From Nitratiruptor sp. YY08-10 (lineage in GTDB: Bacteria; Campylobacterota; Campylobacteria; Campylobacterales; Nitratiruptoraceae): 64,000 bases of DNA. Shown one piece after another: positions 1 through 64,000 of this stretch (position 1 is its first letter; every line of letters begins with the position of its first letter). The stretch is from positions 930,001-994,000 of the forward strand of contig NZ_AP023057.1 in assembly GCF_016629565.1 (NCBI RefSeq). The letters are read 5' to 3'. A program made the position numbers and the translations under genes. The notes beneath the pieces are model-generated. The model did not search any database. It was not told where the DNA came from and worked only from the letters and a program-made list of their open reading frames with translations.

Positions 1-426
1 TTGCTGCAATAGTTTGTTGTATAGATTTTTGTCAAAACTTCCGTTTTGCCAAAAAACTTTCATTGAAGCGATCTTTTGAGCAACTTCTTCATCCGTTACC
101 AGGAGGCCAAGGTCATGGGCATAGTTTTCCAAAAGAGCTTCTTGTATCAGTTCATTGAGTACCATTTTGTCCAGGCCCATCTTTTTTGCCTGTTCTTGAT
201 CAAGTTTACCTTGCAGCATCTTGTTGTAATAGTTGTAAACGTTTGCATAACGCTGTTGAAACTCTTTTAGTGTTATTTTTTCATTGCCCACTTCGGCTAC
301 CGCATTCGATGCTGAACCGTATTTGTATGCACCCCATCCGACAAATCCGGCACCGACAAAAGCGATCGTACTGATCCATATGGTAATGACAAGATATTTT
401 TTATGTTTTTGCATCCAGCTAATCAT
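1..426 (-). CDS. ppiD: PpiD/SurA-like periplasmic chaperone, N-terminal part (cut by window edge)
   Basis: The reverse strand encodes 142 residues without a stop before the left edge. A short basic start is followed by one membrane helix (about residues 9-33) and then the helical SurA_N-type chaperone domain, recognisable from the segment EVGNEKITLKEF near residues 45-56. This layout, a membrane-anchored periplasmic foldase, is that of PpiD-family peptidyl-prolyl isomerases, which help outer-membrane and secreted proteins fold. The rotamase (parvulin) domain would lie beyond the window, so its presence is unknown. The ATG at 424-426 is the only start that includes the membrane anchor. It is transcribed divergently from bioA. 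Confidence 0.75.
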   Translation of the reverse strand, partial: MISWMQKHKKYLVITIWISTIAFVGAGFVGWGAYKYGSASNAVAEVGNEKITLKEFQQRYANVYNYYNKMLQGKLDQEQAKKMGLDKMVLNELIQEALLENYAHDLGLLVTDEEVAQKIASMKVFWQNGSFDKNLYNKLLQQ

Positions 427-439
427 AAGCCAACCTTTG

Positions 440-445
440 TATAAT
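440..445 (+). promoter_or_regulatory. candidate -10 box for bioA
   Basis: TATAAT lies 52 bases before the bioA start in the 70-base gap between ppiD and bioA. Campylobacterota housekeeping promoters rely mainly on the -10 box, and no convincing -35 is visible. The reverse complement of the same stretch (ATTATTATA) could also serve ppiD. Confidence 0.35.
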
Positions 446-496
446 AATTGGGCTTATTGTATTGAAAAAGATATTAATAGACAATAAAGGTAAATC

Positions 497-1807
497 ATGA
501 CGAACGCCCAGATAATGGAACGTGATTTAGCGCATATCTGGCACCCCTGTACCCAGATGAAAGATCACGAATCGATCCCTCTCATTCCTATCAAAAAAGC
601 AAAAGGTGTTTATCTTTATGATTTTGACGGTAATCGATATATCGACGGAATAAGCAGTTGGTGGGTCAATCTTTTTGGACACCAAAATCCCTATATCAAT
701 GAAAAGATTCAAGAACAGCTTGCGGTATTGGAACATGTGATATTTGCCGGGTTTACACATGAGCAGATTGTTCGCTTGAGTGAACGGCTTGTTACGATAA
801 CTCCAAATGGACTCAACAAGTGTTTTTATGCGGATAACGGCAGCAGTGCCATTGAGGTGGCTTTGAAGATGAGCTTTCACTATTTTAAGAATCGTGGAGA
901 GACAAGACCCTATTTTGTCTCTTTGACAAACAGTTACCATGGTGAGACGTTGGGTGCCTTGGCAGTTGGGGATGTGGAACTGTACAAAGAGACTTATGAA
1001 GAGATAATGATTCGTACACTGCAAGCCAAAGTGCCAAAAGATAGAAGTGAGAAAGCAACAGATGAAGCGATCAAGGATCTACAGAGAATTTTTGAGACAC
1101 ATAAAGGAGAGATTTCTGCTTTCATTGTGGAACCACTTGTACAGTGTGCCGGATATATGCATATGTATGCACCCGAATATCTTACAAAAGCCAAAAGATT
1201 GTGCGAAGCATATGACATTCATTTTATTGCAGATGAGATAGCTGTAGGATTTGGCAGGACTGGAACAATGTTTGCCTGTGAACAAGCTGGTATATCTCCA
1301 GATTTTATGTGTCTGTCAAAAGGATTGACAGGAGGTTATCTGCCACTTTCGGTTGTTTTGACCACAGATGATGTTTACAATGCTTTTTATTGTGATTACA
1401 ATGAATTCAAAGCTTTTTTGCATTCGCACAGCTATACAGGCAATGCTCTGGCATGTGCGGCTGCAAATGCGACACTCGATATTTTCGAACGAGAAGATGT
1501 CATAGAAAAAAATCGAGTAAAAATTGAGTATATCAAACAAAAATTGCAGACTTTTTCTGAGCTTCCCTGTGTGAAAGAGGTGCGACAAACAGGAATGATT
1601 GCAGCAGTGGAACTGCAAGGTTTCGATCCCAAAGAGCGTATAGGATTGCATATCAATCAAACATGCTTGAAAAAAGGGATATTTATTAGACCGTTAGGGA
1701 GTGTGGTATACTTCATGCCTCCATATATTATTGATTTTGAAGAGATAGACACCATGATCGAGGGTGTGTATGAAACGATAAAGGAGCTTTGTGGACGCAC
1801 CTCATAA
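497..1807 (+). CDS. bioA: adenosylmethionine-8-amino-7-oxononanoate aminotransferase (BioA)
   Basis: BioA transfers an amino group from S-adenosylmethionine to KAPA to form DAPA, the third-last step of biotin synthesis, in the cytoplasm. The 436-residue length fits the family. The BioA signature IWHPCTQM is at about residues 14-21, GISSWWVNLFGHQNP at about 51-65, the cofactor-binding Asp in IADEIAVGFGRTG is D246 and the PLP Schiff-base lysine in LSKGLTGGYLPLS is K275. AAAGGT sits 6 bases before the ATG. The 3' end overlaps rsmH by 17 bases, so the two are probably cotranscribed although their pathways are unrelated. No other bio gene is nearby. Confidence 0.95.
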   Translation: MTNAQIMERDLAHIWHPCTQMKDHESIPLIPIKKAKGVYLYDFDGNRYIDGISSWWVNLFGHQNPYINEKIQEQLAVLEHVIFAGFTHEQIVRLSERLVTITPNGLNKCFYADNGSSAIEVALKMSFHYFKNRGETRPYFVSLTNSYHGETLGALAVGDVELYKETYEEIMIRTLQAKVPKDRSEKATDEAIKDLQRIFETHKGEISAFIVEPLVQCAGYMHMYAPEYLTKAKRLCEAYDIHFIADEIAVGFGRTGTMFACEQAGISPDFMCLSKGLTGGYLPLSVVLTTDDVYNAFYCDYNEFKAFLHSHSYTGNALACAAANATLDIFEREDVIEKNRVKIEYIKQKLQTFSELPCVKEVRQTGMIAAVELQGFDPKERIGLHINQTCLKKGIFIRPLGSVVYFMPPYIIDFEEIDTMIEGVYETIKELCGRTS

Positions 1808-2699
1808 ACCTGTTTTACTCAATGAGGTTTTGGACAGTTTTCAAAATACGACTGGAATCATTGTTGATGCTACTCTCGGATACGGTGGTCATAGTGAAGC
1901 ACTATTGAAGCATAATCCAGATATTAAAATAGTCGGAATCGATCAAGATAGTGAGGCGATCGCCTTTTCCAAACAAAGACTGGCACCCTATGGTGATAGA
2001 GTCCGGATCATTCATGGTCGATTTGCTGAGGTCATTGAAGATATATTGAAAAACAACGAAGTCAAAGGGGTTTTGGCTGATATCGGCGTTTCCTCTTTGC
2101 AACTGGATAAAAAAGAGCGAGGTTTTTCCTTGTTCAGTGAAAATCTTGATATGCGTATGGATCAAAATGCCAAGCTAAGTGCATATGATGTAGTAAACAC
2201 GTACGATGAAGAGGAGTTGAAACGCATATTCAAAGAGTATGGAGAAATTCGACAGGCAGGAAAACTTGCAAAGATTATTGTAGAAAACAGACCTATTAAA
2301 AGCGCAAAACAGCTTGCAGATATTGCTCTAAAAATTCTTCCAAAAAACAAGAAAATCCATCCTGCAACGACGCTTTTTCAAGCGATTCGAATAGAAGTCA
2401 ATAAAGAACTGGAACAATTAGAAGGACTTTTGGATGCTTTGGAACATCATAAGCCCAAAGGTACAAAAGTAGCCATTATCACATTTCACTCTTTGGAAGA
2501 CAGGATCGTTAAACAGCGTTTCAAAGAGTGGGCAAAAAGCTGCATCTGTCCCCCTGAAGCAATGCGCTGTACATGTGGAGCAGATCATGCGCTTGGCACT
2601 GTTGTAACAAAAAAGCCGATAACCGCATCCAAAGAGGAGTGCAAAGAAAATCCAAGATCGAGAAGTGCAAAACTGAGGGTTTTTCAGTTTAAGGAATGA
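1791..2699 (+). CDS. rsmH: 16S rRNA (cytosine(1402)-N4)-methyltransferase RsmH (MraW)
   Basis: RsmH methylates N4 of C1402 in the P site of 16S rRNA using S-adenosylmethionine. The start is a GTG inside bioA, preceded by AAGGAG; the N-terminus HKPVLLNEVLD is the family's standard opening. The SAM-binding loop DATLGYGGHSEALL spans about residues 26-39, and the C-terminal motif IITFHSLEDRIVKQRFKEW and a Cys-rich CICPPEAMRCTCG segment are typical. The length (302) is normal. In most bacteria rsmH opens the dcw division cluster and is followed by ftsL; here too a small coiled-coil membrane protein follows one base after the stop. Confidence 0.97.
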   Translation: MDAPHKPVLLNEVLDSFQNTTGIIVDATLGYGGHSEALLKHNPDIKIVGIDQDSEAIAFSKQRLAPYGDRVRIIHGRFAEVIEDILKNNEVKGVLADIGVSSLQLDKKERGFSLFSENLDMRMDQNAKLSAYDVVNTYDEEELKRIFKEYGEIRQAGKLAKIIVENRPIKSAKQLADIALKILPKNKKIHPATTLFQAIRIEVNKELEQLEGLLDALEHHKPKGTKVAIITFHSLEDRIVKQRFKEWAKSCICPPEAMRCTCGADHALGTVVTKKPITASKEECKENPRSRSAKLRVFQFKE

Positions 2700-2700
2700 A

Positions 2701-2985
2701 ATGAAAAGTGAAGAGAAAAAAGAGCTTTTAGACTCTTTTGAAGAGGCTGAATATGAACAAAGCCTTTTGGATGTAAAAGATCTCATTCTTACTTTTTTGG
2801 TTATAGCCATTATTTTTGCACTCATTTTTCCAAAAATTTACATTAGCAATCAGATTTACTATAAAAGTAGAAAGATCAATAAATTGTTGGACGATTATGA
2901 AATTTTAAAAGAGGAGCATAGACTTTTGCAGCAAAAATTGGAACAGATTCGTTTTAAAAACCAGGTTTTAGACTCTATATTTTGA
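2701..2985 (+). CDS. FtsL/DivIC-like small bitopic membrane protein
   Basis: This 94-residue protein has an acidic cytoplasmic N-terminus (1-27), one membrane helix at about 28-48, and a periplasmic stretch (about 55-90) rich in Leu, Glu and Lys that looks like a coiled coil. That is the topology and size of FtsL, the divisome protein that pairs with FtsB/DivIC. Its position directly after rsmH matches ftsL in the dcw cluster of many bacteria. The identification rests on topology and position; FtsL sequences diverge too far for motif recognition. It is followed 7 bases later by the RND pump gene, which suggests cotranscription. Confidence 0.6.
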   Translation: MKSEEKKELLDSFEEAEYEQSLLDVKDLILTFLVIAIIFALIFPKIYISNQIYYKSRKINKLLDDYEILKEEHRLLQQKLEQIRFKNQVLDSIF

Positions 2986-2992
2986 GGAAACA

Positions 2993-5900
2993 ATGAGGAA
3001 ATTTCTTGAATTTGCCATAGAGAAGGCTTCATTAAACCATCTTTTTTTGCTTCTCATTTTCATTCTTTCCATCTTTGCCTATCAAAACGTTCCGAAAGAG
3101 ATTTTTCCCCCGGCGACTCTGGATAAGATACTTATCACTGGCGGATATGCAGGAGCCAGTGCCCAGACACTGGACAAAATGGTAGTAAAAAATCTGGAAG
3201 ATGAACTCAAAAATGTACAAAATCTCTACGATATCGATGCGATTATAAAAAATGGAAGTTTCACGATTGTTTCTGATATCAAAGAGGGTGCAAACAATCT
3301 CTTGGTGCTCAATGATGTCAAAGATAAAATTGCCAAGATCCGAAAAGATTTGCCACCTGACATGGACGAACCAATTGCTACGATACTGACAAAAAGTTTC
3401 CCTCTGGTTCTCATTGCCATTGCCACAGATGAAGAGGAACGCAAACTCCTCGATGTTGCAGATAAACTCAAAAGCGATCTTGCCTCTTTGAAAAATTTAA
3501 GTGAAATTGATATAAGGGGCTGGAGAGAGGATGAACTTCAAATCGAAATAGATCCCGAAAAAATCAATGCTTTGGGGCTTGGTCTTCTTCAGGTGAGTGA
3601 TCTCGTTGCGCAATTGTCAACGATATTTCCGGTAGGAAGTATCAAACAAAGAGGTAATCACTTCTTCTTGAACACGCAAAATGGACGAAAAAAGAAAGAA
3701 GAGCTGGAAAATACAATTCTTGTTATAGGAAAAAAACGGGTTCGTTTGGGAGATATTGCACATATCTCTTTTGCGCTGAGCGAACCGGTAACACTATCAC
3801 ACTTTAATGGTAAGCCCAATGTTTCTATCAATGTTACCAAAACAAAAAACGGCAATGCAATCGAACTTGTCAAAAAAATAAAAAATATCTTACAAAAGTA
3901 CAAAAAGCGCTATCCCGGTTTCGAATTTAAAATTTATACCGATACATCTATCTGGATTCGAAACAGGCTCAACACTGTTACATCCAATCTATTTTTCGGT
4001 CTTATATTGGTTTTTACCGCTCTTTTGCTGACAGTGGATTGGCGTATAGCTCTGGTAGTGGGTATGGGAATTCCTGTTAGTTTCATGATAGGACTTATCT
4101 CCTTGGAAATGCTTGGGTACAGTCTCAATATGCTTTCACTCTTTGGTGCTCTTATCGCCCTTGGAATGCTTGTGGATGAAGCGATTGTCGTAGCAGAAAA
4201 TATCTATCGGCATCTGGAGATGGGAGAGGATTCCAAAACTGCGGCTATACAGGGTTCTTTGGAGATGTTTCCAGCTGTTTTGACGGCAACGGCAACGACT
4301 ATTTTCGCTTTTTTACCTCTGCTTATCATAAGTGGGGAAATGGGAATTTTTATCCGAATTCTTCCTGTCATCATCTCGATACTTCTTTTAAGCTCGCTCT
4401 TTGAAGCCTTTTACTTTCTGCCGCTGCATGCTAAAGAGATTTTAAAAGTTGGAAAGAAAAAAGAGCCATCAAGGCTTTGGCGGTTTTTAGGTGATTTGTA
4501 TGAAAGGGTTTTGCGGTTTTTATTGAAAAGAAAAACGGTTTCGACAATAGTTCTGGTTGGATCCATTCTATTTGGAACATTCATTTTACTCAAACAGACA
4601 AAATTTCAGCTCTTCCCCACATTCGATACGACCCAGATATATGTGAGCGGTTCTGTGAATATCAATTCAGATGTGGAAGATACGCAAAAAATAGTTTCGC
4701 AACTAGAACAGGCTATTTTGCATTCGATAAATAAAGACGAAGTCTCTTCAGTTACGGCTATTTTTGGAATGAAATTGGATGCAAAAAATAACGCTCAAAT
4801 GGGGAGCAATCTTTTTCATATTTTTATCAATTTGCATGAGTTGAAACCCCAGAATTTTGTCGATAAGTATATTACGCCACTCTTTTCAATCGAGTATGAC
4901 GACAGTGATATGCTTCGAAACAGAACTGCAAGAGCGATTGCCCAAGATATCAAAAATATTGTTGCGAAATTTCAACATCCCCCTTTTGAAGAGATCAACG
5001 TCATTGTTCCTCAAGCGGGAATCGTTAAAAGTGATATTGAGATAAGTCTGGAATATAAAAATCCAAAACAGGTTCTTAAGGCTATCCGGATGCTTGAAGA
5101 TGGGTTGCATCATATACCAGGAGTGTATAACATCACAGATGATGCAAAAGAAGGGGAAAAAGAGCTCAAACTGATCCTGAACGATTTTGCTGATCGCCTC
5201 GGTATAACCGAGGGGTATTTGGCCTCTTATCTTAGATCTCTCTATCTTGATGCTGAAGTTGCAAAGATGTTCAAATATGACAAACTCATCTATGTCAAAT
5301 TGAGATCTAAGACAAAAGATCTTTTTGATCAATTTCAAAATTTGGTCATTCAGGCACCTAATGGCCAAAAAGTACTTATAAAAGAAATTGCGACGTTTTT
5401 GGTACAACGTCATTTTTACAATATCATCAAAGAGAACGGAAAAAAAATACGAACGGTCTATGCTTCGCTCAACAAAAAGATGATAACGACTGCAGAAGTG
5501 TATGATAGACTCAATCCATTATTGAAAAAAATAGAGAGACTTGGTGTAAAGATAAAGATAAAAGGGGAGCAAAAAGAGAATACAAAACTGATAAGGGAGA
5601 TTACAAGAGCTTTTATTATTGCAATTTTTCTTATCTTTGGAGCTTTAGTCTGGATGTTTAACAGTTTTGTCTATTCTTTGATTGTATTGAGTGTCATACC
5701 GCTTTCGTTATTTGGTGTCCTTGTTGGAAACAAGATTATGGGACTCAATTTGACAATGCCCGGTATGCTTGGCCTAGTGGGACTTGCTGGTGTCGTTGTC
5801 AATGACGGTCTGATTATGCTCGATTTTATACGAAAATGCACAAGCATCGAGTGTGTCATACGAAGAGCGAAACTGAGACTCCGTCCGATCATGCTTACGT

Positions 5901-6076
5901 CCATTACTACCATTTTAGGACTTTCTACTTTGATGTTTTTTGCAAGCGGGCAAAGTCTCATATTGCAGCCCATGGCGATTACGCTTGGTTTTGGGATTGC
6001 ATGGGCTACAGTTATCAATCTCCTTTTGGTTCCGCTTTTATATTCCGTTGTAAAGAAAGTTCAACAAAAAGTTTGA
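2993..6076 (+). CDS. RND-family efflux transporter (AcrB/HAE type), inner-membrane pump
   Basis: A 1027-residue RND permease with a first membrane helix at about 13-30, two large periplasmic loops and two helix bundles (about 330-475 and 860-1020). The TM4 proton-relay site reads GMLVDEAIVVAEN, with D395 and E396 where AcrB has Asp-Asp. In TM10 the position of AcrB Lys940 is Asn937 (GVVVNDGLIMLD). These features fit the HAE superfamily but are not those of classical AcrB, so the substrate could be a lipid or another hydrophobic compound instead of drugs. No membrane-fusion protein or outer-membrane channel gene is adjacent. It sits in a run between the FtsL-like gene and DUF2018. Confidence 0.9.
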   Translation: MRKFLEFAIEKASLNHLFLLLIFILSIFAYQNVPKEIFPPATLDKILITGGYAGASAQTLDKMVVKNLEDELKNVQNLYDIDAIIKNGSFTIVSDIKEGANNLLVLNDVKDKIAKIRKDLPPDMDEPIATILTKSFPLVLIAIATDEEERKLLDVADKLKSDLASLKNLSEIDIRGWREDELQIEIDPEKINALGLGLLQVSDLVAQLSTIFPVGSIKQRGNHFFLNTQNGRKKKEELENTILVIGKKRVRLGDIAHISFALSEPVTLSHFNGKPNVSINVTKTKNGNAIELVKKIKNILQKYKKRYPGFEFKIYTDTSIWIRNRLNTVTSNLFFGLILVFTALLLTVDWRIALVVGMGIPVSFMIGLISLEMLGYSLNMLSLFGALIALGMLVDEAIVVAENIYRHLEMGEDSKTAAIQGSLEMFPAVLTATATTIFAFLPLLIISGEMGIFIRILPVIISILLLSSLFEAFYFLPLHAKEILKVGKKKEPSRLWRFLGDLYERVLRFLLKRKTVSTIVLVGSILFGTFILLKQTKFQLFPTFDTTQIYVSGSVNINSDVEDTQKIVSQLEQAILHSINKDEVSSVTAIFGMKLDAKNNAQMGSNLFHIFINLHELKPQNFVDKYITPLFSIEYDDSDMLRNRTARAIAQDIKNIVAKFQHPPFEEINVIVPQAGIVKSDIEISLEYKNPKQVLKAIRMLEDGLHHIPGVYNITDDAKEGEKELKLILNDFADRLGITEGYLASYLRSLYLDAEVAKMFKYDKLIYVKLRSKTKDLFDQFQNLVIQAPNGQKVLIKEIATFLVQRHFYNIIKENGKKIRTVYASLNKKMITTAEVYDRLNPLLKKIERLGVKIKIKGEQKENTKLIREITRAFIIAIFLIFGALVWMFNSFVYSLIVLSVIPLSLFGVLVGNKIMGLNLTMPGMLGLVGLAGVVVNDGLIMLDFIRKCTSIECVIRRAKLRLRPIMLTSITTILGLSTLMFFASGQSLILQPMAITLGFGIAWATVINLLLVPLLYSVVKKVQQKV

Positions 6077-6106
6077 TATACTTATGCTTATTTCAAGGAG
6101 GGGATG

Positions 6107-6385
6107 ATGTATTTTGAGGACGATGATGTTTTGGGTGGTTCACCTAAAAGTCGTTTTATAGATATTGTCTTTCACGCAAATAGAAATGTTGTGGAAAAAG
6201 AGCTGGAAGAGATTATGGAGTGGATGGCTGCACTTGAATTGATTATCGAACAAAAATGTGATCTGGATGTGGAAAAAGAGGTCCGAAACATCCTTTTTGA
6301 TGATTCGAAAAAGAAGGATTTAGAGAACAAAGTCAATTCACTCTATATTGAATATATGGGAAAAATTTTAAGTCAATCCGAATAA
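6107..6385 (+). CDS. DUF2018 family protein (HP0242-like)
   Basis: A 92-residue, almost entirely helical acidic protein. The segment SRFIDIVFHANRN near residues 15-27 and the end MGKILSQSE match the DUF2018 family, whose H. pylori member HP0242 has been solved as a homodimer with a knotted backbone. Function is unknown. Two ATGs are in tandem; the second (6107) is chosen because it lies 5 bases after AAGGAGG (6095-6101), while the first, at 6104, is only 2 bases away. The gene precedes ispB, hemA and proS as its homologues do in Helicobacter and Campylobacter. Confidence 0.8.
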   Translation: MYFEDDDVLGGSPKSRFIDIVFHANRNVVEKELEEIMEWMAALELIIEQKCDLDVEKEVRNILFDDSKKKDLENKVNSLYIEYMGKILSQSE

Positions 6386-6394
6386 AGGGCTTCA

Positions 6395-7285
6395 TTGTTA
6401 GAACAGGTTAAAATGCAAATGGAGCAGATCATACGTGATCTGCAAGATGAGAAAGTGTTAGAGATTTATCGTTCCATTCCCATGGGTAAGATGCTTCGAA
6501 GTAAACTTATTCTCTATATCGCTCCTGTTGCAGAGGCGATACGCATAAGTGCCATCATTGAGCTCATTCATATGGCAAGTTTACTGCATGATGATGTGAT
6601 TGATGAAGCGGATACACGAAGAGGAAAGCCTTCTGTCAATGCAGTGCTTGGCAACAAACCAGCTATAATGATAGGTGATATTCTCTATTCAAAAGCTTTT
6701 TATGAGCTTACTTCTTTACCCGGGACGATAGCTCGGACTATTTCTCAAGCTGTGGCGCTGCTTAGCCTCGGGGAGTTGAAAGATGTGGAACTTTCTAAAC
6801 GTTTTCATCCAGATATTGAGGCTTATATGGATATGATTTATAAAAAGACAGCCTCCTTAATCGAAGCAAGTGCAATAAGTGCGGCATATCTTAGCGGCAA
6901 AGATATGAAAAGTTATGGAGAATATGGAAAGAAACTTGGCCTCGCTTTTCAGATAGTTGATGATATTTTAGACATTACATCTGATGAAGAGACGCTTGGC
7001 AAGCCGGTACTCAATGATTTTTATGAGGGGAAGACAACATTGCCGTATATCTATCTTTATGAAGCTTTGGATATAGAAGAGAAAGAGAAACTAAAAAATT
7101 TATATAAAAAAAGATTGGAAGAAGAAGAGAAAGAGTGGCTATTGGATCGATTCGAATCGACAGGGGCGATAGAAAAAAGTAAAGAGTTCGCAAGAAGATT
7201 GGGATATGAAGCAATGCAAGCAATTCCAAAACAGGAACAGAAACTGCAAGAGATTATGGAAGCTCTCATTGAGAGGACATATTGA
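6395..7285 (+). CDS. ispB: polyprenyl diphosphate synthase (octaprenyl-type)
   Basis: This trans-isoprenyl diphosphate synthase extends farnesyl-PP with isopentenyl-PP; in this lineage the product is probably the menaquinone side chain. The first Asp-rich motif is LLHDDVIDEADTRRG (about residues 63-77), followed by GDILYSKAF; the second is FQIVDDILDITSDEETLGKP (about 186-205). At 296 residues it is a little shorter than E. coli IspB. The proposed start is TTG at 6395 (MLEQVKMQMEQ); the in-frame ATG at 6413 is an alternative. The stop overlaps the hemA start (TGATG). Chain length cannot be told from the sequence alone. Confidence 0.9.
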   Translation: MLEQVKMQMEQIIRDLQDEKVLEIYRSIPMGKMLRSKLILYIAPVAEAIRISAIIELIHMASLLHDDVIDEADTRRGKPSVNAVLGNKPAIMIGDILYSKAFYELTSLPGTIARTISQAVALLSLGELKDVELSKRFHPDIEAYMDMIYKKTASLIEASAISAAYLSGKDMKSYGEYGKKLGLAFQIVDDILDITSDEETLGKPVLNDFYEGKTTLPYIYLYEALDIEEKEKLKNLYKKRLEEEEKEWLLDRFESTGAIEKSKEFARRLGYEAMQAIPKQEQKLQEIMEALIERTY

Positions 7286-8583
7286 TGCAGTATCTTGTAA
7301 TTAGTTTTTCACATAAAAATACCGATATTGTTACAAGAGAGAAGCTTGCTCTTTCTGACGAGGGGCGAAGAGAGGAAGTTGCAACGCCCCTGTTACAAAA
7401 CTCCTCTATCAATGAAGTGATTATCCTATCAACCTGCAATAGAATAGAAATTATTCTAAGCGTCAAGGATCCTTTCAGTGCAACTGAAGCAGTTTTGAAA
7501 AAGCTTTCCGAGGTTTCTGGAATCCATTATGAAGAGCTTGAAGGTAGAGCAGATATCTATGAAGACAATGGTGCTATCCATCATGTGTTTAGTGTCGCCA
7601 GTGGATTGGATAGCCTCGTTGTGGGAGAGACACAGATAACTGGTCAGATCAAGGATGCATACAAAGAAGCCTATGAAAAAGGTTGGTGTGGACAGAAACT
7701 GGGACGCGTCATGCATTATGCATTCAAATGTTCCAAAGAGGTTCGTTCCAGTACCGATATCACAAGAAGTCCCGTATCTGTTGCAAGTGCAGCGGTCAAC
7801 ATGGCCAAAGAGAAGCTTGGCAATCTGGGAGGAATGAGCGCTCTTGTTGTAGGAGCCGGAGAAATGGGCAGACTTGCCGCAAAACATCTCATTTCCCATG
7901 GCTGTAATGTGATACTTGTCGGACGTGATCTCGAAAAGACAAAAACGGTGGCCCAGGAGATCGATCCGGATATTCGTGTGGAGCATGTTTCCAATCTTCA
8001 AAAATTGATCAACAGCTACCGCCTTCTATTTAGTGCGACATCTTCGAAAAATCCTGTTATTACCAAGGATATGGTCAAAGAGCAGAGTTTTGACCGATAC
8101 TGGTTCGATATGGCGGTGCCAAGAGACATTGAAGAGATCTATGTGGCACGGGTTCACTATTTTGCTGTAGATGATCTCAAAGAGATTGTCAATAAAAATA
8201 TGGCCTTTAGGGAAGAACAGGCAAGAAATGCCTATAAAATTGTTGGTCATTTTGTCAATGAGTTTTTTAGATGGCTTCAAACTCTTGAGATAGATCCAAT
8301 TATCAAAGAGATTCGTAAACGTGCCAAAGAGTCAGCTATCTCAGAATTGCAAAAGGCGATAAAAAAGGGATATATTCCAAAAGAGTATGAAAAAAGCATA
8401 GAGAAACTTTTGCACAATGCTTTCAATAGATTCTTGCACGATCCCACCAAGCAACTCAAAGCGATTGCGGATGAACCAAGGGCTGATACTATCGTAGAAG
8501 CTATAAAATTCTTTTTTGAAATAGAGGAAGAGGTCGGTTTGAACCGTTATAAGTGTGAATATTATATGAATTTAAGGAGCTGA
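7285..8583 (+). CDS. hemA: glutamyl-tRNA reductase
   Basis: HemA reduces the glutamate on tRNA(Glu) to glutamate-1-semialdehyde with NADPH, the first committed step of the C5 route to haem. The catalytic cysteine is C51 in [20 protein letters not shown] follows at about residues 114-125, and [15 protein letters not shown] (about 188-202) is the NADPH-binding Rossmann loop. A C-terminal helical dimerisation domain completes 432 residues, the usual length. The ATG at 7285 overlaps the ispB stop (TGATG), which implies translational coupling. hemC lies four genes downstream in the same run. Confidence 0.96.
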
Positions 8584-8584
8584 T

Positions 8585-10294
8585 GTGCGTTTTAGCAAAA
8601 CCTTTATTCCAACAATGAAAGAGAACCCAAAAGACGCGGTTCTTCCAAGCCATATCTATCTTGTCAGAGGTGGATTTATTACACAAGTTGCTAGTGGAAT
8701 ATATAACTTTTTACCTCTTGGAAAAAAGGTTTTAGATAAGATTCGAGCTATTGTCAAAGAGGAGTTGGATAAAGCAGGATGCCAAGAAGTCTCTTTGGGC
8801 TTTGTGACACCGTGTGAATTGTGGGAAGAGAGTGGACGGTTTGGGAAATATGGCAAAGAGTTACTTCGATTTAAAGACAGAAAAGAGAACTGTTTTGTTC
8901 TTGGACCCACACACGAAGAGATGATGGTAGACCTCGTTCGAAATAGGGTGACGAGTTATAAACAACTTCCTCTCAATCTGTATCAAATAAACTGGAAATT
9001 TAGAGATGAAGCAAGGCCAAGATTTGGACTGTTGAGAGGACGAGAATTTTTGATGAAAGATGGTTACTCCTTTCATGCAGATGAAGAGGATATGAAGCGA
9101 GAGTATTCTTTGATGGAACAGACATATCGTAATATATTTACGAGACTGGGACTTCGTTTTAGAGCCGTAGAAGCAGATGTGGGTGCCATTGGCGGAAGTG
9201 CAAGCAAAGAGTTCATGGTGATAGCAGAGAGTGGAGAAGATACGATTGCAATATGCAGCGAATGCGAATATGCAGCAAATGTGGAAGCTGCAAAAAGAAA
9301 AAAACCCGAAGCTCCTGCCGAGGCTCCGGAATTTAGTAATTTTGAACCTTTTTACACTCCAAATCTAACTTCTATTGAGGAGTTGAGCGACTTTTTCAAG
9401 GTTCACCCATACTATTTTGTCAAAGCCGTTGCGAAAAAAGCGCTCTATGACGAAGGTGAAGAGATAGTTCTATTTTTCTTGCGAGGAAGTGATGAGCTGC
9501 AGGAGGTAAAGGCTGCCAATGCGATAGGTGCAAATGAATTGGTTGACGTCAATGAAGAAGAGTTGGAAAAAGCAGGCATTGTTCCAGGTTTTATAGCGCC
9601 GTATGAACAACAATGTACAATCGTTTTTGATGAGGATCTCAAAGGAGCCAAAGGTCTAATTTGTGGCGGGAACAAAAAAGATTATCATCTTATAGGAGCA
9701 GATCTAAGTCATTTCGATGATGCGCTTTTTGTGGATATTGCCCAGGTAAAAGAGGGGGATTTGTGTCCAAAATGTGGGGCGGTCATGAAACTGACTAAAG
9801 GAATTGAGGTAGGACACATTTTCCAGCTTGGCACCAGATATAGCGTTGCTATGAATGCCACTTTTTTGGATAAAGAGGGGAAAGCGAAGCCATTTGTCAT
9901 GGGAACGTATGGTATAGGTGTCAGTAGGCTCGTTGCAGCAGCAATAGAGCAAAATCATGATGATAAGGGTTGTATTTGGCCACTTCAGATTGCTCCGTTT
10001 GAAGTCGATATCATCGTTTCCAACATTAAAGATGAAGAGCAGTATAATTTTGCGCAAGAGCTGTATGAAAAATTGAAAAATAGTGGTGTAGATGTTATTT
10101 TGGACGATAGACCCGAACGATTTGGTCCGAAAATCAAAGATTTTGAACTTATAGGTTTTCCTTATGGTATTATTGTAGGTAAAGGCCTTAAAGAGGGAAA
10201 AGTACAGATTGTCGAAAGAGCGACATTGGAAAAAGTTGAAATACCCAAAGAGGAAATATTTGAAATGATAATGAAAAAGGTACAAGCAAGTTGA
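8585..10294 (+). CDS. proS: prolyl-tRNA synthetase (bacterial type)
   Basis: Class II aminoacyl-tRNA synthetase that charges tRNA(Pro). Translation starts with GTG one base after hemA; the N-terminus [20 protein letters not shown] is the standard opening. Motif 1 region [13 protein letters not shown] (about 38-50), motif 2 around [17 protein letters not shown] (about 139-155), the YbaK-like editing insertion (about 225-390) and motif 3 [13 protein letters not shown] (about 440-452) are all present, followed by the anticodon-binding domain. The 569 residues are normal. The stop overlaps the fxsA start (TGATG). Confidence 0.97.
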
Positions 10295-10677
10295 TGATTT
10301 ATTTTGTTCTTTATCTTTTTATTGAAACAGTTGTGTCTGTTTCAATTGCCAGTCGCATAGGCCCAATTTGGACATTTATAGAGATTGTTGCAACAGCTGC
10401 TTATGGCGTATGGCTTTTGAAAAATATTCATATTCAGCTTTTCACAACGATGCAGGCATTGGCGAATGGAGAGATAACACAAGAAGAGTTTGAACAGATG
10501 AATCTCTCAATGGTATTGGGAGCGATACTGTTGATAATTCCCGGTTTTTTTACAGATATATTGGGAATTCTTCTCCAATTTGGAGTATTTTCGAAATTTC
10601 TAGCTAAAAAGATATTTAAATTGAAAGCAAAAGAGGAGAGAGATGATGTTATTGATGTGGAGATTATTGAGCGTTAG
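10294..10677 (+). CDS. fxsA: FxsA family membrane protein
   Basis: A 127-residue inner-membrane protein with helices at about residues 3-20, 25-45 and 73-100. The segment GAILLIIPGFFTDILGILL is the hallmark of FxsA, a cytoplasmic membrane protein known in E. coli for relieving F-exclusion of phage T7; its cellular role is unclear. The start ATG overlaps the proS stop. The 3' end overlaps the downstream Dsb gene by 35 bases in another frame. The same neighbourhood, proS-fxsA-hemC, is seen in Campylobacter. Confidence 0.85.
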   Translation: MIYFVLYLFIETVVSVSIASRIGPIWTFIEIVATAAYGVWLLKNIHIQLFTTMQALANGEITQEEFEQMNLSMVLGAILLIIPGFFTDILGILLQFGVFSKFLAKKIFKLKAKEERDDVIDVEIIER

Positions 10678-11494
10678 TGTTCTTTGTGCTGTTGCTTTGC
10701 AAGCGGCAACGACAAAAGATGTGGTTAAGTTTGTGAAAAGGGGACTGGGCTCAAATCCAAATCTCAAAGTCTACGATGTAAAAATTATCGATAAAATTGC
10801 TCTTGAGAACCCAAAAGGCTGGGACGCCTATGCTGTGCAGTTTAAAATAGGCGTCAAAAGAGGCAATAAAGAGCAAAACCTTACGCAAATGGATATCCTC
10901 TTTGCCAATGATAGATACGTGGCTCCGAATTTCGTTGATATCAAAACCAATAGAAGCCTCAAACAAAGAATAGTACTGAATTTTAAAGAGAGTTTTTATG
11001 ACAAAAAACATCTCATTTTCGGAAACGAAAACGCCAAGCATAAAATAGTTGTTTTCAGTGATCCGCTCTGCCCATTTTGTCGCGAAGTAGTGCCAAAGCT
11101 TTTTGAAGCAGCGAAAAAATATCCTGATATCTTTGCGCTGTATTACTATCATCTTCCTATCCGAAGTCTTCATCCGGCATCTGTTCCATTAGCAAAAGCG
11201 ATTATTTATCTGAAAAAGCAGGGGAATAAATCAGCTATTGAAAAGATATATAAAACGGAGTTTGATTATTCCCAAAAAGATGAGGACAAAGTTTTACAGG
11301 AGCTTGATCAAAAACTGGGTTTGAAACTCACAAAAGAGCAAATCAATCAAAAATGGGTTCGTGACGAGTTACAATATGATCAGTCTTTGGCAAGAAAACT
11401 TCTTATTCATGGAACACCGGCCGTATTTTTAGATGGCAGATTTGATCCATCAAGAAAAAAATATCTTAAATACATTCCTAAAGGTCATGAATGA
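10643..11494 (+). CDS. periplasmic thiol:disulfide interchange protein, DsbC/DsbA-like
   Basis: A 283-residue secreted protein. A signal peptide (MMLLMW..., hydrophobic to about residue 19, cleavage near LQA-AT) is followed by an N-terminal region of about 90 residues and then a thioredoxin-fold domain with the redox motif CPFC (in VFSDPLCPFCREV, about residues 132-144) and the cis-proline loop HGTPAVFLDGRFD near the end. The two-part layout resembles DsbC/DsbG-type dimeric isomerases, but whether it oxidises or isomerises cannot be decided. AAGAGGAGAG precedes the tandem ATGs (10643 and 10646). It overlaps fxsA upstream and hemC downstream (ATGA). Confidence 0.8.
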   Translation: MMLLMWRLLSVSVLCAVALQAATTKDVVKFVKRGLGSNPNLKVYDVKIIDKIALENPKGWDAYAVQFKIGVKRGNKEQNLTQMDILFANDRYVAPNFVDIKTNRSLKQRIVLNFKESFYDKKHLIFGNENAKHKIVVFSDPLCPFCREVVPKLFEAAKKYPDIFALYYYHLPIRSLHPASVPLAKAIIYLKKQGNKSAIEKIYKTEFDYSQKDEDKVLQELDQKLGLKLTKEQINQKWVRDELQYDQSLARKLLIHGTPAVFLDGRFDPSRKKYLKYIPKGHE

Positions 11495-12426
11495 AAAAAC
11501 TGACAATTGCGACAAGAGGCAGTAAACTGGCATTATGGCAATCGAATCATATTAAGGCCCAGTTAGAATCATTTGGTTATGAAGTGGAGTTGAAAATTTT
11601 CAAAACAAAAGGGGATAAAATACTTGATACACCCCTGGCGCTTATCGGTGGAAAGGGACTTTTTACAAAAGAGCTTGAAGATGCAATGCTAAGAGGAGAA
11701 GCCGATCTGGCTGTCCATAGTCTCAAAGATGTCCCAACACTTCTTCCTGATGGTCTTATGCTTGGAGCCATAACCAAAAGAGAAGTAACCAATGATGCGC
11801 TTCTTAGTGAAAAATATGAAACACTTGAAGATCTTCCTCCAAATGCAGTAGTAGGGACAACATCTTTACGAAGAAGAATGCAACTGTTGCATCTTCGGCC
11901 AGATATCCAAATCAAAGATCTTCGAGGCAATGTAGATACTAGAATCAATAAACTAAAAAATGGCGAGTTTGATGCTATTATATTGGCATATGCAGGGTTA
12001 AAAAGACTTGGTATTTTAGATAGTGTGCGTTATGTGCATCCGATAGATGAAAATACCATGATTCCTGCAATGGGTCAAGCTGCTCTTGGGATAGAGTGTC
12101 GGCCGGATGTGGCTGATATTGTTGGTCAACTCAATGATGAAAAAAGTGCAATAGAGACATCTGTCGAAAGGGATTTCGTTGATAGGCTTCAAGGTGGGTG
12201 CCAGGTACCAATAGGTGTTCGTGCCTCACTTCTTGAAAATGGTGATATTATCGTAAAAGCAGTGGTGGGACTTCCAGATGGCAGTGAGCTGTTAAAAGAC
12301 AAAGTTTTTGGCTCAAAAACAAATTATCAAGAACTTGGTAAAGCGTTGGCCGATTCGATGATAGCCAATGGTGCGAAAGAGATGCTGCAAAGAGCTGAAG
12401 CGATGGCCTTTAAGGAGCATAAATGA
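11491..12426 (+). CDS. hemC: hydroxymethylbilane synthase (porphobilinogen deaminase)
   Basis: HemC joins four porphobilinogens into hydroxymethylbilane in the haem pathway. ATRGSKLALWQ opens the protein, VHSLKDVPT and GTTSLRRRMQL (substrate-binding arginines) follow, and the dipyrromethane cofactor is carried by C237 in LQGGCQVPIG. The length of 311 is standard. The ATG overlaps the stop of the Dsb gene, and its own stop overlaps the start of the next small lipoprotein gene, so the run appears translationally coupled. Confidence 0.97.
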   Translation: MKKLTIATRGSKLALWQSNHIKAQLESFGYEVELKIFKTKGDKILDTPLALIGGKGLFTKELEDAMLRGEADLAVHSLKDVPTLLPDGLMLGAITKREVTNDALLSEKYETLEDLPPNAVVGTTSLRRRMQLLHLRPDIQIKDLRGNVDTRINKLKNGEFDAIILAYAGLKRLGILDSVRYVHPIDENTMIPAMGQAALGIECRPDVADIVGQLNDEKSAIETSVERDFVDRLQGGCQVPIGVRASLLENGDIIVKAVVGLPDGSELLKDKVFGSKTNYQELGKALADSMIANGAKEMLQRAEAMAFKEHK

Positions 12427-12668
12427 AAAAATTGCTGTTTGTTGCACCTGCATTTGCTTTTTTATTCAGCGGATGTGGCATGGATTTGGGACGAGTGAAC
12501 CATAGAATTTTTCCTAAAAAGTCTGGTCAGTTAGAGATTCAATGTGGGAAAAATCTTGATTTATGTTTGCAAAGAGCCAGCTTGAAGTGTGGTTATACTG
12601 GATATAAACTACTTTCAAAAGAGAAACGAAACGAAGAGTGGACGATAAGGGTGCAATGTAGAAAGTAA
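12423..12668 (+). CDS. small predicted lipoprotein, unknown function
   Basis: The 81-residue product begins with a lipoprotein signal peptide: two lysines, a hydrophobic stretch and the lipobox FSGC at about residues 15-18. The mature part is short and basic with four further cysteines (IQCGKNLDLC, LKCGY, VQCRK), possibly forming two disulfides in the periplasm; the Dsb gene two positions upstream makes this plausible but it is inference. The start overlaps the hemC stop as ATGA. No family was recognised. It is the last gene of the forward run and converges on the sufT-like gene with 3 bases between stops. Confidence 0.7.
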   Translation: MKKLLFVAPAFAFLFSGCGMDLGRVNHRIFPKKSGQLEIQCGKNLDLCLQRASLKCGYTGYKLLSKEKRNEEWTIRVQCRK

Positions 12669-12671
12669 TCT

Positions 12672-13067
12672 CTACATCATTCCCAGTACCAGTTTCGCTT
12701 CATCGCTCATTTTACTTCGATCCCATGGGGGATCAAAAGTCAAATTGACTGTTACTTCCGCCAAACCATCAATTTTATTGGCGATATTTTTTACCATTTC
12801 GACGATACTTTCACCTACAGGACAGACGACGCTTGTCAGGGTCATTGTGATGATGGCTTCATAGCCATCGGGTCTTCTTTTGAGTTTCAAATCGTATATT
12901 AGACCAAGGTCGTAGATGTTGACTGGAATCTCTGGATCGTAAATCGTTTTTAGATATTTGATAATCTCTTTTTTGATCTCTTCGGGTTTCCCATATTTTT
13001 TTTCATGGTCCTCGATATCTTCAATCCCGTCGTTATCTACTTCAATCTCTTTTTCTTCAAGATTCAT
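12672..13067 (-). CDS. MIP18/DUF59 family Fe-S assembly protein (SufT-like)
   Basis: A 131-residue protein with an acidic N-terminus (1-35) and a MIP18/DUF59 domain (about 36-131) containing IYDPEIPVNIYDLGLIYDL, the family signature, and a Cys in TLTSVVCPVGES that is conserved in members helping Fe-S cluster maturation. It is the last gene of the sufBCD operon, joined to sufD by an ATGA overlap, which supports the SufT-like role in passing clusters to target proteins. The exact biochemical step for this family is not settled. Confidence 0.85.
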   Translation of the reverse strand: MNLEEKEIEVDNDGIEDIEDHEKKYGKPEEIKKEIIKYLKTIYDPEIPVNIYDLGLIYDLKLKRRPDGYEAIITMTLTSVVCPVGESIVEMVKNIANKIDGLAEVTVNLTFDPPWDRSKMSDEAKLVLGMM

Positions 13068-14203
13068 CGATTCTCCTCATAGAGTTTTATAAATTCCTCT
13101 TTTATTTCTTGATCACCCAGTTTTTCGAAAATCTCATTGAGAAAACTCAGTACCAGCATCTCTTTTGCGTCTGCTTCGGCAATACCACGTTGCCTTAGAT
13201 AAAAGAGCGCCTCTTCGTCAAGATGTCCCGTTGTGGAGCCATGGGTTGCTTCAAGAATATATTCTGTATAGATTTCCATTTGCGGTTTACTGACCATATA
13301 TGCGCCATCATTGAGCAAGATTGTTTTTGAATCTTGATAGATGGAACTATATTTTGCAGGATTCTTTACGATCAAAAGCCCATCGAAAATTCCTCTCGCT
13401 TCATCCTTGAGGATATTTCTTGCCATTTGGACGGTTCTAGAGTCTTTTCCTCTATTTTCGATATGGAAAGTGTTTCCTATGCGTGCATTCTCTTTGGCAA
13501 AAAGAACATGGCTTGCATTTGCCGCAGCATTCTCTTCTAAAGATATATGGTAGTTGTGCAATGTTTTTGCATTTCCAAAATCAAATGTAAAAAGTCTAAA
13601 TTCACTACTCATATCACATCGAATACTGTGTGGAGCGATTTGTGCGAAATTTGCAAAATTCGTCGTTCTGTTTTGAACGAGCTGTAAAACACTGTTTTTG
13701 CCTAAATGGATGTCAAATCCGTAAAAATAGAGCGACTCGTCACTTAAGACAAGATAGTCTTCCCGAATCTTGGCATTGATTCCAGGATGAACAGTTACTT
13801 TGATTCTGTATGGTACGAACGTGTTGGATTTAGTAAATTTTTGAACGATTTTAAATTCACAATCCTCTTCGATATCGAGATGAATCGTTTTATCCACCAA
13901 AAGATGATTGATATAATAGACCTGATCATAATGACTATCATCTATTTTTGGATTTTTGAGTAGCTCGATGTATACATTCTTGGGAGCTTTTGTAACCGTT
14001 CCATCGACAATCTCTACATAATCGGCTATCTCGATCTTTTGTGCAGGTGGCTGATAAAATGTATACTCTTTTTCTAAAATCGGTTTGATGCCAAAATATC
14101 GATAGTGCTCCGTTTTTGGTGTTGGCATCCCCATGGATTTGAGTTTTTGTACAAGAGCTTTTTTATCCCCAAACTCTTCGAGATTGATGTTTGCTATCTT
14201 CAT
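13064..14203 (-). CDS. sufD: Fe-S cluster assembly protein SufD
   Basis: SufD is the non-ATPase partner of SufB in the SufBC2D scaffold on which Fe-S clusters form. The 379-residue protein has a short helical N-terminus and a beta-helix core; the C-terminal segment [22 protein letters not shown] (written with breaks: ATHGSTTGHLD, then [11 protein letters not shown]) is the SufB/SufD family signature. The ATG at 14203 overlaps the sufC stop as TGATG and is preferred to the GTG one codon earlier. The gene lies between sufC and the sufT-like gene. Confidence 0.93.
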   Translation of the reverse strand: MKIANINLEEFGDKKALVQKLKSMGMPTPKTEHYRYFGIKPILEKEYTFYQPPAQKIEIADYVEIVDGTVTKAPKNVYIELLKNPKIDDSHYDQVYYINHLLVDKTIHLDIEEDCEFKIVQKFTKSNTFVPYRIKVTVHPGINAKIREDYLVLSDESLYFYGFDIHLGKNSVLQLVQNRTTNFANFAQIAPHSIRCDMSSEFRLFTFDFGNAKTLHNYHISLEENAAANASHVLFAKENARIGNTFHIENRGKDSRTVQMARNILKDEARGIFDGLLIVKNPAKYSSIYQDSKTILLNDGAYMVSKPQMEIYTEYILEATHGSTTGHLDEEALFYLRQRGIAEADAKEMLVLSFLNEIFEKLGDQEIKEEFIKLYEENR

Positions 14204-14955
14204 CACTCTTCCCCAAATATTTTATATCCCTCTTTTTCAAGAGCGTCAACGATTTCAAGACCACCTGTTTGAAGTACTTTTCCATTTTTCAGAACGTGGA
14301 CGTAATCAGGCTTGATATAGTCCAGAATCTTTCTATAATGGGTAATGATCATAAATGTTCTGTTTTCATCTCGCATTTTGTTGATGGCTTCACTCACTTT
14401 TTTCAGTGCATCAATATCCAGGCCTGAATCTATTTCATCAAGGATGACAAAATCGGGTTCCAAAATCTCCATCTGTAAAATTTCATTGAGTTTTTTCTCT
14501 CCACCGCTAAAGCCTTCATTGAGACTTCTGTGGATCATCTCTTCACGCATGCCAAGTTCTTTGATCTTCTCTTTCAAAAGTCTCAAAAATTCTGCTGCAT
14601 TTAACGGATTTAGCCCTTGATGCTTTCTTTTGGCGTTGAGTGCGGTTCTAAGAAAATAGGCATTATTTACCCCCGGTATTTCTACGGGATGCTGAAAAGA
14701 CATAAAGATGCCTTCTAACGCTCTCTCTTCCGGTTCCATCTCGACAATATTTTTACCTTTATACAAAATCTCACCTTCTGTAACCTCGACATCCGGATGG
14801 CCGACAATAGTTTTGGAAAGAGTCGATTTTCCGGCTCCGTTTGGACCCATTATCGCATGTACTTTTCCTTTGAAAAGTTCAAGATCGATCCCTTTTAAAA
14901 TCTCTTTATCCCCAATTTTTGCATGAAGATTGTTTATTTTCATCATTACACTCAT
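14203..14955 (-). CDS. sufC: Fe-S cluster assembly ATPase SufC
   Basis: ABC-type ATPase that powers conformational change in the SufBC2D scaffold; it is cytoplasmic and not part of a transporter. Walker A is GPNGAGKST (about residues 37-45), the Q-loop is [12 protein letters not shown], the signature is FSGGEKK with LNEILQ, and Walker B with catalytic Glu is [13 protein letters not shown]. The 250-residue size fits. Its ATG overlaps the sufB stop (ATGA). In-frame ATGs three and four codons further in are possible but less well placed. Confidence 0.96.
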
Positions 14956-16385
14956 CCTACACTTCCTTCCAATGTTAAATCTAATAATGCTTTTGCTTCA
15001 ACGGCAAACTCCATCGGGAGTTTACTCAGAACATCTTTACAAAATCCGTGAACGATCATACTCACAGCATCTTCTTCGCTCACCCCTCTTTGTCGAAGAT
15101 AAAAGAGCTGTTCTTCACTGATTTTACTTGTGGTCGCTTCATGCTCTACCTGAGCACTGGCGCATTTGCTCTCTAAATATGGAAAGGTATGCGCTCCACA
15201 GTTATCCCCTATGAGCAGCGAATCACATTCACTAAAATTCTTTGCCCCTTTGGCACTTTCAGCAATTTTAACAAGTCCCCTGTAACTGTTTTGTCCCTTT
15301 TGTGCTGAAATTCCTTTAGAGATAATGACACTTTTTGTGTTTTTGCCCATATGGATCATTTTTGTTCCCGTATCTGCTTGTTGCGCAAGACGGGTGATAG
15401 CAACAGAGTAAAACTCTCCAACAGAATTGTCACCCTTTAAAATACAGCTTGGATATTTCCATGTAATCACAGAACCTGTTTCAACCTGTGTCCACGTGAT
15501 TTTGGAGTTTTCTCCTTCACATAGTCCTCTTTTTGTAACAAAATTGTAGATTCCTCCGCGCCCCTCAATGTCTCCTGGATACCAGTTTTGAATCGTGGAG
15601 TAGTTGATATGGGCATCTTTGTGGGCGATGAGTTCCACCACAGCCGCATGAAGCTGGTTTTCATCCCTGCTAGGAGCGGAGCATCCTTCGTTGTAACTTA
15701 CATAACTTCCCTCATCTGCGATAATGAGGGTTCTTTCAAACTGTCCTGTATTTTGGGCATTGATTCGAAAATAGGTGGAAAGCTCCATAGGGCATTTAAC
15801 CCCTTTGGGAATGTAAACAAATGTCCCGTCACTAAAAACTGCTGAGTTGAGTGCTGCAAAGTAGTTGTCCGTCATCGGTACAACGCTGAACATATACTTT
15901 TTTACAAGATCAGGATAGTCCCTAATTGCTTCAGAGATGGAGCAAAAAATGATTCCAAGTTTGTTCAGTTCCTCTACAAATGTCGTTTTTACAGAAACTG
16001 AATCCAAAACGGCATCAACGGCAACCCCTGCAAGCGCTTTTTGCTCTTCTAATGGGATTCCAAGTTTTTCGTAGGCTCGTAAAATTTCCGGATCTACTTC
16101 ATCTAGGCTTTCAAGCGCTTTTTTGGGAGCAGCCCAGTAGCTGATCGACTGGTAATCAATTGGAGGATAGGTTACCTTCGCCCATTTGGGTTCTTCCATT
16201 TTTTGCCAGGCATGGAATGCTTTGAGACGAAGTTCTAACATCCATTCCGGCTCATTCTTTTTTGATGAGATGAACTTGATTGTTTCTTCTGTCAATCCTG
16301 GAGGAGCTTTCTCCTCTTCGACGTCGATTTCAAATCCGAGTTCATAGTCGGAATTGATAATTTTGTCGACTTTTTCCATTCCCAT
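14952..16385 (-). CDS. sufB: Fe-S cluster assembly scaffold SufB
   Basis: SufB carries the nascent Fe-S cluster in the SufBC2D complex. The 477 residues include the family segments [15 protein letters not shown] (about 47-61), [42 protein letters not shown] and, near the C-terminus, [27 protein letters not shown] lies 7 bases before the chosen ATG; a second ATG two codons in is possible. This is the first gene of sufB-sufC-sufD-sufT-like. No cysteine desulfurase (sufS) or sulfur shuttle (sufE/sufU) is in the window, so sulfur must be supplied by a gene elsewhere. Confidence 0.96.
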
Positions 16386-16425
16386 GGCGTTTCCTTCATA
16401 AGTGTTCTATTCGTAATGTAGCACA

Positions 16426-16448
16426 AATAAGATAAAATTTATCTTATT
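16426..16448. promoter_or_regulatory. perfect palindrome upstream of sufB (operator candidate)
   Basis: The arms AATAAGATAAA (16426-16436) and TTTATCTTATT (16438-16448) are exact reverse complements around a single A. A one-base loop cannot form a good hairpin, so a dimeric-protein binding site is more likely than a terminator. It lies 41-63 bases upstream of the sufB start. A further AAAGATAAAT follows at about 16453. The GATAAA..TTTATC core is reminiscent of Fur-type AT-rich sites, but no regulator can be assigned. Confidence 0.55.
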
Positions 16449-16496
16449 TACCAAAGATAAATAGGAGTAATTTAGTCTTATTTTACGAAGAGGCCG

Positions 16497-17177
16497 TTAT
16501 TCCGCCTCTTCATATGCTTTTTCTAATGCTTGGAGAAGTTCATTGTAGCTCATAGAAGGATTGGAAGCAAGAATTTCTTGCATGACGACATTATCCTCTT
16601 TTCCGTTCCATATCTTTTTGTATGTTCCTTCTTTGTATCCATGGGCTTGTCGAAATTGATTGAGTGCGTTTTTGCCAATATAGAGCTGATAGAGTTCATC
16701 AAAACCAAGACCTGCTGCATCGCAAGCTTTAAAAAATTGGCTTAAAAGCTCTTCTTGCATCATAGCTGAATCATTTTTCACCATGGCAAGAGCCATCAAC
16801 TCTTCAAAGGGATCCAAAATCTCATCCAGTTTTTCATTATTCCACTCTTTTGGGATTTTTATATCACTTTTTTCCTCTTTGAAGTTATTGGCCAATTTCA
16901 CGGCTTCATCCAAAGCATTGTGTACCAACAGATGGCTCATAAGGAAATGCCAGATATCGACAAGTTCGATTTTGATATTTTCCAAATCCGGTTTCGCATC
17001 GATGCTCTTCCAGTGTTTCCAAGGGAATGAGTCGATAAGTTCCGCTGTTTCCATGTAGATACACCGTTTCCAATTTATTGGTTTTCCCTGTTTTGTTACT
17101 CCTTTTCGCCATTGTGTGCCATTTGTGTCATTGTTCAATTCGTTTTGCAATGTGAACATTTCAACCATTTTTTCCAT
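16497..17177 (-). CDS. dut: dimeric all-alpha dUTPase
   Basis: A 226-residue helical protein of the dimeric dUTP diphosphatase family found in Campylobacter, which hydrolyses dUTP to dUMP and PPi and keeps uracil out of DNA. The Mg-binding motifs are METAELIDSFPWKHWK (about residues 42-57, with two acidic ligands) and IELVDIWHF (about 70-78). Its fold belongs to the all-alpha NTP pyrophosphatases with MazG and is unrelated to the trimeric Dut of E. coli. AAGGAG stands 7 bases before the ATG. It follows the SulP gene by 9 bases. Confidence 0.88.
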   Translation of the reverse strand: MEKMVEMFTLQNELNNDTNGTQWRKGVTKQGKPINWKRCIYMETAELIDSFPWKHWKSIDAKPDLENIKIELVDIWHFLMSHLLVHNALDEAVKLANNFKEEKSDIKIPKEWNNEKLDEILDPFEELMALAMVKNDSAMMQEELLSQFFKACDAAGLGFDELYQLYIGKNALNQFRQAHGYKEGTYKKIWNGKEDNVVMQEILASNPSMSYNELLQALEKAYEEAE

Positions 17178-17186
17178 TTTGACTCC

Positions 17187-18665
17187 TTAATAATCTATTG
17201 CGACTCTATAGTTTGGGTCATCCTCTTCCCATGTGCAATATGGACCGGCTTCCGTTAAAAGCTGCTTGCATTCAGGGCTCAAATGGCGTAAAACAATGCT
17301 TTTTCCCGCCTCTTTATACTTTCTCGTAATTTTGTCAATAGCTTCAACTCCACTTTGATCCATAACCCTTGCATTTTTAAAGTCTATTACTACTTCAAAA
17401 GGATCATTTTTGGGATCGAATTTCTCTAAAAAGGAGTGGACGGAACCAAAAAATAGGGGACCTTCAAGTTCGTAGATTTTACGTCCCCCTTCCATATGTG
17501 TTTTTGCATAAATCTTTGCATGTTTCCATGCAAAAACGAGTGCTGAGATGATGACTCCGGCAATAACTGCAATTGCCAGATCGGCAAAGATTGTGATGAT
17601 GGTTACAGCGACCATGACAAAAAGATCCTCTTTTGGCATCCTTTTGAAATGGCCAAGACTGCTCCAGCTAAATGTGGCTATGGCGACCACAAACATGATA
17701 CCCACGAGTGCTGCGAGAGGAATGAGAGAAATGTATTTACTCAGTACGGCTACAAACAGTATGAGTAGGACCGCCGCTGTAAGTGAAGAGAGTCTGCCAG
17801 TACCGCCACTGGTGAAATTGATCATGGACTGTCCTATCATCGCGCATCCAGGCATCGCTCCAAACAGACCACATGTCATATTCCCAACGCCTTGGGCGAT
17901 GCACTCCTGGTTTCCGCTGCCTCGCTCTCCGCTCATTTCATCCAGCACCGACAGAGTCAGCAGTGACTCAATAAGTCCAACGAGAGCGATGATAACAGAG
18001 TAGGGTAAAACGGTTTGTATCGTTTCAAAATTGAGTGGTGCAGTTGGAATGTGAAATGTTGGAAACGAACCGCTGATATCTGCCAGATCCTTTATCTGCT
18101 TTGTATCAATATTGAAAAGAAGTACAAGTGCGGTTATGGCGATCAATGCACCGAGACTTGCCGGTATTGCTTTTGTAAATCGTGGAAGAAGATAGATGAT
18201 TGCCATTGTCAAAACAATTAAAAAGATTGTCATGAGGTTGCTATCTTTTATGAGTGGTATTTGACTTGTGGCAATGACAATAGCTAAGCCATTGACAAAA
18301 CCGTATATTGCGGGTTGTGGAACAAGCCGAATAAATTTTCCAAGACGCAAAACTCCTATGAGTACCTGAAAAATACCGGCAAGTATCGCAGCCCAGAACA
18401 TATACTCTACGCCATGTTTGATAACAAGATCCACCAGTACGACTGCAACTGCGCCAGTGGCACCACTGATCATGCCAGGTTTGCCACCAATGAGGGCTGT
18501 AATGAGCCCTAATATAAATGCAGTATAAAGCCCTATTTGTGGACTGAGACCTGCAATGAGTGAAAAAGCGATTGCTTCTGGTATCAATGCAACGGCAACA
18601 ACTGTACCGCTTAATATGTCATTTTTTGGATTTGTAGTGAAGTTGTATCGTTTTTGCAGTGACAA
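17187..18665 (-). CDS. SulP family anion transporter with C-terminal STAS domain
   Basis: A 492-residue SLC26/SulP transporter. The cytoplasmic N-terminus is followed by [19 protein letters not shown] in the first helices (about 24-42), with the core region [14 protein letters not shown] and a stretch of about 11-12 membrane helices to about residue 385. A STAS domain (about 400-485) contains [16 protein letters not shown]. Such proteins carry sulfate, bicarbonate or other anions; the substrate cannot be told here, although bicarbonate uptake would suit an autotroph. The proposed start is TTG at 18665 after AAAGGAA; no ATG is suitably placed. Confidence 0.88.
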
Positions 18666-18689
18666 GAAATTCCTTTAGCATAAAAAGAG

Positions 18690-21305
18690 TTAGCGAGCGA
18701 GTCTCGCCAACTCCTCTTCGATAGTAGAAAGCTTGTTTTTGGCTTCTTCAAGTGCGGCTCTATTTTGTGCAACGACCTCTTGAGGAGCATTTTTGACAAA
18801 ATTTTCATTTGAAAGCATTCTACTCAGTTTTTCAATCTCTTTGTTGAGTTTCTCTTTTTGCTTATTGAGTCGATTGATGATTGGACTGAGATCGATGCCT
18901 TCAAGTGGAATGAAAACTTCTACATACTTACCGATATCCGCAACCGCGTTTTCTACTGGTTCAGTTACAAATTCGATCGTTTCTACTTTTGCAAGTTTAG
19001 CAATATAAGCTTTTGCGGATTCTTCTAGATCACCTTTGATCAAAACTTTTGGAATAGATTTGTTTGCCATATCGATAAGGGCTTTTGCCCGTCGGATAGA
19101 GACGATTGCATCGATAAGTGTTTCAAATCGTTTCACAATCTCTTCATCGATATGAGCTGCTTTTGGATATGGTTGAATCATGATAGATTCATTATCTTCC
19201 AACGATGTCCCGCTCAGTTCTTGGTATAAATATTCGGTGATAAATGGCATAAATGGATGTAACAATTTCATCGACTCTTTAAAAATGGCACCAAGTTCAG
19301 GGATGGAGTCTTTATTTGCTTTACTCAGTTCAATCCCCCAATCACAAAATTCACCCCATAAAAACCGATAAAGTGTTGTTGCAGCATCATTGAATCGATA
19401 ATTGTCAAGATTGTTTCTTGTCTCCGCGATAGCGGTGCCAAATCGGCTAAGCATATATTTTCCAAGATCGGTTTTAATCTGGATACTTTCTAGATCTTCA
19501 AATTTTTCTTGATGCATCTGTAAGAATCTGGCTGCATTATAGAGTTTATTGGTAAAATTTCTATAAAGCTCCAGTCTCTCTTTTGAAAGCCTGATGTCTC
19601 TGCCTTGCACGGCCAAAGCTGCTAGAGTAAATCTCAAAGCATCGGCACTGTACTCTTCAATTGTGTCGATCGGATCGATCACATTGCCTCTTGATTTACT
19701 CATTTTCTGTCCATGCTCATCTCGAACGAGTGCATGAAGATAGACATCTTTGAAAGGGAGTTTATGTAAAAAGTGTTCTCCCATCATCATCATGCGAGCT
19801 ACCCAGAAAAAGAGGATGTCAAATCCCGTGATGAGCAGATCGTTTGGATAGAATTTTTTGAGATCATCTTCAAACCATTTTACACCTTTGCCCCAATCAC
19901 CGTTGCCCCAGCCAAGAGTTGAAAATGGCCAAAGAGCAGAACTAAACCAGGTATCAAGAACGTCTGGGTCTTGATAGATATCGGTGCTGCCACATTTTGG
20001 ACAGGTCTCTTCATGCTCTTTTTTGCTAGCCCACTCATGTCCACATGCTCGGCAGTACCAGACAGGAATTCTGTGTCCCCACCAAAGCTGCCTGCTAATA
20101 CACCAGTCTCTAAGCTCTCTCATCCAGGCGTTGAAGTTGTTGAGCCATTGGGGAGGGTAGAATTTTGTCTCTCCTTCGTTTGCTTTTTTTACAGCCTCTT
20201 TGGCAATTTCAGCTTTCACAAACCATTGTGGAGAAATGTATGGTTCAACCACATTACCACATCGATAGCAGTGTCCAACTTGATGTTTGTGAGGTTCTAT
20301 TTTTTCTATGAACCCCTCGCTTTTAAGCTTATCTACTACTTTTTTTCTGGCTTCCAGTCTCTCAATTCCAGCAAATTCGCCAGCTTCTTTGTTTAAGATC
20401 CCATTTTCATCAAAGATAGTGATAAATGGAAGATTGTGACGTTTCCCAACTTCATAGTCATTTGGATCGTGTGCAGGAGTGACTTTTACTGCCCCTGTCC
20501 CAAACTCCATATCAACATGCTCATCGGCAATAATTGGAATTTCTCTATCAATAAGTGGAAGACGTACCTTTTTGCCTATTAAGTGCTTGTATCGTTCATC
20601 ATTTGGATTGACCATTACAGCGGTATCGCCAAAATAGGTTTCTGGTCTTGTTGTTGCTACAACCAGATACTCATCACTATCTACGATAGGGTATTTAATG
20701 TAGTATAGAGCTCCATCTTTTTCTTCATACTCGACTTCTATGTCACTTAGGGCTCCATCGTGTGTACACCAGTTGATCATATAGTTACCCTTGACGATGA
20801 GCCCTTCATAGTACAAGTTTACAAAAGCTTCGCGCACTGCATTTTTAAGCCCCTCATCCATTGTAAAACGCTCTCTACTCCAGGCCGGGCTAACTCCAAG
20901 GAGTCGAAGCTGAGTGACTATGGCGTTGCCAGACTCCTCTTTCCATTTCCAAACATACTCTAAAAATTTCTCTCGTCCGATCTCTTCTTTTTTGATACCC
21001 TTGGCCAAAAGTTGCTTTTCAACGACATTTTGTGTAGCGATTCCCGCATGATCGGTTCCAGGTTGCCAAAGCGTTTCATATCCATCCATTCGCTTATAGC
21101 GAACCATGATGTCTTGAAGGGTGAAGGTGAGGGCGTGACCGATGTGAAGACGTCCTGTAACGTTGGGAGGAGGCATCATGATACAAAATGTTTTACCGTT
21201 TTGTATCTTTTTGTTTCCCTCTGTTTCGAAATAGCCTCTTGTCTCCCAAATTTGATAAAATTGCTTCTCTACTTTTTTGGGATCATATTTGGTTGCTTTG
21301 CTCAT
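18690..21305 (-). CDS. valS: valyl-tRNA synthetase
   Basis: Class I synthetase charging tRNA(Val). HIGH is at residues 54-57 (PPPNVTGRLHIGHALT) and KMSKS in GQKMSKSRGNVIDP at about residues 525-530. The CP1 editing domain lies between, and a zinc-ribbon-like pair CRACGHEW and CPKCGSTD is at about residues 410-440. The C-terminal 70 residues form the coiled-coil arm typical of ValRS (NRLNKQKEKLNKEIEKLS). The length of 871 is normal. The start faces the UvrD-like helicase gene across 70 bases. Confidence 0.97.
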   Translation of the reverse strand: MSKATKYDPKKVEKQFYQIWETRGYFETEGNKKIQNGKTFCIMMPPPNVTGRLHIGHALTFTLQDIMVRYKRMDGYETLWQPGTDHAGIATQNVVEKQLLAKGIKKEEIGREKFLEYVWKWKEESGNAIVTQLRLLGVSPAWSRERFTMDEGLKNAVREAFVNLYYEGLIVKGNYMINWCTHDGALSDIEVEYEEKDGALYYIKYPIVDSDEYLVVATTRPETYFGDTAVMVNPNDERYKHLIGKKVRLPLIDREIPIIADEHVDMEFGTGAVKVTPAHDPNDYEVGKRHNLPFITIFDENGILNKEAGEFAGIERLEARKKVVDKLKSEGFIEKIEPHKHQVGHCYRCGNVVEPYISPQWFVKAEIAKEAVKKANEGETKFYPPQWLNNFNAWMRELRDWCISRQLWWGHRIPVWYCRACGHEWASKKEHEETCPKCGSTDIYQDPDVLDTWFSSALWPFSTLGWGNGDWGKGVKWFEDDLKKFYPNDLLITGFDILFFWVARMMMMGEHFLHKLPFKDVYLHALVRDEHGQKMSKSRGNVIDPIDTIEEYSADALRFTLAALAVQGRDIRLSKERLELYRNFTNKLYNAARFLQMHQEKFEDLESIQIKTDLGKYMLSRFGTAIAETRNNLDNYRFNDAATTLYRFLWGEFCDWGIELSKANKDSIPELGAIFKESMKLLHPFMPFITEYLYQELSGTSLEDNESIMIQPYPKAAHIDEEIVKRFETLIDAIVSIRRAKALIDMANKSIPKVLIKGDLEESAKAYIAKLAKVETIEFVTEPVENAVADIGKYVEVFIPLEGIDLSPIINRLNKQKEKLNKEIEKLSRMLSNENFVKNAPQEVVAQNRAALEEAKNKLSTIEEELARLAR

Positions 21306-21375
21306 TGAAACCCTTTATCCTGACATTTGGGGCCGATTTTACCAAAAAAGAGATAAATTCACCATAGAGGAAAAT

Positions 21376-23391
21376 ATGCCGCTTTCAACACTGAATCCTG
21401 AACAGCTGGCAGCAGCTACGGCAAAGCCTGGATACAACCTTGTAATTGCAAGTGCCGGAACAGGAAAAACATCTACAATAGTGGCTCGCATTGCTTATCT
21501 TTTGCAACAAGGTATAGATCCCAAAAAGATACTTCTATTAACTTTTACCAATAAAGCAGCTGCAGAGATGATTGCAAGAGTTGAGCGAGTATTTGGCAAA
21601 AAAGCGAAAGAGATTGAGGCTGGAACATTTCATGCAGTAAGTTACAGGTGGCTCAAATCTTTGAATCCCAAAGTTGTTCTCAAACAGCCTAAAGAGTTGA
21701 AAATTTTGTTTAAAAGTATTTATGAAAAACGGGATTTCTCATTAGTTTCAGATACAAAACCCTATGCGGCAACTACGCTTTTTGATCTCTATTCACTCTA
21801 TCAAAACAGCGAATTTGAATTAGATTTTGGGCAATGGATAGGCAAAAGAAGTGAGGAACAAACAGCTTTTGGTGCTGTATATAATGACATAGTGCAAGAA
21901 TATGAAGAGATGAAAGAGGAGTATGGCTTTCTGAGTTTCAATGATCTTTTGTTGCAAGCCATCAAACACAAAGAGGCTTTGCAAAATTTTTATGAGGTTT
22001 TGGTAGATGAGTATCAAGATACGAATAATTTGCAAGCGCACTTTTTGGAAAGCCTTCGCTTCGATTCTTTGTTCTGTGTAGGGGATTATGATCAAAGTAT
22101 CTATGCCTTCAATGGAGCAAATATAGAGATTATCGCTGGATTTAGACAGCGATATCCCAATGCCAATATATTCAATCTTTCCAAAAACTATCGATCAACG
22201 TACTATATTTTGGATCTTGCCTACAGAGTTATTTCGCATAATGAGAGGATTTTTCCTAAAAAATTGGAAGTTGTAAATCAGAAAAATCCCAAAAAACCAA
22301 TACTCCTTGCATTTTCTGATCTGTATGAACAGTATGAAAATATCGCCCAGCGTATCAAAAGAAGTCTTACACCAAAAGAGGATATTGCCGTAATTTTTCG
22401 GAATAATGCCAGTGCAGACGGCATTGAGGCAGCTTTGCGAGAGCAAGGCATTGGTTGCAAAAGAAAAGGAAGTCAAAGTTTTTTTGAGATGAAAGAGATC
22501 AAAGCGCTATTCGATCTTGTTTCTGTTTTGATCAATCCCAAAGATCTTTTGGCATTCATCCATATTTTTGAGTATGCAAAGGGGGTTGGGGCAAGCAGTG
22601 CGAAAGAGATTTTTGAGGCACTGCAACGATGTGGAGACGGAGATATAGTTAAAGGAATTAAAGAGCCTATTGATATACAAAATCCTTTTGAAAAAAAGGT
22701 TCGCAATCAGCAACTAGGACTCTTTGATGATATGTTGCAAATAGGAAGTAAAAGCAGATTTGCTTCTTTAGATGTAAGTGAAACGATAAAATCACATCCA
22801 GTCTTAACACATCCGAGATTGAGCGAAGAAGCGGTATTGTATCTGGACACACTTTTGGGGCTCTATAAAGAGATAAAAAGGATCAAGCGACCTACAACTT
22901 TTATACAACTCGTCAAAGATTCTTTCATATTTGATAATATTATCAAAAAAATAGCTCAAAATAGGGCAAAACTGAAAGATGGGACAATTGATCAAAAGTT
23001 GATGGATGAAGCGTTTGAGAGGATTCAAAGACGAATTGCATTAGTGCATCATTTGTCTCAGATGTATGAGGATATCTATCGCTTTTACAATGCCATGGTG
23101 CTTGGTGGGAACGAGATGGCGCAAGGAGAGGGAGTACAGCTTTTGACAGTTCATGCGAGTAAGGGGCTCGAATTTAAAGAGGTCTATATTGTCGATCTCA
23201 TGGAAGGAAGGTTTCCAAATTTAAAACTTATTGCAAAAGGTGGCAGCATAGAAGAGGAGAGAAGACTTTTTTATGTAGCTGTTACACGGGCAAAGGAGAT
23301 TTTGTATCTCAGTTTCGCAAAATATGATCGGTTAAAAAAACAGGAGTTTCTGCCCAGCCGCTTTTTAAAAGAGGCTGGACTCATTGAATAG
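21376..23391 (+). CDS. UvrD/Rep family ATP-dependent DNA helicase (SF1A)
   Basis: A 671-residue SF1A helicase. Walker A ASAGTGKTST is at about residues 25-34, Walker B is VDEYQDTNNLQ (about 211-221), motif III is CVGDYDQSIYAFNGA, motif IV-like KNYRSTYYIL, motif V LLTVHASKGLEF and motif VI VAVTRAKEILYL. It unwinds 3'-5' and would act in repair or replication restart; whether it is UvrD, Rep or PcrA in role is not clear. The ATG at 21376 with AGAGGA in front is chosen over an upstream TTG that would read through valS promoter DNA. Its stop directly abuts the stop of the convergent gspF-like gene. Confidence 0.9.
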   Translation: MPLSTLNPEQLAAATAKPGYNLVIASAGTGKTSTIVARIAYLLQQGIDPKKILLLTFTNKAAAEMIARVERVFGKKAKEIEAGTFHAVSYRWLKSLNPKVVLKQPKELKILFKSIYEKRDFSLVSDTKPYAATTLFDLYSLYQNSEFELDFGQWIGKRSEEQTAFGAVYNDIVQEYEEMKEEYGFLSFNDLLLQAIKHKEALQNFYEVLVDEYQDTNNLQAHFLESLRFDSLFCVGDYDQSIYAFNGANIEIIAGFRQRYPNANIFNLSKNYRSTYYILDLAYRVISHNERIFPKKLEVVNQKNPKKPILLAFSDLYEQYENIAQRIKRSLTPKEDIAVIFRNNASADGIEAALREQGIGCKRKGSQSFFEMKEIKALFDLVSVLINPKDLLAFIHIFEYAKGVGASSAKEIFEALQRCGDGDIVKGIKEPIDIQNPFEKKVRNQQLGLFDDMLQIGSKSRFASLDVSETIKSHPVLTHPRLSEEAVLYLDTLLGLYKEIKRIKRPTTFIQLVKDSFIFDNIIKKIAQNRAKLKDGTIDQKLMDEAFERIQRRIALVHHLSQMYEDIYRFYNAMVLGGNEMAQGEGVQLLTVHASKGLEFKEVYIVDLMEGRFPNLKLIAKGGSIEEERRLFYVAVTRAKEILYLSFAKYDRLKKQEFLPSRFLKEAGLIE

Positions 23392-24630
23392 TTACTTGTT
23401 GATAGCTTTTGCCATATCCCACATCGGTAGAAAAATCCCAAGAGCAAGAAGTAGAACAAGGGCTGCCAAAATGGATAGCAGTATCGGTTCGATATATGCT
23501 GAGAGATTATCAAGGATATGATTGAATTTCATTTCATAATATTCCGTGACCTTTTGAAGCATAGATTCGAGCTGACCGCTTTTTTCACCTGCGCTTATCA
23601 TTTGTATGAGCATATTTTCAAAAAGGCCAGTATCTTTGAATGCATCACTTATCGATGCTCCTTTTTGAACCAGATTTTTAATGATTTGAAGACGCTCTTT
23701 GATAATGGCGTTATCTACTAGTGTCACAGAATTGTCAAGAGCGTCTACGACTGGAATACCGGCACGTACCAATTCAGAAAAGACAAGCATAAATCTATGA
23801 ATTTGAGAATAGAAGACAATGTCTTTAATTAAATAGACTTTAAGAAGAAATTTATCCGTTGCATATTTAAATTGTTTGTTGGTCCTGTAAAAAAAGCGTA
23901 TCAGAAAAATTCCTATAAGAAGAGCTCCTACGACATATAAACCATATGTATTGAAAAGATGTTCCAGACCCAGGAGAATTTTCGTTGGAAGCGGGAGTTC
24001 CGCATGAAATTTATCGAATATCGATTTGAATTTTGGAACAACATAAGAGATCACGATAACAAAAGCAATAGCCATTGCGCTAAGAACGATTATAGGATAG
24101 CGGACCGCTTTTTTGAATTTTTTGATATTTTCATTAATCTGTTCCAAGATTGAAGCAAGTGTAAAAAGAGCATGGGCCATGTCCCCAGTCTTTTCTCCTA
24201 ATGTCGCCATCGTAATAACGAGACTGCCAAGCTCGTTTTGATACTGTTTCAGTGCTTCAGAAAAACTGATCCCGGAATTGATGCCGTTTGCTATATCTAA
24301 AAAAATCTGTTTTAGTTTTGCATCATTTGTTTGGGTTGCAACCTCCATTAATGCATCATACAACGATATACCGGCATTTGTCATAACGGCAAGCTGTCTG
24401 ATAGCGGCGATAAGACCTTCCCTGTTGATCTTACCTTTTCTTTGTTCCATTAAATAGCGTTTGAATTCTTCAAAACGCTCCTCGACCGGCGGTGATGTTT
24501 CCAGTGCACGAATAATCAAACCACCGTATTTGAGTTTTGCTTTTTCCAAAGCCTCTTTTTTATTTTCGGCTTTCAGTAAAACGGTCTCTTTTTTCCCTCG
24601 TGTAATCAGTGTGACATTGTAATATTTCAT
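23392..24630 (-). CDS. gspF: GspF/PilC/MshG-like inner-membrane platform protein
   Basis: The polytopic platform protein of type II secretion/type IV pilus-like machines, on which the assembly ATPase acts. A cytoplasmic N-terminal region (1-65) is followed by two T2SSF domains (about 70-190 and 275-400), each with the pattern RQLAVMTNAGISLYDAL / HRFMLVFSELVRAGIPVVDAL, and three membrane helices near 168-190, 222-245 and 380-402. The length (412) is standard. It is the last gene of a nine-gene operon and overlaps the ATPase gene by ATGA. The Campylobacter transformation protein CtsF is the nearest functional parallel. Confidence 0.92.
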   Translation of the reverse strand: MKYYNVTLITRGKKETVLLKAENKKEALEKAKLKYGGLIIRALETSPPVEERFEEFKRYLMEQRKGKINREGLIAAIRQLAVMTNAGISLYDALMEVATQTNDAKLKQIFLDIANGINSGISFSEALKQYQNELGSLVITMATLGEKTGDMAHALFTLASILEQINENIKKFKKAVRYPIIVLSAMAIAFVIVISYVVPKFKSIFDKFHAELPLPTKILLGLEHLFNTYGLYVVGALLIGIFLIRFFYRTNKQFKYATDKFLLKVYLIKDIVFYSQIHRFMLVFSELVRAGIPVVDALDNSVTLVDNAIIKERLQIIKNLVQKGASISDAFKDTGLFENMLIQMISAGEKSGQLESMLQKVTEYYEMKFNHILDNLSAYIEPILLSILAALVLLLALGIFLPMWDMAKAINK

Positions 24631-26357
24631 TGCAACCTCGTTACTCTAAATACTTCATCGATTGTAGTGGATCCTTCTAATGCTTTCATGATTCCATCTT
24701 CAAACATTGTTTGAAATCCCTTTGCAATGACTGTTTCTTCAATTTTTTCTTTGGGAGCTTCTTTCGCAATGAGTCTTGCGATTTCGTCATCCACTTTTAA
24801 AATTTCGCATATCATTTCTCGACCGCTGTAACCTGTAAAATCACAATGCTTACATCCTTTGCCTTTATAAAATTTGTACTGTTTTGGTAAATACTCTTTG
24901 ATTTCGGCAAGAACATTGGGTTCGATTTCGATTTCCGTTTTACAATATTGGCATATTCTACGAACAAGCCGTTGTGCTTCGATAGCGATAAGCGCACCGC
25001 TGACGAGGTAGGGCTCAATACCCATATCGATCATTCTGTTGATGGAACTGATTGCATCATTGGTGTGGAGTGTAGAAAGTACCAGGTGTCCTGTAAGAGC
25101 CGCTTGGGTGGCAATACGCAGTGTCTCTTCGTCTCGTATCTCACCGATCATAACGATATCAGGGTCCTGTCTGAGAATCGATCGCAGGGCTGCAGCGAAA
25201 GTAAAACCGATTTTTGGATTGACTTGGGCTTGTTGGACCATATTGATTTGGTACTCTACAGGATCTTCAACAGTAATGATCTTTTTTTCAACGCTTCGGA
25301 TCATATTGAGTGCACCATATAGTGTTGTTGATTTACCACTTCCGGTAGGACCTGTAACTAAAATAATTCCATAAGGAGTTTTAAGCGCTTTTGTAAAAAT
25401 TTCAAAATTTTTTCGACTCATACCCGCTTCTTCCAAGGGGATCATAGCTTTTTGTTTATCCAAAATCCTCATAACAATCGATTCCCCTGTGATTATTGGA
25501 AGAGTCGAAACACGAAAATCATACTCTTTTCCTAAAATCTGTGCACTAAAACGTCCGTCTTGCGGTTTTCTCTTTTCTGCAATATCGAGATTGGCTAGTA
25601 GTTTGAGCCGTGAAGAAAGCGGTGGATAGATGTCTCTATCGAATATGAACTTTTCCGTTAAAATGCCATCGATTCTATTTCTCACGATACAGTTGTGTTC
25701 TGTCGGTTCTATGTGGATGTCACTGGCCCGAGAAAGAACTGCTGTTTTGATGATCGCTTCTATGAGCTTTAATATTGCACTCGATTCTTGCAGATCTTCT
25801 TTATTTGTACCGCCGCTTTGAAGATCTTTTCTGATTTCGTTGATGTATTCTCGTATATTCTCATTGAGTTCGAGTTTATTGAGAAAATATTCAAGTTGTT
25901 GTGCAGATGTAAGGGCTATTTTAATCGGTTTTTTAGGGAAAAGCCTTTGTGCTTGCTCTTGCGCACCTATATCGAGTGGATCACTTACGGCAACGATAAC
26001 ATTTAAATCAGTCTCTTTGACGGGTAAAAAGTTATATTTTTTCAAAATATTGAGGGGGATTTTGGAAATGAGTTTGATATCGATAGGATAACTGTCCATA
26101 TCGATATATTCTATGTTTAAGATTTTTGCATATGTCTGCAATACTTTTGTCAAAAGATTCGAAGGCAAAGAGGTGATATCTTGAATTTCCAATTTGCCAA
26201 GTCTTAACGCTTTTGCAATTTCTTGTACGATTTGTGCCTGTGTTAAATGGCCTTGCTCTATAAGATAGTTGATAATTGTAGAAACTGAATTCCTGTTTTT
26301 ATCGAAATTGAGACGGAAATGTTTTTGTAAAAAATCTATTAATCGTTCTTTTCCCAT
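24627..26357 (-). CDS. gspE: GspE/PilB/MshE-like assembly ATPase
   Basis: Cytoplasmic hexameric ATPase that drives pilus or pseudopilus assembly. An N-terminal MshEN/GspE-N domain (about 20-150) is followed by the motor: Walker A GPTGSGKST (about 334-342), Asp box ITVEDPVEYQI, Walker B with GEIRDEETLRIA, and the His box LSTLHTNDA. Two CxxC pairs (CQYC and CKHC, about 467-513) form the zinc-binding insert usual for GspE/PilB. The 576-residue length fits. No PilT-like retraction ATPase is adjacent. Equivalent genes are mshE and Campylobacter ctsE. Confidence 0.94.
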   Translation of the reverse strand: MGKERLIDFLQKHFRLNFDKNRNSVSTIINYLIEQGHLTQAQIVQEIAKALRLGKLEIQDITSLPSNLLTKVLQTYAKILNIEYIDMDSYPIDIKLISKIPLNILKKYNFLPVKETDLNVIVAVSDPLDIGAQEQAQRLFPKKPIKIALTSAQQLEYFLNKLELNENIREYINEIRKDLQSGGTNKEDLQESSAILKLIEAIIKTAVLSRASDIHIEPTEHNCIVRNRIDGILTEKFIFDRDIYPPLSSRLKLLANLDIAEKRKPQDGRFSAQILGKEYDFRVSTLPIITGESIVMRILDKQKAMIPLEEAGMSRKNFEIFTKALKTPYGIILVTGPTGSGKSTTLYGALNMIRSVEKKIITVEDPVEYQINMVQQAQVNPKIGFTFAAALRSILRQDPDIVMIGEIRDEETLRIATQAALTGHLVLSTLHTNDAISSINRMIDMGIEPYLVSGALIAIEAQRLVRRICQYCKTEIEIEPNVLAEIKEYLPKQYKFYKGKGCKHCDFTGYSGREMICEILKVDDEIARLIAKEAPKEKIEETVIAKGFQTMFEDGIMKALEGSTTIDEVFRVTRLQ

Positions 26358-26369
26358 ACTCTTAGTACC

Positions 26370-26927
26370 TTAAAGAAATTTATGTTTAATAATAGTCGAT
26401 CCGATATGTTCTTCTATAATTAGATATGGTCTATTATATCGACTTTTTTCTTGATAAACCTCATAGGAAATTTTAGGATCTTTTGGATCTTGTAAAAAAT
26501 AGTGTCCGTCTCTTTTTGTATAGTGGTTTTGGAAAAAGAGATGGGCAACTCTTGAAATGACATGATCGGTCATAGGGAGCTGGACACCTTTTATGGTGAT
26601 ATGATCGATAATTGCTGAATAGAGCATATTTTTTTGCGTCAAAATAAGAGAGAAATAGGTTCTGTTTTGTCTGGCTTCTTTCGTTTTTGTCAATGCTATT
26701 ATTGGTATAGCGAGTCTATCGATATAATCTGCATAAAGACAGGAAAAAGCATATAACGAAATGAGATTTTGGTCATTTCTGATCGATTTGAACTTTCGGT
26801 ATCCCAAATGACATATTTTTTCATACTCTTTTTTTTGATACAGTTGAATGATTTTCTCTTTTGTAACAGTAGCCTCTTTAGCAAATAATATGAGTGAAAA
26901 TAGCATGAAAAAAAAGATTTTATTCAT
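26370..26927 (-). CDS. secreted protein of unknown function in the pilus/competence operon
   Basis: A 185-residue protein with a cleavable signal peptide (hydrophobic residues about 4-15, cleavage near FAKEA). The mature part is basic, with an alpha-helical N-terminal half that could hold a degenerate TPR-like pair (IIQLYQKKEYEKICHLGYRKF) and a C-terminal part rich in aromatic and basic residues. No family was recognised. Its ATG overlaps the upstream TPR gene stop by 8 bases, and 12 bases separate it from gspE, so it belongs to the machine operon. It has no counterpart in the classical msh order between mshN and mshE. Confidence 0.75.
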   Translation of the reverse strand: MNKIFFFMLFSLILFAKEATVTKEKIIQLYQKKEYEKICHLGYRKFKSIRNDQNLISLYAFSCLYADYIDRLAIPIIALTKTKEARQNRTYFSLILTQKNMLYSAIIDHITIKGVQLPMTDHVISRVAHLFFQNHYTKRDGHYFLQDPKDPKISYEVYQEKSRYNRPYLIIEEHIGSTIIKHKFL

Positions 26928-27729
26928 TGAACATACCCTTTTTCATTGAAAAATAAAGAGTTCTTGCTTTTTTGGAAAGCGGATTTTTTTGAAGGTAAAA
27001 TTGCAATGTTTGGAGTGCTTTCTTTTTTTCTCCAAGGTTATACAAAGATTTTGCAAACAAAATCCAGCTCTCTTCATTCTTTTTATTGAGTTCGTTGGCT
27101 TTGAGACTCCACTTTAGAGCATTTTTATACTTTTTTTGTTCATAATATTTTTGGGCAATAATGAGTGCTTTTGAATATGAAGGAGCATTATAAAAATTAG
27201 CAATAAGTGTGGTAAGCTTTGCTTCTTTTTTTTGAATCAAGATAGAGTTTTTTGTTTTCTGATCGAAACTCTTTTTTGGTAATTTTTTCACCACAGGATT
27301 TGTCTTAACAATATATGCCGACTCTTTTTGAACACTGTTTTCCAACTTTCTGGATTCTTTCTCAATGATCTCTTTCAAATTTTTTTCAAAATCTTTATTC
27401 GGTAAAAAAAGTGTCTCTTTTTTCATGTTTTCTTTAGGTATGTTTTTGTGAGTAATTTTTGCAATTTCTCTCTTTTTTGTTATATTGGTTTCTTGTTTGT
27501 TATTTGCTTGTGGTTTCTGGTTGCTAGCTTGCTTTTTGTGAACAACTTTTTTTGTGGTAGGTTTTGTCTCTTTTATAGAAGGCTGCAGAAATTGTTTAGT
27601 CAGAATCGGTTTCGAAAAATATACCAATGGTATAAGGCTCAAAAAAATAGTTGTAATTACAATTACTCGTAGTGTTTTTTTTCTTTTATATTTTTTCCAT
27701 CTTTTTTCTAAGAGTTCATATTCATGCAT
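26920..27729 (-). CDS. MshN-like membrane-anchored TPR protein
   Basis: A 269-residue protein with a basic cytoplasmic start, one membrane helix at about 22-39, a long Lys/Thr/Gln-rich linker (about 50-160) and C-terminal TPR-like repeats (about 175-262; segments YYEQKKYKNALKWSLKANELN and LYNLGEKKKALQTLQFYL each about 35 residues apart). MshN in the MSHA pilus locus has the same layout: single N-terminal helix, periplasmic linker, C-terminal TPR domain. It follows the AAA ATPase gene with an 8-base overlap, also as mshN follows mshM. Role is by position; partners are probably the secretin or pilotin-like proteins. Confidence 0.7.
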   Translation of the reverse strand: MHEYELLEKRWKKYKRKKTLRVIVITTIFLSLIPLVYFSKPILTKQFLQPSIKETKPTTKKVVHKKQASNQKPQANNKQETNITKKREIAKITHKNIPKENMKKETLFLPNKDFEKNLKEIIEKESRKLENSVQKESAYIVKTNPVVKKLPKKSFDQKTKNSILIQKKEAKLTTLIANFYNAPSYSKALIIAQKYYEQKKYKNALKWSLKANELNKKNEESWILFAKSLYNLGEKKKALQTLQFYLQKNPLSKKARTLYFSMKKGMFNE

Positions 27730-28519
27730 TGATATATCCTAAATGGATTGCACTCATTTCAAGAAATTTTTTTGGGATTTTTAACGATTTCAATACGGAG
27801 GGTTTGTGTTCGTTGTAATATGAGAGAATATCAAAGAGTGTATATAAAAACTTATTTGTATCTCTTAAGTTTCCTTGTGTAAACTGATAGATAAACTGAA
27901 GGTCTCTTTTTTTGAGACTTTCAGACAGCTCATACAGATTACTACTGAGAAGTTTCTTTTGGAAATAGACAAAAAGTTCAGGTAAAGAAGGGTTTTTAAT
28001 GGTTATATAACTAAAGATACGTGATGTAAAATGCTCTTTTGTCAAAGCAGATTCATTGTCTATTTCGTGAAGTGACAAGATGAATTTTATTTTTTTCGTA
28101 TCACTGGCAATACGAACAAATTCAAGCATATAATCATCGTACAACTGGACTTCGTCTAAGATAACCGTATATTCAAAATCTTCCAGATTGTTTTCAATCT
28201 CTTCGATAAAATTTTTCGTGTTTTGTCCTAAAAGATCTTTTGCAAGTTGTTTTTCTAGTTCATATTTTTTAAAAAAAGGTTTGTCGTATAAAATGAGTTT
28301 TGGGTTTGGATTTTCATAGACAAACCTTTTGAGAAGCATACTTTTGCCAATCCCCGGCTTGCCTATAAGAACAGAGATTTTCTGATCAGAGTTATAAAAC
28401 TCATGAAGATGCTGTAAGTAACGAATATTCGATTCAAACTTCACATACTCTTTAGGTGAATTGGTATCTATAAAAACTTTTTTTGCCTCTTCATAGATAT
28501 TGTTTCTATTTTTTTGCAT
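27722..28519 (-). CDS. ExeA/MshM-like AAA ATPase
   Basis: A 265-residue AAA+ ATPase of the ExeA-GspA/MshM group, with Walker A LIGKPGIGKSMLLKRF (about residues 50-65) and Walker B TVILDEVQLYDDYML (about 131-145). It has no peptidoglycan-binding domain, unlike ExeA. In ExeAB systems the ATPase helps place the secretin in the wall; in Campylobacter jejuni the equivalent position is held by ctsP, needed for natural transformation. The ATG at 28519 overlaps the secretin gene by 14 bases; a TTG three codons upstream is a weaker alternative. Confidence 0.82.
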   Translation of the reverse strand: MQKNRNNIYEEAKKVFIDTNSPKEYVKFESNIRYLQHLHEFYNSDQKISVLIGKPGIGKSMLLKRFVYENPNPKLILYDKPFFKKYELEKQLAKDLLGQNTKNFIEEIENNLEDFEYTVILDEVQLYDDYMLEFVRIASDTKKIKFILSLHEIDNESALTKEHFTSRIFSYITIKNPSLPELFVYFQKKLLSSNLYELSESLKKRDLQFIYQFTQGNLRDTNKFLYTLFDILSYYNEHKPSVLKSLKIPKKFLEMSAIHLGYINA

Positions 28520-30029
28520 GGTCGACAATATTGTAACCTAAATCTTTGAGACTGTAATTGTCTGTAGAACTGTTTTTAATGATTCTTGGTCTGATGACAA
28601 AAACTAGTTCAAATCGTTTGTTGTTTCTTGCTTTGCTTCGAAATAGACCACCAAGGACAGGAATGTCTCGTAAGACAGGAACACCGTTAATTGTAAAATT
28701 TTTAATATTCGAGATCAAACCTCCAAGGATAAGTGTCGAACCGTCTTTTACTTTAACAACAGAAGAAATTTTCTTTTCACTGATATCTGGAGCTATTTGC
28801 CGTATGCCGTTTTCGTTTGTTGTCTGATCAAGCTGCTTTGGATCTCTTGGCTCGGAAATAGAAGGATTGATCCTAAGTATAATTTCACCATTTTCTGTAA
28901 TCTCTGGCGTGATATTAAGAAGAATACCGATAAAGACAGAAGATGGGGTAAAGGACTGTGTACCAAGACCACCGTTTTGTGAAATGACGATGGAAGTAGG
29001 TACATTATAATTGATTGTATCGCCTATTGAAATTATAGCCGGTTGATTGTTAAGTGTCATCAATTTTGGGTTTGATAGTGTGATGACTTGCCCGTTTTTT
29101 TCTAAAAAGTTAATAATTCCGGCCAGATTGACAGAAGCATCGAAGTATGAACCTATAGTTCTTTGTACGTTAAAGTTACTAGTTGAAGTTCCTGATCCTA
29201 CACGGGTGTAGGAGAGTAGTTTGGTATTTGTTCCCGGTGTAAATGTGTTATCCGCTCCATAATCACCATTCACAAGTAGTGAAAATCTGCTCCAGTCAAT
29301 ACCGTTGGTATACTGATCATTGAGAATGACAGCCAAAATAGAGACATCTATCATGACTTCGTTATGAAGTCTGTTTTGAATCATTGCAATGTATTTTTCC
29401 ACTCTTTCGATCTGCTTTTTGGTTGCTGTTACAGTAATTAATCCTGCATTGATATTGACGATAGGGTCCGGCGCTTTATATTCATCTTCTGGTCTATTTA
29501 AAATACCGTGTATTTCTGTACTGATATCTTTCCAAAAATCAAATTCATCTTTGGAAGTGATTTTATTCACATCCCCACTTCCAGACGATTGGGTACTTGT
29601 TGTAGTTGTTGTACCACTAGTTGTACCAGTAAGGCTGTTTCCTACATCGACAGAGGCATCGGTTACTGTTTCGCCTGTTCTTTTCGATGTGACATAATCG
29701 ACATGAAATGTTTTCGTAATGAGATAGCCTATTTTAAGGATATTGTCATCCAATTCATAGGTAAGATCATTTTCTGTTAGCAAGAGATCTAAAAAATCTT
29801 GAAGTGTGACGTTGTGCAAAGATATTTTTTGTAATCTTTTGTAGAGTCTCTTTTTAGCAAATTTATCTTTAATGATGATATTGTAATCACACTCTTGAGC
29901 TAGATTGTCAATGTACTCTTTGATGGATATTCCTGCTGTACTTTTTATGCTAAACAGTTTTTCATTACATCGATTGGATGCAAACAGTAGTGTGATTGTA
30001 AGAAGTAAAAAAAGAAGACTCTTTTTCAT
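28506..30029 (-). CDS. mshL: secretin (PilQ/MshL/CtsD-like outer-membrane channel)
   Basis: A 507-residue outer-membrane secretin subunit. A signal peptide ends near residue 19 (TLLFASNRC). An STN-like domain (about 25-105) is followed by a Thr/Ser/Gly-rich linker (about 125-155) and the secretin domain (about 200-490) with VITLSNPKLMTLNNQPAIISIG and VKDGSTLILGGLISN followed by VPVLRDIPVLGGLFRSK, the standard signature. MshL has the same kind of low-complexity linker. AAGGAT is 5 bases before the ATG and no base separates it from the preceding gene's stop. Confidence 0.92.
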   Translation of the reverse strand: MKKSLLFLLLTITLLFASNRCNEKLFSIKSTAGISIKEYIDNLAQECDYNIIIKDKFAKKRLYKRLQKISLHNVTLQDFLDLLLTENDLTYELDDNILKIGYLITKTFHVDYVTSKRTGETVTDASVDVGNSLTGTTSGTTTTTSTQSSGSGDVNKITSKDEFDFWKDISTEIHGILNRPEDEYKAPDPIVNINAGLITVTATKKQIERVEKYIAMIQNRLHNEVMIDVSILAVILNDQYTNGIDWSRFSLLVNGDYGADNTFTPGTNTKLLSYTRVGSGTSTSNFNVQRTIGSYFDASVNLAGIINFLEKNGQVITLSNPKLMTLNNQPAIISIGDTINYNVPTSIVISQNGGLGTQSFTPSSVFIGILLNITPEITENGEIILRINPSISEPRDPKQLDQTTNENGIRQIAPDISEKKISSVVKVKDGSTLILGGLISNIKNFTINGVPVLRDIPVLGGLFRSKARNNKRFELVFVIRPRIIKNSSTDNYSLKDLGYNIVDHAKK

Positions 30030-30452
30030 TTATGATCCTTTTTTGGTTCGTATAATAATATTTTTAGATTTTTTCTTTTGCAGATAAAGGCGTACGGTTC
30101 TATGTTTGGATAAAAGATAGACCACTCCTTTATCCGGCTTTATGGATCTTATCGTATACGATCCGATTTTGCTTCCTATCGTATACCAACGTCCATTGAT
30201 TTTTGCTCTATCCTGGAAAATGGCATACAATCTTAATATATGTCTTCTTTTTGTAAGGATTTTATTTTTTTTTGCCAACTGATTCAATTTTTTTTCGTCT
30301 ACAAAGGGATTGGGGATGTTGTTGATTACAATAGGTGACAGACCAACACGTTTTTGTTTTATTTTTACAATAAGATCATCAATTCCCTTAAATTGAGAAT
30401 TTGCTAATAGTGCCAATGTAAAAAGCAGTGTGATTAATAGTTTATTCCCCAT
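30030..30452 (-). CDS. small periplasmic protein, PilP/MshK-like by position
   Basis: A 140-residue basic protein with a signal peptide (about 1-18, LLANS end). The region VVINNIPNPFVD resembles the start of PilP/GspC-type HR domains, and RAKINGRWYTIGSKIGSYTIRSIKPDKGVVYL near residues 87-118 (given here in part: INGRWYTIGSKIG, then YTIRSIKPDKGVVYL) looks like the beta-rich 'processed substance plus regulation' repeat found in PilP, MshK and GspC. These proteins link the inner-membrane PilM/N/O ring to the secretin. It lies exactly between the PilO-like gene and the secretin, as mshK does. Confidence 0.65.
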   Translation of the reverse strand: MGNKLLITLLFTLALLANSQFKGIDDLIVKIKQKRVGLSPIVINNIPNPFVDEKKLNQLAKKNKILTKRRHILRLYAIFQDRAKINGRWYTIGSKIGSYTIRSIKPDKGVVYLLSKHRTVRLYLQKKKSKNIIIRTKKGS

Positions 30453-31069
30453 ACCGATACCTTAAAATGGAGTTGAATAGGCGATTTACCCTTCATTGAA
30501 ATTTCATAAATGTCTGTAACGAGATCGCTCTCTTCGAGAGAATTAAGAAAAGCAAGAATATTTTTAAAATTCCCTTTGGCGTCTACCTCTATTTCAAGTA
30601 CATGACCAAACTCTTTTGTATTTTGGATAAATTCATTAGCGATATATTCCACATCTATTTTGTATTTATTAGCTTTAGCAGTGATGGAATCCAAAAAAGA
30701 AGCCCATTTTTTCTTATTATATAAAAGCGGAGTAAGCTCTTTGAGTTTCATACTGAGATAACTTTTTTCATCTAACAAGGCAGCAAGTTTCTCTTTCTTT
30801 TGCTGTTTTTCTTTCAATAACTTCTTAATAAAATAGGTTTCATCACCATTTCGAGAAATGGACGCTATATACGCTTTATCCATATTGAGTTTTTGTTCTA
30901 TTGCTTCTTTTGCATTCTTTTCTTGAGTAAGTTTCTTTTTTGAAAGGGGAAGAATATATTCATTTGCAATAAAAACTATAATAAGAAAAATAAGCGAATA
31001 ATAGGCTAGTTTTTCAAATTCACTCTTTTGTGAAAAATAGGAGTCGATCTTTTGAAGCAATGTACTCAT
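30434..31069 (-). CDS. PilO/MshJ-like inner-membrane protein
   Basis: A 211-residue protein with one membrane helix at about 22-42, a long coiled-coil (about 45-115, charged heptads with KLTQEKNAKEAIEQKL) and a C-terminal ferredoxin-like domain (about 120-210). This is the topology of PilO and GspM, which pair with PilN on the periplasmic face and align the secretin with the motor. Sequence similarity is weak, so the call rests on topology and on its place between the PilM-PilN fusion and the PilP-like gene. ATGA overlap with the gene before it. Confidence 0.72.
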   Translation of the reverse strand: MSTLLQKIDSYFSQKSEFEKLAYYSLIFLIIVFIANEYILPLSKKKLTQEKNAKEAIEQKLNMDKAYIASISRNGDETYFIKKLLKEKQQKKEKLAALLDEKSYLSMKLKELTPLLYNKKKWASFLDSITAKANKYKIDVEYIANEFIQNTKEFGHVLEIEVDAKGNFKNILAFLNSLEESDLVTDIYEISMKGKSPIQLHFKVSVWGINY

Positions 31070-32583
31070 CTGCTCTTCACCTTCAAGGAGCTCATATAGA
31101 GTCCTTTTGTTTTGTTGATATCTTTTGTAGTTATGTCGTATTTTGAAGATGCGTTATTTGTAATATCTTTTATGAATTCCGTGATGCGCTTGTCGTCAGC
31201 TGCTGTGACCAGTAGATTGAACTCTTTATTTGTATTATTGAGTTCTAGGAGATGAAGTTTATGTTTTTTGATATTTTGAGCGAAGTCTGCTATTGTAACA
31301 GCTTTCATGCTGTAATGAACTTTTTTATCAAAGATACGTTTTAGTGATTGCTCTTTTTCATGCAAATGTCTTGTCACTGCTTGTATCTGTTGATCAACTT
31401 TTTTGATTTCGTTTTTTATATGATTAATTTGACTTTCTAATGATACTCTTTTAGCATGAATTTTGGCATATTTTTTTTGTAAAAGGAGCTTTTCTATTTG
31501 ATATTTGTAGGCCATGGAATAGTTGTAAATAGGATATGAAAAGCCTAAAACCAAAGAAGCCGCAATAGCCATAATGAGCTTACCACTTGGACGTTTCCAC
31601 AATGCTGGAGGCCGCTCAAAAATAGTAAAGTTGACACACTCTTCCTCTTCTTCGAGGCAATCTTGAGTTGTCAGAACAGTGAGAAGATGTATATGCGTTA
31701 CTGACGGATCTGCAACGTGGATTCCGTAATCAAAATCGAAATCGTAAGCTTTCTGTCCTAAATAAGTTTGGGCATACTCTTCGATACCTTGTATAAGGCC
31801 AATATCGGAACTGATAAAAATCTTGTCAATATTCTCTATGTCAAATGACTTTTTGGCGTAGATTAGAATGTCATTAATATGCATAAATAGTTCACTAAAA
31901 ATTTGCATATAGTATTGCAACTCTTCGTAATCCGAAAGGCGTAGGCCGTAGGTACTTAGATTTGCAATGAGCTCTTCAATTGTGACTTCTGAGCCTTTGA
32001 GTTCCGTAAGTCGTTCTGCCATATATGCAAATGAAAATTTTAATGACTTTGTATATACAAAATGGCCATTTTTATAAATCGTTAAAAATGCGTCACTGTT
32101 TTGAAAATAGATAAAAAGATGGGTTTCATAATCGACAAGAATCTCTTTTGTATATAGTGTTTTTAATAAGTACGGGACTGGAAAAATAAAATCTAAATAA
32201 CCAAGTTTTTCAATATATTCATCGTATGTATCATGAAGTGTGGCATATTCTGTAATAAACAGCTGAAATTCTCTCTCTTTGCTATGTAAATCGGTGGGTA
32301 GTTCCAAAAAGGAGATTTTGTACTCTGCCGTAGGATCGAGTTCTAGTTCATCATATGCTTTTGTTGTCAAAATATCTTCAAGATCCTCTTGAGGGACATT
32401 TCGACTGACTTTTATATTTGAGATGATGGTATCTTTTGTCAGAAAATAGGAAGTATGGATATCATTTTTAGAAGTTCGTACATCATTGTATAGTCTTATT
32501 TCGTTTTTATGGTTATCAAAAACGAAATATTTTCGGAAATAAGGATCTATCCCTACAATCTTTTTATACTCTTTTCTTTCCAT
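31066..32583 (-). CDS. PilM-PilN fusion protein (MshI-like / GspL-like)
   Basis: A 505-residue protein that joins two usually separate parts. Residues about 1-310 have the layout of the actin-like cytoplasmic PilM/GspL-cyto domain, including VDYETHLFIYF and KIFISSDIGLIQGIEEY. A single membrane helix at about 338-356 (GKLIMAIAASLVLGFSYPIY) is followed by a coiled coil (about 365-420) and a PilN-like ferredoxin domain (about 425-500). GspL and MshI have comparable architecture. It is the first gene of the reverse nine-gene operon and probably recruits the GspE ATPase through its cytoplasmic half. Confidence 0.75.
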   Translation of the reverse strand: MERKEYKKIVGIDPYFRKYFVFDNHKNEIRLYNDVRTSKNDIHTSYFLTKDTIISNIKVSRNVPQEDLEDILTTKAYDELELDPTAEYKISFLELPTDLHSKEREFQLFITEYATLHDTYDEYIEKLGYLDFIFPVPYLLKTLYTKEILVDYETHLFIYFQNSDAFLTIYKNGHFVYTKSLKFSFAYMAERLTELKGSEVTIEELIANLSTYGLRLSDYEELQYYMQIFSELFMHINDILIYAKKSFDIENIDKIFISSDIGLIQGIEEYAQTYLGQKAYDFDFDYGIHVADPSVTHIHLLTVLTTQDCLEEEEECVNFTIFERPPALWKRPSGKLIMAIAASLVLGFSYPIYNYSMAYKYQIEKLLLQKKYAKIHAKRVSLESQINHIKNEIKKVDQQIQAVTRHLHEKEQSLKRIFDKKVHYSMKAVTIADFAQNIKKHKLHLLELNNTNKEFNLLVTAADDKRITEFIKDITNNASSKYDITTKDINKTKGLYMSSLKVKSR

Positions 32584-32644
32584 AACGCTATTTCCTAACT
32601 TTCTTTAAATATATCGTAACTATAAAACTCTTAAAGTTGACATA

Positions 32645-32675
32645 ATTATAAAGAATTAGTATGGAAATGCTACAA
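32645..32675 (-). promoter_or_regulatory. candidate promoter of the MSHA/competence-like operon
   Basis: On the reverse strand TTGTAG (32670-32675) and TATAAT (32645-32650) are separated by 19 bases, 62 bases upstream of the PilM-PilN start. The spacing is longer than ideal, but this lineage depends mostly on the -10 box. The -35 overlaps the era stop codon, so era transcription may also read into the operon. Confidence 0.35.
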
Positions 32676-33551
32676 TTTGTAGCCGATTGTTTCAAGATCT
32701 TTTTTATTTTTTGTCCATCCTTTTTTGACAACGACAAAAAGATTAAGAAAGATTTTCTTTTGGCTGAACTCTTCCATCAGTTTTCTGGCATCTTTTCCGA
32801 TTCGTTTCAACGTTGTCCCTTGTTTTCCTATGAGGATACCTTTTTGTGAAGGTTTTTCCACTATGATCATAGCATAGACTTTGTCTAAAGTAGGGGACTC
32901 CTCGATTTTTTCAATAATTACATCGCTTTCATAAGGAATTTCATCACTTACATTTTCAAAAATCGCTTCTCTGATAAGCTCTTTGTAGATATCTTTGATG
33001 TTTTCAGTTGTAAGGAGTTCTGGATCGTAATAGTAAGGGTGTTTTGGAAGATACCGCACGATTGTATCCAAAAGATCTTTTTTGCCGATATCTTTTTTTA
33101 CTGAAACCGGTACAAGTTCTAAAAATTGATTCTGAAACTTTTGATATTCGGCTATTTTTTGCAGTAATTTTTCATTACTGACCATATCAATTTTTGTTAA
33201 AACGACTATATGTGGTCTCTTTTTTGCAAGTTCTAAAAATTTTTCGTAGTAGGTTATCGGATCAGTTACAGGAGCCAAAAAAAGGATAAGATCACAATCT
33301 CCTATCGCCTTGATGGCCTCTTCAAGCATAAATTTATTGAGAAGCCTCTCTTTTTCATGGAGGCCTGGCGTATCGATGAAAATAATTTGGTCGTCTCCAT
33401 GCATAACAATAGCATACAGCCTTTTTCTCGTAGCCTGTGCTTTATGGCTTACCATGGCGATTTTTTCGCCAAGTAGCCAATTAAGAAGTGTACTTTTCCC
33501 AGCGTTTGGTCGCCCAATAAGGGCAACAAAGCCAGATCTGGTCTCGGACAT
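32670..33551 (-). CDS. era: GTPase Era
   Basis: Era is an essential GTPase that binds 16S rRNA and helps 30S maturation. G1 is GRPNAGKST (about residues 13-21), the switch region is SHKAQATRKR, G3 is DTPGLHEKERLL and G4 is LTKIDMV (about 138-144). A C-terminal KH domain (about 205-285) contains IVEKPSQKGILIGKQGTTLKRIG (shown split: IVEKPSQKGILIG, KQGTTLKRIG). The 293 residues are normal. It follows hslU by 8 bases on the reverse strand. Confidence 0.96.
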   Translation of the reverse strand: MSETRSGFVALIGRPNAGKSTLLNWLLGEKIAMVSHKAQATRKRLYAIVMHGDDQIIFIDTPGLHEKERLLNKFMLEEAIKAIGDCDLILFLAPVTDPITYYEKFLELAKKRPHIVVLTKIDMVSNEKLLQKIAEYQKFQNQFLELVPVSVKKDIGKKDLLDTIVRYLPKHPYYYDPELLTTENIKDIYKELIREAIFENVSDEIPYESDVIIEKIEESPTLDKVYAMIIVEKPSQKGILIGKQGTTLKRIGKDARKLMEEFSQKKIFLNLFVVVKKGWTKNKKDLETIGYKL

Positions 33552-33559
33552 CTTTTGCC

Positions 33560-34891
33560 TTATAGGATATATTTTGCTAAGTCTTCGTTTGCAACGACTT
33601 CACCTAGTTTCTCATCAACATATGCTTTATCGATGGTAATCGTTTCGCCTTTATGTTCGTCTGCTTCAAAACTTATCTCTTCAAGTAGGTTTTCTATAAC
33701 GGTATGAAGCCTTCTTGCGCCGATATCTTCTATTTTTTGATTGGCACTATGGGCATATTTGGCGATAGCGCGAAGTGCATCATCGGTAAATTCCAGTTTG
33801 ACACCTTCAACAGCCAAAAGGGCTTGATACTGTTTGATAAGAGAGTTTTTGGTCATTGTGAGTATTTTGTATAGGGCATCTTCATCGAGTGAATCGAGTT
33901 CTACCCGAAGCGGAAAACGGCCTTGCAGCTCCGGAATAAGATCACTTGGTTTACTCAGATGAAACGCTCCGGCAGCAATGAAAAGAATGTGATCTGTTTT
34001 GATTGGTCCCCATTTTGTACTGACTGTACTTCCTTCGACAATCGGCAAAAGATCTCGTTGGACTCCCTCTTTGCTTGGGTCTTGTCTCCCCTGCGAGGAG
34101 CTTGATACAGCAACTTTGTCAATTTCATCGATAAAGATAATTCCCTCTTCTTGAGCCTTTTTGAGTGCTTCTTGCTTGATCTGCTCCATATCAAGCAGTG
34201 CTTCACTTGCTTCGTTTTTCAGTAACTCTTTTGCCTCTTTGACACTTACTTCTTTTTTTATCTTTTCTTTATTGAGACCCAATGTAAAAATTTTTGCAAT
34301 GGACTCTTGTGCGTGGGCAAGTTCGGGTGGTAAGTTTGTATCTTCTAGACTTACGGAGTGTTTCGGGAGTTCTATTTCAATTTTGAGATTGTCCAGTTCC
34401 CCTTTTTCAAGACGCTCTTTCATCTTTTCATAGCTTTTTTGATATTCGCTCTTTTTCTCTTCGCTCGCCATCTTAGGAAGAGGAGGCAGTAGTTTTTCCA
34501 AAATTTTTTTTGTTACATACTCTTCAATATCTTTGGCATTTTTCTCTTTATAAATCTCTTTGACTAAAACGATAGCATTTGCTACAAGATCTCGTACCAT
34601 CGACTCCACATCACGTCCAACAAAGCCTACTTCAGTATATTTGCTGGCCTCGACTTTGACAAAAGGAAGATCAAGACTTTTTGCAAGGCGTCTGGCAATT
34701 TCAGTTTTCCCAACTCCGGTGCTTCCGATCATTAAGATATTTTTAGGAGTAATTTCATCTTGCATCTCTTTGGGAAGCTGCATGCGACGATACCTGTTTC
34801 GTAAAGCGATAGCAATGACTTTTTTTGCATCTTTTTGGCCTATAATATATTCGTCAAGATAGGAAACTATCTCTTTTGGTGTTAAATCCAT
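33560..34891 (-). CDS. hslU: ATP-dependent protease ATPase subunit HslU
   Basis: AAA+ unfoldase that feeds proteins to the HslV peptidase. The N-terminus [19 protein letters not shown] is typical. Walker A is IGSTGVGKTEIARR (about residues 54-67), the pore motif region is KYTEVGFVGRDVES, and Walker B is GIIFIDEIDKVA (about 250-261). The I domain between them is present, and the C-terminus ends LAKYIL, which docks into HslV. At 443 residues the length is standard. Its start shares one base with the hslV stop. Confidence 0.97.
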   Translation of the reverse strand: MDLTPKEIVSYLDEYIIGQKDAKKVIAIALRNRYRRMQLPKEMQDEITPKNILMIGSTGVGKTEIARRLAKSLDLPFVKVEASKYTEVGFVGRDVESMVRDLVANAIVLVKEIYKEKNAKDIEEYVTKKILEKLLPPLPKMASEEKKSEYQKSYEKMKERLEKGELDNLKIEIELPKHSVSLEDTNLPPELAHAQESIAKIFTLGLNKEKIKKEVSVKEAKELLKNEASEALLDMEQIKQEALKKAQEEGIIFIDEIDKVAVSSSSQGRQDPSKEGVQRDLLPIVEGSTVSTKWGPIKTDHILFIAAGAFHLSKPSDLIPELQGRFPLRVELDSLDEDALYKILTMTKNSLIKQYQALLAVEGVKLEFTDDALRAIAKYAHSANQKIEDIGARRLHTVIENLLEEISFEADEHKGETITIDKAYVDEKLGEVVANEDLAKYIL

Positions 34892-35427
34892 TACTCCTCC
34901 AAGGTTAAGAGTTTAATATTTGTATTGGTATAGATGCAGAGTTCTCCCGCAATTTTTAAAGACTCTTCCACAAGTGTCTTTGCATCAAGATTGGCGTGTT
35001 TGTCGAGTGCTCGTGCAGCTGAAAGTGCAAAATTTCCTCCACTTCCGATGGCAGCAATTTTGCCATCTTCCGGCTCAACTACATCTCCCGTACCGCTGAG
35101 GATGAAGATATGTTTTGTATTGAGTACGATCATCATTGCTTCAAGCCGTCGCAAATATCTATCTTTTCTCCACTCTTTGGAAAACTCAATAACGCTTTTA
35201 AGTAAATCGCCTTTTTTGTTTTCTAAGATCTTTTCAAACATATCAAAAAGATTAAAAGCATCTGCAGTGCTCCCAGCAAATCCGGCTAAGATCTGTCCGT
35301 TGTAGAGTGTCCTTATTTTGGTGGCGTTGCCTTTTAAGACGGTATTTCCAAAAGTTACCTGTCCATCGCCTCCAATGACGGCAATTCCGTCACCTTTATA
35401 GCCAAGTATCGTTGTGGCTTCAAACAT
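34891..35427 (-). CDS. hslV: ATP-dependent protease peptidase subunit HslV
   Basis: Proteasome-beta-like threonine peptidase working with HslU. The precursor starts [12 protein letters not shown]; removal of the first four residues would expose the catalytic Thr of the TT pair, as in other Campylobacterota HslV proteins. [15 protein letters not shown] (about 18-32) and the nucleophile-supporting [14 protein letters not shown] (about 128-141) are conserved. Length 178. It shares one base with rplI upstream and one with hslU downstream, so rplI-hslV-hslU-era appears to be an operon. Confidence 0.96.
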
Positions 35428-35870
35428 TATTCGGCCTCTACCACAAGGTCTAATTTTGCATGGATGCCATGTCCAAGCTTTACATCCACCTCATACTCAC
35501 CTGTTTGCTTGATAGGCGGATGAATATCGATATGTTTTTTATCGATTTCTATGCCCTGTTTTTTCAGTTCTTCAGCTACTTCTTTATTTGTAATGGCCCC
35601 AAAAAGCGCCCCGTTGGCCCCAGCTTTATGTTTGATAATAAGTTTTGTAGATTCGATTTTTTCTTTGAGCTGTTTGAGCTTTTCTATCTCAGCTGCTTCT
35701 TCTTGGGCTTTTTTCGCTTGTTCTTTCTCCCATGCCTCAATTACATCTGGAGTGGCTAATTTGGCAAATCCGCGTGCAATCAAAAAATTCTTCCCATATC
35801 CATCTTTGACTTCTTTGACTTCTCCAGCTTTACCTAGATTTTTTACATCTTTGATAAGTAATACTTTCAT
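35427..35870 (-). CDS. rplI: 50S ribosomal protein L9
   Basis: L9 binds 23S rRNA domain V with two globular domains joined by a long helix. The N-terminal signature [20 protein letters not shown] is followed by [16 protein letters not shown]; the connecting helix is about residues 40-75 and the C-terminal domain ends in [18 protein letters not shown]. The 147-residue length is normal. The start overlaps the end of argG by ATGA. In many bacteria rplI travels with rpsF and rpsR, but here it follows argG. Confidence 0.97.
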
Positions 35871-37084
35871 TTTTTTCTCCTTACATGACCTTCGATAATA
35901 AACCGCAATGCATTCAATTTGATAAAACCTTGAGCGTCTTTTTGGTTGTAGACTTCATCCTCTTCGAATGTGCTGAATTCTGGTGCGAATAAAGAGTTTG
36001 GAGATTTTCTTCCAACCACAAAAACATTCCCTTTATATAGTTTCAGTCGTACTGTACCATTCACATTTTCTTGCGTTTTATCGATAGCTGCTTGCATCAT
36101 TTCTCGCTCAGGGCTAAACCAAAATCCGTTATAGATGAGTTCTGCATATTTTGGCATCAGTTTGTCTTTCTCATGTGCCTCTTCTCTATCTAATGTAATG
36201 CTCTCTATGGCTCTGTGGGCTTTGAGCAAAATAGTACCGCCTGGTGTCTCATAGCATCCTCTGCTTTTCATACCTACAAATCGGTTTTCTACAATGTCGA
36301 TTCTGCCGATTCCATGCTTCTTCCCGTATTCGTTCAGTGCTTCTAAAAGTTTTGCCGGACTCAAAGGTTCGCCATTGATTGCGACCGGATCGCCTTTTTC
36401 AAAATCGATGGTGATATATTCTGGTTCATTTGGAGCATTTTCGATGGAATTTGTCCATCGCCACATATCCTCTTCTGGTTCTGCCCACGGATCTTCCAAA
36501 ATCCCGCCTTCGTATGAGATATGGAGCAAGTTTGCATCCATGGAGTAGGGACTCTTTTTGCCATGTTTCTCGATAGGAATCCCATGTTCTTCAGCAAATT
36601 TCAGAAGTTTTTCACGAGAATTGAGATCCCATTCTCTCCATGGTGCTATTACTGTGATATCTGGATTTAAAGAGAGATAAGCGATTTCAAATCGTACTTG
36701 ATCGTTTCCTTTTCCTGTGGCACCGTGTGCTACTGCATCGGCACCCACTTGTTGAGCGATTTCGATCTGTCTTTTTGCAATGAGAGGTCGTGCGATGGAA
36801 GTGCCAAGAAGATACTCTCCTTCATAGATGGCATTGGCGCGAAACATTGGAAAAACATAATCTCGAACAAACTCCTCTTTCAGATCTTCGATAAAGATAT
36901 TTTCCGGTTTTATCCCAAGCTTGAGTGCTTTTTCCCTGGCTGGTTCCACCTCTTCACCCTGACCGATATCGGCAGTAAACGTAACGACTTCACAATTGTA
37001 TGTCTCTTGCAGCCATTTTAAAATGACGGAAGTATCTAAACCTCCGCTATATGCCAAAACAACTTTGTTTACTTTTTTTGTCAT
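35867..37084 (-). CDS. argG: argininosuccinate synthase
   Basis: ArgG condenses citrulline and aspartate with ATP in arginine synthesis. The P-loop-like PP motif [14 protein letters not shown] is at about residues 8-21, and [13 protein letters not shown] and [17 protein letters not shown] are further family motifs. The start ATG (37084), with AAAGGG in front, is preferred to a GTG two codons upstream, giving 405 residues. The C-terminus EGHVRRKK is basic. It heads the reverse operon argG-rplI-hslV-hslU-era and faces rsmD. Confidence 0.97.
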
Positions 37085-37159
37085 TGACACCCTTTGTATA
37101 AAGTTTTTACAATTTTATCCAAAAAATCTTTATGATAAAATTTTGCTAAAGGAACAAAG

Positions 37160-37741
37160 ATGAAAAAAGAGCTTTCAACACGTATCATTGGCGGAAAATA
37201 TAAAGGAAAAAAGCTTCTTCTACCCCAAAAAGAGGTAACGAGAAGTTCCAAAAACATTTTACGCGAAGCGCTGTTTAATATTTTGCAATTTGATATTGTT
37301 GACAAAAATTTTGTAGAAGTATTTGGTGGAAGTGGCAGTGTGGGTTTGGAAGCGTTGAGCCGTGGAGCAAAAAGGGTCTATTTTATCGAAAAGAACAGAG
37401 ATTCATACAAAGTTTTGAAAAAAAATGTACAAAACTGTGATGAGTCTTCATGTTTGGTTCGATATGGCGATGCATTTGAACTTCTTTGGGATATCATTGA
37501 GGAGTTAAAGAGAAACAAAGAGAAAGCCTATTTTTATTTCGATCCGCCATTCAGTATCCGTGAAGGATATGAGGATATTTATGATGAAGTCGCCCAAACT
37601 ATCAAAAAGATTCCTAAAGAGGTTGTAGAATCTATCATCATCGAGCATATGAGCACTCACGATTTTGGGAACTCGCTTGGAAAATACAACAAAGAAAAAA
37701 CGAAAAAATATGGAAAGAGTTCATTAAGTTTTTATCAATGA
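37160..37741 (+). CDS. rsmD: 16S rRNA (guanine(966)-N2)-methyltransferase RsmD
   Basis: RsmD uses S-adenosylmethionine to methylate G966 in 16S rRNA. Opening motif RIIGGKYKGKKLLLP (about residues 8-22), TRSSKNILREALFNIL, the SAM site VEVFGGSGSVGLEALSRGA (about 52-70) and the catalytic motif FDPPF (about 130-134, replacing the D/NPPF/Y form) are all present. Length 193. AAGGAACAAAG precedes the ATG. It overlaps the downstream permease gene by ATGA. Confidence 0.9.
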   Translation: MKKELSTRIIGGKYKGKKLLLPQKEVTRSSKNILREALFNILQFDIVDKNFVEVFGGSGSVGLEALSRGAKRVYFIEKNRDSYKVLKKNVQNCDESSCLVRYGDAFELLWDIIEELKRNKEKAYFYFDPPFSIREGYEDIYDEVAQTIKKIPKEVVESIIIEHMSTHDFGNSLGKYNKEKTKKYGKSSLSFYQ

Positions 37742-38544
37742 AAAAACTACCATTTTTTAGCATTTCTATACTTGTAGCTATCGTCATCTTGGTCTTTTTT
37801 GGTGGATTTGTCTATTCTGCAGATCCTTATCTTTTAAATAAAAATGCCATTTTGCTTCCTCCGTCGATGGATCATCCGTTTGGAACCGATAGATTGGGGC
37901 GGGATCTGTTGGCAAGGGTCATAAAAGGTGGACAGAACTCTTTAATAATAGGTGTAGGAAGTGCAGTGATCTCTTCGTTTATTGGTCTGATAGCAGGAGT
38001 GAGTGCGGGATATTTTCGAGGTTTTATAGATAAATCTTTTGTGATAATTGTAGATCTTTTCTTAACCTTTCCTACATTTTTTCTTCTCTTGGCACTTGTG
38101 AGTTATATCCAGGCTTCTGCGCTTGTTTTAATCATCGTCATCTCTTTGACGGGTTGGATGGGTACGGCAAGGATGATACGAAGCGAAAGTTTTGCCATAG
38201 CGAAAAAACCGTTTACAAAAATTTTGCAAATAGCGAAAGTTCATTCATATAAAATAATATTAAAATATTTTACTCCACTTATTGCACCAATTTTTTTCAT
38301 CTCTTTTACGTTTGGGGTTGGAGGAGCTATTTTGGCAGAGTCGGGTCTTAGCTTTTTGGGCCTTGGCGTTTTGCCTCCCGAAATGAGTTGGGGATCGATT
38401 TTGAGCGAAGGGAAAGAGGTAATTGATATCGCCTGGTGGGTCAGTTTTTTCCCCGGACTTATGATTTTTTTGGTTACATTGAGTCTTATTAATATCAGCG
38501 ACTATCTTCAAAAACTGACAAATAGAAAAGAGTCCATGCTATGA
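37738..38544 (+). CDS. DppC/OppC-type ABC transporter permease (orphan)
   Basis: A 268-residue inner-membrane permease of the peptide/nickel ABC group. The N-terminal helix (about 8-26) and periplasmic loop contain HPFGTDRLGRDLLARVI (about 42-58), the DppC-type signature, and the binding-protein-dependent transport motif with EAA-like loop is AESGLSFLGLGVLPPEMSWG (about 201-220). No ATPase, second permease (DppB) or binding protein is adjacent, so partners must be encoded elsewhere; substrate is unknown (peptide, nickel or microcin C-like compounds are possible). Confidence 0.85.
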   Translation: MKKLPFFSISILVAIVILVFFGGFVYSADPYLLNKNAILLPPSMDHPFGTDRLGRDLLARVIKGGQNSLIIGVGSAVISSFIGLIAGVSAGYFRGFIDKSFVIIVDLFLTFPTFFLLLALVSYIQASALVLIIVISLTGWMGTARMIRSESFAIAKKPFTKILQIAKVHSYKIILKYFTPLIAPIFFISFTFGVGGAILAESGLSFLGLGVLPPEMSWGSILSEGKEVIDIAWWVSFFPGLMIFLVTLSLINISDYLQKLTNRKESML

Positions 38545-38777
38545 AATTTTTACAAAAAATCCCAAAACACCTGCAGACAAAGGCAAAAGAAGCAATTGAG
38601 AAAAGAGTGGAGCTTCGAGTTCAAGCCCGCTTAACGCAACACCATCTTAAAAAAGAGGAGTTTACCCAAGAAGAGCTTGAAATTATCTATGCAGATGAAC
38701 ATCTCAAACTCTATGATGAACTCAAAGCAAAAGGCCTTATCGCCTTACTTGCGGCTTTGGGACTTTCTCTTTTTTAG
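38541..38777 (+). CDS. small conserved-looking protein of unknown function
   Basis: A 78-residue, highly charged helical protein (KEAIEKRVELRVQARL) ending in a hydrophobic tail (LIALLAALGLSLF, about residues 65-78) that could be a membrane anchor. The start overlaps the DppC-like gene stop as ATGA, the best evidence that it is real. No family recognised. It probably shares a transcript with rsmD and the permease. Confidence 0.6.
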   Translation: MKFLQKIPKHLQTKAKEAIEKRVELRVQARLTQHHLKKEEFTQEELEIIYADEHLKLYDELKAKGLIALLAALGLSLF

Positions 38778-38785
38778 GATAAACA

Positions 38786-39148
38786 ATGTTTCGTCAAATT
38801 AAATCTGCTTTTGTTTGGACACAGATTTACAGGTATAGGGCTTTTCTGTACAAAATCTTCGTCCTTCTTTTGACTGTTTTGGTGATCGAGTTTTTTTATC
38901 GAGATCTATTTTCTTATCTTCAAAATGTTAAAAAAACCGATGTATTGGGGGCTATTTTCTTCGTTAAATGGTCTGTATATTTTGTGATCTTTTTATATAT
39001 CGTTTTTTTGGCAAAGAGAACGTTTGGGAAACAGAAGAGTTTGAAAGAAAACAGAAAGCCTCAAGAAAGGGAAAAAACGATCAAACAGATGAGTAAAAAG
39101 GAGATTCGGGCAAAAGCCCAGGAGATTATTCGAAAAAAGATGCATTGA
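38786..39148 (+). CDS. membrane protein of unknown function
   Basis: A 120-residue protein with two predicted membrane helices (about 23-42 and 57-78) and a very basic cytoplasmic tail (KRTFGKQKSLKENRK, then QMSKKEIRAKAQEII). AGGATAAACA precedes the ATG. No family recognised. Its last 23 bases overlap the 3' end of the convergent kdsB gene, so both reading frames use the same DNA there. Confidence 0.6.
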   Translation: MFRQIKSAFVWTQIYRYRAFLYKIFVLLLTVLVIEFFYRDLFSYLQNVKKTDVLGAIFFVKWSVYFVIFLYIVFLAKRTFGKQKSLKENRKPQEREKTIKQMSKKEIRAKAQEIIRKKMH

Positions 39149-39842
39149 TCTTTTTGAGATCTTCTGGCGTATCGATACCGATACTTTGCGAAGTTACCTC
39201 AACCATAGCTATACGGTATCCGTGATACAATGCTCTGAGTTGTTCCAGTTTTTCAATCTGTTCCAATGGAGCAGTGGGTAGGGTACAAAATTTTTGCAGC
39301 ATCTCTTTTGTATATCCATAGATTCCAAGATGAATATTTATGGTTTTGACATCGCTTCGCGGATAAGGAATTTGGCTTCTTGAAAAATAGAGTGCTTTAT
39401 CGCTTGCATCAAGAACCACTTTGACACTGTTGGGATCATTGGTTGCATCGAAAGATATTTTTTTATACGCACTGCAAAGCATAATTTCGCATGATTTTGT
39501 ATGTTTTATAGTAAGTTCTTTCACTTTTTTAATAACTTGCGGTTCAATCAAAGGCTCATCTGCTTGGACGTTTATGATGATCTCTTTTGCATCAAGGCCT
39601 AAAAGAGTTGCCGCTTCATTGACCCTATCGGTTCCACTCTCATGCGTCTCGCTTGTCAAAACAGCATCAAACCCATACTGCTTGGCAATTTTCATAACCT
39701 CTTCACTGTCGGTTGCTATAACAACTTCATCCACTTGCGAAGCACGCTGTGCTGTATGAATAATCATAGGTATGCCATTGATAGGGTGGAGGACTTTGCG
39801 AGAAAATCTTGTTGAAGCAAGTCTTGCTGGAATGATAATCAT
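39126..39842 (-). CDS. kdsB: 3-deoxy-manno-octulosonate cytidylyltransferase (CMP-KDO synthetase)
   Basis: KdsB activates KDO with CTP for the lipopolysaccharide inner core. The nucleotide-binding start IIPARLASTRFSRKVL, the motif VIATDSEEV, TSETHESGTDRVNEA (about 78-92) and INVQADEPLIEP (about 107-118) are all characteristic. The end GIDTPEDLKKI is standard. Length 238. It converges on, and overlaps by 23 bases, the upstream-strand membrane protein gene; its start is 44 bases from the divergent methyltransferase gene. Confidence 0.95.
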   Translation of the reverse strand: MIIIPARLASTRFSRKVLHPINGIPMIIHTAQRASQVDEVVIATDSEEVMKIAKQYGFDAVLTSETHESGTDRVNEAATLLGLDAKEIIINVQADEPLIEPQVIKKVKELTIKHTKSCEIMLCSAYKKISFDATNDPNSVKVVLDASDKALYFSRSQIPYPRSDVKTINIHLGIYGYTKEMLQKFCTLPTAPLEQIEKLEQLRALYHGYRIAMVEVTSQSIGIDTPEDLKKINASFFE

Positions 39843-39886
39843 CGATTATCCTTTTTTAGGTAAAATTATAGCAATAAAGGAGAAGA

Positions 39887-40588
39887 ATGGTTATTTATCA
39901 GCCCAGTGAGGGATACTGTTACAATAGCGATACGATTTTTCTATACGATTTTATACGGTATTTCGAAATTAAAGGAGAAGTGCTCGATGTAGGTACCGGA
40001 TCCGGAATTTTGGCACTGCTTATTAAAAGAGACTATCCAAAAGCAAGTGTTAATGCCATAGAAGTGCAGGAGCATTTTGTAAAGATAGCCAATATCAATG
40101 CGCAAGCAAATAAAAAGGATATCAACATCTATTTTGGAAATTTTTTGCATATGGTCTTTGAGAAACGGTTTGACTGGATCGTATCCAATCCTCCTTTTTA
40201 TCATACAGAGGTTCTTAGAAGCAAAAACGAGATGATAGATACCGCTCGGTATGCGGGGCATCTTCCGCTGGACAAATTTTTGAAAAAAGCCAATTCCTTG
40301 CTCAAACCCAGGGGTTCAGTCATATTTTGTTATGATGCGAAGCAGATACAATCCATAATGACACTGCTTCATTTTTATAAATTTACGATTGAGACAATGA
40401 AATATATTCATCCAAAAAAAGATAAAAATGCATCACTGGTTATAATGCATGCGAGAAAAAGTTCAAAATCGCTTTGCAGTATTCTTCCGCCCCTTATCGT
40501 TTTTGGAGAGGACGGGAAATATACACAAGAGACAAAAAAAATATTTAAAAAAGTGGGAGTACACAGTATAAAATGCGATCTATCATAG
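39887..40588 (+). CDS. TrmN6-type methyltransferase (tRNA1(Val) adenine37-N6)
   Basis: A 233-residue class I SAM methyltransferase. The SAM-binding motif is VLDVGTGSGILALLIKRDYP (about 37-56) and the catalytic NPPF motif is WIVSNPPFYH (about 95-104), followed by ARYAGHLPLDKFL, as in TrmN6 (YfiC) that methylates A37 of tRNA1(Val). Substrate assignment is from the family. AAAGGAGAAG precedes the ATG. The end overlaps the cysteine-cluster gene by 16 bases. Confidence 0.85.
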   Translation: MVIYQPSEGYCYNSDTIFLYDFIRYFEIKGEVLDVGTGSGILALLIKRDYPKASVNAIEVQEHFVKIANINAQANKKDINIYFGNFLHMVFEKRFDWIVSNPPFYHTEVLRSKNEMIDTARYAGHLPLDKFLKKANSLLKPRGSVIFCYDAKQIQSIMTLLHFYKFTIETMKYIHPKKDKNASLVIMHARKSSKSLCSILPPLIVFGEDGKYTQETKKIFKKVGVHSIKCDLS

Positions 40589-40959
40589 AAAAAGAGGGTT
40601 TTGCGTTCCGTTTTGATCAAAATGCGTGTGCCAGTTGTAATGGAGCTTGCTGTAGAGGCGAAAGTGGATATATTTGGGTCAGTTCAAAAGAGATAGCCCA
40701 AATCAGCGATTTTTTAGGAATAGAAAACGAGCAGTTCAAAAAAGAGTATCTGGTAAAAGTTGGTTATCGCTACTCTTTAAAAGAGCTAAAAAGAAACAAT
40801 GAATATTTTTGTCTCTTTTTTGATGAGGGGAAAGGTTGTACTATCTATCCGGTACGACCTATGCAGTGTCGTACCTATCCTTTCTGGGATCGGTATAAAG
40901 AGAAAGAAAATTTACAAGAGGTTTGTCAAGAATGCAAAGGTATTATCTTACACTCTTAA
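40573..40959 (+). CDS. YkgJ family cysteine-cluster protein
   Basis: A 128-residue protein with an N-terminal cluster CASCNGACCRGE (about residues 17-28) and further cysteines in GKGCTIYPVRPMQCRTYPFW and VCQECKG; this CxxCxxxCC...C...C arrangement defines the UPF0153/YkgJ family, thought to bind zinc or an Fe-S cluster. The function is unknown. It starts inside the methyltransferase gene and ends inside the next gene. Confidence 0.82.
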   Translation: MRSIIEKEGFAFRFDQNACASCNGACCRGESGYIWVSSKEIAQISDFLGIENEQFKKEYLVKVGYRYSLKELKRNNEYFCLFFDEGKGCTIYPVRPMQCRTYPFWDRYKEKENLQEVCQECKGIILHS

Positions 40960-42188
40960 TCGTTTTACTGTTTTGGAGTGGATGTAGCTTAAAATCGCCG
41001 AAAATAAATAACAGTGCTAAAATCGATGGACTGCTCATACAGACAGCTTTTTTAGAATCAAATGGATATTTTGTACCTGCAGCGTCGATGTATGAAAAAC
41101 TGTACAAAATGACAGGTGCCAAACTTTTTTTGATCAAAACGATTGAAAACTACTATCGTGCCAAACGATTTGACAAAGCATTGAAATATGCACATAAAGG
41201 GATGAAACTCTATCCGAAAGAGTCAAGATTTTATGAATTGGCAGCGGTATTGTACATACAAAAAAAAGATCTAATGCAAGCAGAAAAATTTGTGAAAGAG
41301 GCGATAAAACTTAAAAAAAGTCCACAAACCTATGAGTTGTTGGCTTCTATCTATTTAACGCAAAAACGGTATGAACTCGCTTTAAAATATTACAAAAGTG
41401 CCTATGCTCTCAAACCATCTGCAACAACTCTCTCAACTATGGCATATATAATGTATTTCTATCTCGGAAAAAAGAGAGAAGCGATTGCATACCTTGAGAC
41501 CCACATGCGTATTTATGGATGCAGCAAACATGTCTGTCACTCTCTTGCATCCTTTTATGGCCTCCAAAATAATATCGATGGTATGATTTCTGTATATAAA
41601 CGACTCTATGAAACATATAAAGACCCTCAATATGCCAAAAAAGTAATTGAGTTTCTTGTCTATCAAAACAGAATTAACGAAGCAATTGCATGGGCGAAGA
41701 AAACAGAAATGAAAAAGTTGCTTTTAGATTTGTATAGAATGAAAAAGTCGTATAAAGAAGCCTATCAGCTGGCAAACGAACTTTTTCACGAAACAAATAA
41801 TTACAAGTATCTTGCCGATGCTGCGATTTTTGAGTATGAAAGTGCGTCAGAAAAGAACAGGGATCTGCTCAAAGATGTGGCGCAAAAAATGGAAAGAGCT
41901 TTGAAATATGTGAAAAATCCGATCTATTACAATTTTTTGGGATACCTTTACATTGACCATGATTTCAATATTCATAGGGGTATAAAACTTGTCCAAAAGG
42001 CTCTGGAGTCTAATCCGAATTCTCCCTATTTTTTGGACTCTTTGGCGTGGGGATATTATAAAATAGGCAAGTGCAAGGAAGCATTGAAAATAATGAAAAA
42101 AGTCTATTATGATTTTGGTTTAAAAGAGCCTGAGGTAGAATATCATCTCAAAACTATCCAAAAATGTGTAAAAGGAAAGAGACCTTGA
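40932..42188 (+). CDS. TPR-repeat lipoprotein
   Basis: A 418-residue lipoprotein. The signal peptide [18 protein letters not shown] has the lipobox WSGC, with Cys18 lipidated. The mature protein consists of TPR units of about 34 residues (for example [37 protein letters not shown] and a last one [18 protein letters not shown]), suggesting a protein-protein scaffold at the inner face of the outer membrane or outer face of the inner one. The ATG at 40932 is 10 bases after AAGAGG and is preferred to the TTG at 40923. Partners unknown. Confidence 0.85.
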
Positions 42189-42970
42189 TTTTGGACGAAA
42201 TTATTAAAAAAACGAAAGCTGATCTTGAAAAGCGAAAGAAAGAGTATCCTTTGGAGTGGCTTGGCAGAAGTCTTGCGTACAATCCATTTGTTCCAAGACC
42301 TGTGGAAGAGGCACTCAAAAGTACGCCAGACGATCCGTATAAGATCATTGCGGAAGTGAAAAAAGCCAGTCCTAGCAAAGGAGTCATCCGGGAGGATTTC
42401 GATCCAATCGCAATTGCTAAAGAGTATGAAAAGGGCGGGGCAAATGCAGTTTCTGTATTGACTGAACCACACTATTTTCAAGGAAATATCGAATACCTTA
42501 CACAAATTAGACGCTATGTACCCATGCCGCTTCTTCGAAAAGATTTTATCATCGATAAATATCAGTTGGTGGAAGCGCTGGTATATGGTGCCGATTTTGT
42601 TTTATTGATAGCAAAAGCGCTCAGCAGAAAAGAACTCAAAGAGTTGTTAGAGTATACCTGGCATTTGGGCATGGAAGCACTTGTAGAGATTCATGATAAA
42701 GCGGATTTGATCAAAGCGATTTTTGCAGGGGCCAATATTATCGGTATCAATCACAGGAATCTAGAAACATTCGAAATGGATATGAGTTTGAGTGAAAAGC
42801 TCATTCCCCTTATTCCAAATGGGAAAATAATCGTTGCTGAAAGCGGCATTCATTCCCATGAACAGGTTGTGGAATTAAACAAATTAGGGGTAGATGCCTT
42901 TTTGATTGGAGAGTATTTTATGAGACAAAACGATATTGCAAAGGCAGTTCAAGAAATTAAAGGAAAGTAA
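42185..42970 (+). CDS. trpC: indole-3-glycerol phosphate synthase
   Basis: TrpC closes the indole ring in tryptophan synthesis. The (beta/alpha)8 protein opens [14 protein letters not shown], with [16 protein letters not shown] (about residues 53-68), [41 protein letters not shown] and [12 protein letters not shown] as successive active-site strands. The start is probably the TTG at 42185, which overlaps the stop of the lipoprotein gene (TTGA) and has AAAGGAAAGAG in front; a longer ATG form from 42164 is possible. Length 261. No other trp gene is near. Confidence 0.93.
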
Positions 42971-43058
42971 TCAGGAATCGGGAACGAGGAATTAGGTTAT
43001 TTGAACATTAAAAAGTTACCAATTCCACATTCCTAATTCTCGATTTTAGAATTTAAAA
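42971..43058. repeat. intergenic inverted-repeat element between trpC and yqeY
   Basis: The 88 bases between two convergent genes contain CGAGGAATTAGG (42985-42996) and, inverted, CCTAATTCTCG (43032-43042), matching with one bulged base around a loop of 35 bases. GGAAT/GGAAC steps recur on both arms. It could be a bidirectional terminator or one copy of a small dispersed palindromic repeat; the window has no second copy that I noticed. Confidence 0.4.
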
Positions 43059-43502
43059 TTACCCAAGAATCTTTTTTACCATTTGGTTGATTCTCTTTCC
43101 ATCGGCGCGTCCGGCGAGTCTTTTTGTTGCAACTCCCATGATTTTTCCCATATCTTTCATTGATGTGGCACCCACTTCCTCGATAATCTTTTTGAGTTCA
43201 CTCTCAAGCTCATCGTCACTCAGCTGTTTTGGGAGATAATTTTTGAGCATTTCAGCCTCTTTCATCTCTTTTTCATAAAGATCTTCTCTTCCTCCCTCTT
43301 TGTATTGAGAAGCAGCCTCTTCACGCTGTTTTACACTTTTTTGGATGATTTTGATAACATCTTCATCGCTCAATTCTTTTCTGGTATCCACTTCTACCTG
43401 TTTAATAGCGCTCATCAAAAATCGAATGGTATCTCGTTTGAAAGTGTCTTTGCTTTTCATCGCTTCTTTCAAGTCTTGTTGTAACTGTTCTTTTAGTCCC
43501 AT
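43059..43502 (-). CDS. YqeY/GatB-C-terminal-like protein
   Basis: A 147-residue helical protein of the YqeY family, related to the tRNA-binding tail domain of GatB amidotransferase. FKRDTIRFLMSAIKQVEVD (about 22-40), ISKSVKQREEAASQYKEGGR-like core and the end MGKIMGVATKRLAGRADGK with INQMVKKIL are standard. Its function is unsettled, possibly in tRNA-related amidation. CTCC complement (GGAG) lies before the ATG. It is divergent from the dksA-like gene. Confidence 0.9.
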   Translation of the reverse strand: MGLKEQLQQDLKEAMKSKDTFKRDTIRFLMSAIKQVEVDTRKELSDEDVIKIIQKSVKQREEAASQYKEGGREDLYEKEMKEAEMLKNYLPKQLSDDELESELKKIIEEVGATSMKDMGKIMGVATKRLAGRADGKRINQMVKKILG

Positions 43503-43615
43503 AATCTGCTCCTTTTAGATTTTCCGTATTATATCTTATTCTTTTATTTTGGTTTAAACTTATTAGCAAGATTAATATGATAGAATTTCGCAAAATTTGG
43601 GAAAGGGTAGAAAAC

Positions 43616-43960
43616 ATGGATATTAAGTATTTTCAAATGTTACTTTTAGAACGAAAAGAGCAGATCATTAAAAATATCAAAGTTACTACAGAAGATATTG
43701 AAGATTTGAAAAATATAGAGATCAATGATGAAGGAGATTATGCTGCTTTGTGTACGGACAATCTCATCGAACAGGCTATTCAAGAGCAGCAGCAAAAGGA
43801 ACTTGAAGAGATAGAGTATGCTTTGAAAAAGATCGAAAACGGCGAATATGGAATTTGTGAAATGTGTGGTGAAAATATTAAACCGCTTCGGCTCAAAATT
43901 AAACCATTTGCGAAATATTGTATTACCTGTAGAGAGATTATAGAGAAAGAACCAAATTGA
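43616..43960 (+). CDS. dksA: DksA/TraR family zinc-finger protein
   Basis: A 114-residue regulator that in known cases binds the RNA polymerase secondary channel with ppGpp. It has an N-terminal coiled coil (about 1-75) with an acidic tip region INDEGDYAAL, and a C4 zinc finger CEMCGENIKPLRLKIKP...CITC (about 81-105). The ATG at 43616 with AAAGGG upstream gives the usual short form for this phylum; an upstream ATG at 43577 overlaps a likely -10 box (TATGATAGAAT) and is rejected. Confidence 0.85.
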   Translation: MDIKYFQMLLLERKEQIIKNIKVTTEDIEDLKNIEINDEGDYAALCTDNLIEQAIQEQQQKELEEIEYALKKIENGEYGICEMCGENIKPLRLKIKPFAKYCITCREIIEKEPN

Positions 43961-44211
43961 TTCTTCCTGAAGGTATCGAACTCAAAGATATTGCCAGAGT
44001 ATATCCAAGTGCCGTCATAGAGCATGAAGGTATAGAGACCTCTGTATCGTTAGAGTGGTTTGAAGAGAAGAAAAATGAAGTACAACTGAAAGGTTATGAA
44101 CTCATTTTTATTTCAAAAAGTGGTCAAAGAAAGGGAATTTTTTTCCCAGACTTCGAAGAGATGATGCAAGCTCTTGAAAAAATATATCTCTTGCTAAAAG
44201 AATCTACCTAA
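43957..44211 (+). CDS. small protein of unknown function
   Basis: An 84-residue protein read from a TTG that overlaps the dksA stop (TTGA). It is acidic, predicted alpha/beta, with no signal or membrane segment; segments VYPSAVIEHEGIETSVSLEWFEEKK and IFFPDFEEMMQALEKIYLLL (quoted in parts) suggest a compact cytoplasmic fold. No good downstream ATG exists, so a TTG start is required. The sigma-28 promoter of motA lies across its last codons. Function not recognised. Confidence 0.6.
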   Translation: MILPEGIELKDIARVYPSAVIEHEGIETSVSLEWFEEKKNEVQLKGYELIFISKSGQRKGIFFPDFEEMMQALEKIYLLLKEST

Positions 44212-44221
44212 AATCCGATAA
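44195..44221 (+). promoter_or_regulatory. sigma-28 (FliA) promoter of the mot operon
   Basis: TAAA (44195-44198), 15 bases, then TCCGATAA (44214-44221). The consensus for flagellar sigma-28 is TAAA-N15-GCCGATAA, so this matches in all positions but one with exact spacing, 42 bases before motA. The -35 element lies inside the last codons of the preceding small gene. Confidence 0.75.
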
Positions 44222-44263
44222 TATAGTAACGTTCATAGAATAATAAACAATAGGACGCAATCC

Positions 44264-45022
44264 ATGGATTTAGGTACACTGATTGGTCTTGGCGGTGCTT
44301 GGGCTCTTGTTATTATCTCGATAGTACTAGGTGGAAGTCCCGGTGCTTTTATCAACGGTCCTTCTATTTTAATCGTTATCGGTGGTGGATTTGCCGCAGC
44401 ATTAGCAGCCTTTCCTTTAAAAGATTTTCTCAATGGCGTCAAAGCGATAAAAAAAGTATTTAAACCAACAACTCCTGAGCCTCTCGATTTGATCGATTTT
44501 TTGGTAGATGCGACGAAAAAGGCAAGAAAAGAAGGGATTTTGGCCTTAGAAGGAGATATTGAACAATTTTATGAACGAGACAAGATCTTGGGAAACCTCA
44601 TGAGAATGCTCATCGATGGTCAAAATATTGAAGATATTGAGGCCAATTTCGAAAATGCGATAGCACAAGAGGATTCTCAACTTGACACAGAGATAAAAGT
44701 ATGGGATTCCCTTGGCGAACTTTTCCCAGCACTTGGTATGATTGGAACACTAATCGGACTTATTCAGATGCTTCAAAACCTTTCAGATCCTGCTGCACTT
44801 GGTCCAGGTATGGCTGTTGCGATGATTACAACATTGTATGGTGCGATTTTGGCAAACATTTTATGTATTCCTGTGGCAAAAAAACTGAAGTATTATAAAG
44901 ATCTACTTTTACTCTATAAAGAGTCTTATATTCTGACAATCAAAAGCATTGAAAAAGGAGTCAATCCCAATACACTGCAACAGCAACTTGCTGCTTTGTT
45001 TGGTGTTGAAGTAACAGGATAA
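44264..45022 (+). CDS. motA: flagellar motor stator protein MotA (PomA-like)
   Basis: The 252-residue, four-helix stator subunit that couples ion flow to rotor torque. MDLGTLIGLGGAWALVI with GGSPGAFINGPSILIVIGG in the first two helices resembles PomA of Na+ motors more than E. coli MotA. The cytoplasmic loop carries the rotor-contacting charges (ARKEGILALEGDIEQFYERD), and TM3/TM4 contain LGMIGTLIGLIQML and GMAVAMITTLYGAILAN. Na+ or H+ coupling cannot be decided. AGGACG precedes the ATG, and a sigma-28 promoter lies upstream. Confidence 0.94.
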   Translation: MDLGTLIGLGGAWALVIISIVLGGSPGAFINGPSILIVIGGGFAAALAAFPLKDFLNGVKAIKKVFKPTTPEPLDLIDFLVDATKKARKEGILALEGDIEQFYERDKILGNLMRMLIDGQNIEDIEANFENAIAQEDSQLDTEIKVWDSLGELFPALGMIGTLIGLIQMLQNLSDPAALGPGMAVAMITTLYGAILANILCIPVAKKLKYYKDLLLLYKESYILTIKSIEKGVNPNTLQQQLAALFGVEVTG

Positions 45023-45025
45023 GAA

Positions 45026-45730
45026 ATGGCTAAGAAGAAAAAACAGGAATGCGCCAGTATTCCTGGATGGTTGGTGAGTTTCGGTGACTTGATGTCTTTG
45101 CTGCTTACCTTTTTTATTCTTCTATACTCTATGAGTACTGTATCGGTTGAAAAATTTTATCAATCCATACGAGGCCTCACAGAGGCTTTTGGTGGAAGAT
45201 CCTTGACCAAAGAAGCAAGATCCTTGATAAAAAATAAAGTTGAACTCAATTTTCCACATATGTACCCTAAACTCAAAAAGAAAAAACGTGTGATAAAAGC
45301 TTTGAATGAGATCAAAGCTTTGCTCCAAAAAGCAGGAATCGCAGCTGAAGTCGTTGATCATGGCAATAAGGTACTTCTTCGAGTCAATGCAGATAATCTT
45401 TTTTTGCCAGGAAGTGCCTATCCGACAAAAGAGGCCGCTCAATATTTCATGGAGTTTTGCAAACGATTCAAAGAGAGTGGTTTTCGGATAAAAATCATAG
45501 GCTATACGGATAACCAACCTATTCATTCTGCTGAATTCAAAAACAATTGGGAACTTTCTATCTATAGAGCGATCAATATTTTACGTCTCTTTGTCAGTTG
45601 CGGGTACGATAAGCGTTTTTTGACTGCTGAAGGAAGAGGGGAGTATGATCCAATTGCCCCAAATAATACACCTCAGGGCAGAGCGAAAAACAGGCGTGTA
45701 GAATTTATCGTTGATTTAGTCGGAATATAG
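45026..45730 (+). CDS. motB: flagellar motor stator protein MotB (first copy)
   Basis: Peptidoglycan-binding stator subunit of 234 residues. The short cytoplasmic N-terminus ends at IPGWLVSFGD, with the ion-binding Asp at D21 at the start of the single membrane helix (about 20-40). The OmpA-like domain (about 110-230) has the peptidoglycan-binding run GYTDNQPIHSAEFKNNWELS and GRGEYDPIAPNNTPQGRAKN, the complete family signature. The ATG follows motA by 3 bases. It is followed by a second, diverged motB-like gene. Confidence 0.93.
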   Translation: MAKKKKQECASIPGWLVSFGDLMSLLLTFFILLYSMSTVSVEKFYQSIRGLTEAFGGRSLTKEARSLIKNKVELNFPHMYPKLKKKKRVIKALNEIKALLQKAGIAAEVVDHGNKVLLRVNADNLFLPGSAYPTKEAAQYFMEFCKRFKESGFRIKIIGYTDNQPIHSAEFKNNWELSIYRAINILRLFVSCGYDKRFLTAEGRGEYDPIAPNNTPQGRAKNRRVEFIVDLVGI

Positions 45731-45739
45731 GAGAGGAAT

Positions 45740-46429
45740 ATGCCGAAGAAAAAGCCAGAAGAGTGTCCAAGTATCCCCGGTTGGCTTGTAAGCTTCGGTG
45801 ATTTAATGTCACTGCTGTTGACTTTTTTTATATTGCTGTATGCAATGAGTACAGTGGATGTGACAAAAGCGTTAAAATTTCTCTCCTATTTTCAAGGAGA
45901 GCCAAATTATAAACCTATCCGTATCAGTGTTGTTCCTCCAATCGTTCCCTTTTCAACCAATGTTGTCAAAAAAGTCAAAAAAAGGATCAAACGAATCCTT
46001 CCTCCACATGCATATCAGCTGAGTATTACAACAAAATATGTGATGATACGGCTTTTTAATGATATCGTTTTTAAAGATACATCCTATCAATTGACAGAAA
46101 AAGCAAAGCAGACTCTCAAGGAGATTGCTCAAGTTTTGAAAAAATTGCCCAAGAATCAAAAATTCTACATAAAAGTCCATGGGTATGCAACTATAAAAGA
46201 TACTTCACAGCTTCCTCCAGATATCGTCGATGCTTGGGATCTAAGTATAAAACGAGCCGAGGCGGTTGCTTTTTATTTGATGAAGCAAGGGATCGATCCA
46301 TCCCGTTTTTTTATTGCAGGTTACGGAGATACAAGGCCTATTTATACATGGAATAATCCTCTTTTGAACAGACGAAATGATAGAGTAGAGATCTTTATCG
46401 AAGTTGATCAAAAAAAGGGGACTCAGTAG
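45740..46429 (+). CDS. MotB-like OmpA-domain protein (second, diverged copy)
   Basis: A 229-residue protein whose first 40 residues are nearly those of the first MotB (SIPGWLVSFGDLMSLLLTFF), including the ion-binding Asp D21, but whose periplasmic part is strongly diverged. The linker lacks the usual plug-like charge pattern, and the OmpA-like domain has GYATIKDTSQ in place of GYTDN and WNNPLLNRRNDRVEIF in the C-terminal helix. It could form hetero-stators with MotA or replace MotB under other conditions. AGGAGAGGAAT precedes the ATG. Its last bases overlap the convergent chorismate mutase gene. Confidence 0.85.
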   Translation: MPKKKPEECPSIPGWLVSFGDLMSLLLTFFILLYAMSTVDVTKALKFLSYFQGEPNYKPIRISVVPPIVPFSTNVVKKVKKRIKRILPPHAYQLSITTKYVMIRLFNDIVFKDTSYQLTEKAKQTLKEIAQVLKKLPKNQKFYIKVHGYATIKDTSQLPPDIVDAWDLSIKRAEAVAFYLMKQGIDPSRFFIAGYGDTRPIYTWNNPLLNRRNDRVEIFIEVDQKKGTQ

Positions 46430-46722
46430 GCTCCACCATTTTTGAACTCTTCTATCTCCATTTCTACCATTTTATCGATGAGGATTCGAAAGATATCTGC
46501 AACAAGATTGGGCGATATGCCAAGACTTCCTGCTAAATGGCGAACATGACTTAGTACATCATTGATTCTCTCATCGCTTTTGATCTCTTCAACACTCTCT
46601 TTAAATTTTGCAGCCTCTTTGACATATTTGCTTCGCTTGGCAATTAATCGTACAATTTCTTCATCAATTGAATCGATTTCTTTTCGAACTTCATCAAGAC
46701 TTCTGCACTCTTTTATATCCAT
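46423..46722 (-). CDS. chorismate mutase (AroQ type, monofunctional)
   Basis: A 99-residue all-helical AroQ-type domain with the pattern LDEVRKEIDSIDEEIVRLIAKR (quoted in parts: EVRKEIDSIDEEIV, RLIAKR) at the start and FRILIDKMVEMEIEEF at the end. It would convert chorismate to prephenate for phenylalanine and tyrosine. The ATG at 46722, five bases after AAGGAG, is preferred to the ATG at 46725 and a GTG at 46728. It starts over the xerH stop, and converges with the second motB-like gene with a 7-base overlap. Confidence 0.85.
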   Translation of the reverse strand: MDIKECRSLDEVRKEIDSIDEEIVRLIAKRSKYVKEAAKFKESVEEIKSDERINDVLSHVRHLAGSLGISPNLVADIFRILIDKMVEMEIEEFKNGGAY

Positions 46723-46724
46723 CA

Positions 46725-47783
46725 TCACTCCTTTTCTAACTCGTCCATAATACTTGCGGCTTTGTAAAGTTTATCTTCATCAAAATGGGTATAGATTCTT
46801 GATGTATCCAAACTGGCATGGCCCAATGTCTCTTGTACCAAAACCAAATCTTTACTCTTATTGTACAATAGTGTAGCAAAAGTATGCCTGAGCATGTGCG
46901 CACCGTTTTTCTCTTTGCGTATACCGCAGCTTAAAAGGATCTTTTCAACCATTCTACTGACATAAGCTTGGGTGAGAGGAGCGCCTTTTTTATTGCAAAA
47001 GAGGAGCCCTTTTTCACAGTTTCTTTTTTCAAGCCACTCTTCGAGATCCTTTTGAATTTTCTGCGCTTTTATCATGACAACTCTTGATTTATTCCCTTTG
47101 CCAATAATTTTTAGTAGATAAACATCATGTTGTAAAATCACATTTTTTATAGGAAGATGAATGGCTTCTGAGACACGGATACCAGTATAAAGAATCATTT
47201 TAATGATCGCTCTGTTTCTTGCAGCTACATCAGGTCGAAAGGGATAAGTGTCGATAGCATGCAAAAACTTTACTATCTCATCTTCACTTAAAAAAACAGG
47301 AAGTTTTTGACCCGCTTTTCCTCTCAGACCGCCCCAGTTTTTGAGTTCAATTTCATACAGATGTTTGTCTTCATTGTTTTTATTAATGTAACCGAAAAAA
47401 TTGATCATTGCAATACGATAGTTTTTTTTGGTTGCATCACTGAGACCTGCAGTAGAAGAGGCCAGAAAATCGACTATCATCTCTTCATCTATCTCTTTCA
47501 TAGATGCGAGTCCCAAAGTATGTAGATGTTTGTACAGTTTTTCTAAAGGTTTGTAGTATGTATTGACACCAATAAGACCTATGTTTCTTGCTTCTTTTAC
47601 TAACTCTCCAAGTTTTTCAATAGAATTTGTTCCTGTGGTCAGTGAATGGATGATATTGGCAAGTTTTTGTTGATCCTTGACTTGTCGATTGGATAGTGTT
47701 GTGAGTTTGAAACGGATATAGCGTTCTATCCAAAAACGAAGAGAATTTTCAAAATTGTCTTTAAAATCAAGTGGATATTTCAT
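46725..47783 (-). CDS. xerH: tyrosine recombinase XerH
   Basis: A 352-residue tyrosine recombinase of the single-Xer type used by Campylobacterota to resolve chromosome dimers at dif. The catalytic set is complete: R203 (YTGIRVSEAIHL), K229 or K232 (GKGNKSR), H296 and R299 (HMLRHTFA), H322 (LGHASLDTS) and the nucleophile Y331 (RIYTH). The N-terminal SAM-like DNA-binding domain (about 10-150) is longer than in XerC/D, as usual for XerH. A candidate dif site lies 35 bases upstream. The stop overlaps the chorismate mutase start. Confidence 0.92.
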   Translation of the reverse strand: MKYPLDFKDNFENSLRFWIERYIRFKLTTLSNRQVKDQQKLANIIHSLTTGTNSIEKLGELVKEARNIGLIGVNTYYKPLEKLYKHLHTLGLASMKEIDEEMIVDFLASSTAGLSDATKKNYRIAMINFFGYINKNNEDKHLYEIELKNWGGLRGKAGQKLPVFLSEDEIVKFLHAIDTYPFRPDVAARNRAIIKMILYTGIRVSEAIHLPIKNVILQHDVYLLKIIGKGNKSRVVMIKAQKIQKDLEEWLEKRNCEKGLLFCNKKGAPLTQAYVSRMVEKILLSCGIRKEKNGAHMLRHTFATLLYNKSKDLVLVQETLGHASLDTSRIYTHFDEDKLYKAASIMDELEKE

Positions 47784-47806
47784 CTATCTATTCCATTTTC
47801 GGTTGA

Positions 47807-47823
47807 AATACTAATTTAGTATT
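47807..47823. promoter_or_regulatory. 17-bp palindrome next to the candidate dif site
   Basis: AATACTAA (47807-47814) and TTAGTATT (47816-47823) are exact inverted repeats around one T. It lies 24-40 bases upstream of xerH and overlaps the left arm of the candidate dif site, so it may be an operator or part of the recombinase-binding region. Confidence 0.4.
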
Positions 47824-47845
47824 GAAAACTATAATTTTCAAACTT
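47818..47845. other. candidate difH recombination site
   Basis: Left arm AGTATTGAAAA (47818-47828), centre CTATAA (47829-47834), right arm TTTTCAAACTT (47835-47845). The right arm reversed reads AAGTTTGAAAA, matching the left arm in 8 of 11 positions, with a perfect inner TTGAAAA/TTTTCAA. Two 11-bp inverted arms around a 6-bp centre is the architecture of dif, and in this phylum dif lies close to xerH. The match is structural; it was not compared with a database. Confidence 0.6.
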
Positions 47846-47887
47846 TTATTTTTGTTTTGTGCGATACTATTCTATCAAATTTCTCAG

Positions 47888-47967
47888 TGAACATATGTTA
47901 ATATATATATGAACATCTGTTAATCATCATATTAACAGTTGTTCATTTTGTTATGAACAACTGTTAA
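47888..47967. promoter_or_regulatory. array of four operator-like motifs upstream of tetR
   Basis: Four 14-bp near-palindromes start at 47888, 47910, 47932 and 47954, exactly 22 bp apart: TGAACATATGTTAA, TGAACATCTGTTAA, TTAACAGTTGTTCA (inverted copy) and TGAACAACTGTTAA. The half-sites are TGAACA and TTAACA. The last one ends 19 bases before the tetR start. This is most simply a cooperative operator for the adjacent TetR-type repressor. The 22-bp step is about two helical turns, so all sites face one side of the DNA. Confidence 0.7.
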
Positions 47968-47986
47968 CTAACCTTTCGGAGAGCCT

Positions 47987-48610
47987 ATGAATACGCAATC
48001 TTTGGAAATTAAAGAAAAAAACACCAAGCAAAAAATATTAGATGCAGCACTTGATCTAATAGCAGAACATGGTTATTCAAAAGCTTCTGTTCGTATGATT
48101 GCAAAAGCGGTCGGAATTCGAGAAAGTGCGATTTACAACCACTTTTCGAACAAAAATGAGATCTTTTCAGCCATTGTAAAACAATTGTTCACTACTCCTT
48201 TTGATGATTTTTTTGAAAAAAAGCCTCCAAGTGAATATGCTAAAAAAGGAAAAAAATATCTTTTGGAGTATGTATCGACAGTCAAACTGATCAGTTTCGA
48301 TCAAAAACATGAAAAGTTGTTTCGAATTATTTTACAAGAGTTAATGAAAAGTAGCGAAATACGTAAAGGATTCATTGAACACTTTTTTAAAGAGAATATC
48401 AAGAATCTCTCAAGCGCTTTTTTTATTATGATGCAAGAAGGTCTTATACGATCAAACGATCCCATTGTAACTGCTCAAGAGTTTTTCGCTCCACTGTTTT
48501 ACTATAGGCTGCAAATCACCCTCTTTCGCTTGGAAAATATGCCGACGAATGCTTTGTCATCCATCTTTGAAAAACATGTCGATTTTTTTTGGGAAAGTAT
48601 TATGTTGTAG
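47987..48610 (+). CDS. TetR/AcrR family transcriptional regulator
   Basis: A 207-residue repressor with a TetR N-terminal helix-turn-helix (about residues 15-60): KILDAALDLIAEHGYSKASV, then IAKAVGIRESAIYNHFSNKNEIF. The C-terminal ligand-binding half (about 65-205) is helical and not assignable to a ligand. CGGAGAG precedes the ATG. The four-site array just upstream suggests autoregulation. No efflux or metabolic gene follows in the same direction; the RND pump gene lies far away at 3-6 kb. It converges on hypA with 7 bases between stops. Confidence 0.88.
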   Translation: MNTQSLEIKEKNTKQKILDAALDLIAEHGYSKASVRMIAKAVGIRESAIYNHFSNKNEIFSAIVKQLFTTPFDDFFEKKPPSEYAKKGKKYLLEYVSTVKLISFDQKHEKLFRIILQELMKSSEIRKGFIEHFFKENIKNLSSAFFIMMQEGLIRSNDPIVTAQEFFAPLFYYRLQITLFRLENMPTNALSSIFEKHVDFFWESIML

Positions 48611-48617
48611 TCTCAAT

Positions 48618-48965
48618 TTAGCTCATGTCAAGTTGCATGAGAATCATATCTTCTCCATCGATAATCTCTAAATCTACATCTCCACATTGTTTGCATTCAT
48701 AAAATATCTCATTTTTTTCAAACCGGCTCTCTTTTTTGCATGTACGGCATTTTGCAATAATTGGCTGAATGATCATCTCAAGCTCTGCATCGCTGCAAAG
48801 TGTACCCTCTTTGAATGTATCAAATGCAATTTTTAAAAGATGAGCTTCTACGCCACTCATGACACCAATTTTCATAACGACTCTTTCTACTTTCGTGGCG
48901 TTATGTTTTTTCGCGTTCTCTTCAATTAAATCCAGCATGCTTTGCACTATGGAATACTCATGCAT
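48618..48965 (-). CDS. hypA: hydrogenase nickel-incorporation protein HypA
   Basis: HypA is the nickel chaperone of NiFe hydrogenase maturation (and in Helicobacter also serves urease). The start is the ATG at 48963-48965, which gives MHEYSIVQ with the nickel-binding His2; AGGAG precedes it. The zinc site is formed by CRTCKK and CKQCGD (about residues 73-96). Length 115 is standard. The start overlaps the hypX stop by 8 bases, so HypA is the last gene of a seven-gene operon. Confidence 0.94.
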
Positions 48966-50637
48966 TTTTTCTCCTATGTTTTGCAATTCTTAGAGGCGTT
49001 TTGGTTGGGCATATTTTATAGACAAAATTGTGGCGCAGTTTGTGAAAATCACTTTTTGGATCCCGAAACTGAGGATACATTTTCTCAAGTTCATTTTCTA
49101 CGCACTCTTGAATATACTCTTCATCCTGCTCTAGCCGGTCTCTCTTTTGATCACGTAGTTCATAAAATCTCTCTTCATCTTGTGCTAGTTGCAGAGCAAA
49201 AGATTCAACCTCTTGAAAATCTTTGAAAACTTCATCAATAAGACCAATACTTTTGGCTTCTTGAGCATTGATAGGCAAGGCTTCATCCAAAAGCTTCTGT
49301 GCTGTCTCTTTCCCAACTCTTCGTGGTAGTGTATAAGTATGATATTCACTGCCGCTAAGGCCTATCGTTTTATAGTGGGGATTGAGTACGATGCCGCTTT
49401 TAGCAAAAACAAAGTCTCCCACAAGCCCTAAAAATACGCCCCCTGCGCCTGCATTTGCCCTAAATGCCGTAATGGTTAGGATATCATCGCTAAAAAGGAT
49501 CGTCTTAATGAGATTATTCATAGCGTTGATGTTGCTCCAGCCATCTTCACCTTGTTTTTTGCTATCTTCCAAAATCGTCAAATGAATCCCATTGCTAAAA
49601 AACTGCTCGCCACCCATTAAAACAAGAACATCCATTTCATCTTTTAATGTTTCTATCGCATATTTCAGACGGATACACTGCTCGCTACTCATGGCACCAT
49701 TATAGAAATCAAATGCCAAAAAGCCCACATTTTGCTTTTGATAAAAGGTAATCTCTTTAAATGTCGGCAAATCTGGATCCACATACAAAGAAATGCGCTC
49801 TTCTTTGATCCCTTTAAGACGATCTTTTAGGACATAGGTTGAGGGGAGTTTGATTTGTCGAATACCATTTGTTATCTCTGTCATTTGCTGGATCCAAACG
49901 GCACCATCGATCGTTTTAACCAAAACTGCACCATCTCTTTTTGCCAAAATCTCTTTCGGTTTTGCCTCTTTTTTCTCAAGCCCGGTTTGCTCTTTTACTG
50001 CTCCAAAAAGATAAACTTCACAATCAAAAAATCGATCTTTGACACCTGGATAGTTATCGGATGCATTGAGTTTTTGTATGATCGTTTCGCTAGAGTCTTT
50101 GTTCCATTCAATCGCTCTTGAGCTTTGTGTCACTTTTGGATGCAAAGGTTTTTTCGGATTTGTCAAAGGTTTTTTTTCACATTTTAGTTTCTCAATCAGC
50201 TCATCAACTAGCTCGATAGCCAAATCGCTCACTACTGTTCGATAGAGATACCCTTTCGTTGCATGTTCGGGCAAAGAGAAGTTTCTGTGTCCCCATACGG
50301 CTCCTGCATCAAACTCCTCATCAGCTTCCAAAATAGATACGCCCCATTCTTTCATATTATTTAATATGGCATTATCGAGTGCATAGGCACCTCTATCTCC
50401 GAAGGGACCAGGATGGATAATAAAGGTCGGGTATTTGGTAAAAATTTCTTTTGGGATCTTTTTTGTAAGATAGGTGGCTAAAATGAGATCTGGAGCAAAA
50501 AGATTTGCACCTTCTATTACTGTTTTGTCATTAATAGCATACTCTACACTTACATCATACCCTATCTCTTTAAGATGACAAAAAACTTTTTGCGTCAAAC
50601 TATTAAATGTGTTACACAGTAAAAGTATTCTTAGCAT
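48958..50637 (-). CDS. hypX: HypX, CO-forming formyltransferase/crotonase-like maturation enzyme
   Basis: A 559-residue two-domain protein. Residues about 1-260 are a formyl-tetrahydrofolate transferase-like domain with HPGPFGDRG at 75-83 and D110 in EEFDAGAVW as likely catalytic residues; residues about 300-545 are a crotonase-like domain with [11 protein letters not shown] and the HypX hallmark [20 protein letters not shown]. HypX makes the CO ligand of the NiFe(CN)2CO centre from N10-formyl-THF under oxic conditions. The ATG at 50637 overlaps the hypE stop; the formyltransferase starts right there, so an upstream in-frame start is unlikely. Confidence 0.9.
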
Positions 50638-51623
50638 ATTCGTGGCAAAATTTCCCCGGTTGGCATATCCAAAAACCGTTTTGTTCCCCATTCACTTTCT
50701 AAAATTACGCGCCCAGGATAGGAATCTCTCACCTCTCCGACGATCGCAGCATGAGGATTATGTTTTTGTAAAATCTCTTGAGCCTTTCTTGCATCTTTTT
50801 GTTCAACTACCAATACAAAAGTTCCCTCATTTGCCAAAACAAATGGCTCAAAACCAAGTATCTCGCATATTCCTCGTACCCCTTCATCAATACTAAATCT
50901 GCCCTCTTCTATTTCCATTGTTGTATTGGTTGCCATGGCCCACTCGTTCAAAACTGCAGCAACTCCTCCTCGCGTTGCATCACGCATAGCTTTAATCTCA
51001 ATGTCTGCTTCAATAAGTTCTTCTACAATTGGCCACAACGATTTACAGTCACTTTCAATACTGTTCGAAAGCTCAATTCCTTCACGACCTGCAAAAATGG
51101 CAGCTCCATGTCTTGCAATGTCACCGCTTACTAAAAGTTTGTCTCCTACTGCAATATTTTCTTGTGAAGAGTGGATGACTCTTTCTCCAATGGCAGAGAC
51201 GTTTATATAGACTCCATCGCAACTTCCTTTTGGAACCACCTTCGTATCACCCGTTACGATCCATGCACCGTTGATGGAAAGCTCTTTTTTCATACTTCGT
51301 ACGATTTTTTCCAAATCGCGCAGCAAAAACCCCTCTTCTATGATAAAGGAAAGGCTTAGAAATTTTGGTTTTGCTCCCATCATAGCCAAGTCGTTACAAG
51401 CTCCGGCAATGGCTAGTTTTCCGATATCTCCACCAGGGAAAAAGAGAGGAGAAATGGTAAATGAATCTGTCGTAAAAACAGGGTTTTCGAGTGGTGGTAA
51501 AGGTGTGGCATCTTCAGCTTTTGTAAGATATTCATTTTTTAAATGGCGTTGAATCGTTTTTTGAATGAGTTCCATATTCTCTATCCCGCCATTGCCCATA
51601 GCAAGGGTAACAACTTTTTTCAT
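50631..51623 (-). CDS. hypE: hydrogenase maturation protein HypE
   Basis: HypE dehydrates the C-terminal thiocarboxamide (made by HypF) to a thiocyanate that supplies the CN ligands. The 330-residue protein has the AIR-synthase fold with FTTDSFTISPLFFPGGDIGKLA (quoted in parts: FTTDSFTISPLFFPGGDIG, KLA) and AMRDATRGGVAAVLNEWA, and it ends in PRIC, the Cys that carries the cyanide precursor. AGGAGGT is 5 bases before the ATG, which overlaps the hypD stop (ATGA). Confidence 0.96.
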   Translation of the reverse strand: MKKVVTLAMGNGGIENMELIQKTIQRHLKNEYLTKAEDATPLPPLENPVFTTDSFTISPLFFPGGDIGKLAIAGACNDLAMMGAKPKFLSLSFIIEEGFLLRDLEKIVRSMKKELSINGAWIVTGDTKVVPKGSCDGVYINVSAIGERVIHSSQENIAVGDKLLVSGDIARHGAAIFAGREGIELSNSIESDCKSLWPIVEELIEADIEIKAMRDATRGGVAAVLNEWAMATNTTMEIEEGRFSIDEGVRGICEILGFEPFVLANEGTFVLVVEQKDARKAQEILQKHNPHAAIVGEVRDSYPGRVILESEWGTKRFLDMPTGEILPRIC

Positions 51624-52762
51624 TGTACCTCCTGCAAAAGATTGCCATATTTATAGTATGCAGCACATGCTCCTTCACTGCTTACCATGCAACTGCCAAG
51701 CGGTTTTTGTGGCGTACAGGCAGTGCCAAAGACCTGACACTCAGTCGGTTTTGCCATTCCACGCAAAATATCACCACAGATACAGAGTTTGTGATCCTCA
51801 ATCTCCTCTTTAGGAAGGCTATAAAGCTTTTCAGCATCCAAATGTTCATACTCATCTTTTAATCTCCACGCACTTTTTGGGATATTTCCAAGTCCCCGCC
51901 ACTTGAAAAGTTCTCTTTTTTCAAAATATTTTTCAATCAACTTTTGGGCATTGAGATTTCCATCACGGTTCACACTTCTTTTATATTGGATCTCTACTTC
52001 ACAGCGATCTTCCAAAAATTGACGAATAATCATCAAGACGCCTTCCATTACATCCACTGGCTCAAACCCAGCGACAACCACAGGACGTTTGTATTTCGTT
52101 GGAAACTCTTCATAGATCTTGCTTCCCGTAATGACGCTTACATGGCTTGGTCCCAAAAACGCGTCGATTTGGTTGTTGTAGCTGTCGATATGCTCATCAC
52201 GGCTATCAATTAGTTCTCTCATCACTTCTGGAACCGTAACATGATTGATATGATAGAAAATATTTTTTATATTTTGTTTTAAAGCATTCTCGATGAGTGC
52301 TGCCGTCATCGGTGTTGTGGTCTCAAAACCGATAGCAAAAAAGATAATCTTTTTCGTAGGATTCTCTTTTGCAATCTTCAATACATCTAATGGGCTATAT
52401 ACAAATCGGACATCTGCTCCTTTGCTTCTTGCATCTTGCAAGCTCCCCCTGCTTCCTGGCACTTTAATCATGTCTCCAAGAGTGCATAAAATTACATCCT
52501 CTTGCATAGCCAAAATATAGGCATGATCGATCCGCTCTTTCGGCATGATGCAGACCGGACATCCTGGACCATGGATGAAGCGAATATTTTTGGGCAAAAG
52601 CTGCAAGAGACCATACTTCATAATCGTATGGGTATGTCCTCCGCATACTTCCATGATATTGATAGGATGATCAAGTTTTTGCGCTTCTTGATTGATTGCT
52701 TTTGATAAAGCTTTGATGGCTTTGGGGTCACGAAATTTTTCATAAAAATCTTTAAGTTCCAC
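51620..52762 (-). CDS. hypD: hydrogenase maturation protein HypD
   Basis: HypD is the 4Fe-4S scaffold on which the Fe(CN)2CO unit is assembled with HypC. Conserved motifs: IMEVCGGHTHTIMKYG, HGPGCPVCIMPKERID, FAIGFETTTPMTAAL and, near the end, the cluster-ligand region CICGDILRG, TECQVFGTACTP and GSCMVSSEGACAAYY. The GTG at 52762 is chosen because it has AGGAG with a 6-base spacer and gives MELKDFYEKFR; an ATG two codons upstream directly abuts the AGGAG. Length 380. Overlaps hypC. Confidence 0.94.
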   Translation of the reverse strand: MELKDFYEKFRDPKAIKALSKAINQEAQKLDHPINIMEVCGGHTHTIMKYGLLQLLPKNIRFIHGPGCPVCIMPKERIDHAYILAMQEDVILCTLGDMIKVPGSRGSLQDARSKGADVRFVYSPLDVLKIAKENPTKKIIFFAIGFETTTPMTAALIENALKQNIKNIFYHINHVTVPEVMRELIDSRDEHIDSYNNQIDAFLGPSHVSVITGSKIYEEFPTKYKRPVVVAGFEPVDVMEGVLMIIRQFLEDRCEVEIQYKRSVNRDGNLNAQKLIEKYFEKRELFKWRGLGNIPKSAWRLKDEYEHLDAEKLYSLPKEEIEDHKLCICGDILRGMAKPTECQVFGTACTPQKPLGSCMVSSEGACAAYYKYGNLLQEVQ

Positions 52763-53045
52763 TACCATCTCCTGGACAGTTGTCACTCTCCTTGATAAGC
52801 TGATTCTTTTCAGCCTCTTCCATCTTCTCAATAATCTCTTGATACAAAGCTATGGACTCTTTTGCATACTCCTCATCGATGATATTCATAGCATAACCGA
52901 TATGAATAAGTACGAAATCACCCACTTTGACTTCATCGGCGATAAAATCTATTCCAACTTCTCTTTGCACACCCAATGTATCCACAATCGCCGTACACTT
53001 TTTTTGATCGATGCTTACAACTTTGCTTGGAATGGATAGACACAT
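52752..53045 (-). CDS. hypC: hydrogenase assembly chaperone HypC
   Basis: HypC carries the Fe(CN)2CO precursor with HypD to the large subunit. MCLSIPSKVVSID at the N-terminus includes Cys2, the essential ligand, and the OB-like core VGDFVLIHIGYAMNIID is typical. At 97 residues it is a little longer than usual because of an acidic C-terminal tail. It shares one base with hypB upstream and overlaps hypD downstream. Confidence 0.95.
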   Translation of the reverse strand: MCLSIPSKVVSIDQKKCTAIVDTLGVQREVGIDFIADEVKVGDFVLIHIGYAMNIIDEEYAKESIALYQEIIEKMEEAEKNQLIKESDNCPGDGSGT

Positions 53046-53782
53046 CAGCGCATCTCCTTTTTAAACATAATCCACTGAGCCATTCTTTTTATAGACTCTT
53101 CATCTTTTGTAGAGACTTCCAAAATATCAACATTTGGTTTGAGTCTTCTTGCTCTCTCTTTGGCTTTTTGCACGTCAAAATCAAAGTATGGCAAAAGATC
53201 GGTTTTTGTAATGAGTACAAGATCTGCTTGTCGAAACATCACCGGATACTTTTCTATCTTGTCATCTCCTTCGGGAACACTGACTAAAACGATATTGAGA
53301 TGTGCCCCTACATCATAACTTGCAGGACAAACCAAATTGCCAACATTTTCGATAAAGCAGACATCAATATCACTTAGATCTATATGATGTAATCCATCAT
53401 GCACCATGAAAGCATCCAGATGACATGCACTTCCCGTAGTGATTTGGTAAGCCTGAATCCCTTTTGCTCTGATGCGATCTGCATCCCTGTTTGTTTCCAA
53501 ATCTCCTTCAATCACTGCAAATTTGAATCTATCTATTTCAGCCAACTTCTCTAGAAGGGTTGTCTTACCACTTCCTGGACTACTCATAAGATTGATTGCC
53601 AAAACATCGGCTCTATCAAAATGAGCCCTGTTGTGGGCTGCTTCATGATCATTTTTATCCAAGATTTTTGTAATCACTTCAATCGTTTTTGTATCACTCA
53701 ACTGGGGATTTGTATGAAGCTCATGTTTGTGATCATGATGGTGATGGTGTTCAGTTATACTACATCCGCAATCTTTGCACAT
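53045..53782 (-). CDS. hypB: hydrogenase nickel-incorporation GTPase HypB
   Basis: HypB is the GTPase that loads nickel with HypA. It starts MCKDCGC, the high-affinity nickel CXXCXC site, followed by a His-rich stretch (ITEHHHHHDHKHELH, about residues 9-23) that could store nickel. Walker A is SSPGSGKTTLLEK, the metal site region is GDLETNRDADRI and CHLDAFM, and G4 is LITKTDLLP. Length 245. AAGGAG is 7 bases before the ATG. The His-rich element is absent in some relatives. Confidence 0.96.
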   Translation of the reverse strand: MCKDCGCSITEHHHHHDHKHELHTNPQLSDTKTIEVITKILDKNDHEAAHNRAHFDRADVLAINLMSSPGSGKTTLLEKLAEIDRFKFAVIEGDLETNRDADRIRAKGIQAYQITTGSACHLDAFMVHDGLHHIDLSDIDVCFIENVGNLVCPASYDVGAHLNIVLVSVPEGDDKIEKYPVMFRQADLVLITKTDLLPYFDFDVQKAKERARRLKPNVDILEVSTKDEESIKRMAQWIMFKKEMR

Positions 53783-53791
53783 TTTGACTCC

Positions 53792-54433
53792 TTAGATAAA
53801 CATATTTGTTCCAACTATCAACGAGATTACTCCCGCCGTAGCAAACGCTACCCGTATATTTTTTTGTGTTTTAAGTAGATTCTCATTGATTAAAGATATA
53901 AAATACCCAAACATTAAAAAGACCAGCATTACACCAATCGTAAAACTAGCGACCATCATCAAGTTCACTTCATGATGAGCGATAGCACTCAGCGTGACCA
54001 GCATACCTCGCACACCACCTATACCCATAAGTGTACCAACTGTCAAAGCGGATGTTACTTGTTTTTTCTCACTATGCTTATGTTTTTTGCCATACCATAT
54101 ATGAATATGCTTTTTGCCGTCATGTTCGTGCCACCCTACATTGATACGACCGCTCAATGCCATAAAAAGCAAGAAAAGACCAATTGCAATAATTACGCTT
54201 GAGCTGGCGTAATCACCCCATGCAAGAATAGTTTCGCTGATATCGATATGCTGTAAAATTTTTGCAAAGATAAAAAGAGATACTCCATGTCCTACGGCAA
54301 AAGCGAGTGTGATTAGCATCGTTTTCTTTTTGCTTTTACCAATACTAAAATCGGTAATGGCTGTAAGATGATCTGGACCGAAAGCGTGTAATATCCCATA
54401 CCAAAAGATTAATAGAAGCGGCAAAGAATCCAT
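53792..54433 (-). CDS. NicO/RcnA-like nickel/cobalt transporter (hydrogenase-associated)
   Basis: A 213-residue inner-membrane protein with about six helices. The first helix carries HAFGPDHLTAI (H16, D21, H22), the signature metal-binding HX4DH motif of NiCoT/NicO permeases, and a cytoplasmic His-rich loop HEHDGKKHIHIWYGKKHKHS is at about residues 100-119. It is the first gene of the hyp operon, 9 bases before hypB, and so probably imports nickel for the hydrogenase. The ATG at 54433 has AAAGGAT in front; upstream in-frame starts would add non-membrane residues read from promoter DNA. Confidence 0.82.
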   Translation of the reverse strand: MDSLPLLLIFWYGILHAFGPDHLTAITDFSIGKSKKKTMLITLAFAVGHGVSLFIFAKILQHIDISETILAWGDYASSSVIIAIGLFLLFMALSGRINVGWHEHDGKKHIHIWYGKKHKHSEKKQVTSALTVGTLMGIGGVRGMLVTLSAIAHHEVNLMMVASFTIGVMLVFLMFGYFISLINENLLKTQKNIRVAFATAGVISLIVGTNMFI

Positions 54434-54452
54434 TGTTCTATCCTTTGTAAGT

Positions 54453-54477
54453 GAATAGTTATTCATCATTATATGAT
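54453..54477 (-). promoter_or_regulatory. promoter and operator-like repeats of the nickel/hyp operon
   Basis: On the reverse strand TATAAT (54468-54473) lies 34 bases before the transporter start, preceded by T-rich runs, as usual for this phylum. Two short inverted repeats overlap or adjoin it: ATCAT-TAT-ATGAT (54465-54477) and GAATA-GT-TATTC (54453-54464). They could bind a nickel- or iron-dependent repressor, but they do not match the known H. pylori NikR site closely. Confidence 0.5.
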
Positions 54478-54531
54478 AGTTTGGTAAAATAAAAATAAAA
54501 ATGGTATTATCTTCTATAAAAATGGGACTAC

Positions 54532-55168
54532 ATGCGATGTATCTATTGTAATGCACCCACTTATCTTCTTGGTAATGGCAATAGAAAATGCAAAATATGT
54601 AAAAGAAAGTTTAGTCCAGCAAAAATAGCAAGAAAAGAGAAAATAATTGAGTGTTTTTGCAAAGATCTCTCTGTCAATGAATGTATGAGACGAAGCGGTT
54701 ACAATTATGTTACTATTAAAAGTTATTATGAAATGTTTAGAAAGAAAATTGCGGCTTTTATGGAAGAGGAGTACTTGAACCGTCAAGAGACAAAAGCATA
54801 TGAAGAGTATATCTACTTGGAAAGCTCAAAAGATCCAAAAAAAGATATTTTTGATGGATACAATTTTTTAACATTCGATTATGGAGGAAAAATATATAAT
54901 CTTTTAATGCCGGATCTTTCAAGATTTAAACCCTATTTCAGAGAAGATGGACTCAATGAAGTTTACTACAAAGAGTTTAAAAATTTTTTACGGATCTCGA
55001 AGTTACAAAAAAATAGTCAAAACGGACTTATTTACGATTTTTGGAGCTATATTGGAAGATTTATTGCCAAAATATAGAGGGATAAAAAGGGAAAACTTTT
55101 TCTATTATCTCAAAGAGGCTGAGTTTAAGTTCAATTTTGATTGTGAAAAATTAAAGGAAATAGTATGA
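54532..55168 (+). pseudogene. IS1595-type transposase relative, frameshifted and probably domesticated
   Basis: Frame 1 (54532-55077) gives 181 residues: a zinc ribbon CIYCNAPTYLLGNGNRKCKICKRKF (quoted in parts: CIYCNAP, CKICKRKF), a helix-turn-helix-like stretch and a weak RNase-H-like region, ending NGLIYDFWSYIGRFIAKI. The remaining IS1595 C-terminus, YRGIKRENFFYYLKEAEFKFN, is in another frame up to a TGA at 55168 that overlaps the next start (ATGA). Removing one A from AAAA at 55069-55072 would join both. The catalytic Asp is not evident (YLESS in place of a DES-like motif). It may be a regulator of the neighbouring hydrogenase genes, or a decaying gene, or carry a sequencing error. Confidence 0.6.
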
Positions 55169-56352
55169 GAAAAGTGGTTGTCATAGGCGGTGGATACGGA
55201 GGGATAAAGGCTTTGGAAGAGTTTGCAAGAAATGATCAAAATATTGAAGTAACACTTATTGATCAACACACCTATCACTATCTTCAAACGGAGAGTTACG
55301 ATCTTGTTGCTTCGAAAATCCCAATTCAAGAGAGTTTTATCTATTTGCCAACATTGGTTGCCAGTTTTGGTAAAAATTTTCATTTTATCCACGATGAAGC
55401 GGTTGCTATCAAAGAAGATCAAGTTGTATGCAAAGAAGGGACTTATCCTTTTGATTATTGCGTTATTGCAACTGGAAGCGTGACAAAGTTTTTGCAAGGA
55501 TTTGAGAAAAAAGGAAAACACTCTTTGGGTGTCAAAAGTCTGCGTGCGGCTCTTCATATAAAACAGTATTTTGAAGAGGAACTCTTTGCAAGACTTGAAC
55601 CAAAAAGAGCGAAAAGAAGTTTTCGAGTCATTGTCATTGGTGGGGGTTTGAGTGGGGTAGAGATAGCAGCCGAAATGCGATGTTATTTCAACCAATATGT
55701 AAAAGAAAATGCTCTGAGTTGTGGAAATATCGAAATCCAACTTCTTTCGAAACATATTCTAAAAGGAGTTGATCAGAAAACACGCGATAAGGCTGTAAAA
55801 AGGTTGCGACAATTAGGTGTTTCTTTAGTTCCTCAATATGTCAATGAAATTACAGAACAAAAGGCGATACTTAGTGGTGGAGAAACGATAGATTTTGATT
55901 TTGCCATATTTGCCGGAGGAATTGAGCCCTCACCTTTTATTCAAAATCTTGAATATACAAAAGATGCGAGAGGATTTTTGGTCGTTGATGAGTATTTGCG
56001 AGTAGAAAAAAATATCTTTGCTGTAGGTGATGTGGCAGTTTTAAAAGATAAAGAAGGAAATCTTATTCCTCCCACAGCACAAAGTGCTGAGCAAAGTGGA
56101 GTAATTGCCGCTAAAAATATCCTTCAGGCCATTTCCAACCAACCTTTGCAAAGAGCCGATATCAGACTGCGTGGACTAGCCATTGCTCTAGGTGGAAAAT
56201 ATGCGATAATAGTAACTCCTTTTGGTTTTCAAATCAGTGGGATTCTGGGTTGGATTGGCAAAAAAGCGATAGAAAAAGGATATAAATGGCCTCTTAAATT
56301 GAAAGCCAAGCAGGGGTTTGAAAAATTAACGGCGTGTAAAGGAGAAAAATGA
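55165..56352 (+). CDS. NDH-2-like FAD-dependent pyridine nucleotide oxidoreductase
   Basis: A 395-residue flavoprotein with a FAD Rossmann start VVVIGGGYGGIKALEEFA (about residues 3-20), a NAD-binding VIVIGGGLSGVEIAAEM (about 154-170) and the flavin-contacting IFAVGDVAVLKD plus PPTAQSAEQSG near the C-terminus. The final 50 residues contain an amphipathic stretch (TPFGFQISGILGWIGKKA) as in membrane-associated type II NADH:quinone dehydrogenases. The cysteines of sulfide:quinone reductase are not at the expected places. Electron donor and acceptor are inferred. It overlaps the transposase-like gene and yaaA. Confidence 0.82.
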   Translation: MRKVVVIGGGYGGIKALEEFARNDQNIEVTLIDQHTYHYLQTESYDLVASKIPIQESFIYLPTLVASFGKNFHFIHDEAVAIKEDQVVCKEGTYPFDYCVIATGSVTKFLQGFEKKGKHSLGVKSLRAALHIKQYFEEELFARLEPKRAKRSFRVIVIGGGLSGVEIAAEMRCYFNQYVKENALSCGNIEIQLLSKHILKGVDQKTRDKAVKRLRQLGVSLVPQYVNEITEQKAILSGGETIDFDFAIFAGGIEPSPFIQNLEYTKDARGFLVVDEYLRVEKNIFAVGDVAVLKDKEGNLIPPTAQSAEQSGVIAAKNILQAISNQPLQRADIRLRGLAIALGGKYAIIVTPFGFQISGILGWIGKKAIEKGYKWPLKLKAKQGFEKLTACKGEK

Positions 56353-57044
56353 AGATTCTTTTTGCTCCAAGTGAAGCGAAACGATCAGGTGGTGATCATC
56401 AAAAGATGCAGTTTTGTTTTAATATCGATAGAGAAACGATTTTGCAAAAATATGATGAAATTGTAAAACATGGAAGCAAAGAGGCGGTATTGAAACTTTT
56501 CGGTACAAAAGAGTTGTTGGATGTTGATATTTTTCATACCCCTACCCTCAAAGCTGTTCGAAGATACATCGGTGTTGCGTATGAGTATCTTGATTACGAC
56601 TCTCTCCATCCGCTCTATCAAGAATTCATTGATGAGCACCTTATTATTTTTTCAAATCTTTTTGGTCCACTATGTGCAAAGGATTTGATTCCCTTTTACA
56701 AATTAAAACAAGGCGAAGCAGTTGGGGATATAAAACCAGAGAAATTGTACGCCCCACTTTGCAAAAACTTGCTACAAGATGAAGAGATTTTAGATTTGAG
56801 GGCTGGATATTATGAAAAATTTTACAAACCAAACTTTTCTTTGAAGATGAAATTTATCAAAAATGGCAAAGTGGTAAGCCACTGGGCAAAGGCATACAGG
56901 GGGAAAATTCTTCGTCAAATTGCCGAAAATCAAATCGATAGCTTTAAAAAACTAAGAGATTTTTCTTTTGAAGGATTGCGGCTCAAAGAGATTATCAGCA
57001 AAAAAAGTGAAGAGATATGGGTAATGAAGATAGAGGAGCATTGA
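56349..57044 (+). CDS. yaaA: YaaA family peroxide stress protein
   Basis: A 231-residue member of the YaaA/DUF328 family, which in E. coli lowers free iron during hydrogen peroxide stress. The opening MKILFAPSEAKRSGG and the C-terminal AKAYRGKILRQIAENQIDS with EIWVMKIEEH fit, although the family core here is diverged. Its ATG overlaps the flavoprotein stop (ATGA). A peroxide-defence gene beside a hydrogenase-maturation operon with HypX agrees with exposure to oxygen. It converges on hypF with 4 bases between. Confidence 0.82.
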   Translation: MKILFAPSEAKRSGGDHQKMQFCFNIDRETILQKYDEIVKHGSKEAVLKLFGTKELLDVDIFHTPTLKAVRRYIGVAYEYLDYDSLHPLYQEFIDEHLIIFSNLFGPLCAKDLIPFYKLKQGEAVGDIKPEKLYAPLCKNLLQDEEILDLRAGYYEKFYKPNFSLKMKFIKNGKVVSHWAKAYRGKILRQIAENQIDSFKKLRDFSFEGLRLKEIISKKSEEIWVMKIEEH

Positions 57045-57048
57045 TCGT

Positions 57049-59160
57049 TCATTTATAGTTTTCGAGAGCATACCAGAGTTGCCCTAGGCTGATTCCCCCA
57101 TCATTTATAGGGATTTGTATTGGAAAGAAGTATGGGATGCTGTTTTGTTGCAGTTTTTTGATCGTATTTTCCAGTAACGTTTTGTTTTGAAAGACGCCTC
57201 CACTTAAAATAACTGGGAGTTTTTCTCTTTTTGCAATTTCGACAACAATTGCAGTGAGAGTATTTAAAAATTTCGTAGGAATATCTGCTTTTTTATCCTT
57301 GATGAGGGATAGAAAATCTATTGTAATGATTCCATCGTGAATATAAAACTCATATTGATCCTCTCTGGCCTGATATGCTTTTTCTACCAAGAGTCCAGTA
57401 TAGCCTTCATACTCTTGGTATGTACAAAGCCCTGCAAGAAAAGCAACCGCATCAAAGAGTCTTCCAACGGAGCTCGTTTCAAAGCAGTTGATATTTTTTT
57501 CATAAGCAAGATGAAAGAGCTTGTCTTCTATTTCAAAACCATATTTTTTTAATAAACTCCAAGCAATAAGCCTGATATCTTTAATAGCCTTTTCGCCACC
57601 AGCAATCTTTAGATAGTCAAAATGGTATTTTCTTTCATCACCTACAAATACCTCCCCTCCCCACACTTTTCCATCATCACCATATCCGGTTCCATCCCAG
57701 CTAAAGCCCAAAAAGAGATTTTGTGACAGAGGATGATGTGTAAGCTCCATCTCTGCCTTCGCAGCATAGATATGAGCCAAATGGTGTTGCATCTCGATAG
57801 TTGTAATATCCAAAGATTTTGCATATTGCGTCGTCTCATATCCCGGGTGTTTGTCGCATATGACAACTTCCGGTGAAAAATCGTATATCGTTTTAAAATC
57901 TTCAATCACTTGTAAAAAATACTCATAACTTTGAATATTTTTAATATCTCCTATGTGAGGAGAAAGAATTATACTGTTTGCAAAACTAAGAGCAATGGTG
58001 TTTTTCTGACGTGCACCTACAGCTAAGATGGAAGGAAGTTTCTTATCAACAAAAAAGCTTTTAGGAGCATATCCACGAGAGAGTCTGTAAAAAAGAGGTT
58101 TTTTATCTACGCTGACTACTACGCTATCATCGCAACTTCGAATAATCTCTCGATCGTAATATAAAACCTTTTGTGTAAATCTTTTAATATTCTCTTCATC
58201 TTTAACAATTGGCTCATCCGAAATATTTGCACTTGTGACCACAAGAGGCGAATCAATTAAAGAAAAAAGGAGATAGTAAATAGGTGAATAGGGTAAAAAA
58301 ACGCCAAGCCTATCGATATCAGGCGCTACATCTTTAAAACATTTTTTTGCTTTGACGATGACAATAGGGCGCTCTTTGGATGTAATAAGATTTTCTTCAT
58401 ATTCATTAATATGACAGACCTCTTTTATTTTCCCGATCGATTTAAACATAAGAGCAAACGGTTTTTTAGGTCTTTTTTTGATTTGTCGGAGTTTGTGAGC
58501 AGATTTTGGCAAACAGACAAGATGGTATCCCCCTACTCCTTTGATAGCAACAATATTGCCAATTAGAATATCCTTTGCAACTGCTTCGATTGCTTCATAT
58601 CCGCTCGATGATTCATAAAAGAGTTTAGGACCACAACTGTTACATCCAATCGGTTGTGCATGAAAAAAGCGACTATTTGGATCATTGTACTCCTTTTGAC
58701 ACTCTTGGCACATAGGAAACTTGGCCATGGATGTGTTCTTTCGGTCATAGGGAAGATCTTTTATGATAGTAAATCTTGGACCGCAATTGGTGCAGTTTAT
58801 GAGAGGATAACGGTAACGTCTGCTTTGAGGATCAAAAAGATCTTGTAAACACGCATCACAAATAGAGATATCTGGGGATAAAAAAGTCTCTTTTTGCCCC
58901 TCTTGGCTTTGTATAATAGTAAATTGTTGGAAATTTTGTTTTGGAGTATTTTGGATATGCAACGAAAAGATTTTGGCAAGTGGTGGAAGTTTTGATTGAA
59001 GATGCTCTAGAAAAAGCTCCTCATTCTTACCCTCTATAACAATCTCTACACCATCGCTGCAGTTACGGATGAATCCTGTGAGTCCAAGTTCATTGGCCAG
59101 TTTGTAGACAAAGGGACGAAAGCCCACTCCTTGGACGATCCCTTTGACAAATATTCTCAT
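57049..59160 (-). CDS. hypF: carbamoyltransferase HypF
   Basis: HypF makes carbamoyl-AMP from carbamoyl phosphate and transfers it to the HypE C-terminal Cys, starting CN synthesis. Domains in order: acylphosphatase (1-75, GIVQGVGFRPFVYKLA), two zinc fingers (CDACLQDLFDPQSRRYRYP, CTNCGPRF, CQECQKEYNDP, CNSCG, about 108-185), YrdC-like (about 195-370, VTSANISDEP) and Kae1-like (about 385-700, MQHHLAHIYAAKAEME). At 703 residues it is slightly short, but all motifs are present. Its start overlaps the hydE stop (TAATG). Confidence 0.95.
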   Translation of the reverse strand: MRIFVKGIVQGVGFRPFVYKLANELGLTGFIRNCSDGVEIVIEGKNEELFLEHLQSKLPPLAKIFSLHIQNTPKQNFQQFTIIQSQEGQKETFLSPDISICDACLQDLFDPQSRRYRYPLINCTNCGPRFTIIKDLPYDRKNTSMAKFPMCQECQKEYNDPNSRFFHAQPIGCNSCGPKLFYESSSGYEAIEAVAKDILIGNIVAIKGVGGYHLVCLPKSAHKLRQIKKRPKKPFALMFKSIGKIKEVCHINEYEENLITSKERPIVIVKAKKCFKDVAPDIDRLGVFLPYSPIYYLLFSLIDSPLVVTSANISDEPIVKDEENIKRFTQKVLYYDREIIRSCDDSVVVSVDKKPLFYRLSRGYAPKSFFVDKKLPSILAVGARQKNTIALSFANSIILSPHIGDIKNIQSYEYFLQVIEDFKTIYDFSPEVVICDKHPGYETTQYAKSLDITTIEMQHHLAHIYAAKAEMELTHHPLSQNLFLGFSWDGTGYGDDGKVWGGEVFVGDERKYHFDYLKIAGGEKAIKDIRLIAWSLLKKYGFEIEDKLFHLAYEKNINCFETSSVGRLFDAVAFLAGLCTYQEYEGYTGLLVEKAYQAREDQYEFYIHDGIITIDFLSLIKDKKADIPTKFLNTLTAIVVEIAKREKLPVILSGGVFQNKTLLENTIKKLQQNSIPYFFPIQIPINDGGISLGQLWYALENYK

Positions 59161-60917
59161 TACACTCCCAAAAGAGCACTTTCATTATCAATCGGATACT
59201 CGATATTTACCTTGGTCATAGGGGCATTTCTTGTAAACCTGCTAAAAAATGCACTGTTTGCAATATAGGCTCCACATAGAACAATATGGCTGGCTTTTGT
59301 TTCTCTATAGATTGAGACAGCTTGATTACTGAGAAAATCACCTAATGATTCAAAAATGGAGTAGGCTATGAGTTTAGAATCAGCATCAGCCAAAACGAAA
59401 CTCATGATAGATGCATAAAAACTTGAGTAATCAAAACTACTCTCCTCTACCCTGCAGTCAATACTTACTCCGCCTTTTCCTCCAAATGAGAGGCTTAGTT
59501 TATTAAATGAGTCAAAATCACCATCAAATCCGATAACTCTTGCTGCTTTTAAAATGAAATCATTCTCTTTTTCAAAAGCTTCGTAACGCTCGGGAAATCT
59601 CTTTTGGAACTGCTCGACTACTTTTCGTTTTGCTTCAAATTTTATCTCGCCAAAATCGAAGATCTCTTTTATAGTTTGTTTTTTATAGAAGAACTTGACT
59701 GTATCGGAAAAATAGACCCCAACAGTTGGCTCAGTTATCCCATGCTCTTTGAGAACGCTTTCAAAAACGGCTCTTGCCAAGTTTTGTACCCTTATGGAGG
59801 AGTGTTCTATGGGCTCTTCTTGAAATACTGTGATAGAGTCTGTTTCTACTTCCTTAAAATGTTCTACTTTATCGATGATACCGTTATGGAGTAAAAAAGA
59901 TCCTATAAGAGCCGTTTTGGAACTGTTGCAATATTTTGGAAACAAAGATTCACTATTGGGGCGAAAAAAGGAGAAGTGTTTATTGATAAAGTATTTTGGT
60001 GCTCCGTAAAATGTAATTGGAAGATCAAAATCAATAAAAAGATCCGCATCCTCTTTCTCATCAAAATAGCAGTAATCCGCATCCAGTGATGCCATAAAAA
60101 GGGTTGTAAAACCGTCCCATACGCCCACAGCTTCTACTATTTCGCCGCTACTTGTAGTAAGATACATTTGCGGTCTTTCAATGCTAAAAAGAGCTCTTTT
60201 TTCCATTGGTAAAACCAAAAACTCTTCATTTAGACGATTGATAAGCAGATAGCTTTTGTTGTCTTTTTCCAAATAGAATCGCTTATATCCTCTAAATGTT
60301 TTTATGCGAACCCTCTTCCCATCTTTGAGTGCATTTGCGGCAATATCAAAAATTTGTTTAAACTCCTCTTTTTCATTGGCAAATAAAACTTTTAAGCCTT
60401 TTTTATCGGTAAGCTTGATAGGGATATTGCACTCTATGCAGGTAATAAGCGGATAGTTTTTGCGAAAAGGATTAGTTTTAAGCTCTTCTTGGCACTCGTT
60501 GCAGGGTTTGAAAAAATTTAACAGCGTATTTGGTCTTTCAAATGGATAGTGGATAAGGAGGCTACTTTGATAGCCACAAGAGTTGCAGCTGGTAAATGGA
60601 TAGTAAAATCTTCTTGAAGATGGATCTAACATCTCTTTGATGCAGTTTGGACAAAGAGCGATAGAGGATGGGATATGTGCAATTGAGCCTTGTGAGGAAG
60701 GGCTTTCTTCATAAATTTGGATATTTTTAAAAAAGATGGAATTATAAAGATACTGGTCCAAAGCTTTTGTAAACTCATCAACATTTTCATTAAAATCTAC
60801 AAAAATATTAGGAAAAACGATAGAGTATGCAATTGGTGTAGCTGTTGCATCTGCAATTGATTGGATGCGTTTTAAAAAGTATGTTGTATGGGAATGATAC
60901 TCAAACCGTAAGGTCAT
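59160..60917 (-). CDS. hydE: HydE, degenerate HypF-related hydrogenase accessory protein
   Basis: A 585-residue protein encoded between hydD and hypF. Residues about 85-175 retain the HypF zinc-finger pattern (LCPNCIKEMLDPSSRRFYYP, CNSCGYQ, CNECQEELK, CIECN), and the parts before and after line up with the acylphosphatase, YrdC-like and Kae1-like parts but lack their motifs: no VQGVGFR and no HHLAH. In Wolinella and H. pylori HydE is needed for hydrogenase activity. It probably acts as a non-catalytic maturation factor or scaffold. The start overlaps hydD by 17 bases. Confidence 0.8.
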   Translation of the reverse strand: MTLRFEYHSHTTYFLKRIQSIADATATPIAYSIVFPNIFVDFNENVDEFTKALDQYLYNSIFFKNIQIYEESPSSQGSIAHIPSSIALCPNCIKEMLDPSSRRFYYPFTSCNSCGYQSSLLIHYPFERPNTLLNFFKPCNECQEELKTNPFRKNYPLITCIECNIPIKLTDKKGLKVLFANEKEEFKQIFDIAANALKDGKRVRIKTFRGYKRFYLEKDNKSYLLINRLNEEFLVLPMEKRALFSIERPQMYLTTSSGEIVEAVGVWDGFTTLFMASLDADYCYFDEKEDADLFIDFDLPITFYGAPKYFINKHFSFFRPNSESLFPKYCNSSKTALIGSFLLHNGIIDKVEHFKEVETDSITVFQEEPIEHSSIRVQNLARAVFESVLKEHGITEPTVGVYFSDTVKFFYKKQTIKEIFDFGEIKFEAKRKVVEQFQKRFPERYEAFEKENDFILKAARVIGFDGDFDSFNKLSLSFGGKGGVSIDCRVEESSFDYSSFYASIMSFVLADADSKLIAYSIFESLGDFLSNQAVSIYRETKASHIVLCGAYIANSAFFSRFTRNAPMTKVNIEYPIDNESALLGV

Positions 60918-61452
60918 TGTACTCTTTCATTGAGGGGTTTGCATACTCATAGATAATCGAGTCAACTGTTTTACTGGCTCTTTTTTGATATTGAATACCG
61001 CTTCTTTCTAGCTCTTGTAAAAGCGTTTGTATGTAGTGATCGAAAGATTTTCGCATGGTATCGGTTAAACCAATACCTACACTTTCGATATCTTTTGGCA
61101 CAATGCCTATGATGTTTACTTGTGCAATAGATTCAAGCATGCTACAAATCTCAAGCATCTCTACAACTTCCACCTCATGCGCAGTTTTTCTATACTCTCC
61201 AAGCCCCAGTAAAACCTCGCTTGGGAGATTGTATATGGAGCCTGGAGTATCCTCGATGGAGACCGTATCCATTATAATCACTTTATCATACTCTTGATAG
61301 TAGCGCATAAGTTTAAATCCCAGTGTCCCCCCATCGACGATTTCAACATCCTCATCAAAAACAAAATTTTCCTCGAGATATTTTGAAGCGTACACTCCAA
61401 TACCCTCATCCATAAACAAAATATTGCCAATACCTATAATTGCCGTTTTCAA
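60901..61452 (-). CDS. hydD: hydrogenase maturation endopeptidase HydD
   Basis: A 183-residue nickel-dependent endopeptidase of the HyaD/HycI family that removes the C-terminal tail of the large subunit once nickel is inserted. The motifs IGIGNILFMDEGIGVYA (about residues 5-21, with the metal-binding acidic residue), IMDTVSIEDTPG (second Asp at about 61) and the His in KTAHEVEVVEM (about 93) fit the family. It follows hydC by one base. Confidence 0.93.
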   Translation of the reverse strand: MKTAIIGIGNILFMDEGIGVYASKYLEENFVFDEDVEIVDGGTLGFKLMRYYQEYDKVIIMDTVSIEDTPGSIYNLPSEVLLGLGEYRKTAHEVEVVEMLEICSMLESIAQVNIIGIVPKDIESVGIGLTDTMRKSFDHYIQTLLQELERSGIQYQKRASKTVDSIIYEYANPSMKEYNDLTV

Positions 61453-61453
61453 C

Positions 61454-62155
61454 TCAACCTCTTTTGAATTTGTATCCGCTAAATACTATAGCGATATCTC
61501 CCTCTCTCCAAAAGATCGTTCTCCATACCACATAGTAGATATGAAATATGATCCAAACCAAAATAAAATACATTGTCAAATGATGCACATACCGCACATC
61601 CATTTTCGTACCTCCACAGACAGGTACTGTCCAATCAGTGACCAAATGAAGCATCCATGGCCACCAGGATCCTATACTACTCATTCCAGATTCCAGACCA
61701 TGTACATAGAGTTGAAGTCCCGTTAGGAGCATCCAGGCTAAAAGTAGATGAAAAATAGTGAAATAGACCACATGAAAACTATCTTCATGACTGCTGTCAA
61801 ATCTTTTTACACGATTGAGGGTGATGAGATTGATAAAAACCTCCCAAAACTCTTTTATGTTTTGAGCGTTAGGAATGAGTCTTTTAACAGGTTTTTCAAA
61901 TCTGCTGAAAAAATAGAGATATGCAATGACGATAGAGCTTACATCAAAGATGATTGCCGCATAAAAGTGAATCCACCTATTCCATGCCATTACAAACTTT
62001 TGTACTGCCGGTTCACTGATCAGTGTTTGATAATAGGGATGGCCGATATAAAGGCCAGTGATGACTGCCGCTACCATACACAGAGCCACTACCCAGTGAT
62101 TGAGACGCATAAAGAGCGTCATTCTTTTAACTTTTTGATACTTTTGTTTTTTCAT
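61454..62155 (-). CDS. hydC: Ni/Fe-hydrogenase b-type cytochrome subunit HydC
   Basis: A 233-residue dihaem cytochrome b that anchors the hydrogenase and passes electrons from H2 to (mena)quinone. Helices are at about 16-38, 58-80, 120-145 and 185-210, with haem-ligand histidines in LNHWVVALCMVAA, WIHFYAAIIF, FTIFHLLLAW and HHLTMYFILVWIIFHIYYV. The short charged tail ends in GYKFKRG. It is 10 bases after hydB. The subunit order A-B-C is that of Wolinella-type periplasmic uptake hydrogenases. Confidence 0.92.
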   Translation of the reverse strand: MKKQKYQKVKRMTLFMRLNHWVVALCMVAAVITGLYIGHPYYQTLISEPAVQKFVMAWNRWIHFYAAIIFDVSSIVIAYLYFFSRFEKPVKRLIPNAQNIKEFWEVFINLITLNRVKRFDSSHEDSFHVVYFTIFHLLLAWMLLTGLQLYVHGLESGMSSIGSWWPWMLHLVTDWTVPVCGGTKMDVRYVHHLTMYFILVWIIFHIYYVVWRTIFWREGDIAIVFSGYKFKRG

Positions 62156-62165
62156 CGCTGCCCCC

Positions 62166-63890
62166 TTAAATTGAGCAAGAGGTGTTCACTTTGAATTCAC
62201 CTAGGCTTTTCCCCTTTGTATCTACGATATGAACTGCACATGCAATACATGGATCAAAGCTGTGAATGGTTCTTAAAATCTCCAACGGTTCCTCAGGTTT
62301 TGCCACTTTTGTACCGATTAAGCTTGCTTCATAAGCTCCCATTCTATTTTTATAGTCTCTTGGCGCAGCATTCCAAGTGGATGGCACAACCGCTTGATAG
62401 TTTTCCACTTTTCCATCTTTGATTTTTACCCAGTGACCAAGTGCACCCCTTGGAGCTTCTTCAAGACCATACCCTTTAGCATCTTTACTTACATAATCAA
62501 AATCAAATTCTGTCCATGTTGAAAGGTCTCCTGCTGCAACATTGGCTGCAAGCTCATCAACCCAATTAAACATAATATCTGCCATCATTTCAGTCTCAAT
62601 CGCTCTTGCTGCAGTTCGACCAACGGTTGAGAAGAGCACTTTTGCAGGAAGATTTGCATTTTTTAAGAATTTATTGACATATTCGCTGATTCTTTTATCT
62701 CCTTTTACATATCCTACAACCATTCTTGCAAGCGGACCAACCTCCACCCTTGTATCATCATATATAGGTGATTTTATCCAAGAATATTTTCCTTTGGTAT
62801 CAAGATAGGCAATTCCTTTTTCCTTTTTACCAAATCCTGTATAGTTTGGAATAGTTTGCCCATCAAAAGGATGAAGCGGCTTATCGCCATTATACCAAGA
62901 GTGCGTCACATCTTCAGCCACTTTTTCTTGATCAAACTCTTGATATTTTCCATCAATCACAAGTCCACTTGGGAAAAGAAGCTCAGATTTATAAAATCCA
63001 TTGTCTTGTAGTCTAAATCCTCCATAGACAAGATAGTTCTTAAGTCCTGCTCCTGTTCCATCGAGTGCTTCATCACCATACATCGTTCCAGCCATATAGA
63101 TATCAGGAAGGTATGCGCCTTTGATAAATCGAGTGAAACCTTTAAGCAAGTCTTTATACAGAGCAATTCGCGCAGGATTTTGAATATCTTGTACACATGT
63201 TACCCCACCAACTACAATACTTTGTGGGTGTGGGTTTTTTCCACCAAAAATAGCCATCATCTTTGCAGCGTCTCTTTGCAAATCAAGAGCTTGCAGATAA
63301 TGCGTAACTGCCAAGAGATTTTGCTCAGGAGTTAGTTTATAGTGGGGATTGCCCCAGTATCCTTTGGCAAAAAGACCTAGCCGACCCTGTTTGACAAATT
63401 TTTTGAGTCGATCTTGCACCTCCTTAAACTTTGCACTATCTGCAACATATGGAGTGGTTCCAGCAGCATTTGCCCATTTTTTTGCTTCATTTACTGTCTT
63501 GGTTGGATCAGCTTCCAATGCTTTTGTGATATCGACCCAGTCAAGGGCATGAAGATGGTAAAAGTGCACCACATGGTCATGTAGATAGAGTGCCCCTTGG
63601 ATAAGGTTTCTTACAAGCCTCGCGTTTTTTGGAATGGTCACACCAAAAGCGTGCTCTACTGCCTCGATACTTCTTTGATAATGCGTTCCTGTACATACCC
63701 CGCATATTCGCATAGCAAGTAAACCACAGTCTCTTGGATCGCGCCCTTTTAAAATCTCTTCAATTCCTCGAAACATTGTTGAAGAGCTATAAGCGTCTAC
63801 TATTGTATTATTCTCATTGATAACAGCTTCAATACGCAAGTGCCCTTCTATTCTTGTTATAGGATCAACGACAATATGTTTAGTACCCAT
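62166..63890 (-). CDS. hydB: NiFe-hydrogenase large subunit HydB
   Basis: The 574-residue catalytic subunit of a membrane-bound uptake hydrogenase (group 1). The proximal nickel ligands are C63 and C66 in RICGVCTGTH, and the distal motif is DPCIACAVH, C548 and C551, followed by a 20-residue tail after His554 that HydD must remove. DPITRIEGHLRIE (about 9-21) and ILKGRDPRDCGLLAM are standard. GAAGGAGAAGAGTA before the ATG belongs to the hydA end; the start overlaps the hydA stop as TAATG. Confidence 0.97.
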   Translation of the reverse strand: MGTKHIVVDPITRIEGHLRIEAVINENNTIVDAYSSSTMFRGIEEILKGRDPRDCGLLAMRICGVCTGTHYQRSIEAVEHAFGVTIPKNARLVRNLIQGALYLHDHVVHFYHLHALDWVDITKALEADPTKTVNEAKKWANAAGTTPYVADSAKFKEVQDRLKKFVKQGRLGLFAKGYWGNPHYKLTPEQNLLAVTHYLQALDLQRDAAKMMAIFGGKNPHPQSIVVGGVTCVQDIQNPARIALYKDLLKGFTRFIKGAYLPDIYMAGTMYGDEALDGTGAGLKNYLVYGGFRLQDNGFYKSELLFPSGLVIDGKYQEFDQEKVAEDVTHSWYNGDKPLHPFDGQTIPNYTGFGKKEKGIAYLDTKGKYSWIKSPIYDDTRVEVGPLARMVVGYVKGDKRISEYVNKFLKNANLPAKVLFSTVGRTAARAIETEMMADIMFNWVDELAANVAAGDLSTWTEFDFDYVSKDAKGYGLEEAPRGALGHWVKIKDGKVENYQAVVPSTWNAAPRDYKNRMGAYEASLIGTKVAKPEEPLEILRTIHSFDPCIACAVHIVDTKGKSLGEFKVNTSCSI

Positions 63891-64000
63891 TACTCTTCTC
63901 CTTCACTTTTCTTACCTGCAATTGCACTTGCTGCCGCATGAATTGCAATGCCCACACCAGCAGCAGTCAAAAGACCCAGTCCAAACTCATCCACACTCTT
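63890..64000 (-). CDS. hydA: NiFe-hydrogenase small subunit HydA, C-terminal end (cut by window edge)
   Basis: The reverse strand from the right edge reads 36 residues to a TAA that overlaps the hydB ATG. The sequence contains a hydrophobic helix (FGLGLLTAAGVGIAIHAAAS, about residues 6-25 of the fragment) and a charged end (AGKKSEGEE). This is the C-terminal membrane anchor found in small subunits of membrane-bound hydrogenases of this group. The Fe-S cluster domains and Tat signal lie beyond the window. Confidence 0.85.
   Translation of the reverse strand, partial: KSVDEFGLGLLTAAGVGIAIHAAASAIAGKKSEGEE

Follow-up and report, generated by a model that had tools for sequence, protein, structure and literature searches.

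An element immediately upstream of xerH in Nitratiruptor sp. YY08-10 is very probably the chromosomal difH site, and plasmids of this strain and its relatives carry difH-like sequences

In Helicobacter pylori, recombination at the chromosomal site difH requires XerH, FtsK and intact arms of the site (PMC3325230), and the structure of the XerH-difH tetramer has been solved (PMC5241119). A similar layout, likewise with a single recombinase and an adjacent site, is known from the XerS/difSL system of streptococci and lactococci, although XerS has no phylogenetic alliance with XerH (PMC2731167). Classical dif sites share with the element described here a length of 28 bp, the 11-6-11 layout and, roughly, a location in the terminus region, but they have other arm sequences and are served by two recombinases, XerC and XerD, which are absent from YY08-10. 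The closest described case comes from the same genus: in Nitratiruptor sp. SB155-2, difH was reported at position 1,001,399 (Carnoy and Roten 2009, PMC2731167), and we located it at 1001388-1001411 of that genome (1,877,931 bp).

Nitratiruptor sp. YY08-10 possesses a chromosome of 1,792,750 bp and a plasmid of 27,067 bp (PMC9723563). The window analysed here, 64,000 nucleotides in length, comprises bases 930001-994000 of the chromosome, and features are given in window positions unless stated otherwise. Between the start of xerH (47783) and the start of a TetR-type gene (47987) lies the intergenic 28-bp element AGTATTGAAAA CTATAA TTTTCAAACTT (47818..47845, plus strand; 977.8 kb on the chromosome). 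It consists of a predicted left XerH-binding arm, AGTATTGAAAA (47818..47828, plus strand), a central hexamer, CTATAA, in which strand exchange would be expected (47829..47834, plus strand), and a predicted right XerH-binding arm, TTTTCAAACTT (47835..47845, plus strand), which equals published difH right arms. Only 5 of the 28 bases are G or C. The first-pass annotation had described two inverted 11-bp arms around a 6-bp centre with a perfect inner TTGAAAA/TTTTCAA; this is what the DNA displays, the inner seven positions being exact inverses of each other, though over the full 11-bp arms 8 of 11 pairs match. It had also set the site 35 bases before xerH, and while the upstream placement is right, the gap between the edge of the site and the start codon (47783, minus strand) counts 34 bases. 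On the other side of the site, overlapping inverted repeats built of GTTAAC- and TGTTCAT-like units occupy 47884-47971, just 5' of the TetR-type gene (47987-48610), and are probably operators of that regulator gene.

The alignment with published difH sites that had been proposed as a check shows the window to match the SB155-2 site letter for letter over TTAGTATTGAAAACTATAATTTTCAAACTTTTATTTTTGTT. The two Nitratiruptor sites have the same core, centre and right flank and both adjoin xerH (PMC2731167; Debowski et al. 2012, PMC3325230). They diverge in the outer left flank, and SB155-2 difH is published as lying 52 bp from its recombinase gene, as against the 34 bp counted in YY08-10. The H. pylori site is likewise similar, with arms TGAAAA/TTTTCAA around a 6-bp centre, yet the left arm AGTATTGAAAA has as its counterpart in the crystal structure AGTTATGAAAA, the centre CTATAA corresponds to CTGCAC, and in H. 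pylori 26695 difH lies ~2 kb from xerH rather than beside it. Against the published difH consensus from 24 species, the element matches at 34 of 35 positions, the runner-up on the chromosome reaches 26 of 35, and the best matches in five order-2 Markov genomes reach 24-25 of 35. A model of the difH arms scores the element at 29.7; the next chromosomal place, within a gene, attains 18.9, and nothing on the chromosome besides difH exceeds 20. The 61-bp stretch that contains the site occurs once in the genome. A second perfect TTGAAAA-N6-TTTTCAA at chromosome position 915,396 was dismissed because it lies inside a gene.

The neighbouring gene, xerH (46725..47783, minus strand), encodes a tyrosine recombinase of the single-recombinase type. 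The protein of 352 aa is close to the 353-363 aa expected of the family and is a full-length homologue of H. pylori XerH (PMC3325230; structures PMC5241119, PDB 5jjv and 5jk0), which it matches in phmmer over residues 1-348 (5jjv, E=1.8e-101). The catalytic residues R203, K229, H296, R299, H322 and Y331 show no variation among 13 aligned XerH proteins, and in the crystallised H. pylori protein Y331 and K229 have Y344 and K239 as their aligned counterparts. A search of the genome with XerH at 1e-5 returned no protein besides itself. Four proteins in the genome, XerH included, contain the PF00589 domain; of the three besides XerH, two look like integrases belonging to other elements, and the last, at 282.7 kb, sits at the published position of the NrS-2 prophage. 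The XerC and XerD equivalog profiles scored far below their cut-offs, and the XerS family profile gave 98.8 bits against a cut-off of 267. As judged by the XerH search and the PF00589 proteins, no second Xer-type recombinase accompanies XerH in the genome. Nor do the arms, TTGAAAA/TTTTCAA, contain an XerD-type arm near TTATGTTAA, so that with XerC and XerD lacking the element is not a site of the classical dif type. FtsK, of 700 aa, is encoded in the genome.

Because the element is letter-identical to the published Nitratiruptor difH, present in a single copy, intergenic, located beside the only xerH and without a better match elsewhere, we are nearly certain that it is the chromosomal difH, the dimer-resolution site served by XerH, at which binding and recombination are predicted. 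The earlier proposal of a dif site is thereby upheld, and neither the type of site nor its sequence is new, the same sequence having been published for the genus in 2009. On the basis of homology to the H. pylori system, two XerH monomers would bind the 11-bp arms of each copy of difH, and the two difH sites of a chromosome dimer would synapse as a tetramer. Y331 of XerH would then cleave at the edges of CTATAA and strands would be exchanged, with FtsK at the septum activating the reaction so that the dimer would yield two monomers before division. It is from this homology that we infer binding, cleavage, strand exchange and FtsK dependence at the YY08-10 site.

The association of difH with XerH extends well beyond the genus. 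In an order-wide survey of 60 genomes, in which a difH match was defined as three mismatches or fewer, XerH was present in 23, difH in 22 and both in 21 (Fisher p 6.6e-13, a value that overstates independence because the genomes are related); one genome (G012) with a difH match of three mismatches but no XerH was taken as a chance hit. Of 80 named xerH loci in the genome collection, 73 had at least 400 bp of upstream sequence, and among these 59 had a difH (cut-off 20/24) within 400 bp upstream, which bears out the statement of the first-pass annotation that difH sites of Campylobacterota lie close to xerH. The two adjoin each other in all four Nitratiruptor genomes surveyed, and named Hydrogenimonas and Sulfurospirillum records likewise contain a chromosomal difH linked to xerH. 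For the 62 difH sites found at named xerH loci, the median position is about 60 bp upstream of the gene, the centre is CTATAA in 49, and the orientation relative to xerH is one way in 48 and the other way in 14.

Such short and conserved spacing agrees with a dual role, in which difH is a recombination site and bound XerH also represses its own gene. The linkage could, however, persist merely because the xerH/difH pair moves as a module, and on the sequences at hand we consider that XerH may act in this second way but probably does not. Much less probable is that the palindrome serves mainly as an operator or leader element of xerH, for instance in autorepression by XerH, with a recombination role that is absent or secondary. 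Its position 34 bp before the xerH start and close upstream in most relatives would suit an operator, since it is plausible that XerH sitting on the site covers the promoter; yet the sequence is kept at places far from xerH, at 59 kb in C. concisus, 68 kb in C. curvus, 36 kb in C. fetus and 2 kb in H. pylori (PMC2731167), its orientation to the gene is variable, and in H. pylori difH recombines in dependence on XerH and FtsK (PMC3325230). We therefore regard a mainly regulatory element as very improbable and retain the reading of the element as difH.

Several further features were seen at difH loci of other genomes. In several Arcobacter-, Poseidonibacter- and Sulfurospirillum-type loci (L229, L231, L234, L235, L243, L260-L262 and others), both arms have changed to TTGGAAA/TTTCCAA with the dyad kept, a joint change that suggests co-evolution with XerH. 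In G057:C1 (967683 and 977341; L124, L104) and G043:C2 (81127 and 89186; L125, L105), the main difH is accompanied at a distance of 8-10 kb by an incomplete second copy in direct orientation, which may represent the distal end of an element that entered difH by way of XerH. Two other Nitratiruptor genomes have additional, apparently intergenic difH-like sites with another centre on their chromosomes (G018:C1:1359234, L137; G051:C1:1333541, L138), and a transposase-like gene lies near L137. Inverted pairs of difH-like sequences 0.4-0.6 kb apart (G045, G059) were set aside as a repeat within neighbouring DNA that, by eye, appears to code for glycosyltransferases, and not as recombination sites.

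The first-pass annotation had further held that the site marks the replication terminus, where GC skew should switch. The cumulative skew of the YY08-10 chromosome has its minimum at 2,696 and its maximum at 1,047,834, with a plateau at about 940-1,080 kb; difH lies inside this plateau, 70 kb from the raw maximum. Since the 1,012-1,048 kb block, with 26 genes, is 96% plus-strand, the raw maximum is shifted away from difH by this distance. When four-fold degenerate sites were used and the contribution of the coding strand was separated from that of the replication strand, the switch fell at 1,007 kb (bootstrap 978-1,032 kb), which leaves difH ~29 kb away, at the edge of the range; the T/A version of the same model placed it at 1,025 kb. 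Polar octamers gave a pooled switch point of 977, 1,028 or 1,048 kb depending on the selection threshold, and they were dropped as candidates for FtsK-guiding (KOPS) sequences since this point was unstable across thresholds. Offsets of this size from the skew extremum have precedents, SB155-2 difH lying 73.8 kb from its raw maximum (PMC2731167) as compared with 70.0 kb here, and published sites showing as much as 90 kb, with 89.9 kb in H. pylori (PMC2731167). Thus, difH lies roughly in the terminus zone without marking the exact skew switch.

The raw skew maximum might be read as a sign that dimers are in truth resolved at another place, such as a classical XerCD dif near 1,048 kb. We find this scarcely credible, as no equivalent of XerC or XerD was found in the genome, no other chromosomal place scores near difH, and the gene block just described shifts the raw maximum. 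Finally, the idea of a chance palindrome in AT-rich DNA has virtually no probability left: the bare architecture, with 7 exactly paired inner positions on either side of a 6-bp spacer, is indeed common, with 259 places on the 1.79-Mb chromosome, and the palindrome by itself is therefore not significant, but it is the sequence that decides, with a difH match far exceeding the rest of the genome and random genomes, and conservation across genera already refutes a chance origin.

With the chromosomal element thus read as difH, we turn to plasmids. All four distinct Nitratiruptor plasmids carry one intergenic difH-like site each, with a centre unlike the chromosomal CTATAA. The YY08-10 plasmid site reads TTTATTGAAAA TCCCAC TTTTCAATACC (G000:C2:24430-24457); the others have the centres TTTTGC in the plasmid of G018 (G018:C2:24268-24295), GCAAGA in that of YY09-18 (G036:C2:14302-14329) and CTATGA, one base off CTATAA, in that of YY08-13 (L163:13870-13897). 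In the arm model these sites score 15.8-21.8, with simulated p of 0.016 to 0.066 on the model alone. The plasmids of G018, YY09-18 and YY08-13 contain exactly one perfect TTGAAAA-N6-TTTTCAA apiece, and since only five besides difH occur on four Nitratiruptor chromosomes (~7.3 Mb), finding one on each plasmid greatly exceeds what would be expected.

When 72,556 plasmids were searched by blastn with difH, 26 records came up, including seven from Campylobacter and one from Nitratiruptor, and each of these eight that figured among the matches listed had no annotated gene beneath the match. On further plasmids, chosen by Rep or ParA and not by difH, high-scoring, isolated intergenic sites were likewise found, namely on C. 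jejuni pFORC46.2 (23.6), C. coli pCC42yr (23.6), Hydrogenimonas pISO32_2 (25.4) and Sulfurospirillum pSDCE1 and pSDIE1 (22.5); difH-like intergenic sites on plasmids of these four taxa were noted at L186:11699-11726, L196:16233-16260, L197:735-762, L199:4892-4919 and L200:9164-9191. Among these, the site of C. jejuni pCJ_BCH-11531, TAGTTTGAAAA GTAGAA TTTTCAAACTA, has 11-bp arms that are exact inverses of each other. Plasmid p16187MP2 of Campylobacter sp. RM16187 carries two similar difH-like sites 5.3 kb apart (L185:14672-14699 and L185:20004-20031), each adjoining a similar gene set of toxin-antitoxin type, an arrangement that resembles the pdif modules of Acinetobacter plasmids. No site above chance was present on small plasmids of H. 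pylori, H. cinaedi, H. cetorum, C. volucris and C. jejuni, or on the C. fetus plasmids CFV76223 and 00A031; the pattern is thus not universal. We found no report of plasmid difH sites in the literature searched, which consisted largely of open-access papers.

The plasmid sites would be to XerH what cer, psi and pdif are to XerCD. Judging from their sequences, we lean towards the view that XerH doubles as a plasmid multimer resolvase and that the differing centres keep plasmids out of the chromosomal difH. If true, this would explain how the larger plasmids of Campylobacter, Sulfurospirillum, Hydrogenimonas and Nitratiruptor are kept monomeric in hosts with a single Xer protein, and the plasmids would provide a natural set of central hexamers for testing how XerH separates replicons. 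It is these sites that form the new lead, the chromosomal site being ordinary. The latter nevertheless establishes where chromosome dimers would be resolved in a deep-sea chemolithoautotroph, and it confirms that vent lineages retain, with nearly the same DNA, the XerH/difH system known mainly from work on gut pathogens.
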